DNA of 64,000 nt, taken from positions 372,001-436,000 of the forward strand of contig JANYFY010000009.1 of assembly GCA_025359565.1 (NCBI GenBank), in the 5' to 3' direction. Within the stretch, counting starts at the first letter, position 1; each line of letters starts with the position of its first letter. Source of the DNA: Gammaproteobacteria bacterium (GTDB taxonomy: Bacteria > Pseudomonadota > Gammaproteobacteria > Steroidobacterales > Steroidobacteraceae). Below are positions 1 to 64,000 of this stretch, in pieces. The notes beneath the pieces were generated by a model that made no database searches, was not told the origin of the DNA, and saw only the letters and a program-made list of their open reading frames with translations. Made by a program: the position numbers and the translations under genes.

Positions 1-174
1 ATTCGTTTGGAAGACGGAGACCAACTCACGGGACTTGAGCGCATCGATGGGTTAGTGCGCGATGAACAGATCGAGCACAGCGTCGCTGGTGATGGCGAGC
101 CGGGGGATGTGGGCTCGGGTGATAGCGGGTTGGGTGATAGCGGGTTGGGTGATGAAGGTCCAATCGAATCTTAA
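1..174 (+). CDS. gyrA: DNA gyrase subunit A, C-terminal end (partial)
   Basis: Only the last 57 codons are inside the window, ending with TAA at 172-174. The reading begins IRLEDGDQLTGLERIDG, which matches the last strand of the GyrA C-terminal beta-pinwheel, followed by the usual acidic tail. GyrA is the DNA-cleaving and DNA-wrapping subunit of gyrase, which introduces negative supercoils. The acidic tail contains a short tandem duplication (GDSGL twice) encoded by two identical 15-bp units at about 121-150. Position directly before serC is the standard order in beta- and gammaproteobacteria, which supports the call. A longer open frame from 62 in another phase overlaps this tail but is only the upstream extension of serC. 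Confidence 0.85.
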   Translation: MRLEDGDQLTGLERIDGLVRDEQIEHSVAGDGEPGDVGSGDSGLGDSGLGDEGPIES

Positions 175-190
175 AGGAGCGGCTGCTGCT

Positions 191-1267
191 GTGCGCCCGT
201 ACAATTTTTCCGCAGGGCCCGCAACCTTACCGTTTGAAGTGCTTGAACAGGCGCGCGAGGAATTAATTGATTGGAATTCCGGTGGCACATCCGTCATGGA
301 AATTAGTCATCGTAGCAAGGAGTTTATCCGGGTCGCTGCTGAGGCTGAAGCGGATTTGCGTGAACTCGCCGCGATCCCCAACAACTATAAAGTTCTGTTT
401 CTTCAAGGCGGCGCTTCAGGGCAATTTGCGTTTGTCCCCATGAATCTTGCCGTGATGGATTCTTCCGTCGATTACATCAATACGGGGCATTGGTCTCAAA
501 AAGCAATTGACGAGGCTAGTAGGTATAGCAAGGTTCATATTGCGGGTGATGCTGAGGGTAACTATTCGCGGGTTCCGCCGCAGGTTGAATTAAAGTTTGA
601 TCCAAAAGCGAGCTATGTTCACTACACCCCGAACGAAACTATTAGTGGCGTGGAATTCTCCTATGTTCCCGAGACCAACACGGTGCCGTTGGTTGCCGAT
701 ATGTCGTCGAGCATTCTTTCGCGACCGATAGACGTTTCGAAATTTGGCCTTATCTATGCGGGTGCTCAAAAAAATATAGGACCCTCGGGCTTGGTATTAG
801 TTATTGTACGTGAGGATCTCATCGGCCATGCCCGACCGGGGACGCCGGCGGTTTACGATTACAAGGCAATGGCCGACAATGATTCGATGCTGAATACGCC
901 GCCTACTTTTAGTTGGTACATGGCGGGTTTAGTATTCAAGTGGCTGCGCAGACAGGGAGGGCTTGCAGTAATGGGTGAGCGCAATCGACTCAAGGCGGAA
1001 AAACTCTATACCGCCATTGATCGCTCTTCGCTCTATAGTAACCGAGTAGAAAAAGACGCGCGTTCCTGGATGAATGTCACTTTTGATTTTAACAAGCCAG
1101 GGCTGGATCAGCTGTTTGTTGAGCAGGCTGAGCGGGCAGGGTTGAAATACCTGGCTGGTCACCGGGTACGGGGTGGGATACGCGCCAGTATTTACAATGC
1201 GCTACCGCTGACGGGAGTTCTGTTGCTGATTGATTTTATGCGTGAGTTTGAGCGTAAAAACGGCTGA
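191..1267 (+). CDS. serC: phosphoserine aminotransferase SerC
   Basis: SerC is a PLP-dependent class V aminotransferase that converts 3-phosphohydroxypyruvate to phosphoserine in serine synthesis and acts in pyridoxine synthesis. The frame is open from 62, but the protein proper begins VRPYNFSAGPATLPFEV, so I place the start at GTG 191. It has AAAGGAG at 173-179, about 11 bases upstream, and gives 358 residues, the usual family length. The N-terminal NFSAGPA signature, the QGGASGQF phosphate-binding region and the Schiff-base lysine in AGAQKNIGPSG (Lys194) are all present. It lies 16 bp after gyrA and 8 bp before pheA, as the first complete gene of an amino-acid/translation operon. Confidence 0.95.
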   Translation: MRPYNFSAGPATLPFEVLEQAREELIDWNSGGTSVMEISHRSKEFIRVAAEAEADLRELAAIPNNYKVLFLQGGASGQFAFVPMNLAVMDSSVDYINTGHWSQKAIDEASRYSKVHIAGDAEGNYSRVPPQVELKFDPKASYVHYTPNETISGVEFSYVPETNTVPLVADMSSSILSRPIDVSKFGLIYAGAQKNIGPSGLVLVIVREDLIGHARPGTPAVYDYKAMADNDSMLNTPPTFSWYMAGLVFKWLRRQGGLAVMGERNRLKAEKLYTAIDRSSLYSNRVEKDARSWMNVTFDFNKPGLDQLFVEQAERAGLKYLAGHRVRGGIRASIYNALPLTGVLLLIDFMREFERKNG

Positions 1268-1275
1268 GGCATGGC

Positions 1276-2385
1276 ATGGCGAGTCGCAACAAAAAAGTGA
1301 CAAATATAGATTTGGCGAACATTCGCGAAAGTATCGATGGGATCGATGCGCGCATTCATGGCCTGCTTAATGAGCGCGCCAGGTTCGCTCAGGCAGTGGG
1401 CATATCAAAATCTAAGTCCGGTAAAGCGGTGGATTTTTATTGTCCGGAACGTGAAGCTCAAGTGCTGAACCAGGCGATTAAGCGCAATAAAGGCCCCTTG
1501 AGTAACGAGGAAATCGCGAGACTGTTTCGCGAGATCATGTCGGCGTGTTTGGCGCAGCAAGAGCCGTTGAAAGTCGCTTTCTTGGGTCCGGAAGGCACTT
1601 TTACTCAAGCGGCGGTGTTTAAGCATTTTGGATCATCGGTACGCAGTTTGCCGATGTCAGCGATCGACGAAGTGTTCCAAGAAGTAGAAGGAGGCGTCGC
1701 CGATTTTGGGGTGGTGCCGATTGAGAACTCTAGCGAAGGAACCATTAACCACACCTTGGATATGTTTTTGGGATCTGGGCTTAAAATCTGTGGTGAGGTT
1801 GAACTTAGGATTAATCACTACTTGATGGGACGTATGGCCAACAGCTCTGCGATCAAGCGAGTGTGTGCGCACAGCCAAGCGTTGGCGCAATGTCGTGCGT
1901 GGTTAGATGATCAACTGCCCGACATCGAACGTGTGGCGGTTTCGAGTAATGCCGAGGGCGCGCGTCGAGCGCGCGATGAACAAGGGACCGCTGCAATTGC
2001 GGGACGCTCGGCTGCCGAAATTTATGGCCTTAAGGTATTGGCAAATGAAATCGAGGATCGCGCCGACAACACTACGCGCTTCCTGGTAGTGGGTCGAAAA
2101 TTATTTGGCGCGAGCGGTGCGGACCGGACCACGTTGTTGGTGTCTACGGGGGATACCGATGATTCGGGTGCCTTGTTTAGGTTATTAGAACCGTTGGTGG
2201 AGCAGGGGGTTAATATGACGCGGATTGAGTCGCGACCCTCCCATCGACGCAAATGGGATTATGTGTTCTTTATTGATGTGGAGGGACATGTAAGCGATCT
2301 GCCGGTGGCCAAAGCTTTGGCGGCGCTCCAGAAACGTGCTTCGCTGTTTAAGATTTTGGGTTCATACCCGCGGGCTGTCATTTAG
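1276..2385 (+). CDS. pheA: bifunctional chorismate mutase / prephenate dehydratase (P-protein)
   Basis: PheA makes phenylpyruvate from chorismate, committing carbon to phenylalanine. The 369-residue protein has an AroQ-type helical chorismate mutase domain (about residues 8-95), a prephenate dehydratase domain (about 98-275, with the active-site TTRF at 266-269) and a C-terminal ACT domain with the phenylalanine-binding ESRP motif at 318-321, so feedback inhibition by phenylalanine is expected. The ATG at 1276 follows serC by 8 bp. Another ATG at 1271 is out of frame. The stop overlaps the first base of aroA. No hisC or tyrA lies between pheA and aroA, unlike in many relatives. Confidence 0.95.
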   Translation: MASRNKKVTNIDLANIRESIDGIDARIHGLLNERARFAQAVGISKSKSGKAVDFYCPEREAQVLNQAIKRNKGPLSNEEIARLFREIMSACLAQQEPLKVAFLGPEGTFTQAAVFKHFGSSVRSLPMSAIDEVFQEVEGGVADFGVVPIENSSEGTINHTLDMFLGSGLKICGEVELRINHYLMGRMANSSAIKRVCAHSQALAQCRAWLDDQLPDIERVAVSSNAEGARRARDEQGTAAIAGRSAAEIYGLKVLANEIEDRADNTTRFLVVGRKLFGASGADRTTLLVSTGDTDDSGALFRLLEPLVEQGVNMTRIESRPSHRRKWDYVFFIDVEGHVSDLPVAKALAALQKRASLFKILGSYPRAVI

Positions 2386-3698
2386 TGCGGAACTTCGAGG
2401 TGCACCCGGCTCAGCAAGTGTCGGGTACTGCCACCGTGCCGGGCGATAAATCAATTTCACATCGCTCGTTGATGTTAGCGGGAATCGCCGAGGGGTTGAG
2501 TGAAATTAGCGGATTTCTGGCGAGCGATGACTGCCACGCTACACTCCGTGCCATGCGTGCTCTTGGCGTAACGATTGATCAGAGTAGCCCTACCCAGGTC
2601 ACCGTACACGGCGCGGGGTTGCGCGGACTCAAGCCAGGGGGGCACGCGCTTGATATGGGAAATGCGGGCACGGCGATGCGCTTATTCACAGGGTTGCTGG
2701 CTGCTCAAAATTTTGACTCACAATTGATTGGCGATGAGTCGCTGATGAAGCGACCCATGGAACGAGTGGCGTTGCCGTTACGACAAATGGGCGCGGCGGT
2801 AACTACTGCGCAGGGGACACCGCCGGTTAATATCCGCGGTGGCCAGTCGTTACGCGGTATTGAATACAGAATGCCGGTAGCAAGCGCTCAAGTGAAATCC
2901 GCGATACTGCTCGCGGGACTTTACGCAGAAGGAATCAGTACGGTCATCGCGCCCGCCTTAAGTCGCGACCATACTGAACGAATGTTGCGTAGTTTCGGCG
3001 TGCGAGTAGACACCGAGGATCTCACCGTGCGTCTCTATCCCCCGCAGGTTTTGCAGGCGCAACAATTGCAGGTGCCCGGTGATTTTTCTTCGGCCGCCTT
3101 TCTAATAGTGGCTGGGTTGTTAGCGGCCTCTAACGCCGGCCTTTTAATTCAAAATGTCGGTATGAATGCTACACGCTCAGGATTGTTGGAAATTCTCCGC
3201 AGCATGGGCGGGAATATTGAAGTGCAGAATCGGCGCTCCGCGGGCGCGGAGCCCGTGGCGGATTTGTTGGTGAGTAAATCGAGCTTGCACGGAATCGTGG
3301 TGCCGCCGGCGCTAGTCCCATTAGCAATCGATGAATTTCCGGTGTTGTTTGTTGCGGCAGCGGCGGCTTCAGGCGAAAGTTTAGTGTCTGGCGCGGAGGA
3401 ATTACGGGTTAAGGAAAGCGACCGCATTGCAGCAATGAGCGAGGGGTTTAGTGCGTTGGGCGTGGCTCATACCGTGTTGCCGGATGGTATGCGCATCGTT
3501 GGCCGGGGTGATGGCGTGGCTTTCTTCGGGGGAAGGGTTGACAGTCGCGGCGATCACCGCATTGCGATGTCCTTTGTAGTGGCGAGTTTACGAGCCGCAG
3601 GTTCGATAACGATCAGGGATGTCACGAATGTTGCGACTTCCTTCCCTGATTTTGGCCCTCTAGTACGTTCTATAGGTATCGATTTGAATGAAACCTAA
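2385..3698 (+). CDS. aroA: 3-phosphoshikimate 1-carboxyvinyltransferase (EPSP synthase)
   Basis: AroA transfers enolpyruvate from PEP to shikimate-3-phosphate in the shikimate pathway. The 437-residue protein has the N-terminal PGDKSISHR motif (Lys22, Ser23, Arg27), the PEP-binding GNAGTAMR loop near residue 92, SRDHTERM, and the C-terminal ESDRI and DHRIAMS motifs. The start is GTG at 2385, whose first base is the last base of the pheA stop codon, so translation is probably coupled. The 3' end overlaps cmk by 11 bp. The GNAGTAMRL form without the alanine seen in insensitive class II enzymes suggests a class I, glyphosate-sensitive type; this is inference from family knowledge. Confidence 0.95.
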   Translation: MRNFEVHPAQQVSGTATVPGDKSISHRSLMLAGIAEGLSEISGFLASDDCHATLRAMRALGVTIDQSSPTQVTVHGAGLRGLKPGGHALDMGNAGTAMRLFTGLLAAQNFDSQLIGDESLMKRPMERVALPLRQMGAAVTTAQGTPPVNIRGGQSLRGIEYRMPVASAQVKSAILLAGLYAEGISTVIAPALSRDHTERMLRSFGVRVDTEDLTVRLYPPQVLQAQQLQVPGDFSSAAFLIVAGLLAASNAGLLIQNVGMNATRSGLLEILRSMGGNIEVQNRRSAGAEPVADLLVSKSSLHGIVVPPALVPLAIDEFPVLFVAAAAASGESLVSGAEELRVKESDRIAAMSEGFSALGVAHTVLPDGMRIVGRGDGVAFFGGRVDSRGDHRIAMSFVVASLRAAGSITIRDVTNVATSFPDFGPLVRSIGIDLNET

Positions 3699-4374
3699 CG
3701 ACGTGCCCATTATCACGATTGACGGTCCCTCAGGCTCAGGTAAGGGGACGGTGAGTCGTGAGGTGGCGCGCTCCTTGGGTTGGACTTTGTTGGATAGCGG
3801 GGCCTTGTATCGGTTAGTGGCACACGCTGCGCGCTTGCAAAAAATTAACCTTTCAGACGGTTTATCGTTGGCGCGCGTGGCCCAGAGCATGGAAGTCCGC
3901 TTTGGATCCACTGACTTTGGCGATGCGAGAGTGTGGTTAGACGGCCAAGAGGTCACTTCCGCCATTCGAACGGAGCAAGCGGGCAATGATGCTTCTAAAG
4001 TCGCCGCCGAGCGTTCGGTGCGTACGGCGCTGCTCGATCGACAGCGGGGCTTTGCGAATAGGCCTGGATTGGTGGCTGATGGTCGAGATATGGGCACGGT
4101 GGTGTTCCCGGAGGCTGGGTTGAAGATTTTTCTCTACGCAAGTGCCGCAGAGCGTGCTTTAAGGCGTCATAAACAGTTGAAAGAACAGGGGGTTGCTGCT
4201 ACCCTTGCCGCCCTTTCGCTAGAGATAGCCGAGCGTGATTTGCGCGATAGTACGCGCGCCGCATCGCCTCTGGTCGCAAGTGTAGATGCGGAGCTTATCG
4301 ATTCAACGGGAATGTCCGTGAGTTCGGTGGTGGCGCGAGTGCTTAACTTTGCCCGCGGGCGTCTGTCGATTTAG
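3688..4374 (+). CDS. cmk: cytidylate kinase
   Basis: Cmk phosphorylates CMP and dCMP with ATP for nucleotide salvage and DNA synthesis. The 228-residue protein has the P-loop GPSGSGKGT at residues 13-21, the LDSGALYR nucleoside-binding stretch and the DGRDMGTVVFP motif typical of bacterial CMP kinases. Its ATG at 3688 lies inside the end of aroA (11 bp overlap), which suggests translational coupling. The order aroA-cmk-rpsA is conserved across beta- and gammaproteobacteria. Confidence 0.95.
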   Translation: MKPNDVPIITIDGPSGSGKGTVSREVARSLGWTLLDSGALYRLVAHAARLQKINLSDGLSLARVAQSMEVRFGSTDFGDARVWLDGQEVTSAIRTEQAGNDASKVAAERSVRTALLDRQRGFANRPGLVADGRDMGTVVFPEAGLKIFLYASAAERALRRHKQLKEQGVAATLAALSLEIAERDLRDSTRAASPLVASVDAELIDSTGMSVSSVVARVLNFARGRLSI

Positions 4375-4378
4375 GTCG

Positions 4379-4461
4379 CGGTTTTTAAGGATTGAAAACC
4401 GTTTATTTTATTAACCCCTCTGGGCACACGGGATCCGTGCCAGGGAATAGCAAGAGCAAAT
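4379..4461 (+). promoter_or_regulatory. cmk-rpsA intergenic leader with hairpins
   Basis: The 87-bp gap between cmk and rpsA holds an AT-rich inverted repeat, CGGTTTT at 4379-4385 pairing with AAAACCG at 4395-4401, followed by a T-rich stretch. A second small palindrome (CACGG/CCGTG) lies near 4430-4440 just before rpsA. This could be a weak terminator or attenuator for the upstream operon, or the structured leader through which S1 represses its own translation, as shown for E. coli rpsA. Which applies cannot be decided from the sequence. Confidence 0.35.
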
Positions 4462-6132
4462 ATGACAGAAAGTTTTGCGGAACTGTTTGAACAAAGCGTA
4501 GCTAGCCAGCGCATTCGTCCTGGCACCATCCTCAACGGGTTGATTGTCGAAGTAGGCCAGGACTACGTCATCGTCAATGTTGGATTGAAGTCTGAGGCGG
4601 TAATTCCCGCCGACCAATTCAAAAATGAAAAAGGTGAAATTGAAGTAGTCGTGGGTGAGACGGTTGAGGTTGCCTTAGATAGCGTTGAAGACGGTTCGGG
4701 TGAAACTCGGCTGTCGCGAGATAAAGCCAAGCGAGCGCGTACGTGGACGAGGCTTGAGCAGATATTCGAAAAGCAAGAAGTCGTTATTGGAATTATTACG
4801 GGACGCGTGAAGGGCGGATTTACCGTCGAGATCGAGAATGTGCGCGCGTTCTTACCGGGCTCATTGGTGGATGTGCGGCCGGTCCGCGATCCTGCTTACC
4901 TTGAGAATAAGCCGCTTGAATTTAAAGTGATCAAACTCGATCAAAAACGTAACAACGTTGTTGTTTCACGTCGTGCGGTTGTTGAACAAGAATATAGTGC
5001 CGAGCGTTCCGCGTTATTGGATAATCTACAAGAAGGTGCGGCAGTAAAGGGTGTGGTTAAGAACCTTACCGACTACGGTGCATTTGTGGATTTGGGTGGA
5101 ATCGATGGCCTGTTGCATATCACCGATATGGCTTGGAAGCGGGTCAAGCATCCTTCCGAAGTGGTTAAAGTGGGCGAAGAGATCGACGTACGAATATTGA
5201 AGTTCGATCGCGAGCGTCAACGCGTATCGTTGGGTTTGAAGCAACTGGGCGCGGATCCCTGGCAGAACATTGCGCGACGGTACCCGGCCAATACGCGACT
5301 GTTTGGCAAGGTCACCAATATTGCTGATTACGGATGCTTTGTAGAAATAGAAGAGGGAGTCGAGGGCTTGGTGCATGTGTCCGAAATGGATTGGACCAAT
5401 AAGAATGTAAATCCCGCCAAGGTGGTGCATGTCGGCCAAGAAGTTGAAGTCATGGTTCTGGATATCGACGAGGAGCGTCGTCGTATTAGCCTTGGCGTCA
5501 AACAGTGTAAGACCAATCCCTGGAAGGAATTTGGCGAGAACTTTAATCGCGGTGATAAGGTTAGCGGACAAATCAAGTCGATTACAGATTTCGGTATTTT
5601 TATAGGCTTGGCTGGTGGCATTGATGGTCTTGTGCATCTTTCGGACATCTCATGGGATATGCCGGGTGAAGAAGCGGTTCGTAGTTATCAAAAAGCTCAG
5701 CAGGTCGACGCTATGGTATTGTCGATCGATCCGGAGCGCGAGCGTATTAGCTTGGGGATTAAGCAACTCGCCAAGGATCCGTTCTCGGCCTACATTGCCG
5801 AGCATCCGAAAGGTAGTGTCGTACGGGGCGTGGTGCGCGAAGTGGATGCGAAGGGCGCTATTCTCGATCTTGGCAATGGTGTCGACGGCCAATTGCGTGC
5901 GTCGGAATTATCACGCGACCGCGTTGAAGATGCCCGATTGCTGTTGAAAGTTGGCGAGGAGATTGAGGCTAAATTCACGGGTGTTGATCGTAAGGGACGT
6001 AGTATTACCCTGTCCATTAAGGCCAAGGACATTCACGAGGAGCAAGAGGCGATGCAGAATTATCGCACCGACTCGCCCACGGGCACGAGCCTTGGGGATC
6101 TTCTCAAAGAACAAATATCTGGTCAGGACTGA
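4462..6132 (+). CDS. rpsA: 30S ribosomal protein S1
   Basis: S1 binds mRNA upstream of the start codon and helps load structured messages on the 30S subunit. The 556-residue protein contains six S1/OB-fold repeats at roughly residues 18-85, 103-168, 189-257, 274-344, 361-431 and 448-515, the full complement of proteobacterial S1. The first two degenerate repeats are the ribosome-binding part and the rest bind RNA. The repeated signatures GxVxxxxdyGxFV and GlvHxSdm, each followed by RISLG or RVSLG, are visible in repeats 3 to 5. It lies between cmk and ihfB as expected. Confidence 0.97.
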
Positions 6133-6209
6133 GGGAATAAAGACGTGCGCGGGCGATTTCGGCTGCGCGCGTCGTTTTAAAAATGGTTAACGATGTGCAC
6201 GGGTCGATA

Positions 6210-6515
6210 ATGACGAAGTCCGAACTCATTGAAGTCATTTCGACCAAACAAAAACATCTTCCAGCGAAGGACGTTGAACTCGCGGTCAAGCAATTGCTTG
6301 AGATTATGAGCGATGCGTTGGCCACGGGTGAGCGGATCGAGATCCGCGGCTTTGGCAGCTTCTCGTTGCATTTCCGCCCACCGCGTCAGGGGCGCAATCC
6401 AAAAACAGGAGAGGCGGTAGCACTTGCGGGTAAACATGTGCCGCATTTTAAACCCGGTAAAGATCTGCGCGAGCGTGTGAACGACGGCGCGGATCAGCCG
6501 ATTCGGGAGGTATAA
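6210..6515 (+). CDS. ihfB: integration host factor subunit beta
   Basis: IhfB pairs with IhfA (present at about 39.2 kb in this window) to form IHF, a sequence-specific DNA-bending protein used in recombination, replication and sigma-54 transcription. The frame opens at 6183, but the family start [10 protein letters not shown] corresponds to ATG 6210, giving 101 residues. The beta-arm signature [21 protein letters not shown], including the DNA-intercalating proline, is intact. It follows rpsA by 77 bp, the conserved neighbour order. Confidence 0.93.
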
Positions 6516-6521
6516 ACCGTG

Positions 6522-7406
6522 ATGCATAAACAGGCCGTGAAAACGGTCGTATTTCCGGTGGCGGGTCGTGGCACGCGTTTTCTGCCTGCCACTAAAGCGA
6601 GCCCCAAGGAAATGTTGCCGATCGTGGATAAGCCGCTGATCCAATATGCCGTCGAGGAGGCGCTGGCTGCCGGTGCACAGACTCTGGTCTTTATTACCGG
6701 GAGCTCGAAGCGGGCGATCGAGGATCATTTCGACAGCAACCCCGAGCTTGAAGCTGTATTACAGGAACAAGGTAAGCAAGATTTGCTGGATACGCTGCGC
6801 GGTATTTTACCCAGCTCGGCGACCTGCGTTTATATAAGGCAACCTGCGCCTTTGGGACTGGGTCATGCGGTGTTGTGCGCGCGTCCGGTGGTGGGTAACG
6901 CGCCGTTTATGGTGCATCTGGCGGACGACTTAATTGATGCCAATGTGCCATGCTTGAAACAAATGGCCGAGGTGTATGCAGAGTACGGGGGCAGCGTTCT
7001 CGGCGTCCAAACCGTGCCTCGAGGCGATACCGACAAATACGGAATCGTCTCGCTGGAGCGCCAGGTAGCGCCACGCGTGGGTAAAATGTCGCATATTGTT
7101 GAAAAGCCGAAGCCCGATAAAGCCCCTTCGACCTTGGCGGTGGTTGGTCGTTATCTGCTCACGCCCGCGGTGTTTGACGATCTTGCTAAGATTGGCAAGG
7201 GAGCGGGTGGTGAAATTCAATTGACGGATGGTATTGCTCGTTTAATGTTGAGTGAGTCGGTTTACGCCTACGAATTTGAAGGTAAACGTTACGACTGCGG
7301 CAATAAGCTTGGCTACCTGCAAGCGACCGTAGAATATGGTCTGAAGCATGCGAGTTTGGGCAAGGAATTTGCCGTCTATCTCAAAGAGTTTGTTGCCACG
7401 CTATAG
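6522..7406 (+). CDS. galU: UTP-glucose-1-phosphate uridylyltransferase
   Basis: GalU makes UDP-glucose from UTP and glucose-1-phosphate, a precursor for the exopolysaccharide and lipopolysaccharide sugars that the 40-61 kb cluster would use. The nucleotidyltransferase signature [18 protein letters not shown] is near the N-terminus, with the VEKPKP and [10 protein letters not shown] motifs further on. The frame starts GTG-ATG at 6519/6522. I prefer ATG 6522 (294 residues); GGGAGG at 6505-6510 would serve either. Its position right behind ihfB is less usual, since lapA/lapB genes often follow ihfB. Confidence 0.93.
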
Positions 7407-7414
7407 GCGGCTGG

Positions 7415-7729
7415 TTGCGCGTCGCTGGGGCGCGCCGTTCAACCGCAATCAATCAGCATTGTCTGCTGATACGAATTTCCCTGGGGCTCGCGTCCTTGCT
7501 GGAACGTTGGTCAAATGGCGAAAAGGATGCCTACGATCAATTGCTGACCCATTTGTATGGCGATATTCACGCCATTGCCGTCCGGCAATTGCATCGTGAA
7601 CGCTATCTCACCATGCGGCCCACTGCACTCGTCCACGAAGTATATTTGCGACTGTCGCAGGTGCGCAAGATGCAGTGGCAGGACCGTGCATACTTCTTGT
7701 CGATGGCGACGACAATCGCGCGCAAATGA
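7415..7729 (+). pseudogene. ECF-type sigma factor, 3'-truncated remnant
   Basis: The 104-residue reading resembles the N-terminal half of the ECF-like sigma family with the conserved core LLERWSNGEKDAYDQLL, RPTALVHEVYLRL and WQDRAYFLSMA (sigma region 2, DNA melting and -10 recognition). It stops at ATIARK, exactly where the family normally continues into the linker and the promoter -35 binding region 4. Only 9 bp later the minus-strand rhlE gene ends, so the C-terminal half is gone. The exact start is uncertain. A region-2-only fragment is unlikely to be a working sigma factor, so I call it a remnant from a rearrangement at the rhlE edge. Confidence 0.65.
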
Positions 7730-7738
7730 GTTGTACGA

Positions 7739-9127
7739 TTAGTTAAATCGTCCCCGTGTTTGACCGCCCCTTGATCCGCTATTGCCGCTGCTGCCGGCGC
7801 CGCTGCCGCTGCGCGACACTGCGCTGCCGTGACGCGACCCGCCGCTGTGGCGCGAGCCACCCGATCCACCGCTGCCGGCATGGCCTGTGCCGCTGCCGGT
7901 CGCGCGTCTGGAGTCTGGGCGTTCGCCACGGCTGCCTTGTCTACTCGCACCGTGCGAGGGGCGCTGAAATTGCGCGGGAGCGGGTACGCTGTCAAGAATT
8001 TTGAATATGGGTGTATTGACGGTGGGAATCGCACGGCGAAGTACCCTCTCAATGTCACGTAGCAGTCCCGATTCATCCGACGAGACTAAGGATATGGCTT
8101 CGCCAGCGGAACCGGCGCGACCGGTGCGACCAATGCGATGCACATAATCTTCAGGAACATTAGGAAGCTCGTAGTTCACTACCTGCGGTAATTCTTTGAT
8201 ATCAAGGCCGCGAGCGGCGACTTCGGTGGCAACCAATGCGGTGACCTGTCCGCGTTTGAACATGTCGAGTGCTTTGACCCGAGCGCCTTGGCTTTTATTG
8301 CCGTGAATGGCGGCAGCCTGAATACCCGCACTTTCCAATTGTTGCGTCAGCCGATTAGCGCCGTGTTTTGTGCGAGTAAAAATCAGGACTTGATGCCACT
8401 TACCTTCTTGGATTAAATGCACCAGCAAATGTCGTTTGTGTTCCTTTTGCACTCGATACGCGCGCTGCTCCACTAACTCAATCGGCGAATTGCGAGCTGC
8501 AACTTGAATGGATAAGGGATTGTGGAGCAGCCGTTCTGCTAAGCCGCGAATGTCGTCAGAATAAGTCGCCGAGAACAATAAATTCTGTCTTTTTTGCGGC
8601 AGTAATTTGATGATGCGACGGATATCTGGAATGAAGCCCATATCTAACATGCGATCCGCTTCATCGAGTACGAGTACTTGAACCTTGGACAAATCGACGG
8701 CGCGTTGTTGGGCGAGATCGAGTAGGCGACCCGGCGTCGCCACCAAAATATCGCAGCCATTGCGTAGCGCCGTCATCTGAGGATTGATGCTGACCCCGCC
8801 GAATATTTGGTAGGTTCGAAGTTGCAAATACTTGCCGTAATTGCGCGAGCTTTCAGCCACTTGAGCCGCAAGTTCACGGGTGGGTGTGAGCACCAACGCG
8901 CGGGGAGCGCGGCTATTGGTATGGGTAGTATCGGCATGCAATAGCTGAAGAATGGGCAGCACGAAGCCCGCCGTCTTGCCGGTGCCGGTTTGTGCGCCTG
9001 CGAGTACGTCGCGTCCCGAGAGCACGGCCGGAATGGCTTGCAGTTGAATAGGAGAGGGAGTGTCGTAGCCTTTATCGGCCACAGCACGGAGTAATTCGGG
9101 CATAAGCCCGAGATCGGAAAATGACAT
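7739..9127 (-). CDS. rhlE: DEAD-box ATP-dependent RNA helicase RhlE
   Basis: RhlE-type helicases remodel RNA in ribosome assembly and mRNA decay. The 462-residue protein has the Q motif (about 22-30), AQTGTGKT Walker A (45-52), PTRELA, the DEAD box at 155-158, SAT at 186-188, then the second RecA domain with HRIGRTGR. From about residue 385 the tail is a low-complexity Gly/Ser/Arg/His-rich extension ending [10 protein letters not shown], a typical RNA-binding disordered tail of this subfamily. The start has AAGGA about 6-9 bases upstream on the minus strand. It stands alone between the sigma remnant and glcB. Confidence 0.94.
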
Positions 9128-9354
9128 TTAAAATCCTTAAAGATTTGGACTCGCACGACGAAGCTTTTAGCTTCACAGCGGTCAGCAGCGAGGGAGGGTA
9201 AATAAACGGAGTGCGCCTAAGGACGGACCGCGAGCTTTAAGTGGCACTGACCGAGTACCAACTTTCTAAAGCTGCCATAAGCTTACACGGTTGTAGTGTT
9301 TACGTCCAATTTGTAGTGTGCCTCGGCCTTAGGGTGTTGAATTGACGAGGGGCG

Positions 9355-9416
9355 CGTCGCTAAGCCCGCTGCCAAGGACGTCGCTAAGCCATAGTATTGC
9401 GCCGGGTTGCTAAGCA
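9355..9416. repeat. short repeats in the rhlE-glcB gap
   Basis: The 282-bp gap 9128-9409 holds the rhlE leader and the 3' flank of glcB. Near glcB the 12-mer CGTCGCTAAGCC occurs at 9355-9366 and again at 9379-9390, 24 bp apart, with a degenerate third copy (TTGCTAAGC) overlapping the end of glcB. Two or three short copies are too few for any named element. I see no gene or clear terminator elsewhere in the gap. Confidence 0.4.
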
Positions 9417-11578
9417 CCAATTTCCAATAATTTTTCCTTTCGCCTTGCATGCAAGACGGCTTCGGTATAACCATTAGGCTGATCGCGACCTTTAAATATC
9501 AGGTCACAGGCAGCTTTGAACGCGATATTGTCGGCGAAGTTGTGGCTCATCGGTTGATAGTGAGGATCAGTGCCGTTTTGTCGATCAACCACAACAGCCA
9601 TTTGCTTGAGGACTTCCAAGACCTGCTCGCGGGAACAAATCTGGTGATGTAACCAATTGGCAATATGTTGACTGGAAATGCGCAGGGTGGCGCGATCTTC
9701 CATAAGCGCGACATTTAAGAAGTCGGGTACCTTTGAACAACCAATGCCAAAATCAATCCAGCGCACCACATAACCTAGAATGCTTTGAATGTTGATTTGG
9801 AGTTCTTGCTCAATCTCAGTTGTACTCCAGTCTGTATCTGTCGCGAGCGGGGGAGTCAGGATATCTTCTAAAGACGCTTGGGGTCTCGCTCTAAGTGCCG
9901 CTTGCACTTCTGTGACATTGACCTGGTGATAGTGCATTGCGTGGAGCGTGGCGGCAGTAGGCGAGGGCACCCATGCGGTACTTGCGCCGGCCAGCGGTTG
10001 AGTAATCTTGCTAGCTAGCATGTTGGCCATCAGATCGGGCATCGCCCACATACCCTTGCCGATTTGCGCATGACCTGGGAGCCCAGACTTGAGGCCTATG
10101 TCGACATTTTGTCGCTCGTAAGCGTCTAACCATATAGCTTGCTTTAGCTCCTGTTTGCGCGACATGGCGCCAGCTTCCATCGAGGTGTGGATTTCATCGC
10201 CCGTCCGGTCGAGGAAACCAGTATTAATAAACACCACCCGCTGACGTACGGCGCGAATACACTCGGCGAGGTTGACTGTTGTGCGTCGTTCTTCGTCCAT
10301 GATGCCAATCTTGAGGGTGTAGCGAGGTAGCCGTAGCAAGTCTTCAGTCGCATCGAACAGCCGATTCGCAAACGCCACTTCTTCAGGTCCGTGCATTTTC
10401 GGTTTGACAATGTAAATAGACTTGCGCAAAGAATTTTTCACAAGTTTAGCGGGATTAAAATCGTGCAACCCAATGAGTGAGGTGAGGACGGCGTCTACTA
10501 TTGTTTCGGGGATCGCTTGGGATTCGAACGTAATCATACGGGTTAGCATGTGCGCGCCGACATTGCGAACAAGCATCAAGCTACGGCCGGGCAGCACGAG
10601 GGTTTCGCCTGAAACGCTAATATAATGGCGATTAGGGTTTAATTGACGCTTAAATAGCTTCCCGTTCTTGTTAATCGTGACTGCAAGCTCGCCTTTCATG
10701 AGCCCGAGCCAGTTTCGATACACTACTAGTTTCTCTTGTGTATTGACTGCGGCAACTGAGTCTTCGCAATCTTGAATAGTGGTTAGCGCGGATTCGAGCA
10801 CTACGTCGCTGATACCTGCGCTATCGATGCAACCGATGCGATCGGATCGATCGATGTGTATTTCAACGTGTAGGCCGTGATGGATTAACAATAGCAGGGT
10901 GGGTGAACCTAGTGGGCCACTGTAGCCGATGAATTCCTTTGGGGTCTTAAGCGAGGCAATGGTTCCGTTGCTTAAATGGACTGCAAGTCCCTGTTTGCCG
11001 AGTTGATAGCTTGTCGCTTCGCGATGGGAGCCCTGTGTTAGCGGGAAATGTTGGTCCAAGAATGCTCGCACGTACTGTACGACTTTGGCGCCACGTTGGG
11101 AATCGTATACGGCGGTAGGCTCTGGTCCCTGTGCGATTGCATCCGTGCCATAAAGTGCGTCATAGAGGCTGCCCCAGCGAGCGTTGGCTGCGTTGAGCGC
11201 GTAGCGCGCGTTGTTGACGGGCACCACTAGTTGGGGCGCTGCCACCCGCGCGATTTCGAGGTCTACGTTATCCGTGACTACGGTTACGGGACCTTGCTCC
11301 TTACTTAAGTAACCGATGTCGACGAGGAAGCTTTTATACTTGACCTTACCAAAATTGATGCCCGGATTTTGGCGATGCCATGCGTTGATTTGTTGTTGCA
11401 GACGATCGCGCTTATCCAGAAGTTTTGCATTTTCCGGTGCGAACATCTTAATGAGAGTGGCAAATTCGTCCCAGAATGCTTTTGTTTCGATACCCGTGCC
11501 GGGCAGTACTTCGTCATTGACGAAATCATATAAGAGAGAATCGACTTCGAGATTTTGTAGGCGGACGGTGTTGGCCAT
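9410..11578 (-). CDS. glcB: malate synthase G
   Basis: GlcB condenses glyoxylate with acetyl-CoA to malate in the glyoxylate/glycolate pathway. At 722 residues it has the length of the monomeric G isoform. Diagnostic stretches are the N-terminal FVNDEVLPGTG, NARWGSLYDALYGTD, and the C-terminal half with KMHGPEEVAFANRLF, IGIMDEERRTTVNL and FINTGFLDRTGDEIHTSMEAG. No isocitrate lyase is seen in the window. It is the last core gene before the accessory island, whose left edge is within the following 240 bp. Confidence 0.95.
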   Translation of the reverse strand: MANTVRLQNLEVDSLLYDFVNDEVLPGTGIETKAFWDEFATLIKMFAPENAKLLDKRDRLQQQINAWHRQNPGINFGKVKYKSFLVDIGYLSKEQGPVTVVTDNVDLEIARVAAPQLVVPVNNARYALNAANARWGSLYDALYGTDAIAQGPEPTAVYDSQRGAKVVQYVRAFLDQHFPLTQGSHREATSYQLGKQGLAVHLSNGTIASLKTPKEFIGYSGPLGSPTLLLLIHHGLHVEIHIDRSDRIGCIDSAGISDVVLESALTTIQDCEDSVAAVNTQEKLVVYRNWLGLMKGELAVTINKNGKLFKRQLNPNRHYISVSGETLVLPGRSLMLVRNVGAHMLTRMITFESQAIPETIVDAVLTSLIGLHDFNPAKLVKNSLRKSIYIVKPKMHGPEEVAFANRLFDATEDLLRLPRYTLKIGIMDEERRTTVNLAECIRAVRQRVVFINTGFLDRTGDEIHTSMEAGAMSRKQELKQAIWLDAYERQNVDIGLKSGLPGHAQIGKGMWAMPDLMANMLASKITQPLAGASTAWVPSPTAATLHAMHYHQVNVTEVQAALRARPQASLEDILTPPLATDTDWSTTEIEQELQINIQSILGYVVRWIDFGIGCSKVPDFLNVALMEDRATLRISSQHIANWLHHQICSREQVLEVLKQMAVVVDRQNGTDPHYQPMSHNFADNIAFKAACDLIFKGRDQPNGYTEAVLHARRKEKLLEIGA

Positions 11579-11821
11579 TATTTTTAAGTACTACCTGGGT
11601 AAATCATGTTCAAGTTGAAGGCGAAGCCGCAACATGGGTTAGCCTATCCATTATCTGATGCCTCGACCTCGTTTTGGGACTTTTTGCGATTTTACACTGA
11701 GTAATATTTCGCTGTAGTCGCAATCGTTCCACACGGGGTGATGCTGGTCGGGTAAATATGGGGGCGCGGAATTTCCGAAGACCCGTCGGCGAAATCCGGT
11801 GCGAGCGGTAAAGTTTGGATC

Positions 11822-12250
11822 ATGATTATTTTGGATACTAATCTTGTGTCTGAACCGCTCCGACAAAAGCCTGCTGCCGAGGTGTTAGCATGGTTGGATA
11901 GGCAAGCGCCGCAAACGCTTTACATCACGACGATTACCTTGGCCGAGTTGCACGTGGGGGTCAGCCGTCTACCCTTAGGAAAACGACGCAAGGCGTTGCA
12001 AGACGCGACAACAGATGTGATCGCTGGGTTTAGAGGGCACGTTCTGGCGTTCGAGCAGGATAGTGCTCGAGCATTTGGGCGGGTGGTTGCGGGGAGGCAA
12101 GCAGCCGGGAATCCGATGCACTATGCCGATTGCGCGATCGCGGCTATTGCGGCTGTCGCGGCTATGCATGGGTTTATTCTGGCGACCCGAAATGTACGGG
12201 ACTATAAGGGAGCTGGAATCGCATTGATCGACCCTTGGCATGCCCCGTAA
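11822..12250 (+). CDS. vapC: PIN-domain toxin, FitB/VapC family, apparently orphan
   Basis: This 142-residue protein is a PIN-domain ribonuclease of the VapC/FitB group. The first acidic residue is in IILDTNLVSE (Asp5), the second in TLAELHVGV (Glu42), and the third pair in HYADCAIAAIA (Asp in YADC), with the usual closing stretch FILATRNVRDYKGAGIALIDPW. VapC toxins normally cut tRNA or rRNA and are paired with a DNA-binding antitoxin just upstream. Here the 240 bp upstream show no ribbon-helix-helix or AbrB-like frame. A short frame ends with TGA overlapping the ATG (ATGA at 11822), but it is under 30 codons with no recognisable start. It may have lost its antitoxin. Confidence 0.82.
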   Translation: MIILDTNLVSEPLRQKPAAEVLAWLDRQAPQTLYITTITLAELHVGVSRLPLGKRRKALQDATTDVIAGFRGHVLAFEQDSARAFGRVVAGRQAAGNPMHYADCAIAAIAAVAAMHGFILATRNVRDYKGAGIALIDPWHAP

Positions 12251-12470
12251 TACGGCGACGGCAATCTTAAGTTAGTCGTTACGGCGCTGGCCATAAGTTC
12301 TGCAACTTTAAAGTAGTACCGTAGTAACACCTAGGCAATTGTTCACGACTTGCTGGTCAGACTTACTGTTCAGGTGGTCATGTGCTTACTCAGTAATGCG
12401 CATTTTGAAGCGTCCGATTGCGGTCATTGGTAGAGGGACCGCACTGGGGCACAAGCGCCAATTCATTCCG

Positions 12471-12887
12471 CTAGGTAAAAGGATTGACCATCGGGACCCC
12501 AATAGGTCGGTAGTGCGCGGCATTCCGAGTTACCACGGTCAGGTCGTGAATCAGCGCTGTAGCTGCGATCTGCTTATCGAGCGAGTTCTCAGGATGTTGC
12601 GCACGCAGTCGTCCCCAGATCTGGGCCGCCTCCTGATCAAAGGGTAAGATGGCATCTGCAAAATCGATGGTCAGGCGATCAAGCCAGCGCTCAAGGCGCG
12701 CAGACTGCGCAGAGTCCCCGCGGTGCCTGATAATTTCTACTCCCTGCCGAAGTTCGCCAATAGTAATTGCGGATAAGAACAGGGCAATGTTGTTCCGACT
12801 CGCGTTACCAAAGAATTCGCGCACGCCGGCATTGGCTTTGCCGCCCTTGCGTGCATCGCTGATCACATCGGTATCAACCAGAAACAC
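12471..12887 (-). CDS. vapC: PIN-domain toxin of a FitAB/VapBC pair
   Basis: This 138-residue PIN-domain protein is a predicted endoribonuclease toxin. The metal-binding acids are visible in FLVDTDVISD, ITIGELRQGVE and NSLDKQIAATALIH, and the family ending LTVVTRNAAHYRPIGVPMVNPF is present. The start is GTG at 12887, 2 bp after the antitoxin stop at 12890, so the two genes form an operon read on the minus strand. An ATG two bases upstream is in the wrong frame. The 220 bp between this gene and the plus-strand PIN gene at 11822-12250 contain no recognisable gene. Confidence 0.88.
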   Translation of the reverse strand: MFLVDTDVISDARKGGKANAGVREFFGNASRNNIALFLSAITIGELRQGVEIIRHRGDSAQSARLERWLDRLTIDFADAILPFDQEAAQIWGRLRAQHPENSLDKQIAATALIHDLTVVTRNAAHYRPIGVPMVNPFT

Positions 12888-12889
12888 AT

Positions 12890-13111
12890 TCAGTCTCGAT
12901 GATCTAACTGAATTCTGGCGAAGTCTTTGTCGTGGCCAACGTCAGGCATAGATGCCAGTACATCAGCCAACAGCAGTCGCCGGGGTCCTCGAAGCGCCGC
13001 CTGAAGAATTTCCCGATGTTCCTGTTCAGCGCTGCGATTATGCTTCGCAGCACGTAGCTTCAGTGCCTTAACCAATTCGTCCGCTACCTTACGAACCATA
13101 AGTTGCGCCAT
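12890..13111 (-). CDS. vapB: FitA-like ribbon-helix-helix antitoxin
   Basis: The frame is open from 13171, but the family start MAQLMVRKVADELVKALKLRA gives ATG 13111, with AGGAG about 9 bases upstream. The 73-residue protein matches FitA/StbC-type antitoxins: an N-terminal beta strand (QLMVRKV), then helices with LKLRAAKHNRSAEQEHREIL, a ribbon-helix-helix DNA-binding fold, and a C-terminal tail that would wrap the toxin. It would neutralise the PIN toxin encoded immediately downstream and repress the shared promoter in the 208-bp gap to 13319, where I see no other gene. Confidence 0.85.
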   Translation of the reverse strand: MAQLMVRKVADELVKALKLRAAKHNRSAEQEHREILQAALRGPRRLLLADVLASMPDVGHDKDFARIQLDHRD

Positions 13112-13319
13112 TGACCTGCTCCTAAGTACTTCAATGCTAGCAATGATAGTGCGCGGCAAACCGGCATGCAAGCAGTGCTAGCACTTTCAGCATCGACATG
13201 GTTAGGCTGTTCTTGGCAGCCCGATGGCTGGCATTGCCCGACGTCGGCTCCGATCGAGTTGACCATTTCAGTTGATTTTCCGCCAACGATCGGTGAATAG
13301 CACTTAATGACCGTTTAGT

Positions 13320-14504
13320 TTGCGCTGGAACCTTAAGTCCGACGGCATTAGGGTATTTACTTATGACGTTGAGAATCGTTTGCTGTCTGTCGTGGGCAGT
13401 GCTGGGCTCAATCTAGCTTATGATCCGTTGGGCCGATTGTCGCAAACGACGCCGGGTGGCGTTTCCACTGTTTTTTTATACGATGGCGATCGATTAGCGG
13501 CTGAATATAACTCAGTGGGTACATTGTTACGGCGTTACGTGCATGGACCCGGCGTGGATGACCCTGTAGTGTGGTACGAGGGACCCGGGGTAACGGATCG
13601 ACGATGGCTGCATAGTGATGAGCGTGGGTCGGTGATTGCAGTAACCGATGGCGCAGGGGCTGCGACAATTTATCCTTACGGACCCTATGGTGAGCCCAAT
13701 ACGTGGACCGGATCTCGATTCCGCTACACGGGGCAAATCGTATTGCCGGAGGCACAGCTGTATCACTACAAAGCGCGCGTATACGATCCAACGTTGGGGC
13801 GATTTTTACAAACTGATCCAATTGGGTACAAGGATGATTTAGACCTGTACACCTACGTCGGCAATGATCCGACGGATAAGACAGATCCCACAGGTCTTGA
13901 GGCAGACGACAATAAAACGTTTGCAGTCGAAGCCAATACGTGTAGCAGGGTGGGCGGGTCATCTTGTTCCGGGAGCTACGCGGGCGATGGGACCCACGGC
14001 AATGCCCAATCGACGGGTACGCCAGGGCACGCGGAGACAAGCAAGAATGTAGCCAATCAAATGGTGCAAAGTGGAAAATACGAGACGGTTCATCTCAATC
14101 AGAAATTATCAACGATAACAGGTGACGCTGCAGCCGGGGGTCAGCAGCCGGACGTTGCGGGAGTTAAGCCTGGCGGTGTAGTTGATACTGTAGAAGTTCC
14201 CTCCAAAACGCAGACGACTGCGCAGATGGATGCTAAGGGTGCAGCAATGCAAAAGAAACTCGAATCCATTGGAAGGCCCGGGGGTAAGGCATATATTGTG
14301 CCAATCGGTGGAAAAATGAGTGGTGCTGGGAGCGTAAACGCTCTAATAACGGTGGCTATAGGGGGCTATATCTTCATGCAAAATCCAGGCGTGCAGGGCG
14401 CAAAAGATGCGGCGGCTGGGATGGTCGAGGGTGCATTTTGTGGACTCATGGGGGGATGTAGTTCGACCGCCAGCGGCAATGCAGCCGACGGATTGGCGCG
14501 CTGA
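13320..14504 (+). CDS. RHS-repeat tip protein with candidate nuclease C-terminus (5'-truncated)
   Basis: The 394-residue frame starts at a TTG only three codons after an in-frame stop (13308) and begins inside an RHS repeat (FTYDVENRLLSVV), so the long shell-forming part of the protein is missing. Residues about 93-190 carry the RHS core signature, with RVYDPTLGRFLQTDPIGY at 153-170 ending YVGNDPTDKTDPTGLE. After it comes a variable tip (about 195-330). Within it, QQPDVAG (Asp278) followed by VDTVEVPSK (Glu292, Lys296) resembles the PD...E-x-x-(S)-K pattern of restriction-endonuclease-like toxins; this is inference. The last 60 residues are small and hydrophobic. No secretion signal or transport gene is nearby. 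It looks like an orphan tip left by recombination. Confidence 0.72.
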   Translation: MRWNLKSDGIRVFTYDVENRLLSVVGSAGLNLAYDPLGRLSQTTPGGVSTVFLYDGDRLAAEYNSVGTLLRRYVHGPGVDDPVVWYEGPGVTDRRWLHSDERGSVIAVTDGAGAATIYPYGPYGEPNTWTGSRFRYTGQIVLPEAQLYHYKARVYDPTLGRFLQTDPIGYKDDLDLYTYVGNDPTDKTDPTGLEADDNKTFAVEANTCSRVGGSSCSGSYAGDGTHGNAQSTGTPGHAETSKNVANQMVQSGKYETVHLNQKLSTITGDAAAGGQQPDVAGVKPGGVVDTVEVPSKTQTTAQMDAKGAAMQKKLESIGRPGGKAYIVPIGGKMSGAGSVNALITVAIGGYIFMQNPGVQGAKDAAAGMVEGAFCGLMGGCSSTASGNAADGLAR

Positions 14505-14565
14505 AGCGGGCTGCCACCCCGTTAGGTATTTGACCATGTTGCATTCCAATGAGAGGTGAGTTCTG

Positions 14566-14898
14566 GTGAGCGACTCGCCGATCCAAAATCTTGACTCGTT
14601 TGATGTCGTCGGACGGCGTATGGATGGGGGCATTGACCTTGTGATTGTCGCAAGCGGTCCCATCGACGGCTCACAAGGTACTTTAAATCTATTGAGAATT
14701 AAGATCTCAAATTATATTGATGAAGTATCCCGTGACGATTTCCTAGTCAAAAATGGACGCAATCGCGGGGCGCAAATTACGATTTGTGTTGTGTGTCCGT
14801 ATCCTGTCGATCCTCAGGCATTTGAACTAATTGAGGCGATGCGCCCGCTTGCACAGCGAAGCGGGGCGGATATTGTTTTTAAGAGCGCTATGGCGTGA
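14566..14898 (+). CDS. DUF6572-like protein, possible immunity or accessory to the RHS tip
   Basis: This 110-residue protein starts with GTG at 14566. Its N-terminal half, IQNLDSFDVVGRRMDGGIDLVIVASGP followed by a LNLLRIKISNYIDEV helix, resembles the DUF6572 family (small proteins of unknown function). The other half has a beta strand ITICVVCPYPVD and a C-terminal helix. It lies 61 bp after the RHS-tip gene on the same strand, the place where immunity genes usually sit. That position is the only reason to suggest immunity; no function is known to me. Its 3' end overlaps the end of the broken SIR2 gene on the other strand. Confidence 0.65.
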   Translation: MSDSPIQNLDSFDVVGRRMDGGIDLVIVASGPIDGSQGTLNLLRIKISNYIDEVSRDDFLVKNGRNRGAQITICVVCPYPVDPQAFELIEAMRPLAQRSGADIVFKSAMA

Positions 14899-15237
14899 AT
14901 GGTAGCTGCCCTTCGATTTAGTTTTGCGCCGCTTGGCTTTCGCATCGGCCAGGGAATAGTTGCAAAGCGCACAGAGTTTTGAAAAATCTGTGCCGCCAAG
15001 AGTTTCGCATTCTTCCCAGAGTTTCCACATGGCTGGTGCGCCAGGCACGCCGAGCGATGTCCCGAGGCCGCTTAAGACTACGAGTTGTTAACAGCGAAGA
15101 ATTTCGACCAGAAATTTTTGCATTTCGTCGAAAGCGCCGCGCTCTGGCGTCCCGTCCGCTGCATCACGATCAGTGTTCCTCCAGGTGCTTACCCGGGTAC
15201 TGTAAAAACTCACGTTCGAAGCGCTTGCTGTTGCCAT
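14827..15237 (-). pseudogene. SIR2-domain protein, disrupted N-terminal fragment
   Basis: Reading the minus strand from ATG 15237 (preceded by GGAAG) gives about 49 residues ending FDEMQKFLVEILRC, then an in-frame TAA at 15088-15090, and the same frame continues QLVVLSGLGTSLGVPGAPAMWKLWEECE. LVVLxGxGTSLGV followed by PxMWxLW is the nucleotide-binding start of SIR2-family proteins found in many phage-defence genes. After about 30 more residues the sequence turns basic (AKAKRRKTKSKG) and unlike the family, and it stops at 14827 inside the DUF6572-like gene. So the gene has a nonsense codon and has lost its 3' part. This region covers most of the 400-bp stretch between the DUF6572-like gene and the Fic gene. 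Confidence 0.62.
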
Positions 15238-15298
15238 GATTTTCTTCCGTTGAAATTAATTCCGTGTTGTTTTTCAAATCTTGCCGAGCGAATCAGAA

Positions 15299-16825
15299 TT
15301 AACCCACTTGTTGCGTGACTAGTCCTGCTACCAGTTGGCAGAACGGCCTTATATCTTGGCTTACGCTGGCAGCCTCAAGTGATGCCATATATTCGTCCCG
15401 CCGGTCCAGTGGCACGATTGTCCATGGATATCCACCGGAAGCCAGCATGACGTTCATCAAGAAACGGCCCATGCGTCCGTTGCCGTCAAAATAGGGGTGT
15501 ATCCACACAAAGATGAAGTGACCAAGGACCACGCGAACTGCCGGTTCCGGCTCTTTTTGAAGCAATTCAAAGAATGCAGGCATGAGTTCCCGCACGGCTT
15601 CCGGCCGCGGCGGCGAGTGCATCGACCGACGGATATAAACGGGTCCATTGCGATATCCCGCGAGGTCGGATGCCTTGATGATGCCCGCTGTGACGCTGGG
15701 GCCAAAAAGCTCGCGATACCAGCTAGCATGATCGTGGTCCGCAACGCTGCCCGCGTTCTCGTTACCTAAAACGCGTTCAATGCTTTTCTTGACGCTCTGG
15801 AACGATTGCCAGTACCCGCGCGCCGCTAATGCGTCGCGGTGGTCCTGATCGCCTTTGATGCTGTCCGGATTCCAGTTGCCGGAACGCACACGCTCGATAA
15901 GGTCTGCGCTGACGCGGTAGCCTTCAATAGAGAGAGAGTTATAGGCGTCAGCAACGTACACCTCCTCAATATGCTTGAGGTAAGACGCCGGGTTTTTTGT
16001 GACCCCGGGGGAGGTAGGAAAGTGCTTGAGGACATCTTCCCGCATGCGGGCCCAATTCATAGTAAGGCGATTGATGTACGGTGAAACGTCGCGCGTGCCG
16101 AGAGTGATCTGCTGCGAGTCCACAAAAGGGTCTGTTTCGGGGACGGTGTAGCCAGCGGCCACCATGGTGGCGACGATGTCGTCCGCAATCCGCGTCCGCC
16201 CGATATTGCGAAACGCCCCGGCCAGACGGCCCGCGATCTTGCTGTGGCCTCCGGCGAGTAGTTGATCCAGGACCTCGGAGGCGTCCTGCACCATGGCAAG
16301 TGCTGCGCGCATTTCAACGGGATGCGCGGCATATTGCGAGGCCGCGCTGTTTAGCAAAGCCGTAGTCAATGGGAAAGTGCGGAGGCCGTCCCGGATCTCT
16401 ATGTCCTTGGGCGGAGGGACCGCAAGCCGGAGATCGAACATCGATGTGCCGTAGGGCATCGGCGTCGGTTTGTTGCCTCCCTTGGGAGAGCGTACCAGTA
16501 GTTGCTTTGGGACCGTCCAGTCGCCCGTGTGAAGGCTCAAAGACTGTTCATGGCTCAGACACCAGTCCGACCCGAACCTCTCCGTCAGATACTCAGCGCA
16601 AAATCCCCAGAAAGCGGCGTACCACGCCGTGCTCTCCCCCGGGGGCTCGTCGGGGCGACCGGCGATATACCATCCCCGCATGACTTCGCGGATGAAGCCA
16701 TTTTTGACGAGGCGCTCGCGGTGCGTGCGCGACAAAGCCGTGGCACGAATCGCAACGTGCCCGTCATCCTGAAGTGATTTCAAGAGGGCGAGGGATTCCG
16801 CCAGCTTGTCCGAAGGTAATGCCAT
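15299..16825 (-). CDS. Fic-domain AMP transferase with AbiEi-like N-terminal domain
   Basis: The 508-residue protein has two parts. Residues about 1-150 (RATALSRTHRERLVKNGFIREVMRG onward, then SHEQSLSLH) resemble the winged-helix and transcription-regulator region of AbiEi-type antitoxins. The C-terminal half is a Fic domain with the complete active motif HPYFDGNGRMGRF at 443-455 (catalytic His443). An inhibitory-helix motif, NSLSIEG at 296-302 (Ser297...Glu301-Gly302), precedes it, as in class II Fic proteins that are autoinhibited in cis. Fic enzymes usually transfer AMP to target proteins. The stop is 61 bp beyond the SIR2 remnant start. The promoter region carries four repeats 24 bp apart, a likely operator for its own N-terminal domain. 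No separate toxin or antitoxin partner is adjacent. Confidence 0.88.
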   Translation of the reverse strand: MALPSDKLAESLALLKSLQDDGHVAIRATALSRTHRERLVKNGFIREVMRGWYIAGRPDEPPGESTAWYAAFWGFCAEYLTERFGSDWCLSHEQSLSLHTGDWTVPKQLLVRSPKGGNKPTPMPYGTSMFDLRLAVPPPKDIEIRDGLRTFPLTTALLNSAASQYAAHPVEMRAALAMVQDASEVLDQLLAGGHSKIAGRLAGAFRNIGRTRIADDIVATMVAAGYTVPETDPFVDSQQITLGTRDVSPYINRLTMNWARMREDVLKHFPTSPGVTKNPASYLKHIEEVYVADAYNSLSIEGYRVSADLIERVRSGNWNPDSIKGDQDHRDALAARGYWQSFQSVKKSIERVLGNENAGSVADHDHASWYRELFGPSVTAGIIKASDLAGYRNGPVYIRRSMHSPPRPEAVRELMPAFFELLQKEPEPAVRVVLGHFIFVWIHPYFDGNGRMGRFLMNVMLASGGYPWTIVPLDRRDEYMASLEAASVSQDIRPFCQLVAGLVTQQVG

Positions 16826-16836
16826 GATCGAATCCG

Positions 16837-16932
16837 ATATTTAGGGTAAGGTGTTTTCCTATAATTAGGTTTTATTATTTTACTATTTTTAGGTTTTGGA
16901 GTCAACCAATATTTAGGTTTAGAGGCAGAGCC
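16837..16932. promoter_or_regulatory. four direct repeats with exact 24-bp spacing upstream of the Fic gene
   Basis: Four 24-bp units begin at 16837, 16861, 16885 and 16909. Each starts with a match to ATATTTAGGTTTT: ATATTTAGGG, ATAATTAGGTTTT, ATTTTTAGGTTTT and ATATTTAGGTTTA. The core TTAGG is at 16841, 16865, 16889 and 16913 without any deviation in spacing. On the coding strand of the Fic gene the core reads CCTAA. The array starts 12 bp upstream of the Fic ATG and lies in AT-rich DNA within GC-richer surroundings, so it most likely covers the promoter. The AbiEi-like N-terminal domain is the obvious candidate binder. The rest of the gap to 17141 is described under the next entry. Confidence 0.7.
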
Positions 16933-17042
16933 CCTAGTATTTTGAATGTATTCATAAGGCTTTGACTTCCGGGGATAACCCACCTTTATTCAAAGATGAA
17001 GTCACGAAAGGCCATTTTAGTTCAGTTCAGGGCCATTTCAGG

Positions 17043-17125
17043 CTCCCGAAGCGGTCATATCGGGAGTCATATTGTTTAGTTCTGTAACCTTTAGGGCGGA
17101 CTGCGTCAGCAGATCCGCCCTTTTT
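17043..17125 (+). terminator. hairpin followed by a rho-independent terminator
   Basis: CTCCCGA at 17043-17049 pairs with TCGGGAG at 17060-17066. Further on, GGGCGGA at 17094-17100 pairs with TCCGCCC at 17114-17120 and is followed by TTTTT at 17121-17125, a classic intrinsic terminator for plus-strand transcription. No plus-strand gene precedes it in the 16826-17093 gap, so it either ends an unseen small RNA or is the leftover of a lost gene. It lies 17 bp before the integrase start. Confidence 0.6.
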
Positions 17126-17141
17126 CGTTCTGGAGAGGGAC

Positions 17142-17629
17142 ATGAGGCGATGGGATCGGTTTTTGGACAGTTATAGGGAGCAGTACGCCGCTCGCGGCAT
17201 CTGTGCGGAGCGAGTTAAGACCACCCGAGCGACGCTGGAACGCTGGGGCGGTTGGATGAAGCAGCGGCGACCGCGCGTGATTCTGGAACGCGTCGATGCT
17301 GATCTTTTGGTGCGGTACATCGAGAGCCGCACAAGCTTTCGAGCCAAGTCCACGGTGTACGGGACTCTCTCGACGATGCGTGGCATGGGCGATTACCTCG
17401 TGCGCGAAGGCATCTGGCAGATAAACCCGCTGCGCTGGATGAAGGGACCAAGGGTCACGCCATACAGCCGCCTGCCGCGGCGGATTGATCGCGAGCACAG
17501 GCAGGCGCTGTGGCGCGAAGCAGCCAACAAGCACGGCGAGTTTCATCGCCATCAGGGGATCGCCGTGCTCGCTTTGTTGTACGGCACCGGACTGCGGCGC
17601 GGGGAGATTGTCGCGCTTCAAGTCAAGCC
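17142..17629 (+). pseudogene. tyrosine recombinase/integrase, 5' part, cut by IS3-family element
   Basis: The start ATG 17142 follows GGAGAGGGAC. The fragment has the N-terminal SAM-like core-binding domain (about residues 1-95) and the beginning of the catalytic domain up to GTGLRRGEIVALQ, whose arginine is the first catalytic Arg of the XerC/D-like family. The remaining R-H-x-x-R and tyrosine part is missing because an insertion sequence begins at 17630; the open frame runs on 14 codons into the element and stops at 17672. The gene lies beside the 3' end of tRNA-Asn, a common integration site, so it probably brought in the island. Confidence 0.82.
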
Positions 17630-17668
17630 GGACAAAATGCCTGAACCAGAAAGCGAGACTTTCACTGC

Positions 17669-18640
17669 TTAGGCCGCCTCGATAAATCGCTGCGGGTTGG
17701 TCATTCTACGATGCGCACGGGCCGCAGCTATTCGCCGCGCACGCTCGTCTGGAACCTCGTCCGGTTCTCCATGATGCCAGGTTGCCGGCGTCCTGTAACC
17801 CAAGGTCGCAGGTAATCGCTCTTCGTTGTATTGATGCATGAGCTTGGCGATGAGCGCTTCGGCCTGCCGATAATGACTGCCGTAGTCGTTGTCACTCTCG
17901 GCGCGCACGGTGCCATTGAAGCGCTCCACAATACCGTTCGATTCTGGGTGCCGCGGCCTCGTTTTGATGTCGATCAGGTTATGCGCCTTGATCACCGCCG
18001 CGACGTCCCGATTGACGAACTCACTGCCGTGATCGTGCACGACGCGAGGTCTGGAGACTTTGGATGCTTCAAGCGCCGCCTGCAGCTCGATCGCCACCGA
18101 TTTGCCGTCTAGACTCATCAGCAGCTTGTGGTGCACGTTATAGCGGCGGTAGGCGTCAACAAAGCTCACCAGGAAGTAAAATCGGGCAGCGACCCCTACG
18201 TACATGACGTCGGTATGCCATTGCTGATTCGCTCCATTGGGTCGGAAGTTGTATTCACCGCTGGAGACCGTCGATCGCTTCCAGCGCGATAACAGGTCGG
18301 CATCGCTCAAAACCCGGTAAATCGTGCTCTCGCCGACGCAGGCGACGCCCGCATCGACCCTCATCCAAGTGAGCTTGCGATAGCCGATCTTCGGGTACTT
18401 GAGGGCAAACTCACAGATCTTTGCACGCTCCTCGGGCAGCACCTCGTACACTCGGCAGGGCTTCGCCGTCTGATCCTCCAGGCTATCGCGCCGCTTCCAC
18501 GCGTAATAGACGCTGCGCGGCATGCCCTAAGGCGGCGAGTGTGCGATACACCCGCCACCCGGAACGTCGCTTGGTTTGTTCTACAATCTGCATCACGGCC
18601 GCTTTCGTCTCCGCCGGTACTCGATATAAATCTTCCAACC
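17669..18640 (-). pseudogene. IS3-family transposase OrfB, frameshifted
   Basis: The catalytic domain is intact from MPRSVYYAWKRRD (codon at 18523) to the stop: a DDE/rve integrase core with the acids in WHTDVMYV, VHDHGSEFVN and ESNGIVERFNG, ending RRMTNPQRFIEAA. The N-terminal portion (LEDLYRVPAETKAAVMQIVEQ to RTLAALG) lies in a different frame between about 18524 and 18640. Joining them needs one base removed at TTAGGG(C)ATG near 18524. Family members read ALG-x-xRS without a break there, so this looks like a one-base insertion that splits the protein. The copy is probably not self-mobile. Confidence 0.75.
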
Positions 18641-18940
18641 TCAAAGCTTTTTTTTCAACTCCAAATTCTCCGCCGTGATCTCCGCGATCACCGCCCGCAG
18701 ACGCTCCATTTGCGCCTTGTGCCGAACCTCCGGATCCTCCTTGCGTGGCGTTCGCTGCGCATCGCGCTTCAGCGCTACCGCTGAGCCGCCCTGGGCCACC
18801 GCCCGCCAGCGATAAAACACCGACACTGCCAACGCATGGCGCGGGCACACCTCGCTCACGGTCACCCCGGGCTGATCCGCCTCCTTCAAAATCTCCAGTT
18901 TCTGCTCCGCCGTAAATCGTCGAATTTCGCGTTTGCTCAT
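18641..18940 (-). CDS. IS3-family transposase OrfA
   Basis: The 99-residue protein MSKREIRRFTAEQKLEILKEA... has the helix-turn-helix of IS3/IS911 OrfA (residues about 8-50) and a C-terminal leucine-rich coiled coil (RLRAVIAEITAENLELKKKL). Its last codons are a run of A residues (AAAAAAAAG), the usual site of programmed -1 frameshifting into OrfB to make the fused transposase. The downstream OrfB frame begins directly in the -1 phase, as expected, before it is broken further along. Confidence 0.85.
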   Translation of the reverse strand: MSKREIRRFTAEQKLEILKEADQPGVTVSEVCPRHALAVSVFYRWRAVAQGGSAVALKRDAQRTPRKEDPEVRHKAQMERLRAVIAEITAENLELKKKL

Positions 18941-19011
18941 CCACTTCGCTCCGTTTGCGGGGCACCCGCAGCAGATCGAAGTCTCTCATTTCCACGCTAG
19001 CATTTTGTCCA

Positions 19012-19056
19012 GAAGTCGCTGAAGCTACACACCCCTCCGAACTCATGTACGACTGA
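19012..19056 (+). pseudogene. possible last codons of the split integrase
   Basis: Immediately right of the insertion sequence, one frame reads EVAEATHPSELMYD and stops at 19054-19056. Xer-like integrases of genomic islands often end with a stretch such as LxxVHxxTHP, so this may be the tail of the interrupted integrase. If so, most of the catalytic domain was deleted with the insertion. The match is only about 14 residues, so this is a tentative call. The rest of the gap to tRNA-Asn shows no gene. Confidence 0.35.
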
Positions 19057-19208
19057 AACTGTTGCCGCGTAGCCTTCCAGCCCACGCCACGCGCTGAGGC
19101 GTGAGGATTTTAAAAAACAAGTCTGACGGTTACTCAATGCCATTGGCCTACACGGTGCCTACATGGCGTATCAATCAAAATTTGTGATTTTTGTAAGTTA
19201 CTGATTTT

Positions 19209-19283
19209 TGGCTCCCCGGGACGGATTCGAACCGCCGACCAACGGATTAACAGTCCGTCGCTCTACCGCTGAGCTACCGAGGA
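19209..19283 (-). tRNA. tRNA-Asn (GTT)
   Basis: On the minus strand the sequence folds as a full cloverleaf: acceptor TCCTCGG pairing with CCGGGGA, D-arm GCTCAGCGGTAGAGC, anticodon arm with loop ctGTTaa, T-arm GCGGTTCGAATCCGT, discriminator G and an encoded CCA (19209-19211). The anticodon GTT reads Asn codons. The 3' end faces the integrase remnant, so it is the likely attachment site of the island. I could not find a second copy of the 3' end that would mark the other boundary. Confidence 0.95.
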
Positions 19284-19476
19284 ATATTTTAAGAGGCGCG
19301 GATTGTCGATAAGCTGCGTGCTTAAGTCAAGAAAAGTACGTCACGTTGCCGCATTATTCTTAAGGGGTGTCCCGGGTAAGGTGCGCCGAATACGCGTAGC
19401 AGTGGCCTGAACAAAGTAGGTCCCGGTTGGCGGGGTCTCGCACCTATAGTAGGTACGCCATTTTTTAGGCCGCTTA

Positions 19477-20670
19477 CTAAGCTTTTGTTCGCGAGATAAT
19501 TCTAGAAATACGATTAAGTGCATCCGTTAACATATTGATATTACAAGCAAAAGATATTCTTATATGACCGGGGGCACCGAATCCTGAACCGGGTACCACG
19601 GCTACGCCCCCCTCCACTAATAGGTACTCTGCAAACGAATTATCGTCATTCAAACCCAAATGCCGCATGGCCCCCTCCACGTTGGCAAACGCGTAAAAAG
19701 TACCGGCACCCGGCCGACACGATATACCGGGTATCGCATTTAAGCCTGCGACCACAAAGTCATGGCGTTCGCGAAATGCCTTGTTCATGTCCGTCACGCA
19801 AGTCTGATCGCCAGTCAAGGCCACTGTCGCTGCTCGCTGCGAAATACTGGAGGGGTTAGAAGTAGACTGCCCCTGAATCGTCGCCATTGCCGCCACCAAA
19901 TCGCGCGGTCCACCGCAGTAACCAATACGCCATCCCGTCATGGCATACGCCTTGGAACATCCATTAATAGTGACGGTACGGTCGTACAGCGCCGGGTTGA
20001 CTTGAGCGAAACTTGAAAACGGCTCGCTTGCCCAATAAATATGTTCGTACATCTCGTCAGACGCGATCACCACTTGTGGGTGCTGGAGAAGTACGGCTCC
20101 CAGCGCTTGCAATTCCGCGCGCGTGTAAGCCGCGCCGGTGGGATTGCTGGGGCTGTTGATAAACATCAACTTGGTGCGTGGCGTAACGGCAGCCGCCAAC
20201 TGTGCAGGAGTGATCTTGTATCCCTGGTCAGCACCCGCATACACGCACACGGGTACGCCATCTGCGAGCAATGCCATGTCCGGATACGATACCCAGTAAG
20301 GCGCCGGAATTATGCATTCGTCACCCGCGTCGAGCAGTGCCGCACACAGGTTGTAACAGGTTTGCTTGGCACCGGAGGAGACAATGATTTGGCTGCGATC
20401 ATAGGTCAATTCATTATCGCGCTTAAATTTTGCGATAATCGCGTCTTTAAGTTCGGCCGTTCCATCGACGGCGGTATAACGAGTCAAGCCTTTGCGAATA
20501 GCCTCGATGCCCGCATCCGCAATATGCACAGGCGTATCGAAATCTGGCTCGCCGGCACCCAATCCAATAATATCTTTACCTTCACTCTTGAGTTTGGCGG
20601 CCCTTGCAGTGACCGCAAGAGTGGGCGAGGGTTTAACTTTTTGAACGCGCTTAGAGAGAGAAAACGGCAC
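19477..20670 (-). CDS. aspC: aspartate/aromatic aminotransferase, class I
   Basis: This 397-residue PLP enzyme has the class I fold with GAGEPDFDTPVHI near the N-terminus, the YxAPYWVSYPD substrate region, SPSNPTGAAYTR, and the Schiff-base lysine in GCSKAYAMTGWRIGY (Lys240). The sequence is of the Ig subgroup of aspartate aminotransferases, found beside uvrB in many betaproteobacteria, rather than E. coli AspC, so the exact amino-acid preference is open. It is divergent from uvrB across a 102-bp gap. Confidence 0.9.
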   Translation of the reverse strand: MPFSLSKRVQKVKPSPTLAVTARAAKLKSEGKDIIGLGAGEPDFDTPVHIADAGIEAIRKGLTRYTAVDGTAELKDAIIAKFKRDNELTYDRSQIIVSSGAKQTCYNLCAALLDAGDECIIPAPYWVSYPDMALLADGVPVCVYAGADQGYKITPAQLAAAVTPRTKLMFINSPSNPTGAAYTRAELQALGAVLLQHPQVVIASDEMYEHIYWASEPFSSFAQVNPALYDRTVTINGCSKAYAMTGWRIGYCGGPRDLVAAMATIQGQSTSNPSSISQRAATVALTGDQTCVTDMNKAFRERHDFVVAGLNAIPGISCRPGAGTFYAFANVEGAMRHLGLNDDNSFAEYLLVEGGVAVVPGSGFGAPGHIRISFACNINMLTDALNRISRIISRTKA

Positions 20671-20772
20671 TGTGGTTACCTAGGTTAAAAATGACACTTC
20701 AATTTACGATGGTTCTGCTACTTAGTACGTATTAGTCTACAAAAATTTGGCTGGCGGTGCCAGAATGTACCC

Positions 20773-22773
20773 ATGAGTTTTGAATTACATTCCGATTACA
20801 AGCCTGCCGGCGATCAACCCCAAGCGATTGAAAAGCTTGTAGAGGGACTTAATAGTGGCCTTGCCCACCAAACTCTCTTGGGGGTGACGGGGTCCGGGAA
20901 GACTTTCACCATTGCTAATGTTATTCAGCAGCTACAACGTCCGACCTTGGTGTTGGCGCATAACAAGACTCTTGCGGCTCAGTTGTACGGCGAGTTTAAA
21001 GGTTTTTTTCCGAAAAATTCGGTGGAGTACTTCGTTTCCTATTACGACTACTACCAACCAGAGGCCTACGTTCCAGCCTCCGATACTTTTATCGAGAAAG
21101 ATGCGTCCATCAATGAACACATTGAGCAAATGCGTTTGTCGGCGACTAAGGCATTACTGGAGCGACCTGATTCCATCATTGTGGCTACGGTGTCGGCGAT
21201 TTACGGTTTAGGTGACCCTCAAGCCTACTTAAGCATGGTTTTGCATCTGTCGCGAGGCGATCGCCTTGAGCAACGAAAATTATTACGACGATTAGCCGAT
21301 ATGCAATACACCCGCAACGAAACCGATCTTCGCCAAGGTACATATCGCGTGCGCGGTGATGTGATCGACATATTTCCCGCTGAGTCCGAGCGAGAGGCGG
21401 TCCGCGTCGAGTTGTTCGACGATGAGATTGAGGCCTTAAGTTTCTTTGATCCGTTGACTGGCGAAGTCATGCGCAAGGTGCCGCGCTTGACTGTTTATCC
21501 ATCCACTCACTACGTGACGCCCAAGGAACGGGTACAAAAAGCGGTCGATCATATTCGCGAAGAATTGCGCGGTCGACTCCTAGAACTGCACGGTGCGAGT
21601 AAGTTGGTCGAGGCGCAGCGACTGCAACAGCGCACGATTTTTGATTTAGAGATGATGAACGAGGTGGGCTATTGCGCCGGTATCGAGAATTACTCGCGCT
21701 ATTTGTCGGGACGTTTACAAGGTGAACCACCCCCATGCCTATTTGACTATCTACCGAAAAATTCCTTGCTGGTTATCGATGAAAGTCACCAGACAATTCC
21801 GCAGTTAGGGGCGATGTATAAAGGCGATCGCTCCCGCAAAGAGACGCTGGTGGAGTACGGGTTTCGTTTGCCTTCCGCGTTAGATAACCGTCCGTTGCGA
21901 TTTGAAGAATTTCAGCATATGGCGCCGCAGGCCATCTATGTTTCGGCGACACCGTCGGTGTACGAGAAAAAGATGTCGGGCCAGGTGGTCGAACAAGTTG
22001 TGCGGCCGACGGGTCTGATTGATCCCGTGGTTGAGATTAGGCCAGTAAAGACTCAGGTGGATGATTTATTGTCTGAAATCCGAGTTCGTGTTCAACGTAA
22101 AGAACGGGTCTTGGTGACGACTCTTACCAAACGCATGGCGGAGGACTTGACCGAGTATTTGAACGAGCACGGGGTTAAGGTTCGTTATTTACATTCCGAC
22201 ATTGAAACTGTAGAGCGTTCGGAAATTATCCGAGATCTGCGGTTGGGGAAATTTGATGTAGTGGTGGGTATTAACTTGCTACGTGAAGGGCTCGACATGC
22301 CGGAGGTCTCGCTGGTGGCGATTCTTGACGCTGATAAAGAAGGATTTCTTCGCTCTGAAGGGTCGTTAATTCAGACCATCGGTAGGGCTGCTCGAAATCT
22401 GCACGGTAGGGCGATTCTTTATGCCGACATACGTACAGGGTCAATCGAGCGAGCGATCGCTGAGACCGATCGACGGCGCGCCAAACAAGTTGAATTTAAT
22501 ACGCTGCACGGCATTACTCCGCGCAGTATTGTCAAAGCCGTTACTGATGTCATGGAAGGCGCTAGGGACGTGCATGGCGAGGAGGGGGGTGATGCAAGTA
22601 TTCTGTACTCACAGCTGCCGCCAGATCAAGCGCTCAAACGCATTAAGAAACTTGAAGTAGAAATGACTAAATTGGCGCGCAATTTAGAATTCGAACAAGC
22701 TGCGCGTATCCGCGATGAAATTCAAAAATTACGCCACGCCGCGTTTGGCATCCCTGACCAGCAAGCAGGTTAG
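20773..22773 (+). CDS. uvrB: excinuclease ABC subunit B
   Basis: UvrB verifies damage in nucleotide excision repair after UvrA loading and guides UvrC cutting. The 666-residue protein has Walker A GVTGSGKT (37-44), the beta-hairpin [12 protein letters not shown] that clamps one DNA strand, the helicase motifs through [17 protein letters not shown] and ATPS, RxGRAAR-like motif VI (IGRAARN), and a C-terminal UVR motif (about residues 625-660) that contacts UvrC. I see no LexA box in the 102-bp upstream gap. Confidence 0.97.
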
Positions 22774-22787
22774 GCCCGGATTACTGA

Positions 22788-22818
22788 GTTGGGCCAGATT
22801 GCTGGGTTGGGCCAGATT
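22788..22818. repeat. two 13-bp direct repeats after uvrB
   Basis: GTTGGGCCAGATT occurs at 22788-22800 and 22806-22818, 18 bp apart, in the short gap between uvrB and the convergent small exported-protein gene. No stem-loop or T-tract accompanies them. A local duplication is the simplest explanation. Confidence 0.5.
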
Positions 22819-22826
22819 GAGCGGTT

Positions 22827-23255
22827 TTAGCGGCTGCTGATCGGTGCAACTGGTTTCTTTTTATCGGGCTTGGGCGGGGGCGTGTAGGGTGTAAAAGGAC
22901 CTAGGCCACAACTGGCGCCTTCTTGCATACCCCCGGCACTATAAATTACCGTGATGATGTCGACGCTACAATAATTATTGGTTGAGGTTTTGTGGCTGAA
23001 AGCTTTTTCATAGCCTAGGCTAGGGCACTTATATGGCAGTGTGTTTTTCCAAATTTTCTTGCCGTGCATGTAAAACAAAATAGTTTGGCCATCCAACACT
23101 TCAGTGTGATCGACCTCGCTTAAGTTTAGGCAGTGAGGGTTTTTGGCAGGGTCCACAGTGGTATCGGCAAGGGCGAATTGCAGGGGAGATGTCAGGGCGG
23201 CGAAAATGCCGGCCAGGGTTCCGATTCTGACTAGGGTGTCGGTGTTAGTAGTCAT
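22827..23255 (-). CDS. small exported protein, DUF6491-like
   Basis: The frame opens at 23273; I choose ATG 23255, which has GAGGA six bases upstream. It encodes 142 residues. Residues 1-30 form a signal peptide ending LQFALA before DTTVDP. The mature part, HCLNLSEVDHTEVLDGQTILFYM followed by a LPYKCPSLGYEKAF stretch and C-terminal cysteines, follows the pattern of DUF6491 (a conserved Cys, a short beta-rich core with C-x-L, then another Cys). The C-terminus is rich in proline and lysine. The function is unknown. It is divergently arranged with the OmpA-like lipoprotein gene. Confidence 0.65.
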   Translation of the reverse strand: MTTNTDTLVRIGTLAGIFAALTSPLQFALADTTVDPAKNPHCLNLSEVDHTEVLDGQTILFYMHGKKIWKNTLPYKCPSLGYEKAFSHKTSTNNYCSVDIITVIYSAGGMQEGASCGLGPFTPYTPPPKPDKKKPVAPISSR

Positions 23256-23342
23256 AGTTGTCCTCATTTGCAAATGTACCGAAATCTTCTCTATCCTAGT
23301 GCTAATGGTCGCGTTACGCGACAGTTAATACGAGGTTATTTC

Positions 23343-24011
23343 ATGAAGCATCCCGTTAAGGCCCTGTGCGCCATGGTTTTTTCCGTAGCCTTTTTACAAG
23401 GCTGTATTCCTGTTCAAGAGGCGGCCACCAATCCGGTTTATGCCAAGACTCGTACCGGCGCGGGTATAGGCGCTGCCGCGGGCGCCGTGATTGGTTTAAT
23501 TACGCGCGGTGATAGATTAGACAATGCGCTCATTGGTGCCGCATTAGGGGGTATTGCGGGCGGAGCCATTGGCAATTACCAAGACCGACAAGAGCACAAA
23601 TTGCGCCAGCAAATGGCGGGAACCGGCGTGCAAGTAGTGCGTAAGGATGACAACATCACGCTTAATATGCCGGGTGGGATAACCTTTCTCACCGATAGTT
23701 CTGACGTACGAGCGGAGTCATACCCCATTTTGGATAAGCTGGCGGGTACGCTCGGCGAATATCACGAAACCGTTATTGAAGTCGCGGGACATACTGATTC
23801 CACCGGAGGAGCGGACTACAATCAAAAATTATCGCAGCATCGGGCGCAGTCAGTAGCGGCGTATTTGATGAGTAAGGGAGTTGAATCCGCGCGTCTTATG
23901 GTGGTGGGAGATGGCGAACGTGACCCGATCGCGTCGAACGATACCCCCGCAGGGCGCCAACAAAATCGACGTGTGGAGATGACTATCGTTCCAGTAACGA
24001 AAAAAACCTAG
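23343..24011 (+). CDS. OmpA-family lipoprotein with glycine-zipper
   Basis: The frame is open from 23268, but MKHPVKALCAMVFSVAFLQGC gives ATG 23343, with GAGG upstream. It encodes 222 residues with a lipobox LQGC (lipid on Cys21). Residues about 40-80 are a glycine-zipper segment (GAGIGAAAGAVIGL and ALIGAALGGIAGGAIG). Residues about 105-215 form an OmpA C-terminal domain with the peptidoglycan-binding pattern EVAGHTDSTGGADYNQKLSQHRA and NRRVE. It probably ties the outer membrane to peptidoglycan. It resembles the YiaD/ArfA-like group. Confidence 0.9.
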   Translation: MKHPVKALCAMVFSVAFLQGCIPVQEAATNPVYAKTRTGAGIGAAAGAVIGLITRGDRLDNALIGAALGGIAGGAIGNYQDRQEHKLRQQMAGTGVQVVRKDDNITLNMPGGITFLTDSSDVRAESYPILDKLAGTLGEYHETVIEVAGHTDSTGGADYNQKLSQHRAQSVAAYLMSKGVESARLMVVGDGERDPIASNDTPAGRQQNRRVEMTIVPVTKKT

Positions 24012-24093
24012 TTATCCCCAAAGAATTAAGCGCAATAAATTAGGACGAATTCGTACTCATGCCGGTGCGCGAACTTATTTCCAGTGAGCGCGG

Positions 24094-24118
24094 GCGACCA
24101 GCCGTAAGGGCTGGTCGC
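24094..24118. terminator. perfect hairpin between convergent genes
   Basis: GCGACCAGCC (24094-24103) and GGCTGGTCGC (24109-24118) form a perfect 10-bp stem with a 5-base loop. The stem lies between the OmpA-like gene (plus) and the beta-propeller gene (minus), 12 bp from the stop of the latter. It has no strong T-tract on either side, so it may be a bidirectional transcription stop or an mRNA 3'-end stabiliser. Confidence 0.65.
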
Positions 24119-24129
24119 TACTAACCGCT

Positions 24130-26850
24130 TTAGCGTGTGGCTAACCGCCACATGCTGCGACCATGGGTTGCAGCGTAAAGGTCACCGGTACGAGTAATAG
24201 CAAGCTGGTAGACCGCGGTGGGTGGCAGTCCGCTGCCTGCTACGACCCATTGAGTGGCGCCTTTCTTGAGCATTAGTACTCCGAAATCGGTACCGATGAA
24301 TAAGTCGCCTCTTTGCTCGTCGCGCGCCAGTGTTGTTATAGGTAGGTCACCCAAGTTGTAACTGATGTCGTCAAAACCGGCGCTACCATTTTTGTCTACG
24401 TTGACTTCAAACACATGTCCGGGCGTTGCCGGTGTGTAAGCTCCATAGCCTGTATACGATACCCAGGCATGGCTACCGTTGCGAGGATCCACAGTAATTC
24501 CGCTCACAACGCGGCCCGGCGCAGTGATCGAGTCCACGCGCTGGAAAATGACTGTTGCCGGGTCTGGCGCATCGGCATTGCGAGTCAGAAATACTCGACC
24601 ATGGTTGGTAGCCGCCCACATGCTATGAGCATTGCCCGTGGAGCGCGCCACTAGGGCGACGACACCTGCGGTACGGTCTGCTCCAAAACTAGTTCCGGTC
24701 AGGTCGGCGCCGAGTGGCATCCAATCACCGCACATTACCTTAAAGTCACCTGTGGACTCATTGCAATGTAAATCTAAGTAGGCACGGGGTCCGCCGCTGT
24801 CAACCGTGCGCCATACATGCTGGAGACCCGCAAAAATACTGCCACCGACAATTGGATCCGCAATAATAGGCACATAGAATTCGCTGCTTTCTCCGCTGCC
24901 TAACAGCGGATCGGCAATCCAGTCCCAGCCGGCTGCGGCGCCTCCTTGAAAATTTACATCGACCTGCGGGTTGTAGTAGGTATGAAACCTAACACTGGAG
25001 TTCAGTGCATCAAAGCCGGTATTGCCACCGTCGCCGCCAACGCTCTCGAAAAACGCTGTGCCCGTTTCACCAAAAGCCCAGGTCCCGTTGTCTTGAGTAC
25101 CTCCCATCCATACGCTGTCAACGTTGCGAGGGTCGAAGGCAATGGATTGGAACTGCAGCGTGGTTAGCCCATCATTGACAGGTTCGATTACCGTGGGAAT
25201 CGCTGCAAGCCAGGAATTACAATCGACTAGATCCGCCCCAGCGAGGCCGCGAGTGGCACATTGCGCCGTCGCATTAATAAGCTTGCCACTGGTTCGCACT
25301 ACGCCGCCATCTGAAGCCGCTAGTACTTGGATCGAGTTATGCGGGTTAAATACCAGGGTATGCTGGTCGGGATGCATACCGCCGGCGGGCACTTGAGCAT
25401 CACGCGTCATATCAGTGAAACTTACGCCCGCATTGGTAGAGCGCATTACGGCGCGCCCGTTAGAAGCGGCGGGCACCTGGCCGAATATTTCAGGATAATT
25501 CATGCTGCCGCCGATCCATACGGTATCTGGGTGGCCTGGAGGACTGGCAATGTAAATATCATAGAAACATTGGCCCTGACAAAACCCGAAGCTGCCAAAA
25601 CCTGCACTGCCAGCAGTGTGGTTCGATAACGCGATCCAGCCAGGATTAGTGGTACCGTTGCTGAGTACGTTTGCCGGAACTTCGGCATTGTCGACTCGGT
25701 AAACATACGAGGTGCCGGACGCGTCAAGCGAGTCGCCCAAATAAATTCGCGTGGCATCGTCGTTGCGCGCGAGCGCGATGACGAGTCGATTAAACCCATC
25801 ATTAGGCGTGCCGGTGGCGAACACCGTGCGAAATTTTGTGTCACCGTCTAAGCTCATTGATGAACGCACGACACCAAATCCGAATATCGATAAGTACACG
25901 GTATCCAGGTCATTCGGATCCAACAAAATTTGCATGACCCCGCCCGTAAAATTACCGCCCGGGGCCGTATTTAAAACTCGCGCAAAGCTCGCACCGCCGT
26001 CATGCGACTCATATAAACCGAGATTTGCTGTTTGAGGTGGCAAGGAGGCATCGGCTGAAGCTGCCCCACCGTGTAATGCCGACATGGTGCCAAAGTACAC
26101 ATGCGAAGAATCACGCGGGTCGATGGCAATCGTTGCGATAGACAGCCCGTTCGCAAACGGTACCGACGCGGGTAGGACATGCCAGGACAAGCCGCCGTCG
26201 CTGGATTTGAATAAACCCACACCCGCTTCTGAGTCGCCCGAGGAATTTTGTTCGCCCGTTCCTGCGTAAATAATTCGTCCCCTTCCGCGGGGGTCCACCG
26301 CCAGCGAGCCGATGGCATTCGAGTCGAGTCCTGTCGATGCGGCGGTCCAGTTCAGTTTGCCGCTAAACGGATGCGTGGCGACCCAAACGCCGCCTCCGGC
26401 TGCACCCAGGAAAACGCGACAGGATCCAAAATCATCGTCTTTGCACCCTGGCGTGAGCGCGAGCGCGGTTACGCGGCCAGAGGCGGTAAAATCCCGCCCT
26501 GTATAAGTCACCGAGGCGGGTACAGTTGAAACGGGCGGTGCCAACAACGACCATGCGCGGGTATTACTGTCTGCATAATGGGTGCTAACGGCCTTGAATG
26601 CGGCACGGGCTGCATCCGACTGGGCGTTGCCCACGTCCGGTGCCGGATAAGCCATATTTTTGTACCGATGATAGTCGGGGCGACTGGTGCCATCGTCCTT
26701 GCCAACGAGGTCGACATGGGTAGGCTTTGATGCAACCCCCGCGCTTGCGGTGAATGCCAGAGCAGCGAATAAGTTCGCGAGCACCGATCGCGCAATTAAG
26801 TCGCGCTTTGCCGGCCGCTTAGATGCTGAACTTATTATGTAATTCTGCAT
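24130..26850 (-). CDS. large exported beta-propeller (BNR/sortilin-like) protein
   Basis: I choose ATG 26850 (GGGGA six bases upstream), giving 906 residues; the frame extends to 26883. The N-terminus has a basic region and a hydrophobic stretch (LANLFAALAFTASAGVASA-type) consistent with a signal peptide. The rest is a series of repeats of the BNR/Asp-box kind: GLFKSSDGGLSWHVL, GLYESHDGGASFARV, VMRSTNAGVSFTDM and AIDPRDSSHVYFG or AVDPRGRGRIIYAGTGE, as in VPS10/sortilin-like and glycosyl-hydrolase-like propellers. No catalytic residues can be assigned. It stands alone, and its role (binding or hydrolysis outside the cell) is unknown. Confidence 0.8.
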   Translation of the reverse strand: MQNYIISSASKRPAKRDLIARSVLANLFAALAFTASAGVASKPTHVDLVGKDDGTSRPDYHRYKNMAYPAPDVGNAQSDAARAAFKAVSTHYADSNTRAWSLLAPPVSTVPASVTYTGRDFTASGRVTALALTPGCKDDDFGSCRVFLGAAGGGVWVATHPFSGKLNWTAASTGLDSNAIGSLAVDPRGRGRIIYAGTGEQNSSGDSEAGVGLFKSSDGGLSWHVLPASVPFANGLSIATIAIDPRDSSHVYFGTMSALHGGAASADASLPPQTANLGLYESHDGGASFARVLNTAPGGNFTGGVMQILLDPNDLDTVYLSIFGFGVVRSSMSLDGDTKFRTVFATGTPNDGFNRLVIALARNDDATRIYLGDSLDASGTSYVYRVDNAEVPANVLSNGTTNPGWIALSNHTAGSAGFGSFGFCQGQCFYDIYIASPPGHPDTVWIGGSMNYPEIFGQVPAASNGRAVMRSTNAGVSFTDMTRDAQVPAGGMHPDQHTLVFNPHNSIQVLAASDGGVVRTSGKLINATAQCATRGLAGADLVDCNSWLAAIPTVIEPVNDGLTTLQFQSIAFDPRNVDSVWMGGTQDNGTWAFGETGTAFFESVGGDGGNTGFDALNSSVRFHTYYNPQVDVNFQGGAAAGWDWIADPLLGSGESSEFYVPIIADPIVGGSIFAGLQHVWRTVDSGGPRAYLDLHCNESTGDFKVMCGDWMPLGADLTGTSFGADRTAGVVALVARSTGNAHSMWAATNHGRVFLTRNADAPDPATVIFQRVDSITAPGRVVSGITVDPRNGSHAWVSYTGYGAYTPATPGHVFEVNVDKNGSAGFDDISYNLGDLPITTLARDEQRGDLFIGTDFGVLMLKKGATQWVVAGSGLPPTAVYQLAITRTGDLYAATHGRSMWRLATR

Positions 26851-26953
26851 TAGAATTCCCCTTGTCATAAAAAAAATAAGCATACGCCTCTATTGAGTGA
26901 GTTTTAGCGAAAGTCGCTGGGTATGCAATACTTAATAACCCTACGCATCCGCC

Positions 26954-27505
26954 CTACGGGGTTCGAAGCAACTGGGATACGTAACGGTAGGCTACTACGG
27001 TACGGCGATAAAGATGAAACGACAAATCCACGATCAAAGGTAGCCACACAAAATTAAGCCGGAAAAGCCCGATGAACAACAAGATCGTCAGGCAGCTGAA
27101 TTTGAAGTCAACCCAATTTCGGTAGGAGGTCATTGAGGCCACCAAAAGATTGACGGCGCCTAACAGCATGCAGGCAATGGCGAAGCCACGATTGATCCAA
27201 CGCCATTCGCGGCTTGACAGCGCAAAATAAGCACCGACAATAATTTTAGCAGGAGCAGTCCAACTCAGCATAGGAGCAATAATGGCAATGGTCGCGAGAG
27301 TCCAGTACAGAAGCGTAGGTTTCCAGAAAAATATTCCAGCCGGTTCGCCTTCATGAACATACAACCCAAACCAAATAGCCCATGCGCCAAATCCCGCAAA
27401 TGCAATCCTTAGCAACCACGCGCTGGCAGTGGCAGCTTGGCGGCTTCGCCAAGCCCACGCGATCAGCAGCGGTACCACCCATACGCTGGTCAACATCAGG
27501 CTCAT
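26954..27505 (-). CDS. IspZ/YciB-like inner membrane protein
   Basis: The 183-residue protein has five to six hydrophobic segments. The stretch KPTLLYWTLATIAIIAPMLS, then a WRWINRGFAIACMLLGAVNLLVA helix and NWVDFKFSCLTILLFIGLF, follows the arrangement of intracellular septation protein A (IspZ/YciB), which is involved in envelope integrity and division. The match is partial, so it may be a distant paralogue. The ATG overlaps the kinase stop by 4 bp (ATGA), so it is the last gene of the VWA-PP2C-kinase operon and probably a membrane partner of it. Confidence 0.6.
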   Translation of the reverse strand: MSLMLTSVWVVPLLIAWAWRSRQAATASAWLLRIAFAGFGAWAIWFGLYVHEGEPAGIFFWKPTLLYWTLATIAIIAPMLSWTAPAKIIVGAYFALSSREWRWINRGFAIACMLLGAVNLLVASMTSYRNWVDFKFSCLTILLFIGLFRLNFVWLPLIVDLSFHLYRRTVVAYRYVSQLLRTP

Positions 27506-28788
27506 TTAATCCACCAATAACTTATCAGCAGGCCGAAGATCCATAAAATTTCGGCGGCAATTGCGTTGCGTGTTGACAGCGACGCGCGGGGCGCTAAGTG
27601 AACAGCCGCGAATTGGGTCTGCGCAAGCGCTGCTTGAAACGGTGATGTATGGGTCTGACGCAGGGTTTTTTTGACGTATTTCAAGGTGCGAGTGGGAGCT
27701 GTTTGCATCCGTGTCAAAAAACTGCGGCGACGCGCTGCGGCCCCTTGGATCAATTGCTCACGCAGGCAAGTGGGGCACTCGCTGCTGGAGAATTTAAGAT
27801 GGCCCCGATTGCACGGTAACATTTGACCACTGTGCTTAACAGCATAAACGCTTAAGGATGCGACCCACTCTTGTGCGCTGGGGCGATTAATGGCTGAGGC
27901 CGAAAATGCGCGATCGAACAGTTCCCTTAGAGCATTCGGTAACACCTCGTGAACGCTGGCCGGTACTTTAAGAACATTTTTGTGCGCGCTGTTGCCGTAG
28001 GGGTATAAGCGATTTCGAATGCGTCCGGCTAACTCGGGTGGATAGTCTCGACTGTTTACGCCCACGCCGCTAAAAGGGTGTATCCCATAATTTAACAAGC
28101 GGAAGATGATCGTGGCCAGAGCGAATCGATCCTGCGCTTCAGGGTGCGTCACAGATCCCCCTTGAAATTCTGGTGCCAGATAGTCCGGTGTAACTTGCGG
28201 AGCATCGGAGCGAAACTCGTCTGTGGCAATATGAAAGCCATCGCAGTCGAGTATAGATACGAATAATTCAGATTTATAAACCTTCACGTTCATTGGCTTC
28301 AAGTCGACAATGGCGATGCGCATCGAGTGAAGGCAGCTGATGATGGCGGCTAAGTTAAAGCAAACTGCGACTAGCTTCCCGTAATCGATGTCGAAGTCTT
28401 CTTGGCTGGCCTGGCGGCGGTTTAGGAGATAGTCCAGTTCGAGCGTTTGATCAAAGGCAATTTTTCGCATCGCAAATCCGACAAAATCGGATTGATGCAT
28501 AATCATCGCTTCAGGCCAGGCAAGTTGCACGATACCCTGATACTCGGCCGAAATTTTCGGCAGAGTGGGTTTGTGGTTGAGCATCCATTGAATCTTGCGC
28601 TGATAGTGATTTAGCTGTGGCGGCGTAGTGGTGGCGTGATAGAGCTTTGCAAGTAAATTGGGCTGTGTATCAATCCCGAATATTTCTCCGGCACCCCCGG
28701 ATTTTCCGGTGGGAGTCAGGGTGATTTGTTCGGTTAGACTTCCGGGCCAGGCGAGCACAAATTTTTTTAAAGGTTGTTCGAACGGCAT
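27502..28788 (-). CDS. Ser/Thr protein kinase-like protein (YegI type) with zinc-ribbon and C-terminal TM
   Basis: The 428-residue protein has a kinase domain with a glycine loop (KSGGAGEIFG, 29-38), an ATP-binding Lys48 (LAKLY), the catalytic loop IVDLKPMNVKV (Asp162, Lys164, Asn167), a DFG-equivalent LDCDGF (180-185) and an APE motif LAPEF. The order resembles the E. coli YegI class found with VWA and PP2C proteins. Near residues 325-345 a CNRGH...CPTC arrangement suggests a zinc ribbon. The last 20 residues are a single transmembrane helix, placing the kinase at the inner membrane. It lies between the phosphatase gene and the IspZ-like gene. Its substrate is unknown. Confidence 0.82.
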   Translation of the reverse strand: MPFEQPLKKFVLAWPGSLTEQITLTPTGKSGGAGEIFGIDTQPNLLAKLYHATTTPPQLNHYQRKIQWMLNHKPTLPKISAEYQGIVQLAWPEAMIMHQSDFVGFAMRKIAFDQTLELDYLLNRRQASQEDFDIDYGKLVAVCFNLAAIISCLHSMRIAIVDLKPMNVKVYKSELFVSILDCDGFHIATDEFRSDAPQVTPDYLAPEFQGGSVTHPEAQDRFALATIIFRLLNYGIHPFSGVGVNSRDYPPELAGRIRNRLYPYGNSAHKNVLKVPASVHEVLPNALRELFDRAFSASAINRPSAQEWVASLSVYAVKHSGQMLPCNRGHLKFSSSECPTCLREQLIQGAAARRRSFLTRMQTAPTRTLKYVKKTLRQTHTSPFQAALAQTQFAAVHLAPRASLSTRNAIAAEILWIFGLLISYWWIK

Positions 28789-28814
28789 GACAATGGTCTG
28801 GAGGCGGTCAGCGC

Positions 28815-29549
28815 TTAGGTGAACAATGCGAGAAGTAGAGTCTTATCGTCATGCGAAATTTCGCATGCCCGCGGACTTTCCAACAAATTTCGCAAGGCCT
28901 GGTTGCCTATTGGAACGGTCGCTGCGCGCAGAAAAGTTTCAATTGGGTCGATGAAAGGCCGAAAAAAACCGCTACGTGTGCGGTTGATGGCGAAAGGTGC
29001 GGTGCCATCCGACATTAGTCCGATCATGCCTCCTTGCTGAGACCCTGGAATCGAAGTCACGCGTAGATGTTCTTTCCAGTTATCATCGGTGACGAAATAC
29101 GTCTCGTCAGTATATTCGCCATTTTCGGGCGTCGAGAGTATTGAGTCACCGCTTGAGTTTTGTACAATCGCAAACCCATCACCGATATGGAAAAACAAGC
29201 CCCCATGGGGTGTTACTACGCATCCTACGAGGGTGCACGCGTAATCGTTAAGTACTAGTTGATGCGTGCTAGACCATTGCGCAAGTTGCACACGCACACT
29301 CTCAATAGCCAATTGAATCGACGCCTCGAGGCGGTCGTTGTGGCTGGGTAGAAAGGTGGCTATTTGCTCAACCAAGGTGTGAGCAATAAAATTGGCGCCT
29401 TCGCCCCCCTTTGTTGCCGAGCCGGCTCCGTCACAAACGGTCGCTATCAGCACACCGTCTATAATCGAGAAATGACTGGCATCCTGAGTCGCATGATTTT
29501 GCTCTGAGTTGCGTTTGCCAGTGGTTGAGACTGAGAATACGCTCCACAT
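28815..29549 (-). CDS. PP2C-family protein phosphatase
   Basis: The 244-residue protein has the PP2C fold markers: ATVCDGAGSATKGGEGA (metal-binding Asp), a HIGDGFAIV motif and LMSDGTAPFA, ending with the SHDDKTLLLAL motif whose acids also bind metal. PP2C enzymes remove phosphate from Ser/Thr and need Mn or Mg. Its partners, a VWA protein upstream and a protein kinase downstream, form the kinase/phosphatase/VWA set described for E. coli yegIKL and the TerY-P group. It is 26 bp from the kinase start. Confidence 0.88.
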   Translation of the reverse strand: MWSVFSVSTTGKRNSEQNHATQDASHFSIIDGVLIATVCDGAGSATKGGEGANFIAHTLVEQIATFLPSHNDRLEASIQLAIESVRVQLAQWSSTHQLVLNDYACTLVGCVVTPHGGLFFHIGDGFAIVQNSSGDSILSTPENGEYTDETYFVTDDNWKEHLRVTSIPGSQQGGMIGLMSDGTAPFAINRTRSGFFRPFIDPIETFLRAATVPIGNQALRNLLESPRACEISHDDKTLLLALFT

Positions 29550-29556
29550 AACCTTA

Positions 29557-30231
29557 TCAGGTTGAAAGTTGCGCCCAGCTGTCCACCGGATTTAACTGCA
29601 CGGTGCCCCCAGCGGGCGCGCGCGAGACTGCGCGAATGCTGCGGCTCAACCAAATGAACAATTCCTTGAATTTGAGTCCATTCAAGCTCAACGCACCCTT
29701 GTTACTGAAATGACCAAGGGTATCTTTATTGGCTTGGTCACCAATTCCAATGGCCATAATAGTCACTCTAAGCGCGGTTTCTGCTGTCTTGCACTCGGCG
29801 GCTGTCTGCCGCCAATCGTCGGTCGGCTCCCCATCCGAGAGCAACATAATGATTGGGCGCTTATAGGATACCCCTGCTGATCGCATCTGGCTTTTCTGAG
29901 ACTCCACTTCATCTAGTGCGCATCGCATAGCGGCACCGAGCGGCGTCAGACCGCCGGCGAGAAGTTCTGGAGGAACAAAATCCATAGCATCGGTCCAATC
30001 GCCCATGACTTCTACATTCCCATCGCCGCCAAAGGAAATCACCAGTACTCTCCCGCAGCGGGCCGCGATTGAGTCTGCCTTGAGGTCAGTAGCAAGTGCC
30101 TTGAGCCCCTCATTCAGCAAGTGGATCTTATTATCTTCCTGCATGCTTCCTGAGCAATCGAGCACTAGAACCAGCGGGGCGCGCTCGTCGCTATTATCAA
30201 TGAGGGCAACGTCCGGGATTATCGTATTCAT
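29557..30231 (-). CDS. VWA-domain protein (TerY/YegL-like)
   Basis: I choose ATG 30231 (224 residues); the frame also allows 30270. A von Willebrand factor A domain spans nearly the whole protein. The metal-dependent adhesion site DCSGS is at about residues 25-29, the T in LTPLGAAM is near 94, and the D in LLSDGEPTDD is near 130. The N-terminus has no signal peptide, so it is cytoplasmic. TerY-like VWA proteins are thought to scaffold or be regulated by the co-encoded kinase and phosphatase. It is 7 bp from the PP2C gene and first in the operon. Confidence 0.87.
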   Translation of the reverse strand: MNTIIPDVALIDNSDERAPLVLVLDCSGSMQEDNKIHLLNEGLKALATDLKADSIAARCGRVLVISFGGDGNVEVMGDWTDAMDFVPPELLAGGLTPLGAAMRCALDEVESQKSQMRSAGVSYKRPIIMLLSDGEPTDDWRQTAAECKTAETALRVTIMAIGIGDQANKDTLGHFSNKGALSLNGLKFKELFIWLSRSIRAVSRAPAGGTVQLNPVDSWAQLST

Positions 30232-30354
30232 ATGCTTGAATCTATCATGCGCTGGAATGAGTGGAAACACCTACTGGTTTTCTTGCGCATTGCACGCGCG
30301 CGTGGGCTGCGAAGATTTCCACGGGATTAATCCGAGCAGTGGTTATCCAGGCGA

Positions 30355-30903
30355 CTAAAGCGCTATACCCGGCCGAGCAGGGCTTGCGGGGTCGTATTCC
30401 ATTATTTCCGCATTCTCAAGTGAAACACCTGTGAGTGCCAAGATGAAGGCCCAGTGACTGACCAGCAAAATGGTAGCGCTATCTTGTCGAGCCGCCATAA
30501 GCGAGCGAAACGCACTGGCTCGTGCTGCGGTCGCCTCCAGAGATTCAGTGCCTTCGTGCCACCATGTATGAGGGAGGTGGGCGAAATTATGTTGCGGGAA
30601 ACGTTTTGCAAGCAGGTCTGGAGAGGTGCCCACATCGCAGCTAAATGCCGTGCGTTCGCGCACCTCTTGCATAATATTCATGGGCAAGCCATACATTACT
30701 CGGATCGGTTCGGCGGTTTGTAAGGCGCGTGTGTAGGGTGAAACTATAATGCGCGACAGTCCGGTATTGGCAAGTGCTGTTGCTGCGGCGGTTGCTTGAT
30801 TTATTCCATGGGGGGTCAATTCTGGATCATGGATGCCGGGATCAATCCCGCTCTGGTTAAAATGTAAATTAAAGTAGCTTTGCCCATGACGTAACAGAAA
30901 CAT
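30355..30903 (-). CDS. histidine phosphatase superfamily protein
   Basis: The 182-residue protein starts FLLRHGQSYFN, the phosphohistidine RHG motif (His6), with SPYTRALQTAEPI and a second histidine in LLVSHWAF, the pattern of phosphoglycerate-mutase-like phosphatases (SixA/CobC type). It lies 124 bp upstream of the VWA gene on the same strand, so it may or may not share its transcript. A link to protein-phosphate signalling is plausible but only by neighbourhood. Confidence 0.83.
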   Translation of the reverse strand: MFLLRHGQSYFNLHFNQSGIDPGIHDPELTPHGINQATAAATALANTGLSRIIVSPYTRALQTAEPIRVMYGLPMNIMQEVRERTAFSCDVGTSPDLLAKRFPQHNFAHLPHTWWHEGTESLEATAARASAFRSLMAARQDSATILLVSHWAFILALTGVSLENAEIMEYDPASPARPGIAL

Positions 30904-31021
30904 ATCATCCCCTCAATAGCGCATTGACGCAAAATTGCCGCCAATGAGCGATAAAAAACGCGCATAATATTAACCTATTAAGTTCCCGCCGCATCGCGAC
31001 GCCGAATACAGTCTGTCGGAT

Positions 31022-32440
31022 ATGAAATTACCTCGGCAATTCTTAAGTGCCTTCGTGGCCACCGCACTGGTCGCCAGTGCAATTTTACTGGTGGCGTGTG
31101 CACTGCAGCCCGTTAGCCCGCTCGCAACGGGACGGCAAGCTTCCTTTCAACCGCCTATTGTATTTGTGCATGGTAATGGTGACACGGCAGCACTTTGGCA
31201 AACAACAATCTGGCGTTTTGAATCCAATGGCTGGTCGCGTGACCGTTTGCATGCGATAGAGGTACCTTATCCCTCCGCGCGTGAAGACAACGACAAAGAA
31301 CAACCGGGTAGTACTTCGACCGAAGAGAATAAGGATTACTTGCAACGCGAAGTGGAACAGACGCTGAAAGCAACCGGCGCTAGTAAGGTCGTGTTATTTG
31401 GGAATTCTCGCGGTGGTTATGCAATCCGTGACTACATTCAGAACGGCGGTGGAGCGGCTACGGTTTCCATGGCAATTTTGAGCGGCGCGCCCAATCATGG
31501 TGTTTGGGCAATCAAGAATTTTAGGGAAGGCAATGAGTTTGCTGGCACGGGGCCCTTTTTGACTCACCTTAACGCAGCTAAAGATGAGGCGGGCGATGAG
31601 GTCACAGGTCCGGTCAAGTGGTTGACCATTCGCTCCGATAATAATGATAAGTATGCTCAGCCAACCGATCTGTGGATCGGCGCTCACGGTATTGCGACGA
31701 ACGTGACCTTTAAGGGGCCTGAGCTTAAAGGAGCTACCAACATTGTGATTGCGCATATCGATCATCGCGAAACGGCGTATTCGCCCGCCGCATTTTCAGC
31801 GGCTTTTTCATTTATTACTGGTAAGTTGCCTCAGACAACTGATATCCGGCGTGAAAGCGACATTATTCTGAGCGGCACAATAACGGGTCGCGGACTCAAT
31901 TCCCTGCAACCGCAGACCGGAGATTATTTCAATAACCTGCCGATAGCGGGTGCGAGCTTGCAGATTTACGCGACTGACGACTCCGGTGCACGAATAGGGG
32001 ATTCGATGCTGCGCAGCACGGTGGGAAAGGATGGTCGTTGGGGACCCTTTCATGCTCGTATCGGTGTTCAATATGAGTTCGTCATGAGTGCCATGGGCTA
32101 TGCCACCACGCATCTTTACCGAAGTCCGTTTCCGCGTTCTAGCGATATCGTCAATCTACGTCCGGAGCGACTCACCGAAGCCGACGGTAAGGCCCAGTCC
32201 GTGGTTACGCTATTTCGACCGCGCGGCTACTTTGACCGGCAACGTGACAAAATAGTATTCGATGGACAAACCGTACTACCGGGTGTTCCGGCAGTGGGGG
32301 CCGGTGTAGCGAGTTCTAAGATGCTCATTACCGAAGCGGGTAATCGAGCCATTCGTGGGGAATTTAACGGTGAAGTCGTTACGGGGAGAACCTGGCCGGC
32401 CGCAGATAACCATGCGGTAGTGCTCGAGATAACGCAGTAG
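31022..32440 (+). CDS. alpha/beta hydrolase (lipase-like) lipoprotein
   Basis: The 472-residue protein has a signal peptide with a lipobox (LLVAC, Cys26). The hydrolase domain (about 40-270) starts PPIVFVHGNGDTAALW and has a nucleophile elbow VVLFGNSRGGYA with the serine at about 128, followed by a late IAHIDHRET histidine. The C-terminal part (about 285-470) looks like two beta-rich domains (for example ASLQIYATDDSGARIGDS), possibly substrate-binding or carrier domains. It is probably an outer-membrane or exported esterase. The substrate is unknown. Confidence 0.78.
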   Translation: MKLPRQFLSAFVATALVASAILLVACALQPVSPLATGRQASFQPPIVFVHGNGDTAALWQTTIWRFESNGWSRDRLHAIEVPYPSAREDNDKEQPGSTSTEENKDYLQREVEQTLKATGASKVVLFGNSRGGYAIRDYIQNGGGAATVSMAILSGAPNHGVWAIKNFREGNEFAGTGPFLTHLNAAKDEAGDEVTGPVKWLTIRSDNNDKYAQPTDLWIGAHGIATNVTFKGPELKGATNIVIAHIDHRETAYSPAAFSAAFSFITGKLPQTTDIRRESDIILSGTITGRGLNSLQPQTGDYFNNLPIAGASLQIYATDDSGARIGDSMLRSTVGKDGRWGPFHARIGVQYEFVMSAMGYATTHLYRSPFPRSSDIVNLRPERLTEADGKAQSVVTLFRPRGYFDRQRDKIVFDGQTVLPGVPAVGAGVASSKMLITEAGNRAIRGEFNGEVVTGRTWPAADNHAVVLEITQ

Positions 32441-32478
32441 CGCTTGATTGTTGAATCCGGTATCTTCCCGCAACCCGT

Positions 32479-32553
32479 GCGCGCTTAGCTCAGCGGTAGA
32501 GCATCACCTTGACATGGTGGGGGTCAGTGGTTCGATCCCACTAGCGCGCACCA
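32479..32553 (+). tRNA. tRNA-Val (GAC)
   Basis: The cloverleaf is complete: acceptor GCGCGCT pairing with AGCGCGC, D-arm GCTCAGCGGTAGAGC, anticodon stem TCACC/GGTGG with loop ttGACat, T-arm AGTGGTTCGATCCCACT, discriminator A and an encoded CCA at 32551-32553. It lies 22 bp before thrS, a conserved arrangement in many beta- and gammaproteobacteria. Confidence 0.96.
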
Positions 32554-32575
32554 CTCTCTTAAAGTATAGGTATTT

Positions 32576-34528
32576 ATGCCGGTTGTGACGCTTCCTGATG
32601 GGAGCCAAAGAAGTTTCGCCAGTGCCGTGTCCCTAGCCGAAATTGCCGCGAGTATCGGTCCGGGGCTCGCGAAAGCGGCGTTGGCCGGTAAGATTGACGG
32701 GGTCTTGGTTGATACGTCTGCAATGGTGACCCAGGATGCGGTGGTCAGTATTGTCACCGATAAGGACCCGGAAGCTTTAGGGGTGATTCGTCACTCGACG
32801 GCGCATTTGTTAGCAAATGCGGTGCAAGAGCTATTCCCTGATGCGCAAGTCACTATTGGTCCGGTGATTGAAGACGGTTTCTTTTATGATTTTGCGTACA
32901 AGCGTCCATTCTCGACTGATGATCTAGCGGCTATTGAAATTCGCATGGCCGAAATTGCTGCGAAAGATATAAAAGTGATTCGCCGGGTGATGCCGCGCGA
33001 TGCGGCAGTCGCTCACTTTAAGGCGATCGGCGAGCACTATAAAGCCGAAATTATTGGCGCCATTCCTGTGGGCGAAAATATTAGTCTGTATGGTCAAGGT
33101 AGGTGGGAGGATCTATGTCGAGGTCCCCATGTACCGAGCACCGGAAAACTTAAAGCGTTCAAGCTGATGAAGGTGGCGGGAGCCTATTGGCGCGGCGATT
33201 CGCGCAACGAAATGTTGCAGCGGATATATGGGACCGCGTGGGCGAACGAGAAGCAGCTCAAGGAATACCTGACGCAACTGGATGAGGCGGAGAAGCGGGA
33301 TCACCGACGCATCGGTAAAGAATTGGACTTATTCCACTTGCAAGAAGAGGCTCCGGGCGCTGTGTTTTGGCACCCCAAAGGCTGGACTTTGTTTCAAACC
33401 TTGATTGCTTATATGCGGGAGCGGCAACGCGACGGCGGTTATCACGAGGTTAGTACACCGGAGATTATGGATCGCGAGCTATGGGTGCAATCGGGGCATA
33501 TCGAGAAATTCGGCGAAAATATGTTCATGACGAAAACTCCGGATGAGCGGGTTTTTGCGATTAAGCCGATGAATTGTCCGGGGCATGTGCAAGTCTTTAA
33601 ACAAGGGCTGCGTAGCTATCGGGAATTACCGTTACGTATTGCGGAGTTTGGTAAGGTGCATCGTTATGAGCCTTCGGGTGCGTTGCACGGTTTGATGCGG
33701 GTGCGTGCTTTCACCCAGGATGATGCGCATATCTTTTGTACGGCGGAACAGATTACCGCCGAATCCGTCAAAGTGACCGAATTGATTTTAAGCATTTACC
33801 GGGATTTTGGTTTTACCGACGTGCGGATTAAATTCTCGGATCGGCCTGCGAAACGTGTGGGATCGGATGAGATTTGGGATAAATCGGAGGCGGCGCTGAA
33901 GCACGCCGCTGCGGCTGCGGGTATTGAGACGTCACTTAATCCGGGGGAAGGGGCTTTTTATGGGCCTAAATTAGAGTTCGTGTTGCGCGACGCGATCGGC
34001 CGCGATTGGCAGTGCGGTACTTTACAAGTGGACTTGAATCTACCGGGTCGACTCGGGGCGAGTTATATTGCTGAGGATAGCCAAAAGCACACTCCTGTAA
34101 TGCTGCATAGGGCAATGTTCGGTTCTTTGGAACGATTTATTGGTATTTTGATTGAACATCACGCTGGCAAACTACCTACTTGGTTATCGCCGGTGCAGGC
34201 TGTAATCATGGGAATTGCCAAAGATCAGGACGAATATTGCCTGGAAGTTGCGGAAAACCTGAAAAATCAGGGGCTTCGGGTCGAAACGGACTTGAGGTAT
34301 GAGAAGGTAGGCTTTAAAATCCGCGAGCACACACTTAAACGCGTTCCTTTCCTCTTAGTCGCTGGCGGCCGGGAAGTCGAGGGACGCACTCTGGCCGTGC
34401 GCACGCGAGCGGGCAAAGATTTGGGTAGCATTAAGCTTGCAGAGCTTGGCTCCTTACTTTGTAATGAGGTCGCGAGCCGCGGCCGTCTTGTTTTGGAGGA
34501 TCAAGTATCGCAACGTCGAAGCGCGTAA
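32576..34528 (+). CDS. thrS: threonyl-tRNA synthetase
   Basis: The 650-residue class II synthetase charges tRNA-Thr. It has an N-terminal TGS domain (about 1-62), the editing domain with [13 protein letters not shown] (about 75-90) that clears mischarged serine, the catalytic core with the zinc-binding MNCPGH and [26 protein letters not shown], and a C-terminal anticodon-binding domain. Its last 22 bp overlap the probable AUC start of infC. It is the first gene of the operon thrS-infC-rpmI-rplT-pheS-pheT-ihfA. Confidence 0.97.
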
Positions 34529-35025
34529 GGCGCAATGAGGAGATCTCCGCACCTTCGGTGCGTGTGATCGCAGCGGATGGAAGCCAAGCAGGGGTCATGA
34601 CACGCGCAGAGGCGCTGCAAATGGCAGTTTCCCAAACACTGGACCTAGTTGAGGTCTCACCCATGGCGGAACCGCCTGTGGTTCGTGTGATGGATTTTGG
34701 CAAGTTTTTATTCGAACAGAATAAAAAAGCGCACGCAGCAAAGCGTAAGCAGAAGCAGATTCAGGTTAAGGAAATCAAATTTCGTCCTGGAACGGAAGAG
34801 GCGGACTACCAAGTAAAAATGCGTAGTATCCTGCGATTCCTTTCGGAGGGTGATAAGGCTAAGGTGACTTTACGTTACCGTGGCCGTGAGCTCGTGCATC
34901 AAGACATCGGCCGCCGGCTCTTGACGCGGATATCTGAAGATCTCGCGCCGCATTCGGTGGTCGAGCAGACTCCGCTGATGGAAGGTAAGCAGATGATCAT
35001 GGTGTTCGGGCCCAAAAAGAAGTGA
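34507..35025 (+). CDS. infC: translation initiation factor IF-3, AUC start
   Basis: IF-3 keeps ribosomal subunits apart and checks start codons. The reading reaches back without a stop past the first ATG/GTG/TTG options to ATC at 34507 ([20 protein letters not shown]), with GGAGG eight to nine bases before it, giving 172 residues, the normal length. A start at GTG 34558 would drop the conserved RRNEEI segment. In E. coli infC begins at the rare AUU and IF-3 represses its own synthesis by rejecting such codons, so AUC here would serve the same autoregulation. The body has [23 protein letters not shown] and the C-terminal domain typical of the family. Confidence 0.88.
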
Positions 35026-35135
35026 GCGATAGGCCCTAGAAAAGTCTATTACCCGCCTGTAGCGGTCTTTAAAGCGAATTGTGAAATTCGTGTTAAGGGC
35101 TTGTGATCAGGGCTATAAAAGTAGGAGTTTAAGTA

Positions 35136-35330
35136 ATGCCCAAGTTAAAGACTAAACGGGCTGCGTCGAAGCGTTTTCGCAAAACTGCGAATGGCTTTAA
35201 GCGTGGCCAATCTCATCGTCGTCATATTTTGACTAAAAAGCCTAGCAAACGTAAGCGTCAGCTGCGTCGCGGCATGCAAGTGCATGAAAGCGACGTGAAT
35301 CGCATCAAAAAACTGTTGCCGAACGCTTAA
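35136..35330 (+). CDS. rpmI: 50S ribosomal protein L35
   Basis: The 64-residue, strongly basic protein starts [14 protein letters not shown] and contains the family core [22 protein letters not shown] lies about eight bases upstream of ATG 35136. The 110-bp gap from infC may carry the leader used for L20 feedback control of the rpmI-rplT pair, as in E. coli, but I cannot assign a structure. Confidence 0.95.
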
Positions 35331-35348
35331 GGTTTAAGGAGATAAAAT

Positions 35349-35708
35349 ATGGCGCGAGTTAAACGTGGTGTTGTTGCGGGTCGACGACACAAGAAGATTC
35401 TTAAGAAAGCTAAGGGCTATTTCAATGCCCGGCGTAAAGTATTCCGTACCGCTAAGCAGGCGGTCATCAAAGCGGGCCAGTACGCCTATCGTGGCCGTCG
35501 CGAGAAAAAGCGTGAATATCGCGCACTGTGGATCGCGCGTATCAACGCCGCTTCACGTTTGTGCGGATTGTCCTATAGTCGCTTGATTGACGGCTTGAGC
35601 AAAGCGGGATTAGCGATTGACCGTAAGGTTTTGGCGGATCTGGCGGTTCACGATATGCCGGCATTTACGGCAATTGCTGAAAAAGCTAAAGCCAGTCTAC
35701 CGGCTTAA
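35349..35708 (+). CDS. rplT: 50S ribosomal protein L20
   Basis: The 119-residue protein [23 protein letters not shown] is the standard L20 start, an RNA-binding protein required early in 50S assembly that, in other bacteria, represses its own operon. It follows rpmI by 18 bp with AAGGAG upstream of the ATG. Confidence 0.97.
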
Positions 35709-35776
35709 AGGATGGTGTTTTGAGCGCGGGCGGGTCTTTTGGCTCGTTCGTGCTCAGTAATCGCGGGAGTCGGTGA

Positions 35777-39182
<3,406 letters not shown>

Positions 39183-39183
<1 letters not shown>

Positions 39184-39488
39184 TGAACATGGCAGCTCTG
39201 ACTAAGGCAGAAATGGCCGAGGCCTTATTTGATCAACTGGGCCTCAACAAACGCGAAGCTCGCGAGCTTGTGGACCTATTTTTTGAGGAAATTCGCACTG
39301 CACTGTCGATCGGTGATCAGGTTAAATTGTCGGGCTTTGGTAACTTTGATTTGCGCGATAAGAATCGTCGTCCTGGGCGTAATCCAAAAACGGGCGAAGA
39401 AATTCCCATCAGCGCTCGTCGCGTTGTCACATTCCGTCCAGGCCAGAAATTGAAAGCGCGCGTCGAGGCATATGCTGGAACCAAGTAA
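39183..39488 (+). CDS. ihfA: integration host factor subunit alpha
   Basis: IhfA is the partner of IhfB (at 6.2 kb). The reading [21 protein letters not shown] starts at ATG 39183, sharing one base with the pheT stop; a second ATG at 39189 (MAALTKAEM) is equally possible. The 101-residue protein has the DNA-binding arm [23 protein letters not shown]. Its 3' end overlaps the MerR gene by 17 bp. Confidence 0.95.
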
Positions 39489-39828
39489 CAATAACGAACT
39501 TCCCGCGATTCCTGGCAAACGTTACTTTACGATCGGCGAGGTGAGTGATCTGTGTGGCGTCAAGCCGCATGTGCTGCGCTATTGGGAGCAAGAGTTCCCG
39601 CAGCTTAAACCGGTCAAACGTCGCGGAAATCGTCGTTACTACCAGCGTCAAGACGTCTTGGTCATTCGCCAAATACGCAGCTTACTCTACGAGCAGGGTT
39701 TTACGATTGGTGGGGCTCGACTGCGGCTCACGGGCGAAGATGCGCAAGTGGATTTGAATCAGAGCCAGCAACTCATTCACCAAATTAAGCTAGAACTGGA
39801 AGAGCTGATCAAGATACTCAGGCGCTAG
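39472..39828 (+). CDS. MerR-family transcriptional regulator
   Basis: The 118-residue protein has the N-terminal winged helix-turn-helix [45 protein letters not shown] of the MerR family and a short coiled coil ([22 protein letters not shown]) for dimer formation. It lacks the C-terminal metal or ligand domain. This small regulator between ihfA and tRNA-Pro is conserved in beta- and gammaproteobacteria, with no known target. It overlaps ihfA and is likely co-translated. Confidence 0.92.
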
Positions 39829-39858
39829 CGCCGATATCAGCTATCATTCGTCTACGGT

Positions 39859-39935
39859 CGGGGCGTGGCGCAGCCTGGTAGCGCACTTGCATGGGGTGCA
39901 AGGGGTCGCAAGTTCGAATCTTGTCGCCCCGACCA
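39859..39935 (+). tRNA. tRNA-Pro (GGG)
   Basis: Complete cloverleaf: acceptor CGGGGCG pairing with CGCCCCG, D-arm GCGCAGCCTGGTAGCGC, anticodon stem CTTGC/GCAAG with loop atGGGgt, T-arm GCAAGTTCGAATCTTGT, discriminator A and encoded CCA (39933-39935). The anticodon GGG reads CCC and, by wobble, CCU proline codons. It closes the translation operon region, as in relatives. Confidence 0.96.
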
Positions 39936-40097
39936 ATTACAACGCGAAAATTGTATATCTTTGGCGCCGACGCTGCGGCGAAGTTAAAAAGTCAAATGTG
40001 ACTTGGTAGAAATCGGCCCCTCAGTTTATCGAGCCCCAAGTCAAACGTGCCATCGCTTTCTTCGATGTCGCGCTACTATAGCGGCGCCAGGTGAAGA

Positions 40098-40211
40098 ATG
40101 ACCGTTCGTAAGGCGAAAACTGCCCGGAATGCCATAAAATTGAAGCACTGGGGTGCTGCCGAGCACCTGCATTCGACTGAGGATTTCATGAGCAAATCGG
40201 GTGTCGCATAA
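40098..40211 (+). pseudogene. possible remnant of a HigA-type antitoxin
   Basis: A 37-codon frame with AGGTGA five bases before its ATG reads MTVRKAKTARNAIKLKHWGA and continues AEHLHSTEDFMSKSGVA. The stretch WGAAEHLHSTEDF resembles the WDAAEHLxTEEDMAAYL start of HigA-like addiction-module antitoxins (usually about 100 residues), but it stops right after it and no helix-turn-helix follows. This is a tentative remnant. The rest of the 525-bp gap 39936-40460 is AT-rich and contains the promoter-like sites listed next. Confidence 0.3.
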
Positions 40212-40280
40212 GCGCGTCACATGCTTAACATCATTACGGTTTCATGACTTGCATAAAAAAACCGGACGTAACTCACAAAA

Positions 40281-40305
40281 TATAATCATCCAGTTCGACT
40301 GAACT
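40281..40305 (+). promoter_or_regulatory. -10-like TATAAT and adjacent palindrome before the exopolysaccharide genes
   Basis: TATAAT at 40281-40286 is followed by AGTTCgactGAACT at 40292-40305, a perfect 5-bp inverted repeat with a 4-base centre. No good -35 box lies at 16-18 bp, so a promoter here would depend on an activator. The palindrome sits where a repressor or activator of the polysaccharide operon could bind. It is about 155 bp upstream of the first gene. Confidence 0.35.
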
Positions 40306-40460
40306 TATTCCTACTGTCTCGCGGCCGCGACACTTGATTCGAAAAGTTTTACGCGGCTTACTTCATCCACTTTATTTCATCTCGCGCGCACGATGCGCAA
40401 AAAATAGTTCGGTTTTTTTGAGTTTTAATCCTTCACATTTAATGATAGGGAATATGCTTA

Positions 40461-43022
40461 ATGCATCGTTTAACTGCTGGATGGTTGATCGCGGCGGCTC
40501 TTTCGGCATGTTCGGTAAGTAATAACAGTACGACGAGCAGTACTAGCCAAGGATCGACGAGCGTACCTTTTCCAGTTTCCCAGGCGTCTGGTGCTTCCGC
40601 TGGCAGTGGTGGTACGTCGAACAATGGAACGGGTGTCGGTACCATCGTCAGGAATCCGTCGGGTACTGGTACGACGACAAAACCGGGTGGAGGTTCGCCA
40701 GCCGTGGCTGCGAATCCTAAGGCACCGACCACGGGTGCCCTACCTTCCACAAAACCCTCGCCTTCCACTAATCCCGGTCCCTCCAATCCCGGTACCCCCA
40801 ATACTGGTTCCTCCGGTGGTGGCACGTCACGTTTCGCTGTGTCAATGGAAGACATGCAAGCAATTGGGCCTTTTGCCAGTTGGGCTAACGCTAAGACTCA
40901 ATATGGTGCCAAAGGCGATGGTTCGACCGATGATACTGACGCCCTACAAACCGCACTCAATGATCTCGGGCAGACTGGTAAGGCGTTTGTCTTATACTTA
41001 CCCTCGGGCACTTACCGAATTACGCGGACCTTGCATTTGACCGGAACGGGATACTATCAAGGCGTGCAGCTAATTGGTCAGGAACCCACCACTACAAAAA
41101 TTCTATGGGACGGTACGCCGGGCGGGGCGATGCTACTGAATAACGGCGGGGTCGGCACACGTTTCTCTCGGCTGACTTGGGACGGGAATAAAATTGCAGG
41201 GTTTGGTGTGCAACATTGGTGGAATAAGAGTACGAACCCTAAATATTATGGTGGAAGTGTCGAACACTCTGACGAAGTTTTTGAGGACATGGGTGTCGGT
41301 ATCATGGCCGGCCGTTTAGGCGCTTCGTACGGCAATTTAGATTCCGAAGGACAAATTCGACGCGTTACATTTTTACGCAATTGGGAAGCGGGACTCGATA
41401 CAGGAAGTTGGAATGCGCTTGATTGGTGGGTATGGGATTCACGATTTACGGACTGTGCACGCGGTGTAACTAATCTTTTCAGTGTGACTGATTCTGGTGC
41501 AACCGGCGGCGCCGGTGGCTTTCATGTCTACCGTAGTTTATTCGAACGCTCTACGGTCGCAGATTTCAACATTCAAAATACCCAATGGTTCGGGTTGCAT
41601 AACAACGTCTCGGTGGGTTCGCGCCGATTTATACAAGCGGAACAGATGGGTAGCAATTCCGCCCGTTTAATAGTTGAGAATAATCGGGTCCTTGACACCA
41701 CCGAGTCCGTCTCGATTTATGTGGCAAATTTGGGACCGCTCATTCTGTTAGATAATTATATTCGTTCGACAATCAACGCTAAAGCGCCGGTTGTACGCAT
41801 GGATGACAATGCGGCCGGTCGCGACGCGCTCTCGATTGGTAACCGCTTTACCGTTGATAATCCGATTGCTGGGCGTGATACGAGCGACCGCCTGGTCTCG
41901 ATTGGCGATTTGACGGTTGCACGGTCGCAGATTTCTTCGAATGTGCCGGCACCGTCGCCGACTCCAGCGTGGTCTACGCAGCAAGTCTTTGAAGTGAAAA
42001 TCGATTCGACCACGAGCGATATTCAAACGGTTATCGATCAGGCCGCTGCGAGCGGCGCCTCGAATCCAATAGTGCATTTTCAGTCGGGACTTTACCGGCT
42101 AACGGCTACGCTGACGATTCCCGCCAAGACGAGAGTTCAGCTAGCGGGCGATGGTTGGGGAGCGAGTTTCGAATGGCACGGTGGCGTATCGGGTGGGCCC
42201 ATGTTCAAACTTTTGGGTCCAAGCTATGCGACGTTACGAGATTTACAATTTGTTAGTCCTCTCGCGCAAGCGATAGCGTTGTCCCAGGCGGACCAGGTGG
42301 GCGGGCGTATTTTAGTGGTCGGCAGCACTTTCGGCCCGGTCAGCGCTTCGGCACTTAAAAACACGTCGCTTGAATTTCAGGCGAGTCCTGCAATCTCTTC
42401 TTTGACACTCGATCATGTGGAAAGTGCAACTGCTATCGGGAACGGAGGAATCGGACCTGTACAAGTGTCGGCATCCAATATTTTAATTTCAGATACCTGG
42501 TACGAAGGACGGGATGCTGGGTTATATCGCATTGCTTCCGGAAACTTTACTTATTTAGGCGGTTTGATGGCGCCAAACGATCTGGTTCATTCGGCCGTTC
42601 GTAGCATTAATCAACCGGCAGTATTACTGGATGGTTTGAGCGGCAATGTCACCTTTGCAGGGGTCACCATGAATCTCTCAGGCGTGCCCTCTGGGGTGGG
42701 CGTTCAAATCGGCTCCGAGACGTCGGCCACACATGCCTTTTTTATGGGCACTAGCAATTCTGCCAACGTTTTCTTGAGAAATGGGTCGCAAGGGGCTGTC
42801 GGCTTATACATGTCAAAGGAGCATCTCGCTTCCGCCGGCGCGGTATCGATACCGAATCAAGGGTCCTCGGACAACTCGTTTGTTTTGAACTCTTTTAATC
42901 AGGCCAGATCGCTAGCCTGGGATTTCGTCCCCTATAGCGCACCGGCCGGTGCTACCGACGTGCGAATATATCGGGTCAGGGCTAACCAAGTCGCGCAAGG
43001 GCTGCGGATTTCGGGGTACTAG
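40461..43022 (+). CDS. beta-helix lipoprotein with pectate-lyase-3-like domains
   Basis: The 853-residue protein begins MHRLTAGWLIAAALSAC, with a lipobox at LSAC (Cys17). Residues about 18-125 are a low-complexity Ser/Thr/Gly/Pro linker. Then comes YGAKGDGSTDDTDALQTALND (about 148-168), the hallmark of pectate-lyase-3/GH55-like right-handed beta-helices. A second similar unit starts near residue 520 (IQTVIDQAAASGASNPIVHFQSGLYRLT). It is probably anchored in the outer membrane and acts on or binds polysaccharide. As the first gene of the exopolysaccharide block, it may trim or release the polymer; the exact activity cannot be read from sequence. Confidence 0.82.
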   Translation: MHRLTAGWLIAAALSACSVSNNSTTSSTSQGSTSVPFPVSQASGASAGSGGTSNNGTGVGTIVRNPSGTGTTTKPGGGSPAVAANPKAPTTGALPSTKPSPSTNPGPSNPGTPNTGSSGGGTSRFAVSMEDMQAIGPFASWANAKTQYGAKGDGSTDDTDALQTALNDLGQTGKAFVLYLPSGTYRITRTLHLTGTGYYQGVQLIGQEPTTTKILWDGTPGGAMLLNNGGVGTRFSRLTWDGNKIAGFGVQHWWNKSTNPKYYGGSVEHSDEVFEDMGVGIMAGRLGASYGNLDSEGQIRRVTFLRNWEAGLDTGSWNALDWWVWDSRFTDCARGVTNLFSVTDSGATGGAGGFHVYRSLFERSTVADFNIQNTQWFGLHNNVSVGSRRFIQAEQMGSNSARLIVENNRVLDTTESVSIYVANLGPLILLDNYIRSTINAKAPVVRMDDNAAGRDALSIGNRFTVDNPIAGRDTSDRLVSIGDLTVARSQISSNVPAPSPTPAWSTQQVFEVKIDSTTSDIQTVIDQAAASGASNPIVHFQSGLYRLTATLTIPAKTRVQLAGDGWGASFEWHGGVSGGPMFKLLGPSYATLRDLQFVSPLAQAIALSQADQVGGRILVVGSTFGPVSASALKNTSLEFQASPAISSLTLDHVESATAIGNGGIGPVQVSASNILISDTWYEGRDAGLYRIASGNFTYLGGLMAPNDLVHSAVRSINQPAVLLDGLSGNVTFAGVTMNLSGVPSGVGVQIGSETSATHAFFMGTSNSANVFLRNGSQGAVGLYMSKEHLASAGAVSIPNQGSSDNSFVLNSFNQARSLAWDFVPYSAPAGATDVRIYRVRANQVAQGLRISGY

Positions 43023-43064
43023 AAGGGATAGGCAATTGCTTGTTGTCTGGACCCAGTAATATTC

Positions 43065-44285
43065 GTGAAAATTCTTGTTTACAGCGTTAATTTTGCGCCT
43101 GAGCCGACTGGAATCGGCAAATATTCCGGTGAAATGGCCGCCTGGCTAGCCGAGCGCGGTCATACAGTCCGGGTAGTCGCTGCGCCGCCCTATTATCCGC
43201 GATGGAAGCTTGCTGCGGGCTATCGGTGGCCACCGTACCGACGTGAGCAGTTAGGACAAGTCGACGTATGGAGAGCGCCCATTTGGGTGCCAAAATCACC
43301 CGGTGGCTTTGCGCGTATTTTTCACCTTTTTTCATTTGCAGTTTCCTCCCTGCCGATAATGCTGGGCCAGGTGTTTTGGAGGCCGAACCTCGTGTTAACC
43401 ATCGCTCCGGCGATGCTTTGTGCGCCTGTTGGCGTAATGGTCGCGCGCCTATGTGGCGCCCGCGCCTGGTTGCACCTGCAAGATTTTGAAATTGATGTGG
43501 CATTTCGCATGGGATTGCTGAAGGGCAAGCTTTTCCAGCGTCCGGTATTGGCATTAGAAAGGTGGGTATTGCGCCGTTTTGACCGCGTGTCCTCCATTTC
43601 AAATCGTATGGTAGAGCGGCTCATCCAAAAGCAAGTGCCGGTTGCGCGCACGCAGTATTTTCCTAATTGGGTGGATACCGCAATGATTGACTCGTGCATG
43701 CGCAGTGGTCGATACCGGGCCCAGCTAGGAATCAGCCCGAATACCGTGGTGGCCCTGTTTTCTGGGACTTTGGGGGGTAAGCAAGGCCTGATGATCCTTC
43801 CCGAGGTCGCCAAAATTCTGAAAAATCGAGAAGATGTCATGATCGTGATTTGTGGGGATGGAGTTATGAAGTCTGCGCTGCTATCGGCAACCGATGCGAT
43901 GGCTAATGTTCGGTTTTTGCCGCTACAACCCCTTGAGCGGTTGGGTGAACTCTTGTGTATGGCAGATATTCACTTATTGCCGCAAAGTTTAGGTGCTGCG
44001 GATTTAGTGTTGCCTTCGAAATTATCCGGAATGATGGCAAGTGGCCGGCCGGTGATCGCTACCTGTCAGAAGGGCACAGAATTGGACTCATTGGTGTCGC
44101 GCTGCGGATTGGTAGTGCCGCCCAAAAACGCGGCTGCCCTCGCGGCGGCTATCCTGCAATTGACGGACGATGCGCTGACTCGGCAGGAGCTTGGGCGCAA
44201 CGCGCGTGCCATCGTTGAAACGGAATTTGAACGTGACGCCGTTTTAAACCGAGTATTTACGCCGGTTATCGCTAAAAAACAGTGA
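43065..44285 (+). CDS. WcaI-like family 4 glycosyltransferase
   Basis: The 406-residue GT-B enzyme starts at GTG 43065. It reads ILVYSVNFAPEPTGIGKYSGEMAAWLAERGH, followed by AAPPYYPRWK, the characteristic beginning of colanic-acid WcaI-type transferases, and has DFEIDVAFRMG in the middle and the C-terminal nucleotide-binding part with LPSKLSGMMASGRPVIATC. It would add a sugar to the lipid-linked repeat unit at the cytoplasmic membrane. Donor and linkage are not predictable. Confidence 0.87.
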   Translation: MKILVYSVNFAPEPTGIGKYSGEMAAWLAERGHTVRVVAAPPYYPRWKLAAGYRWPPYRREQLGQVDVWRAPIWVPKSPGGFARIFHLFSFAVSSLPIMLGQVFWRPNLVLTIAPAMLCAPVGVMVARLCGARAWLHLQDFEIDVAFRMGLLKGKLFQRPVLALERWVLRRFDRVSSISNRMVERLIQKQVPVARTQYFPNWVDTAMIDSCMRSGRYRAQLGISPNTVVALFSGTLGGKQGLMILPEVAKILKNREDVMIVICGDGVMKSALLSATDAMANVRFLPLQPLERLGELLCMADIHLLPQSLGAADLVLPSKLSGMMASGRPVIATCQKGTELDSLVSRCGLVVPPKNAAALAAAILQLTDDALTRQELGRNARAIVETEFERDAVLNRVFTPVIAKKQ

Positions 44286-44435
44286 TTGCCCCCTTACGGG
44301 CGCGCTCCGCGCATTGTTTATATCGCCGATGTGATATTCCGCAAATATATCGAATTGCAGGAATGCTACACTTCCCTACGGTTATTGTTAAAACGTCGAG
44401 TTTCGTATGATATTCATGATCTTAGGCGGTGTAAC

Positions 44436-45263
44436 TTGATTTTGGCTAGCGTTACCAGAAAGCTCGGCGTGCTACTTCGCGTAGTTCTCCTATTGACGAT
44501 AGGATCCGCGAATCTAGCGCAAAACGCGTTTGCCCAGCAAGAATATGCTATCGGTGCAGGCGATATTTTAAAGATTACGGTGTTTAAGAATCCAGATCTG
44601 GCAGGCGAAGTACGGGTGTCCGCGGCTGGTGATATTGGATTTCCTCTAATTGGATCGGTTCGTGTCGCGGGGCTTACCTTGCCCGCAGCCGAGCGGAAAA
44701 TTGCGATGATGCTCAAAGAGGGTGGGTTTGTGCTAAGCCCTCAGGTCAATATTTTGCTCACCACCGCAGTCGCCAATCAGGTGGCCGTCCTAGGGCAAGT
44801 TAACAAGCCGGGACGATATCCGGTAGAGGCCTCAGGTGGTCATGTGTCGGGAATGTTGGCTGCGGCAGGAGGCATCGCGCCCGCAGGTACTGATATCGTA
44901 GTGGTGACTGGTACGCGCAACGGTAAGGCATTTCGGCAGGAAATAGACGTCGTCAAAATGTCGCTGAATGGAAATGCAGTGGATGATATTGCGCTTATGG
45001 GTGGCGATACTTTATTTGTAAACCGCGCACCGTTTTTTTATATCAATGGTCAGGTACAGCGGCCGGGTGAATATCGTCTGGAAAGAGGAATGACTGTGAT
45101 GCAGGCAATTTCAGCGGGCGGTGGGGTGACCGGCAAGGGTTCGAAACGGGGCATTATGGTCCATCGACGCGATGTGGCCGGCAAGGTAAAGGCCACGCAC
45201 GTGTCGTTAGACGATGATGTGCAAGACAACGATGTAATTTATGTCAAAGAAAGCTTGTTTTGA
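44436..45263 (+). CDS. epsE: polysaccharide export protein, EpsE/Wza family
   Basis: The frame is open from 44286, but the signal peptide begins at about LILASVTRKLGVLLRVVLLLTIG, so TTG 44436 is my preferred start (275 residues, cut after NAFA). GTG 44469 is an alternative. The mature protein has a poly_export domain (YAIGAGDILKITVFKNPDLAGEVRVSAAGDIGFPLIG) and two SLBB domains (about 100-180 and 190-260). It has no lipobox cysteine, unlike E. coli Wza. It would form the periplasmic or outer-membrane conduit and work with the chain-length protein encoded next. Confidence 0.87.
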   Translation: MILASVTRKLGVLLRVVLLLTIGSANLAQNAFAQQEYAIGAGDILKITVFKNPDLAGEVRVSAAGDIGFPLIGSVRVAGLTLPAAERKIAMMLKEGGFVLSPQVNILLTTAVANQVAVLGQVNKPGRYPVEASGGHVSGMLAAAGGIAPAGTDIVVVTGTRNGKAFRQEIDVVKMSLNGNAVDDIALMGGDTLFVNRAPFFYINGQVQRPGEYRLERGMTVMQAISAGGGVTGKGSKRGIMVHRRDVAGKVKATHVSLDDDVQDNDVIYVKESLF

Positions 45264-45287
45264 TTGTCTTTCACGAGATAAATTTCC

Positions 45288-46703
45288 ATGTCCTTAAACC
45301 AATTTATCCTAATTTTACGTGCCCGCTGGTGGCTAGTACTGGGTATTTTTTGCGCGTGTGTCGCGGCAATGTTGGCCGTGAGTTTATTGTCGGTTAAGCA
45401 GTACAGAGCCTCCGCTTCAATCATCGTGGATGGCAAAGGAGATCCTTCCGATCCTGCCAGTAGCTCCGGCGTTACAGCGCAATCGATGGCTAGTTATATC
45501 GCAACCCAAGTGGATATTATCGCAAGTCCGCGCGTCGCACGCAGAGTGGCAGAAGATTTAAAGCTGGATCAGTCCAAAATTTATCAAGATCAATGGCGGT
45601 ATGCTACGGGTGGGGAAGGTGATCTTGCGGCTTGGATTGCGGAGGCGAAAATTCAGGGTAATTTAATAGTTACGCCCTCGCGTGAAAGTAATGTGATTGA
45701 TATTTCGGTGCAGTGGACTGATCCTAAGCATGCGGCGGAACTTGCTAATGCCTTTGCGCAGGCCTACATCAATACCAGTATTGAACTCAAGGTTGAACCG
45801 GCAAAACAGTTTGCTGCCTGGTTTGATGATCGCGCACGCTCCTTGCGCGCTGACTTGGAAGCGAAACAAAAAAGGCTTTCAGACTACGAAGGCGTCAATG
45901 GAATAGTGGTGAGCGACGCCCGGATGGATATCGAAAGTGCTCGGCTCGGCGAACTGTCGACTCAATTGCTGACTATGCAGGCGTTACTACAAGATAGTCA
46001 GTCTAAACAAAGGCAGACCAGTGGTGATAACGAGTCTTTGCCTGAAGTGTTGCAAAGTTCTTTGGTAGCAAGTTTGAAGTCTGATTTGTCGAGAGCCGAA
46101 GCAAAATTACAGGATATCGCCACTTCTCTCGGCAAGAATCATCCCGACTACCAAAATACCGAAGCTGGAATCAGCAGCCTGCGTCGCCGGATTGACCAAG
46201 AGAGTGCAAAAATTGCTGCATCGCTCGGTAGTACTATGCACGCCAATATGCAACGGGAAAGTGATATTCGGGCAGCGCTTGAGGCGCAAAAAAAGCGTAT
46301 GTTGGATCTTAAACATCAGCGTGATCAAGCCAGCGTCTTAACTAACGACGTCGTCACTGCACAACGTAATCTCGATGCGGTAGCCATGCGTTTGGCGCAA
46401 AGTAATTTAGCAAGTCATACGCAGCAGACTAATATCGTGGTGCTAACGCCGGCGGTGCCGCCCCCTCGGCATTACAGTCCAAAGTTATTTTTGAATTTAG
46501 TCATGGGAGCTTTGTTCGGCATGCTTTTCGGCATCAGCGCGGCACTATTCCTCGAAATGCTGAACCGGCGGCTTCGTAGTGATGCAGAGCTTGAGCACCT
46601 GCTCGAGGTACCGGTATTGGGCATTATCAGAAAAATACCGGTGTTTGCTCACAGGGTCGGTTCCGTGACTGGACAAGTGTCCCTGAAGTCCGTGCCCATT
46701 TGA
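45288..46703 (+). CDS. epsF: chain-length determinant protein, EpsF/Wzz type
   Basis: The 471-residue protein has an N-terminal transmembrane helix (residues about 16-37, WWLVLGIFCACVAAMLAVSLL), a long periplasmic coiled-coil region (about 170-390) and a second helix near 400-425 (LFLNLVMGALFGMLFGISAALFLEM). This is the polysaccharide co-polymerase arrangement. It sets polymer length and links the export protein to the tyrosine kinase encoded just after it (1 bp gap). The C-terminal cytoplasmic tail is about 40 residues. Confidence 0.9.
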   Translation: MSLNQFILILRARWWLVLGIFCACVAAMLAVSLLSVKQYRASASIIVDGKGDPSDPASSSGVTAQSMASYIATQVDIIASPRVARRVAEDLKLDQSKIYQDQWRYATGGEGDLAAWIAEAKIQGNLIVTPSRESNVIDISVQWTDPKHAAELANAFAQAYINTSIELKVEPAKQFAAWFDDRARSLRADLEAKQKRLSDYEGVNGIVVSDARMDIESARLGELSTQLLTMQALLQDSQSKQRQTSGDNESLPEVLQSSLVASLKSDLSRAEAKLQDIATSLGKNHPDYQNTEAGISSLRRRIDQESAKIAASLGSTMHANMQRESDIRAALEAQKKRMLDLKHQRDQASVLTNDVVTAQRNLDAVAMRLAQSNLASHTQQTNIVVLTPAVPPPRHYSPKLFLNLVMGALFGMLFGISAALFLEMLNRRLRSDAELEHLLEVPVLGIIRKIPVFAHRVGSVTGQVSLKSVPI

Positions 46704-46704
46704 A

Positions 46705-47580
46705 ATGACTATGAAACAAACCCAAGCAATGAGTGGTATGAGTGCTAATAATGACCGTAGCCGCGCCCTTGGGGGTATTTTGGTGGAACAGGGCCGCTTA
46801 ACTGCGAAGAACGTCGATGAGATTCAGAGCTATTCCAGCGTACATGGCCTGCGATTTGGCGATGCCGCCTTGCAGCTTGAGCTTTTGACGCCAAGTGATA
46901 TTGAAAACGCATTGGCTCACCAATTTAATTATCCCGTTTTGTCGCGCGGTCAAGTGTCTGATGAAGTCATCGCGGCCTATATGCCGCAGAGTGCATTGGT
47001 TGAACCCCTACGAGCCTTGCGCAGCCGGATGGTGCTTCGCTGGCTGAATGACTCCGGTAGAAAAGTGATGGCTATCTGTAGTCCAACCCGGGGTGAGGGC
47101 CGTAGTTGGCTTGCCGCTAACTTGGCTACCATGTTTGCACAAATTGGTGAGCGTACTTTGCTCATCGATGGTGACTTGCGTCATCCGCGGCAACATGAAC
47201 TTTTTAATATTGATAATGAAGTGGGGCTGTCGTCGCTACTCACGGGGCGTGCTGGACGAGAGATCGCCCGTCGGATACATCCTCAGTTGACTTTGTGCGT
47301 GCTGCCAGCTGGATTGCTGCCGCCCAATCCTCAGGAGCTGTTGGAGCGTCCGGTGTTTGACGTAGTGATCGATCATTTTGCAAAACAATTCAGTGTCGTA
47401 ATTATTGATACCCCGGCGATGGATGAGTCTGCCGATGCCCAGGTGATCGCGTCACGGGCCGGTTCCGCGTTGATGCTCGCGCGGCGCAATTACTCACAGC
47501 ACAAGAAATTAAAATCCGGCTTATTGGGTTTTCAGGAGGCGGGTGTCAATGTGATTGGGAGTGTCATTTTTGAGCATTAG
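46705..47580 (+). CDS. epsG: EpsG-like chain-length tyrosine kinase with T2SSE-N-like N-terminus
   Basis: The 291-residue protein has an N-terminal helical domain (about 20-95, LGGILVEQGRLT...NALAHQFNYPVLS) similar to the N-terminus of type II secretion ATPases, then a CpsD-like P-loop domain. Walker A is SPTRGEGRS (126-134) with Arg instead of the usual Lys before Ser, and Walker A' is LLIDGDLR (152-159). The C-terminus lacks a tyrosine cluster. EpsG-type proteins in similar loci share the GEGRS form, so this is probably a feature of the subgroup. Partner of EpsF. Confidence 0.85.
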   Translation: MTMKQTQAMSGMSANNDRSRALGGILVEQGRLTAKNVDEIQSYSSVHGLRFGDAALQLELLTPSDIENALAHQFNYPVLSRGQVSDEVIAAYMPQSALVEPLRALRSRMVLRWLNDSGRKVMAICSPTRGEGRSWLAANLATMFAQIGERTLLIDGDLRHPRQHELFNIDNEVGLSSLLTGRAGREIARRIHPQLTLCVLPAGLLPPNPQELLERPVFDVVIDHFAKQFSVVIIDTPAMDESADAQVIASRAGSALMLARRNYSQHKKLKSGLLGFQEAGVNVIGSVIFEH

Positions 47581-47612
47581 TAACTAGCGCGCGCCGCTGC
47601 GATGCCTATTTG

Positions 47613-48641
47613 ATGACTACTCCTGTGAAGATTCTATATCTTGGCTCTAGCAGTGGCACGAGTCTTGATAGGGCAAGCGCTCTAAGGCGACTCGGTCACG
47701 ATGTCACGCACATTGATCCACGCAAATTGTTACCCAAGACGGTGTGGGTGGAACGAATTACTTGGAGGATCGGCGGGCAGCTACTGGCTCCACTGCTGTT
47801 ACGCGCGTTGCCGACGAAGATGCCACAACACTATGATCTTTGCTTTGTGGACAGCGGAGATTGGGTCACACCGAAAGTCATAAATCGGCTGCGTCAGTTC
47901 GCCACTCGCGTTATTAACTACAATATTGATGATCCTCTCGGGCCACGAGACGTTGCCCGTTTCGCTGCTTATCGAATGAGCCTTGCGTATTACGATCTTT
48001 GCGTGGTCATGCGGCCTCAAAATATCGCGGAGGCCAGAGCGTTGGGCGCTAGACGGGTGATGCGGGTAAATCGTTGCGCCGACGAGATCTCGCATTCGCC
48101 TCGCACGTTATCGCAAGAAGACCAGGCTCAATGGGCGGCGGATGTCCTGTTTGTTGGCACTTGGTTTCCCGAGCGAGGGCCGTTTTTACTAGATTTGGTG
48201 CGTCGCGGCGTGCCTCTTACTATTCGTGGAGCGAATTGGCCAAAAGCCCCTGAGTGGTCCGATCTGAAAGTGCATTGGAAGGGCGGAGAACTGCAGGCAG
48301 AAGAGTATGCCAAGGCAATTCAATGTGCCAAAGTAAACTTAGGCTTGCTCTCAAAAGGCAATCGAGATTTACATACCACCCGTTCGCTGGAGATTCCGGC
48401 GTTGGGGGGGTTGCTCTGCGCTGAACGTACGGTGGAACACAGTGCTATGTACATCGAAGGTCAAGAGGCGTTGTTTTGGGCTGACGAAGAAGAATGTGCG
48501 AGCGCCTGCTCTCAGGCCTTGCGAGACCCTGAACTGTCACAACGTATTGCTGCTGCGGGTCTGAAACGAATTCATGACAACGGGGATTTTAATGAAAAGA
48601 CCATGCAAACGATTATTGAATACGCATTAGACGCCGCTTAG
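47613..48641 (+). CDS. CgeB-like family 1 glycosyltransferase
   Basis: The 342-residue protein (ATG 47613; TTG 47610 also possible) reads ILYLGSSSGTSLDRASALRRLGHDV at the N-terminus and has a C-terminal segment LGLLSKGNRDLHTTRSLEIPALGGLLCAERT, similar to CgeB/spore-coat and DUF3880-type glycosyltransferases. It is a GT-B enzyme of the polysaccharide operon, 32 bp after epsG. Its sugar is unknown. Confidence 0.82.
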   Translation: MTTPVKILYLGSSSGTSLDRASALRRLGHDVTHIDPRKLLPKTVWVERITWRIGGQLLAPLLLRALPTKMPQHYDLCFVDSGDWVTPKVINRLRQFATRVINYNIDDPLGPRDVARFAAYRMSLAYYDLCVVMRPQNIAEARALGARRVMRVNRCADEISHSPRTLSQEDQAQWAADVLFVGTWFPERGPFLLDLVRRGVPLTIRGANWPKAPEWSDLKVHWKGGELQAEEYAKAIQCAKVNLGLLSKGNRDLHTTRSLEIPALGGLLCAERTVEHSAMYIEGQEALFWADEEECASACSQALRDPELSQRIAAAGLKRIHDNGDFNEKTMQTIIEYALDAA

Positions 48642-48662
48642 CGGGTTCAGGATTTCAATCTG

Positions 48663-50207
48663 ATGATTGTAAAAAATGCCCTCTTTATGTCGATGACTAT
48701 CCTGACGTTAGGCGCATTCATGTTGCAAATTCTTATCGATCCCTCGATTCATAATTTTATATCAGTTTGTGTTGTAACCACTTCATCGCTTGGGATGCTG
48801 TTGTATCTTGGGTTAACCCCTGCTTTGACGACGCATCCTCTGTCATCTTTTGCGCTCCTCGGATTTTGCATTTCTACGCAGTTAGGAGCGCTGGTTGTGC
48901 AGTCTTTTACCTGGAACGCGCTCACGAAATCGCTTTACGATCCTTTTTATACATTTGCTACGTTAGCATTTTACCAAGCCATTGCCATGGCGGTTCATGC
49001 GACGATTACTTTTTTTTCCAACGGTGAATCCAGCAATAAGAGTGTCGCTAGAAGTCTTCTGAAGTGGTGCGGCGTTTATAGAATCCCGACAAGCGCCACT
49101 CTTTGGTTCATGGGAGGAGTTGGGTTGGTTAGTTTTATTTTTTCAAGCCGGGAAAATGCTCTGGCGAAACTTAGCAGCGCGTTTAATTTTTTGGCTTGGG
49201 CCCCTTTTTTGATCCCGATCTACACACGCGAAATCGGCGTTCAATACTGCAATGTGCGGCGCAATACGTCGTTGCTCATTACTTATGCTGCGGGACTTGC
49301 TTTGATGGCGATCGGCATGAACATCCGAAAATATATGTTTGTCGGAGGGGCAACGGTATTTTTGCTTTATGCCTTAGTTGCCCTAAGAAGTAGTGCTCAT
49401 TTAAATAAGCAGTGGATAATACGAATTGGGGTCGCTGCGATCGTGCTGTCAGTGCTGTTTGTGCCCCTTTCTGACCTTACGACTGCAATGGCAGTGGTGC
49501 GTCAATCGCGAGGCAAGCTGCCCGCTGCCGAATTGGTAGCCAAGACACTATATGTCTGGAGAAGTCCACGCCTTATTCAAGCTTACAGAACAGACGCTAA
49601 GGTGGCCTTGCAAGGCTCAGTATATGATGAGTTTTATTTTGCGAATCCCATGATTGCACGATTCGTAGAGACGAAATTTCACGATAATTCTTTGCATTTT
49701 GCCCGCAAAATAACGTCGGACGGTGATCAACGTAGGCTTGTCTCTATTACACAGGATATGTTGTGGGCGGTTCTACCAGCGCCTTTCTTGACTGTCCTTG
49801 GAGTGGCTGTCCACAAAGACGAATTAAATTTCTCGATGGGAGATTATCTTGTTTATCTGGGGGCTGGTTTGCCGCTTGGCGGCAAGAAAACCGGTTCTAT
49901 GTTAGCCCAAGGTCAAGTGCTCATGGGACCATTGTTCCCTTTTGTGTATGCGCTGATTTGTTGGGTGTTATTTTCACTGATGGACTTATTGACCGTTCGA
50001 ACACCTGGCGCGGGCGCCACGGTTAGTGCCTTAGCGATGATGAATATTTGGGACTACTATCTTTATGGCTTAACTAGCGACGGGCTGCACGCCAAATTTG
50101 CTTTTGTGGTTAGAGATTTTGCTCAATGGGTGGTTGTTTATGGAGTGATCCTCGGCTTGGCCGGACTATTTCTGCGCGAGAAAATTCGCTCGGATAACGG
50201 CCAATGA
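48663..50207 (+). CDS. polytopic membrane protein, candidate Wzy polymerase
   Basis: The 514-residue protein has about ten to twelve hydrophobic segments with a larger loop (about residues 270-360, where SDLTTAMAVVRQSRGKL lies), the usual form of O-antigen/exopolysaccharide polymerases. No family motif is firm, but position among glycosyltransferases and next to the Wzx-encoding block makes polymerase the best guess. It overlaps the next gene by 4 bp. Confidence 0.7.
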   Translation: MIVKNALFMSMTILTLGAFMLQILIDPSIHNFISVCVVTTSSLGMLLYLGLTPALTTHPLSSFALLGFCISTQLGALVVQSFTWNALTKSLYDPFYTFATLAFYQAIAMAVHATITFFSNGESSNKSVARSLLKWCGVYRIPTSATLWFMGGVGLVSFIFSSRENALAKLSSAFNFLAWAPFLIPIYTREIGVQYCNVRRNTSLLITYAAGLALMAIGMNIRKYMFVGGATVFLLYALVALRSSAHLNKQWIIRIGVAAIVLSVLFVPLSDLTTAMAVVRQSRGKLPAAELVAKTLYVWRSPRLIQAYRTDAKVALQGSVYDEFYFANPMIARFVETKFHDNSLHFARKITSDGDQRRLVSITQDMLWAVLPAPFLTVLGVAVHKDELNFSMGDYLVYLGAGLPLGGKKTGSMLAQGQVLMGPLFPFVYALICWVLFSLMDLLTVRTPGAGATVSALAMMNIWDYYLYGLTSDGLHAKFAFVVRDFAQWVVVYGVILGLAGLFLREKIRSDNGQ

Positions 50208-51376
50208 GAATTATCTTGTTTTGCCATCCGGATTTTTCGAATTCGAAAAGTATGCCTTTGTTCGCAAAAATGTTGGAGGCAGGGTTTGTTGCTCGCGGAC
50301 ACCTGGTGGAACGTTGGTCACCGCAGGCATTGGTTTACAAATGGTTCCGTCGTTCATCATTGGCCAAATGGGCTGGTTACATCGATCAGTATTTTATATT
50401 TCCATTTCAAGTACGAAGCAAGCTGCGGTCAATTTCTGCGGATACCCTATTTGTCTTTTGCGATCAAGCACTGGGGCCTTGGATACCTCTGGTTGAGCAA
50501 AGACTGCATGTGGTTCACGTACACGATTTATTAGCTTTGCGATCTGCTCTTGGCGATATTCCGGAAAATACAACATCTTTTTCGGGACGGGTGTACCAGC
50601 GCTATATTCGCCGCGGTTTTACGCGCGCGAAGCATTTTATTGCTATTTCGCAAAAAACCCGCGCAGATCTTTGCACGTTTGCCGGCGTAGAGGGCGCACG
50701 ATGTACGGTGGTCTATAACGGCTTAAATTTCCCGTATACACGGGTGTCGAACCCCGTAGCGCTCGCAGTGCTGCGACAGGCCGGACTCCCCGCATCGGGT
50801 GAGGGGATGGTACTGCATGTCGGAGGTGCCCAGTGGTACAAGAATTTGGCCGGTATTATTAATATCTATTCTCATTATGCCTCCTCCGTGCCCAAGCCAT
50901 TGGCGCTCTGGTGCATTGGTCCGCCGCCAACCGCGGTCATTCAAAGGGCGATTAAGAAAATACCTGCAAACGGCGAGGTGTATTTTTTTAACAAGATTAG
51001 TTGTGATGTTTTGCAAGCTGCTTATTCGCTCGCGTCAGCGACGTTATTTCCGAGTTTGGAGGAAGGTTTCGGTTGGCCAATTATCGAGTCGCTGGCTTGC
51101 GGGTGTCCAGTGATCACCACGGCGTTGGCCCCTATGACCGAGGTCGGCGGTCAACTCGCTACCTATCTACCTCGTCTAATGCTAGGTGACGATGCGGATC
51201 TGTGGGCGGCTCAAGGTGCCGAGTCGTTACAAGGATTGTTGGCGCGAGGAATGGATGAACGTCAACAATATGAAGAGGCGGCGCAAAAATGGGCCACTCA
51301 GTTTAATGCCGATCGCGCAATTGAGGCGTATTTGTTAGTTTATCGAAGAATTGTCGAGGAAGTACGCTCGCCATGA
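50204..51376 (+). CDS. family 4 glycosyltransferase
   Basis: The 390-residue GT-B protein starts MRIILFCHPDFSNSKSMPLF. The C-terminal domain has the GT4 pattern HVGGAQWYKNLAGI and LFPSLEEGFGWPIIESLACGCPVITT, in which the EGFGWPIIE motif contacts the sugar nucleotide. It overlaps the gene on each side by 4 bp (ATGA), so it is co-translated. Donor and acceptor are unknown. Confidence 0.87.
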   Translation: MRIILFCHPDFSNSKSMPLFAKMLEAGFVARGHLVERWSPQALVYKWFRRSSLAKWAGYIDQYFIFPFQVRSKLRSISADTLFVFCDQALGPWIPLVEQRLHVVHVHDLLALRSALGDIPENTTSFSGRVYQRYIRRGFTRAKHFIAISQKTRADLCTFAGVEGARCTVVYNGLNFPYTRVSNPVALAVLRQAGLPASGEGMVLHVGGAQWYKNLAGIINIYSHYASSVPKPLALWCIGPPPTAVIQRAIKKIPANGEVYFFNKISCDVLQAAYSLASATLFPSLEEGFGWPIIESLACGCPVITTALAPMTEVGGQLATYLPRLMLGDDADLWAAQGAESLQGLLARGMDERQQYEEAAQKWATQFNADRAIEAYLLVYRRIVEEVRSP

Positions 51377-52524
51377 GAATTCTGCATGTAATATCCAGTG
51401 TGAATCCCTTAACGGGCGGGCCCATCGAGGGGGTCAAGCAGCGAGGTGCTGAGTTAATCCGCTTGGGCCATTTAGTTGAAATTGTGTGCCTTGACGATCC
51501 AACGGCTGCTCATCTCGTAGACTTTCCTCTGCCAGTTCACGCCCTTGGTCCTTCCAACGGTCGCTATCAATACAATCCCAAGCTAATCCCATGGCTCATT
51601 CGGCACGCGCCGAGTTTTGACGCGGTGGTCGTAAATGGTTTATGGCAGTACCACGGGTTTGCCACGCGGTCGGCGCTTCGTCAGCTTGGCAAGCCGTATT
51701 ATATATTTACTCACGGGATGCTGGACCCCTGGTTTAAGGAAACCTATCCGCTGAAACATTGGAAGAAATGGTTCTACTGGCCATGGGGTGAATATCGGGT
51801 ATTGCGCGATGCTAAAGCGGTATTATTTACTAGCGAAGAAGAACGCTTACGGGCTCGGCGCTCATTTTGGTTATACCGAGCCCATGAAAGGGTGGTTGCC
51901 TATGGATGCGGCGCGCCTCCCGCAGATCGCGAACGTCTACGAGGGGAATTTTTGGTACGTTTCCCAGAGCTTCGTAATCGTAGAGTTTTGGTATTTTTAG
52001 GCCGCATTCACGAGAAAAAAGGCTGCGATTTGTTGATTGAGGCTTATGCCCGTGTGAAAGACTTGGTTCCCGACCTGCATTTGATGATGGCCGGCCCCGA
52101 TCAAGATGGATGGCTAGCGACCTTAAAACAACTGGCGATAACCCACGGTATACAAGATAGAATCACGTGGCCAGGAATGCTGCGCGACACTCTGAAATGG
52201 GGAGCTTTTTATTCAAGTGAGGCCTTCATTCTGCCTTCTCACCAAGAAAATTTCGGTATAGCGGTCGCTGAAGCTTTAAGCTGCGGTTTGCCCGTTCTCA
52301 TATCAGATAAGATCAATATTTGGCGAGAAATCGATGCGGCGGAAGCGGGGTTCGTTGCTGCTGATACTGTTGACGGAACGGCGCACAATCTAAGGAGATG
52401 GCTGCAGTTAGACTTGGACAGCCGCAAGTTAATGGGCGCGCGCGCAATTGAAGTCTATGCGCAACATTTTTCAATCGCCGCTATGGCCGCCTCATTCCTT
52501 AACGCTATTTGTGAGACCCCATGA
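51373..52524 (+). CDS. family 4 glycosyltransferase
   Basis: The 383-residue GT-B protein starts MRILHVISSVNPLTGGPIEGVKQR. Other GT4 marks are THGMLDPWFKETYPLKHWKK in the middle, FLGRIHEKKGCDLLIEAYA and the C-terminal ILPSHQENFGIAVAEALSCGLPVLIS (EX7E-like). It is a second transferase of the block, with 4-bp overlaps on both sides. A WbuB/WcaL-like role is possible; the sugar cannot be read. Confidence 0.87.
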   Translation: MRILHVISSVNPLTGGPIEGVKQRGAELIRLGHLVEIVCLDDPTAAHLVDFPLPVHALGPSNGRYQYNPKLIPWLIRHAPSFDAVVVNGLWQYHGFATRSALRQLGKPYYIFTHGMLDPWFKETYPLKHWKKWFYWPWGEYRVLRDAKAVLFTSEEERLRARRSFWLYRAHERVVAYGCGAPPADRERLRGEFLVRFPELRNRRVLVFLGRIHEKKGCDLLIEAYARVKDLVPDLHLMMAGPDQDGWLATLKQLAITHGIQDRITWPGMLRDTLKWGAFYSSEAFILPSHQENFGIAVAEALSCGLPVLISDKINIWREIDAAEAGFVAADTVDGTAHNLRRWLQLDLDSRKLMGARAIEVYAQHFSIAAMAASFLNAICETP

Positions 52525-53348
52525 ATAATTTAACGAGTGATTTTAATGAATTGTTCGGCGATAAATTACGTTTGCCCGCTTCTGTAGAACAATTGCGATC
52601 ATCCTATCAAGCGGCGCGACCATTTCCGCATTTGATTATTGACGATTTATTATCCGATCGATTGCTAGACGCACTTGTCGTAGAGATGGGAAAAATGACC
52701 TCCCATCAATGGATCAAAAACAACATAGATCCCCGTGAAAGTACCGCCCGAATGCGTTCGGGCGCCGACCTTGGACCGGCCGGCATCGAATTGACTAGCA
52801 TTGTGCACTCCGCTGCTTTTTTATACCTCCTGTCCGAAATATCGGGACTTTGGCAATTGCTTCCTGATCCTTATTTGCAAGGAGCGGGATATGCGCAAAT
52901 GCGCCGTGGTGATCATTTTCAAATTCACTCGGATAGAAGTGTCGCTTATAACACTGGTTTAACGCGGCGCCTGGCAATGATTATATTTTTGAATAAGTCG
53001 TGGCCGCCGGAATTCGCGGGACAACTTGAGCTATGGAATGACGACAGCACCCGATGCGAAGTCTCGATTGAGCCAAAATTTAATCGTACCGTACTATTCG
53101 AAGTGGCAAATCCGAATTTTCACGGAGTGCCTGCTCCTCTGGCTTGTCCATCTGATAGGTTGCGCCAGTCTTTCATACTCTACTATCATACTGCTGACCT
53201 ACATTCTGACTCTAATGTGAGACCCCATTCATCAATCTTCGCGCCGCAATTCTCCCGCAAAGTAAGTTCATCACTACGTGCCGTTGTTCGCGATATTACG
53301 CCCCCGTTGATTCGCCGCGCAATTATGAAATTGCTGAATCGCATATGA
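52521..53348 (+). CDS. 2-oxoglutarate/Fe(II) oxygenase-like protein
   Basis: The 275-residue protein carries the double-stranded beta-helix oxygenase pattern: H-x-D in FQIHSDRS (His136, Asp138), a later FHGVPAP (His201) and an arginine in RLRQSFILYY (Arg215) that would hold 2-oxoglutarate. Such enzymes hydroxylate or oxidise small molecules and protein side chains. Its place between a glycosyltransferase and the outer-membrane protein suggests it modifies the polysaccharide or an export protein; this is inference. Both ends overlap neighbours by 4 bp. Confidence 0.8.
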   Translation: MNNLTSDFNELFGDKLRLPASVEQLRSSYQAARPFPHLIIDDLLSDRLLDALVVEMGKMTSHQWIKNNIDPRESTARMRSGADLGPAGIELTSIVHSAAFLYLLSEISGLWQLLPDPYLQGAGYAQMRRGDHFQIHSDRSVAYNTGLTRRLAMIIFLNKSWPPEFAGQLELWNDDSTRCEVSIEPKFNRTVLFEVANPNFHGVPAPLACPSDRLRQSFILYYHTADLHSDSNVRPHSSIFAPQFSRKVSSSLRAVVRDITPPLIRRAIMKLLNRI

Positions 53349-54607
53349 CATTAATGTTTAATAGACTGGTACCGGCCGCGCTTGTTGCGCTGTCCGCAAT
53401 GGTTTCACCCCGGGTATCGTTTGCTGAGGCGCTTGCCATAGGTGCCGAGTCCCCTGATCCCGCCGTTCATGACATCCGCCGCTACGATATTTATGTCGCC
53501 GATCAAGAGACATCCGACAGTAATCTATATCGGCTGCCAACCTCCGAAATTGCCGCTGCGAATTTTTCAAGTGCCAATGGCGGTCAAGAACATTTCAATT
53601 CCGCCTCCCTGGGTTCAAAAGGAATCTGGACGTCTGGATTGCAGCAAATTATTTATCATGCGCGGATCGATGAAAATCGATTTTCAAGGTATACCACACT
53701 CAATAGCAGTACGGGGCTGGGAGATTTGACCTGGAATTACCAGTTCGGCTCGCACGTTAGCGGACAAATCGGTGGGTACTATAAACGCTCGCTGGCGAGT
53801 TTCGCAGAGACGCGCTTCTTGGGTCACGATTTGCTCGCTACGACAGCTGGGTTCGGACTGGGTCGCTATCAACTAGGTCCTCGATGGGCGGTATATGGTG
53901 GGTTTAATAATTCTACAAATAAGCATTCTGCCGCAGTCATTCAGTACGATAACTCGCACGGCAAGACGGTCAACGCCGGTGTCGAATACGCCACTGATGT
54001 CAACAACACTATTGGATGGGAATACGCGTACGCGGATCGTCGATATTCCAATCTCATATTGTTTAATGGCACGCAGTTTGATCGTAGTTTTCGCGAGACT
54101 ATCAATCAATTAGTCCTTAAATATGCACTATCAGACAAAACTTCGATGCAAGCTCATGCAGGCTACCTTAAGCATTATTATCCAGCCACGTCGCTGGGCG
54201 CATTTTCCGGAAACATCTGGCGGGTTTCTCTGCATTGGTTAGCCACCGAAAAGATTCAAGTGGTGGCGGACGGATGGCGGGAGCTTCGTGCGACCCTGTT
54301 TGCCCAATCCGATCATTTTCTGGCTAAGGGCGTGTCTCTTACCCCGGTATGGAATCCCTCGGAAAAGATAAAACTTTCCCTGGCGCTGGCAAATGACAAT
54401 CAGAATTTTATCGGCTTGGATTCTAGTGTGTTGACCTTCGCTGCACGGACCGATAAGGTCCGATCGCAACAACTAAATCTACAATATCAGGCGACAACAG
54501 CTTTGGTGCTGGAAGCGTCCTATCGTGACGAACAACGACGATCGAATCAAGCGCTGTTCCAATTTGACGATCGATTAGCGAAAATCGGGCTAACTTTTAC
54601 TTTCTAA
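53345..54607 (+). CDS. epsL: EpsL-like outer-membrane beta-barrel protein
   Basis: The 420-residue protein has a signal peptide (LVALSAMVSPRVSFA) and then many amphipathic strands with aromatic ends, closing with ...KIGLTFTF, whose terminal Phe is typical for barrel insertion. It resembles EpsL/putative exopolysaccharide outer-membrane proteins of methylotroph Eps loci. It probably forms the outer-membrane exit together with EpsE. It ends the block; its 3' end overlaps the convergent glycosyltransferase by 18 bp, so no terminator fits between them. Confidence 0.78.
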   Translation: MTLMFNRLVPAALVALSAMVSPRVSFAEALAIGAESPDPAVHDIRRYDIYVADQETSDSNLYRLPTSEIAAANFSSANGGQEHFNSASLGSKGIWTSGLQQIIYHARIDENRFSRYTTLNSSTGLGDLTWNYQFGSHVSGQIGGYYKRSLASFAETRFLGHDLLATTAGFGLGRYQLGPRWAVYGGFNNSTNKHSAAVIQYDNSHGKTVNAGVEYATDVNNTIGWEYAYADRRYSNLILFNGTQFDRSFRETINQLVLKYALSDKTSMQAHAGYLKHYYPATSLGAFSGNIWRVSLHWLATEKIQVVADGWRELRATLFAQSDHFLAKGVSLTPVWNPSEKIKLSLALANDNQNFIGLDSSVLTFAARTDKVRSQQLNLQYQATTALVLEASYRDEQRRSNQALFQFDDRLAKIGLTFTF

Positions 54608-55765
54608 ACTCGACGTTAAAGACCGGTAAATGGCCAGTGCATTTTGCCCATATTCCCGCCAACCACCGATTTTTTGGGTCAACATCAATGCTTTTTGGCC
54701 CATTTCATCTCGCTCATGGGGTTTATCTGCGAGGTGCTGTAGTCTCTCAGTAAGCACATTAACGTCACGGATAGGCACGATGAACCCTTGTTCCCCATCA
54801 ACAAATAGGTCGCAAGCTCCCGAGTTACGACTGGCGACAATCGGGCAGCCGCAGGCCATAGCCTGTGCCATAACCATTGCCATGCCTTCTTGAATACTGG
54901 GTAGCACCAGAACGTGACTTCGACTCAGGATCTTCTTTAATTCAACTTGTGGTACATGGCCCAACACCTGAGTATTGCGCGGCCACAACCCCCGACTGCG
55001 AAATACGGATATTAATTCAGGCGACGGCACGCCCACAAAGGTGAGAGTTTTGGCTGCATGGTTAATTTTCTGAAAAGCCTGAATGAGATATTGGACACCT
55101 TTTTGTAAGGACATTCCGCCTACAAAAAGCACGTCGAAACCATTGGTGGCGGGTTTGGCGACGGGTTGAAAGCGCGCAAGATTCACTCCATAAGACAGTA
55201 CGCGTAATTTACTGTCTGGCAGTCCGCGCTCAATAAAAGAAAGCCGAGCGAAAGTCGATGGCACGGTAATAATATCCGCTCGCGCATATTCCGTTTCCTC
55301 AATGTCAATGGCGCGGGAGTCAATCCCTGAAAAAGGGATGTCCCAGCGCATATGCTCCTCGCGCAGTAGGTAATCTTGTGTGCTGATGTGAGCAGAGCCT
55401 CGATCACAAACATAGCGGCCACCCTGGAGTTGTATTTTCTTCCCGGCACCCAGCGACGAGCCTGAGAGCCCCACATAGACATCGCAGGGTTGGATATTTC
55501 TGGCAACATAATTGCCAAAACTGGTCGCGGCCAAATGTTGCCATTGACGCATCCATGAACGCGGCATTCGATGACTCCAAGGGTAGGCCATTAACGGAGC
55601 CTTAACCCAAGGAAACGTATGAATTAACGCCGATGGCAACCCTTCTTTCCTTAACTTAAAGCGCGGATATCCGCTGTAAACGGCCGACAGTACGCCATGG
55701 GCGCTGAGTTCGCGCGCCAAATCAAAGGTGTGAAATTTGCCGGGCGTGGACAGCGCGATTTTCAT
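54590..55765 (-). CDS. family 4 glycosyltransferase
   Basis: The 391-residue GT-B protein starts MKIALSTPGKFHTFDLARELSAHG. The nucleotide-sugar region reads LFVGGMSLQKGVQYLIQAF and VLPSIQEGMAMVMAQAMACGCPIVAS. It is the last gene of the minus-strand block (acyltransferase, flippase, transferase) and its stop lies inside the last codons of epsL. It overlaps the flippase gene by 4 bp. Confidence 0.86.
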   Translation of the reverse strand: MKIALSTPGKFHTFDLARELSAHGVLSAVYSGYPRFKLRKEGLPSALIHTFPWVKAPLMAYPWSHRMPRSWMRQWQHLAATSFGNYVARNIQPCDVYVGLSGSSLGAGKKIQLQGGRYVCDRGSAHISTQDYLLREEHMRWDIPFSGIDSRAIDIEETEYARADIITVPSTFARLSFIERGLPDSKLRVLSYGVNLARFQPVAKPATNGFDVLFVGGMSLQKGVQYLIQAFQKINHAAKTLTFVGVPSPELISVFRSRGLWPRNTQVLGHVPQVELKKILSRSHVLVLPSIQEGMAMVMAQAMACGCPIVASRNSGACDLFVDGEQGFIVPIRDVNVLTERLQHLADKPHERDEMGQKALMLTQKIGGWREYGQNALAIYRSLTSSLESKS

Positions 55766-57042
55766 GTCGGTACACTGCGGCGCTGCGCCAAGGTGGCAAG
55801 AGCAAGCTTAAAACAAATGATGGCAATAAGGCTCTCGCTAAGGAGCATGGCTACCACCACGCCACTAAGACCGAGAATGTGACTTAAGATCCAGCTCAAA
55901 ACGATGGAAAGTGCTCCGGTGGCAAGCGCCCAATAGGCGAGGCTCGAGTGTTGATTAGTCGACATCAACAGTATGCGCGAAATATGCCATAACCCACCGA
56001 CGCAAGCATAGGACAGCATCAACAGCATTAACACGGGAACAAATGGAATCGCAGCATGCGTCCAGACGTGGATTAACCATGGCGCACTAAAATACAATAC
56101 GATGCTTAGTAGCACGGCCTGCGCGCCCCCTAGCAAATTCGCTTGACGAAATAATTTTTCAATCGCCTGGGGATTATTCGCGGCAAACAGGCGAGAGAAC
56201 TCCGGCCAGAGTGAATGACTGAAAATGGCGGTAATTTGTACAGATACTCGCGCGATAGTGCGGTAGGTGTTAAATATAGCCACGGTCGAGGGACCAAAAA
56301 CATTGCCGACTAGCAATGTCAGGCTTTGAAAGCTAAAAGCGTTGGCGAGTGGGAATGCCATAAATGACAATGCCGGCTTGATCATTAAAACAACCTCGCG
56401 GCGCATCGCGTGTTTCACACCCCACTCAATGCCCTTATTGTTCGTTCGCGTCAGCATTATTCCTGTCAAGAGGCCCAATATCCGAACCACTAAGCCTCCT
56501 AACGCTACTGCGGCGTAGCTTCCCACGAGTGCCAATCCGAGCATGCTGCCGCACCACTCGGCTAGACGCACAGTATTTCCCAGTAGAGTTCCAAAAGCAT
56601 ATCGCTGAGTAGAGCGGAATATCGATTCGGGCAATCCGCTGATGAGTGTGATCAAAACATTCAGACACAGAAACGACAGCGCCATACGTTGATCGACGCT
56701 GTGCAGCCAATGCAATGGCATCCATAGAATGAGCGGCACAATCAACACTGCGAGCGAAGCACAAATACTCACAATGAGTACGGAGGTGCTTTGAAAGACT
56801 CTATTAGCCTCCGCAGGATCGCCTTTGCCCTGCGCCATGGTCATTCGATTACCGGCGGCAGTAACCATGCCGACATCCGCCATCGACAGATATGCTGGGA
56901 TAGCCGATAACATGAGCCATACACCGTAAGTCGAAGTATTCCAAAAATGCAGAAATAGCGGTAGCGAGACGAATTGGATGCCAGTATTGATTGCCATGCC
57001 AAATGAGCCAGCGCCGATCCCAGCGATAATTCTGCGTCTCAT
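55762..57042 (-). CDS. Wzx-like oligosaccharide flippase
   Basis: The 426-residue protein has about twelve transmembrane segments and the MATE-like/PST layout, for example MRRRIIAGIGAGSFGMAINTG at the N-terminus and FNTYRTIARVSVQITAIF in the middle. It would flip the lipid-linked repeat unit to the periplasm for the polymerase (candidate at 48.7 kb). It overlaps its neighbours by 4 bp on both sides. Confidence 0.85.
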   Translation of the reverse strand: MRRRIIAGIGAGSFGMAINTGIQFVSLPLFLHFWNTSTYGVWLMLSAIPAYLSMADVGMVTAAGNRMTMAQGKGDPAEANRVFQSTSVLIVSICASLAVLIVPLILWMPLHWLHSVDQRMALSFLCLNVLITLISGLPESIFRSTQRYAFGTLLGNTVRLAEWCGSMLGLALVGSYAAVALGGLVVRILGLLTGIMLTRTNNKGIEWGVKHAMRREVVLMIKPALSFMAFPLANAFSFQSLTLLVGNVFGPSTVAIFNTYRTIARVSVQITAIFSHSLWPEFSRLFAANNPQAIEKLFRQANLLGGAQAVLLSIVLYFSAPWLIHVWTHAAIPFVPVLMLLMLSYACVGGLWHISRILLMSTNQHSSLAYWALATGALSIVLSWILSHILGLSGVVVAMLLSESLIAIICFKLALATLAQRRSVPT

Positions 57043-58220
57043 GCTGAACCACCCCGTGATTCAGCTTTATTGCGCAATAGCGTAGTAAGTGACTTGCGGA
57101 TTACGGTCGTTTTACGCTCGGTCAATAGTGATAACAAATAACACACCGCTAATACAAATGAACACAACAATATAAAGTACAGGATGCCGGTTGCGGACGG
57201 TTGGCGACGGAACTGAACACCGAACAATTGAAAAGCCACCGCGACCGAGAATAGCATCAACGGGAAATGGGTAAGGTACGTGGTATAGGAGAAATCTGCC
57301 AAGCCTCTATGCAATGCCGAAAATATAGTGGGTCGTGTCACTTGGCTGGCACCCACAACGGCGACAACGTAGCATAGCCCAATTGCAAAATCTTTAAGAA
57401 AGGACAGTAACAGCGCTTCATTGGGACCCATTCCGCTTGGGTCGCGAATAATTCGCGAGACGAAGAGGCTAAGAAGCAACAGAATAAAGCCAACATAAGC
57501 TGGTGGACTCCAGGCACGCGACTGAGTCCAAAAATACGCGCCTAATCCTAAGCTCCAAATGATTCCCCATATCACGAGCTTAGCGGGAAGCAGGATCCCC
57601 AGGAGTAAAGCGGCAACGAGAAAAAACAGTCGCTTGTGACCACGAGCGGTGAGTGCAACTCCGATAAGCGCAAATAGGCAGTAATACCACCATTCGTAAG
57701 CCAGACTCCAAAGAGGATAATTACTGCCGAGCGGCGGTACGCAAATATTCTCCAGCATCAATAAATTACCGAGTGCAATATTTAGGTCAATGGTGGGAAG
57801 GATTGGTATTTTCAACGAGCCGATGTGATAAGCGCTAGGATTAGTATACAGCGCGCTCGCATTAAACCAATGCATCCCCACTATATCCAGGAGAACTCCG
57901 ATCAGTAGTGCCGGAACCAGTACAGTATAAATACGGCTGAATCGCGCGATCGCATAAGCTTTTAGGTCTGGCCCCGTTGTTTGCCAATGCCGAATGGTCA
58001 AACCCCCTACCAAAAAACCACTGATGACAAAAAAAATGACCACCGCTTCGTGTCCTAAGCCGCTCACCAAATAAAATATCCGGCAGGCAATAGTTTTATG
58101 CGTCACTTCACCGAAATCGACAAATAAAATATTTTTTATATGGCCGATTACTACTAAAAGCGCTGCCAGCCAGCGCGATAAGTTTAGAAAACTAGAAAGA
58201 TTTGAGTTCATACTCGCCAT
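57039..58220 (-). CDS. acyltransferase 3 family (OafA-like) membrane protein
   Basis: The 393-residue protein has about ten hydrophobic segments and the acyltransferase-3 marks: the N-terminal NLSRWLAALLVVIGH (His22 region), a middle VIFFVISGFLVGGL with ARFSRIYTVLVPAL, and GLADFSYTTYLTHFP near the C-terminus. It probably adds acetyl or another acyl group to the polysaccharide. First gene of the minus-strand block; the 198-bp gap to the FkbM gene must hold divergent promoters, but I cannot point to clear boxes in it. Confidence 0.9.
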   Translation of the reverse strand: MASMNSNLSSFLNLSRWLAALLVVIGHIKNILFVDFGEVTHKTIACRIFYLVSGLGHEAVVIFFVISGFLVGGLTIRHWQTTGPDLKAYAIARFSRIYTVLVPALLIGVLLDIVGMHWFNASALYTNPSAYHIGSLKIPILPTIDLNIALGNLLMLENICVPPLGSNYPLWSLAYEWWYYCLFALIGVALTARGHKRLFFLVAALLLGILLPAKLVIWGIIWSLGLGAYFWTQSRAWSPPAYVGFILLLLSLFVSRIIRDPSGMGPNEALLLSFLKDFAIGLCYVVAVVGASQVTRPTIFSALHRGLADFSYTTYLTHFPLMLFSVAVAFQLFGVQFRRQPSATGILYFILLCSFVLAVCYLLSLLTERKTTVIRKSLTTLLRNKAESRGGSA

Positions 58221-58418
58221 GTTAACAAGCCACGCCTGGCTGACATAATAATGTAAATTGACTACTGAACTTGGTTTGTGTCGCGCGCTACGCTGAATAG
58301 TTCACATACACGCGCGACCGGACTTGAATTACAATACTAATATGCGCAACATGCTACTCGAATATTGGATCACGAATCATCGTACCAACTATCGTGGTCT
58401 GCAAAGTCGTAAAATGCG

Positions 58419-59321
58419 ATGTTGAAACGTGGGATGCGCGCACTCGGGCACCTTGCCTTTCTTCGATTCGGGGTTCGAGATCGCATACTGCGATGGGCTC
58501 ACAATCCTGACACCGCCAAATCCGTGGAGTTTTCGGTGCCGTTTTTTGGTTCGGTATATCGCGGGAATTTCGACACTTTTATTGATTGGAGCGTCTACTA
58601 CTATGGTGCGTACGCGCGCGAGGAACTACGCTTAATGGCGGACCTATTGGCATCCATGCATGAGCCGGTGGTCATGGATATTGGTGCTAATGTGGGTCAT
58701 CACACGCTGTTTGCAGCCAGAAAAGCCAAACAAGTATTGGCCTTTGAACCGTTTTCCGAAGTGGCGAAAAAATTGCGGCAAAAGTTACGTGAGAATTCCA
58801 TCGCCAACGTTACCCTTTTTGAGTTTGCGCTGGGTGAAAAGAATGAAAACGGCGTCTATAAGAAACCCAAAGGACATAATACCGGTACGGGAAGTTTTAT
58901 CAGTTCTGGAAACGACAATGAAACTATTGATTTGGAAATCAGAGTTGGCGACGAAGTCTTGGAGCAGAACGGCACTCAAGACGTCCATTTTATAAAAATC
59001 GATACGGAAGGTTTTGAAACGCATGTACTTAAGGGCTTAGCGAAGACGCTTAGTCGCTGTCGGCCAATCGTTTTTTTTGAAGTGTCGCAAGTTGCTAGAG
59101 GTCAACCAGACAATAGTTTAAAAACGATCTTTCCGCAGGATTATACTTTTTATTTGTTTGTGCCCAACATTATTGTTCTTAAATTGTTTCGAAAAACGTC
59201 GTATCAGTTGGCCGCAACTGAAGACCACTGGCCTGATGGGAATATTCTTGCGGTGCCGATTGAGGCCATGGCACGTTTGAAAAATTGTGGCAAATTCCCT
59301 AGCTTCACTGACTTCCAGTAG
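58419..59321 (+). CDS. FkbM-family methyltransferase
   Basis: The 300-residue protein has a Rossmann S-adenosylmethionine site VVMDIGANVGHHTLFAARK (about residues 85-103) and the FkbM signature FIKIDTEGFETHVLKGL near 195-211. FkbM-like enzymes O-methylate sugars or polyketides, so this probably methylates a sugar of the polymer. It starts the second plus-strand block and is 6 bp from the acetyltransferase gene. Confidence 0.88.
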   Translation: MLKRGMRALGHLAFLRFGVRDRILRWAHNPDTAKSVEFSVPFFGSVYRGNFDTFIDWSVYYYGAYAREELRLMADLLASMHEPVVMDIGANVGHHTLFAARKAKQVLAFEPFSEVAKKLRQKLRENSIANVTLFEFALGEKNENGVYKKPKGHNTGTGSFISSGNDNETIDLEIRVGDEVLEQNGTQDVHFIKIDTEGFETHVLKGLAKTLSRCRPIVFFEVSQVARGQPDNSLKTIFPQDYTFYLFVPNIIVLKLFRKTSYQLAATEDHWPDGNILAVPIEAMARLKNCGKFPSFTDFQ

Positions 59322-59327
59322 TTAAAT

Positions 59328-59870
59328 ATGACGCCGCTAGATCCGTACCTTGCCGCTCAAACTTCTTTGGGCAATCGATTGCTCCGGGTAGGTTGGGGAC
59401 TTGTATACCAGATTTTCTTTCGCTTTTCCCCTCGTCCTGCTCATGCGTGGCGTGCTGCGTTGCTGCGCTGTTTTGGTGCGACACTGGGTCGGAATTGTCA
59501 CGTGTACGCGGGCGCGAAGATTTGGGCTCCCTGGAATCTTCACTGTGAAGACGCAGTGGGAATTGCTGACGGTGTTGTGATCTACAATCCGGCGACTGTC
59601 TATTTAGGGTCTCATGCCGTTATCTCGCAGGACGCCTACCTTTGTGGTGCCAGCCATGACTACAACGATCCCCAATTCCCTATGACCAGCGCTCCTATAC
59701 ACATCGGTCAATATGCCTGGATTTGTGCTCGCGCGACTGTGTGTTCGGGTGTGAGGGTGGCTGACGGGGCGGTGCTAGCCTTAGGAGGCATCGCGACCAA
59801 GGATTTAGCTGCCTGGACGGTGTATGGCGGAATACCGGCTAAGCCCATTAAAAAGCGGATCCAGCCGTGA
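59328..59870 (+). CDS. WcaF-like acetyltransferase (left-handed beta-helix)
   Basis: The 180-residue protein has the hexapeptide-repeat fold: VYLGSHAVISQDAYLCGASHDYNDP, then IHIGQYAWICARATVCSGVRVADGAVLALGGIATKDLAAWTVYGGIPAKPI, as in WcaF and other colanic-acid acetyltransferases. His in ASHDY is the likely catalytic residue. It would use acetyl-CoA to decorate the polymer sugar. It overlaps the GT2 gene by 4 bp. Confidence 0.9.
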   Translation: MTPLDPYLAAQTSLGNRLLRVGWGLVYQIFFRFSPRPAHAWRAALLRCFGATLGRNCHVYAGAKIWAPWNLHCEDAVGIADGVVIYNPATVYLGSHAVISQDAYLCGASHDYNDPQFPMTSAPIHIGQYAWICARATVCSGVRVADGAVLALGGIATKDLAAWTVYGGIPAKPIKKRIQP

Positions 59871-60709
59871 TTTCGGTCCTAATACTCACCAAAAATGAAG
59901 AGCTTGATTTGCCTGGTTGTTTGCAGAGTGTTGTGTGGTCCAATGACATTTTGGTATTGGACTCCTATTCAACGGATCGGACACTGAGCATAGCTTCGGC
60001 TAGCGGTGCGCGCACGGCGCAACGCAGTTTCGATAACTACGCGGCTCAGCGAAACGCCGGTTTGCACGATTTTGGCTTCAAGAATCCTTGGGTGTTGATA
60101 TTGGATGCGGATGAACGAGTGCCGAAAACGCTACAGGAGGAACTGGTGCGGTTTATAGAATCCAGTGTGGCTAGCGCTGGGATCAGTGCCGGGCGCATGC
60201 GGCGTCGCGACTATTTAGAAGGAACATGGCTTAAGTACAGTCAATTGTCGCCTTTTTATATTCGACTAGTGCGTCCCGCGAACGTGCACTATGAGCGCGA
60301 AGTTAATGAAATATTGAAGGTCGAAGGCGCAATTCATGATTTCGTTGAGCCTTTCGATCATCATCCCTTTTCCAAAGGCATGGCGCATTGGTTGTCCAAG
60401 CACAATGTGTATTCCTCTATGGAGGCCGATTTAGTGATTAAATCTCGCCGCGGTGAGGCTCCGTTCTCGTTAACTCAAGCGTTATTTGCCCGCGACTTCA
60501 ATATCCGTCGTTATCACCAAAAAGAGCTATTTTATCGACTGCCCGCACGGCCTTTGATCAAATTTTTATTGATGTACATTGTTAAATTAGGTTTTTTAGA
60601 CGGGCGCGCCGGGTTTACATATGCGCGGCTACAATCCTTCTACGAGTACATGATCGTGTTGAAAACGCGCGAACTAGAAGAGCGGAAATTCACGAATGGT
60701 GGAACATGA
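59867..60709 (+). CDS. family 2 glycosyltransferase (WaaE/KdtX-like)
   Basis: The 280-residue GT-A enzyme starts at GTG 59867, reads ISVLILTKNEELDLPGCLQSV and has a DxD-type site in VLILDADERVPKTL. The MRRRDYLEGTWLKYS and AIHDFVEPFDHHPFSKG segments resemble the WaaE/beta-1,4-glucosyltransferase group. Overlaps of 4 bp on both sides. The hydrophobic part near residue 215-240 suggests membrane association. Confidence 0.88.
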   Translation: MISVLILTKNEELDLPGCLQSVVWSNDILVLDSYSTDRTLSIASASGARTAQRSFDNYAAQRNAGLHDFGFKNPWVLILDADERVPKTLQEELVRFIESSVASAGISAGRMRRRDYLEGTWLKYSQLSPFYIRLVRPANVHYEREVNEILKVEGAIHDFVEPFDHHPFSKGMAHWLSKHNVYSSMEADLVIKSRRGEAPFSLTQALFARDFNIRRYHQKELFYRLPARPLIKFLLMYIVKLGFLDGRAGFTYARLQSFYEYMIVLKTRELEERKFTNGGT

Positions 60710-61767
60710 AAAAATTTGTATTGGTTTTTACGGTGGCTATAGCCCTAGGTCTCGCGGTAGAAGCATTTTCCTCCTATGTCATGTACCGCTACTTTGCGGC
60801 TGAGCATAAAGGTTTTCATCCAAGCGGATCGTCTACCTATCTGTTGCTCGAACATGCTGCTAATAAAATTCGCGGCCGACACATGGGAGTGACAACCACG
60901 GTGGACCACTCTCCGTTGTATAGATCAGATAAGAATTTAGGCTACACAATGAATCCCGGTCTTTATAATATCCGCGAAGAATACGATAATCAAAAACATA
61001 TTTTTCGCTTGCAAGTGACGGCGGAGGGTCGTCGAGCGACTGCGTATAAGCCCGTGAATGCGGCGCATCGTGTCTTTATTATGGGCGACTCTTCTATTTT
61101 TGGTTGGGGACTAAACGACGAAGAAACGGTGCCGTGGTTGCTACAGAGCCGCTTGCAGGATGATCTAGTGATTAATATGTCGTTGACAAGTTATTCAACT
61201 ATTACGGCGCTGATCCAGCTCGCTCAGGTGACACCTAAGATTTCTACAGATGATACGGTGGTTTTGTTATATCACCCGCTGACCAACGATTTCAATGTTG
61301 CCACGCCTGCAATGTTAGACTCGATACTGGGTGGACTTGAGGTTCAATTATCGGATCCCTTAGATACGATAAATTTGAAAGTACCCTATGGATCACTGGC
61401 TCCCGAGGGCACTTTAAAAATTAACCGTGCTGCTTTAGTGTGCAGGCGACAAAATCTGGGTCCGGACTGTAAGCGAGCGGAGGTGGACTCTGCTACGGCG
61501 AGGCACGTGACCGAGCAAGCATTCGATGAAATCATCGCGTCTTTTCCGGCGCACTATATTGTTGCGGTCATGTCGGCGCCTAATGATGATTCGGTTATCG
61601 AGCATTTGCGAGCAAAAAAAATACCAATAGCCGATCTACGCTTAGGCGACGATGAACCTGACGCGCACGACTTGTTGTTTACGGGTTCCCACTCGGGTCC
61701 TTTTTGGCATTACCAAACCTATTTACATTTGTTGGCGATACTAAGCGACGCCCACCTGGTCCATTAG
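60706..61767 (+). CDS. membrane-anchored SGNH-hydrolase-like protein
   Basis: The 353-residue protein has one N-terminal transmembrane helix (about 4-24) and then a GDSL/SGNH-type core: RVFIMGDSSIFGWGLNDEE (Ser129 in GDSS), VINMSLTSYSTITALIQL, and a C-terminal region with HDLLFTGSHSGPFWHY that could hold the catalytic Asp/His pair. SGNH proteins beside polysaccharide genes often add or remove acetyl groups in the periplasm, which fits. It is the last gene of the block. Confidence 0.7.
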   Translation: MKKFVLVFTVAIALGLAVEAFSSYVMYRYFAAEHKGFHPSGSSTYLLLEHAANKIRGRHMGVTTTVDHSPLYRSDKNLGYTMNPGLYNIREEYDNQKHIFRLQVTAEGRRATAYKPVNAAHRVFIMGDSSIFGWGLNDEETVPWLLQSRLQDDLVINMSLTSYSTITALIQLAQVTPKISTDDTVVLLYHPLTNDFNVATPAMLDSILGGLEVQLSDPLDTINLKVPYGSLAPEGTLKINRAALVCRRQNLGPDCKRAEVDSATARHVTEQAFDEIIASFPAHYIVAVMSAPNDDSVIEHLRAKKIPIADLRLGDDEPDAHDLLFTGSHSGPFWHYQTYLHLLAILSDAHLVH

Positions 61768-61782
61768 TATCTCACGGCCTCA

Positions 61783-61810
61783 TGCGATTGCGTCCGTTAG
61801 CGCAATCGCA
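61783..61810. terminator. 10-bp hairpin between convergent genes
   Basis: TGCGATTGCG (61783-61792) and CGCAATCGCA (61801-61810) form a perfect 10-bp stem with an 8-base loop, between the SGNH gene and the end of the AttH-like gene, including the latter's stop codon. There is no T-tract, so it could stop both transcripts or stabilise their ends. Confidence 0.6.
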
Positions 61811-62855
61811 ATGGCTCCCCATATCCTGTTAGTTCCAAATAACCACGTCCGGAATCCTTCCCTGCTTCACTAGCGCTCACCGCACCCTCCCAATACACCG
61901 CACCGGTGGACAGCCGGGTGTCATTTTCTTGGTCATCCAGCAAGGGTTTTAGGTCGAATTCGCGAGAACCCGCCCTTATGTGCCACTGCACCGGATATTT
62001 AATGCCTGTGCGCGGTGAGACCCAGGTTCGCTTAGCTTGAAATTCGACATCATGGGGCTGAAAAACCTGGGTGGTGCCGTGAGCATCGCGCAAGGTTCCC
62101 CCTGTCCAGTGCGACTCGCCCTTTGGATTGCGAATACGAAATGCCATCAGCGCGCCCCCGTCATTAAGATTAATCCCGACCCATTCCCATCCGATTGCGC
62201 TGCCATCCAAGTATTGACTTGACCATTCGTGATCAAGCCAGGCTTCGCCATGAACAGCATCTGACTTCCCATCGCGGGTGATATTGCCGATAACTTGAAG
62301 GTGTGGAATGCTGTAATAATAACTGGCAGATAGAGGAGAGGGTCCTTTTTGGCTGTAACCGGCCCTACCGTTCAACAAAGGTTGCTGTGTGGTTCGGATG
62401 GATAGATTTAACGCAAAGTCTTCGGCGAGGATTTTAGCGATATAAGTGGCAGACTTATGCTCTAACGACCAATCATCGATCCAAACATGAGTGTCACCTG
62501 ACATAGCCTCCGCTAATCCTAAGCCTGCCCGTCTGATGCGCTGATCCTGCCAGAGTCTACCGCGTTGCGGATCACTGAGAGCGCAATGTGCAATCAACAG
62601 TTGGCGTGGCGTAAATGAACTTAAATTGTCGACATCGACTGTGGGTCGGGTGCGAAAAAACGTTATCTGAAAACCGAGCGATTCACCCTCGGTTTTTAAC
62701 CAACCGGTCAAATACCACCATTCGGTGCGAAATTCCGCATGACTGCCGTAGTCACCTGGGAACGTTAATGCGCGCCCTTCGAGCACGTCGGACCCCGCCG
62801 TTGCACGCACAGAGACGCCAACACATAGCAGCATTAGTCCTAGGGCGATCCTCAC
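61797..62855 (-). CDS. AttH/CrtC-like lipocalin-fold secreted protein
   Basis: The frame is open from 62969, but VRIALGLMLLCVGVSVRATA is a signal peptide, so GTG 62855 is chosen (352 residues); it overlaps the permease stop by 4 bp. The mature protein has the AttH/carotenoid 1,2-hydratase pattern: FPGDYGSHAEFRTEWWYLTGWL, FFRTRPTV, AWLDHEWSSQYLDGSAIGWEWVGINL and GYLELTGYGEPLRL. Proteins of this group sit with ABC permeases (Agrobacterium attEFGH). The ligand is unknown. Confidence 0.85.
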   Translation of the reverse strand: MRIALGLMLLCVGVSVRATAGSDVLEGRALTFPGDYGSHAEFRTEWWYLTGWLKTEGESLGFQITFFRTRPTVDVDNLSSFTPRQLLIAHCALSDPQRGRLWQDQRIRRAGLGLAEAMSGDTHVWIDDWSLEHKSATYIAKILAEDFALNLSIRTTQQPLLNGRAGYSQKGPSPLSASYYYSIPHLQVIGNITRDGKSDAVHGEAWLDHEWSSQYLDGSAIGWEWVGINLNDGGALMAFRIRNPKGESHWTGGTLRDAHGTTQVFQPHDVEFQAKRTWVSPRTGIKYPVQWHIRAGSREFDLKPLLDDQENDTRLSTGAVYWEGAVSASEAGKDSGRGYLELTGYGEPLRLR

Positions 62856-64000
62856 CAATCCTCCCGTACGGCACGAACCGCATCCCCAGCGGTGGCTGCA
62901 CGGCCGCTGATAATGGCAGTGAGCGTGGCAGCAGTCACTAATACCAGGCCTAAGATGGCAAGTTGCCAAATCGGTACTGCTAGATCGATACTCCAGTTAA
63001 ACGACTGCCGGTTAATGACGAATACCAATACCAAGCTTAGGACTGCACCCAAAGTCAAACCGAATATCGCACCAAAAACGCTGCTTAACATTCCTTCAGT
63101 TGCCAATATTCCGATCACTTGTCTACGCCGCAGCCCGATATATTTAAGCATGCCAAATTCTGCGCGACGCGCTAACGCGGTCGAGCTGGTGGCGAAACTC
63201 AACCCGGCCAGACCAATCAACACAGCGACCGCCTCCAGCGCGTAGGTAATTACAAAAGCATGATCGAAGAGTTTCATTGATCGTTCTTTTACCGCGCTGC
63301 TGGTTACTATTTCGATGGAGTCCTGGAGCGCGAATTGGGCGCGCACCATCGCCGCGACTCGGGCAGCGTTTTGACCATCGCTGAGCCATATCGATCCTTC
63401 GTTAGCGTTATGATCACCGGTAGCAGTTTGGTAGGCTTGACGGGAAATAACGATGGCGCCAGCAGGGCGTGCGTAGTCGCGCCATATGCCGGCAACGAAG
63501 CAACGATGCTGCCGTCCGGCGAGCGGCACAACGACCTCGCTGCCTATCTTGTAGCCATAGATGTCTTGCACGGCTTCGGAGATCCAAATAGGCGGTAACT
63601 TAGTCGATGGCAGAGCGGAGGATTGCACTAAAGGTAAAATGTCAGCAATGTTATTCACGTTGAAGTCGCGGGCTATGAGTGTTATTGCCGCATGGACGGC
63701 GTCCAGAGAGATTAAACGGGTGCGGCGAAAGTCGATTCGGGAAACACCTGCTACTGCGGTAAGCCGCGCTTGATCTTGCACCGACCAGAACGCGGTGTCG
63801 TTGCCGAGTGGTTCACGCATTTGCATATCGGCTGGTAAAAGCTTTGTCAGCCAATGATCAAAAGATACGCGAAACGAATAAACCATGATAGCCATGGCCA
63901 CCATCAAACTGAAGCTCACGATGATGGACGACAGACTCAAAGTGGATAGCTTCACGTTGTCTCGCATTTGTGCCACTGCGGTATCTAAGACTACATGATG
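62852..64000 (-). CDS. ABC transporter permease, FtsX/MacB-like (partial)
   Basis: The frame runs to the window edge (64000) without a start; ATG 63976 is internal, since the reading continues upstream as VVLDTAVAQMRDN, and such permeases are about 800 residues long. The visible 382 residues contain an N-terminal helix (STLSLSSIIVSFSLMVAMAIMV), a periplasmic domain and three further helices with the FtsX-domain pattern ALARRAEFGMLKYIGLRRRQVIGILATEGM. With the AttH-like gene downstream this is probably an exporter for a lipid or peptide, like attFGH. The ATPase gene would lie outside the window. Confidence 0.87.
   Translation of the reverse strand, partial: HHVVLDTAVAQMRDNVKLSTLSLSSIIVSFSLMVAMAIMVYSFRVSFDHWLTKLLPADMQMREPLGNDTAFWSVQDQARLTAVAGVSRIDFRRTRLISLDAVHAAITLIARDFNVNNIADILPLVQSSALPSTKLPPIWISEAVQDIYGYKIGSEVVVPLAGRQHRCFVAGIWRDYARPAGAIVISRQAYQTATGDHNANEGSIWLSDGQNAARVAAMVRAQFALQDSIEIVTSSAVKERSMKLFDHAFVITYALEAVAVLIGLAGLSFATSSTALARRAEFGMLKYIGLRRRQVIGILATEGMLSSVFGAIFGLTLGAVLSLVLVFVINRQSFNWSIDLAVPIWQLAILGLVLVTAATLTAIISGRAATAGDAVRAVREDW

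Follow-up and report, generated by a model that had tools for sequence, protein, structure and literature searches.

The four direct repeats in front of the gene for a 508-residue Fic fusion protein in the window (the whole 64,000-nucleotide stretch of DNA that was analysed) are likely the operator of that gene, read by the gene's own product, and the two together would form a feedback-controlled, one-gene toxin-like module. Among homologues from many species, the array was seen to change in step with the DNA-reading domain, which strongly suggests, from sequence comparison, that the enzyme controls its own gene; by analogy with studied systems, this control is probably a switching off. The first-pass annotation had proposed the fusion protein as reader of its own promoter, an interpretation supported here by co-variation and by the overlap of the array with a promoter-like pair, while repression is what we infer. 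Repression was favored over activation on account of this overlap and of the precedents set by AbiEi and CccR.

On the plus strand, TTAGG occurs at 16841, 16865, 16889 and 16913 with a spacing of exactly 24 bp, as the first-pass annotation had reported; in gene direction, these are four CCTAA cores 24 bp apart, followed by the start codon at 16825. Each TTAGG had also been placed within a match to the 13-base ATATTTAGGTTTT, which stands as an approximate match and not as an exact one, since counting by eye gave one mismatch in each of three copies and three in the gene-proximal copy. The unit length of 24 bp was set by homologue comparison, and four such units fill 16831-16926 without gaps, leaving 5 bases between unit 4 and the start codon. 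No inverted repeat was found in window positions 16500-17100, the array consisting of direct repeats. The units and the promoter-like hexamers among them are as follows:

16903..16926, minus strand: putative operator unit 1, gene-distal, core CCTA at 16914-16917
16879..16902, minus strand: putative operator unit 2, core CCTA at 16890-16893, inside the promoter spacer
16855..16878, minus strand: putative operator unit 3, core CCTA at 16866-16869
16831..16854, minus strand: putative operator unit 4, gene-proximal, core CCTA at 16842-16845
16900..16905, minus strand: -35-like hexamer TTGACT, a consensus match only
16877..16882, minus strand: -10-like hexamer TAAAAT, 17-bp spacer, a consensus match only

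The earlier claim that the 24-bp spacing is not random was borne out. TTAGG-N19-TTAGG matched three times in the 64-kb window, always in the array, against an expectation of 0.08, and this count was reached in none of 100 shuffles of the window; among 200,000 random 150-mers of matched composition, none held a run of three TTAGG at 24-bp intervals. Across the whole genome, a CCTA triple at 24 bp was found in the array only (two overlapping matches), and a reversed-pattern control also gave two matches, so CCTA triples at this spacing are not very rare by chance.

The best promoter-like pair of the window is TTGACT-17-TAAAAT. It falls inside the array, its spacer contains the core of unit 2, and units 1-4 would span the region from the -35 element to just before the start codon. 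By consensus scan, a promoter-like pair fell within the array in 77 of 93 loci, although only 33 of the 93 pairs scored above the 95th percentile of the 20 shuffles made for each, and 14 of these 33 were in the phase of the window. Considered singly, the -35-like hexamer shared this phase in 34 of 93 loci (at unit position 21) and the -10-like hexamer in 31 of 93 (at unit position 20).

The protein combines a predicted DNA-binding half with an enzyme half, whose parts are given below:

15299..16825, minus strand: gene encoding the 508 residues, with an AbiEi-like N-terminal half joined to a Fic domain
16646..16825, minus strand: predicted winged-helix part, residues 1-60
16136..16645, minus strand: predicted AbiEi C-terminal-domain-like part, residues 61-230
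16469..16492, minus strand: hairpin segment RSPKGGNK, residues 112-119, in which 117 and 119 show co-variation with the first base of the core
15302..16024, minus strand: Fic domain and N-terminal helices, residues 268-508
15920..15937, minus strand: inhibitory-type motif SLSIEG ([ST]xxxE[GN]), residues 297-302, in 105 of 107 homologues
15464..15499, minus strand: Fic catalytic motif HPYFDGNGRMGR, residues 443-454, with H, P, G, N and R in 107 of 107 homologues

Membership of the Fic (Fido) family is indicated by the HPxxxGNxR catalytic motif together with a Pfam Fic match. The [ST]xxxE[GN] motif, absent only from L035 and L036, stands N-terminal to the Fic core, an arrangement which we take to denote class II Fic. 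The N-terminal half has the predicted fold of AbiEi and Rv2827c, in which a winged helix precedes the AbiEi C-terminal domain fold, and its second domain is predicted to be nucleotidyltransferase-like. This kinship rests on fold comparison because sequence-level searches failed: the Pfam AbiEi models matched none of 66 homologues at E 0.1, each PADLOC AbiEi model matched at most 3 of 66 (best E 0.0035), and profile comparison with AbiEi groups from relatives was weak (E 0.0047-0.09). An NCBIfam search for AbiEi kinship gave nothing convincing, nor did a PDB sequence search with the N-terminal profile, in which a 5'-deoxynucleotidase was the best match (E 0.023). In whole-model searches, only Fic chains were among the matches listed (best 50 each).

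Homologues were present at the level of the family (32 of 200 genomes, E ≤ 1e-40), the class (32 of 369) and the phylum (14 of 398; the last two at E ≤ 1e-60), counts which take in the window's own genome and some partial matches. A second class contributed 13 of 385 genomes, and further homologues were found in 78 plasmid records at E ≤ 1e-60 (Bacteroides among them), one Desulfobacteraceae genome and eight viral contigs; annotated phage records gave none at E ≤ 1e-20. The N-terminal half on its own matched in 22 of 120 genomes, where 19 of the 25 rows lay in frames of at least 480 aa, which could hold the whole fusion; the remaining six, in frames of 55-359 aa (G007, G085, G102 twice, G119 and a relic in the window's own genome), were taken for fragments. 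The gene looks like a one-gene module carried on chromosomes and plasmids. Besides one full-length copy, the window's own genome holds some remoter Fic matches and a fragmented relative, which is broken into three on contig C17 (L006, 1501-2012), with no 24-bp array seen in front of it by eye.

The first-pass annotation had suggested that the region upstream of homologues be inspected for TTAGG repeats at a 24-bp period, and of these two properties the period is kept while the letters differ between clades. Of 79 loci, tblastn matched 73 at E 1e-30, and 66 offered a full-length gene and sufficient DNA upstream of it; four plasmid loci brought the set to 70, at least two PWM units being present in 65 of them, and a further (hold-out) set of 37 gave 107 loci in all, some of them near relatives, so that the conservation counts are not independent. 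In the 150 bases upstream of the 66 homologues, identical 5-mers recurred 687 times at offset 24 and 373 times at offset 48, as against 87 at offset 23, 40 at offset 46 and 3-33 at the rest; at offset 24, coding and far-upstream controls (the latter from 63 loci) gave 15 each. When no motif was used, offset 24 came out best in 64 of 70 loci and 23 in four (one in a tie that included 24, one in a tie that did not); in the further loci, 24 was best in 31 of 37 and 23 in six. Recurrence at offset 24 reached p ≤ 0.05 upstream of the gene in 66 of 70 loci, compared with 5 of 67 far-upstream and 6 of 70 coding controls; 24 was the commonest single best offset far upstream as well, but in only 5 of 67. 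The upstreams with a best period of 23 instead of 24 were those of L025, L065, L071, L078, L112-L115, L130 and L140. Upstream of the AbiEi genes of related genomes (25 loci, less four that were fragments or a duplicate), p ≤ 0.05 at 24 was seen in 2 of 21 cases (L089 and L097), so the 24-bp array is no general AbiEi trait.

Four was the commonest unit number (54 of 107 loci), with five units in several loci such as L014, L044 and L045. Spacings within chains were 24 in 256 cases, 23 in 11 and 25 in one, the chains preferring 24 by construction. Iterative alignment of the 24-bp unit gave nearly fixed positions at C1, A5 and A7 and a core at positions 9-12, in which the second base is mostly C and the others vary by clade (CCTA, GCTA, GCGA, ACTT, ACTA, ACGT and others). 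The constraint on the period is stronger than that on the letters.

If the protein reads the core, the residues in contact with it should change along with it. In 65 loci, normalised mutual information with the first core base was highest for residues 119 (0.41) and 117 (0.34), both inside the RSPKGGNK segment, and no other column exceeded 0.25. A set of background-corrected mutual-information pairs was led by nearly invariant columns, taken as an artefact and left unused. By inspection, a rule was drawn up in which Arg117 goes with G, otherwise Asn119 with A, otherwise Lys119 with C; Arg with G, Asn with A and Lys with the G opposite C are chemically sensible pairings. The rule was fixed before 37 newly fetched hold-out loci were read. 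It gave a prediction for 22 of them and none for 15, and was right in 20 of the 20 loci with both a prediction and an array, or 19 when L127 and L139, which share all units, are counted once. These predictions comprised 17 A, three G and no C, and several of the loci concerned have near relatives in the training set (such as L083 for L137 and L076 for L135); L117 (wrong) and L142 (right), with one PWM unit only, stand outside the count. In training and hold-out sets together, the rule covers 77 of 92 loci and holds in all 77 (16 G, 26 A, 35 C), the other 15 having 3 G, 2 A, 5 C and 5 T. By single units, it was followed in 57 of 60 cases for G, 99 of 102 for A and 135 of 137 for C.

Such co-variation could in principle be inherited clade background without direct contact, given that relatives share both operator and protein. 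The tree on which this was examined was a quick one, built from the Fic half alone for 92 loci without L139 and L145 (phase misread), and 36 of its 89 inner branches are weak. Its well-supported branches yielded only 5, 3 and 4 sister pairs for the three pairings, none of which reached significance; for G with Arg117, an average of 2.9 of the five pairs agreed and none disagreed (median p 0.25). Against clade background, however, no other tested residue came near in likelihood-ratio (LR) tests of dependent versus independent evolution, run on the 24 most associated of 1070 traits per base: Arg117/G reached 48.4 (next 16.7) and Asn119/A 36.2 (next 17.3), whereas Lys119/C, at 20.6, fell below L414 (22.1) and was not outstanding. 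At the other core positions no residue stood out, and their best ratios of 15.7-20.9 serve as a gauge of background. Joint switches also occur between close relatives, as in L118 (Arg117, GCGA cores) and its sister by the Fic half, L119 (Asn119, ACTA/ACGA cores), in L071/L130 (Arg117, G) against L070/L082 (Lys119, C), and in L056 (Arg117, G) against L050/L055 (Lys119, C). Clade background was consequently considered very unlikely. Repeats some 20 bp long that follow one another head to tail are typical of iterons, and the array might thus be bound by another host DNA-binding, replication or partition factor and not by the Fic protein at all. This was judged extremely unlikely, as the array accompanies the Fic gene on chromosomes, plasmids and viral contigs, its core letters track residues 117 and 119 of the Fic protein, and no neighbour family recurs in more than 5 of 107 loci.

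Two further explanations accept that the protein binds the array. It might activate the promoter, or flip from repression to activation with occupancy, and five-unit arrays (L014, L044, L045) do extend further upstream, to a possible activator place; we regard this as distinctly unlikely, since the promoter-like pair of the window lies inside the array, the usual repressor place, as do those of 77 of 93 loci, and the nearest studied cases, AbiEi and CccR, are reported to repress (PMC3985639, PMC9755527). Alternatively, a nearby separate antitoxin might restrain the Fic half, with the array as an extra layer, much as the standalone Fic defence protein Sofic is reported to have a small downstream antitoxin gene, AS1 (PMC12249575). 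A two-gene system of this kind was held to be unlikely, given the inhibitory-type motif within the protein in 105 of 107 homologues and the lack of any neighbour family at E 1e-8 common to more than 5 of 107 loci, a comparison of ORFs of at least 50 residues in flanks of up to 1.4 kb downstream and 1.6 kb upstream, depending on the extent of each locus, which shorter or very diverged partners would escape.

No cognate AbiEii (DUF1814) toxin gene was seen, to judge from these neighbour families (none in more than 5 of 107 loci) and from the nearest larger ORFs of the window, which match DUF6572 and a tyrosine recombinase. The latter (17142-17672) has a XerC-like N-terminal part only, ends after 176 residues and looks truncated at the insertion sequence that it adjoins, in the 17142-18940 region, with an rve integrase core ORF (17669-18523, minus strand) and an HTH_Tnp_1 ORF (18641-18940, minus strand). 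On the other side, 13320-14898 holds an Rhs core fragment (394 aa, Rhs_assc_core) and then the DUF6572-like gene (under cut-off), possibly an effector remnant with its neighbour. Two PIN-domain genes lie near each other (11822-12250, plus strand; 12471-12887, minus strand), with a FitA-like ribbon-helix-helix antitoxin gene just upstream of the second (12890-13171, minus strand). Elsewhere, on the Rhizobiaceae plasmids of L143, L144 and L145, which have TTAGTG-type repeats, the fusion gene sits in a conjugation control region, between traH and an HTH gene with traM. In L011, L014, L016, L041 and L125, a gene near the fusion, presumably that of peptide chain release factor 3, perhaps marks a preferred insertion place.

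Under the preferred reading, of an operator bound by its own gene product, one protomer would probably occupy each 24-bp unit, head to tail, and about four protomers would cover the -35 and -10 elements, the transcription start and the leader, excluding RNA polymerase. The hairpin 112-119 would read the first core base, Arg117 recognizing G, Asn119 A and Lys119 C. Protein amount would be set by negative feedback, and the Fic enzyme would be restrained by its intramolecular inhibitory helix with no separate antitoxin. What the computation shows is the array and its conservation, the co-variation of residues and bases, the motifs, the predicted fold and a promoter-like pair among the units; that the protein physically binds this DNA and represses, that each unit takes one protomer, and that the enzyme AMPylates and is toxic are steps that we infer. 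A more speculative version, which we doubt, would make the array itself the antitoxin: a head-to-tail filament on the promoter would keep the Fic half inactive, and DNA loss (plasmid loss, invader replication or promoter clearing) would free the enzyme, with a simple hairpin residue-to-base code general to AbiEi-fold second domains.

If the autoregulatory reading is true, a toxin-like enzyme, a repressor and an internal inhibitor are joined in one widespread gene whose operator is recognisable by its 24-bp period. With a natural residue-to-base code, operator specificity could be predicted from a loop of the protein, which is a rare opportunity. Pairs of natural orthologues would allow a direct test of AbiEi-type DNA recognition, and the code points to a family of self-controlling modules insulated from one another. 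As a caution, genes annotated just as 'Fic family protein' can be regulators.

Among the papers listed by searches of open-access full text, none was seen to describe the fusion or its array. Closest by fold are the AbiEi antitoxins of type IV toxin-antitoxin systems, which share the predicted fold of the N-terminal half. AbiEi of S. agalactiae and Rv2827c of M. tuberculosis are described as binding, as monomers, sites of about 23 bp that overlap the promoter, a case of self-repression by a toxin-system protein (PMC3985639, PMC7319586). Unlike these, the window protein is fused to Fic in one chain with no AbiEii partner seen, its operator consists of head-to-tail direct 24-bp repeats instead of inverted repeats, and the Pfam AbiEi models did not match its homologues.

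CccR of Yersinia pseudotuberculosis likewise joins a Fic and a DNA-binding domain in one chain and represses its own promoter, but, as reported (PMC9755527), the order is reversed, Fic being N-terminal and the DNA-binding domain C-terminal, the protein is a secreted effector, and a dimer binds two inverted 10-bp boxes 26 bp apart, in contrast to the direct repeats of the window. The PADLOC model of SoFic also matches the Fic region, with E 7.9e-22 over residues 289-506, a match which stops short of the N-terminal half, and the NCBIfam SoFic model NF046030 gave 30.1 bits against a cut-off of 550, short of a full match; Sofic is reported to have AS1 as a separate small antitoxin (PMC12249575). 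Also close are FICD-type Fic enzymes, which have an N-terminal inhibitory helix; the window protein differs in being bacterial and fused to a DNA-binding half. As it departs from defining features of AbiEi (sequence models, partner toxin, inverted repeats) and of CccR (domain order, inverted repeats), the system was filed as an AbiEi-fold/Fic fusion with a head-to-tail operator, one that, by analogy, probably works like the AbiEi autorepressor and CccR.
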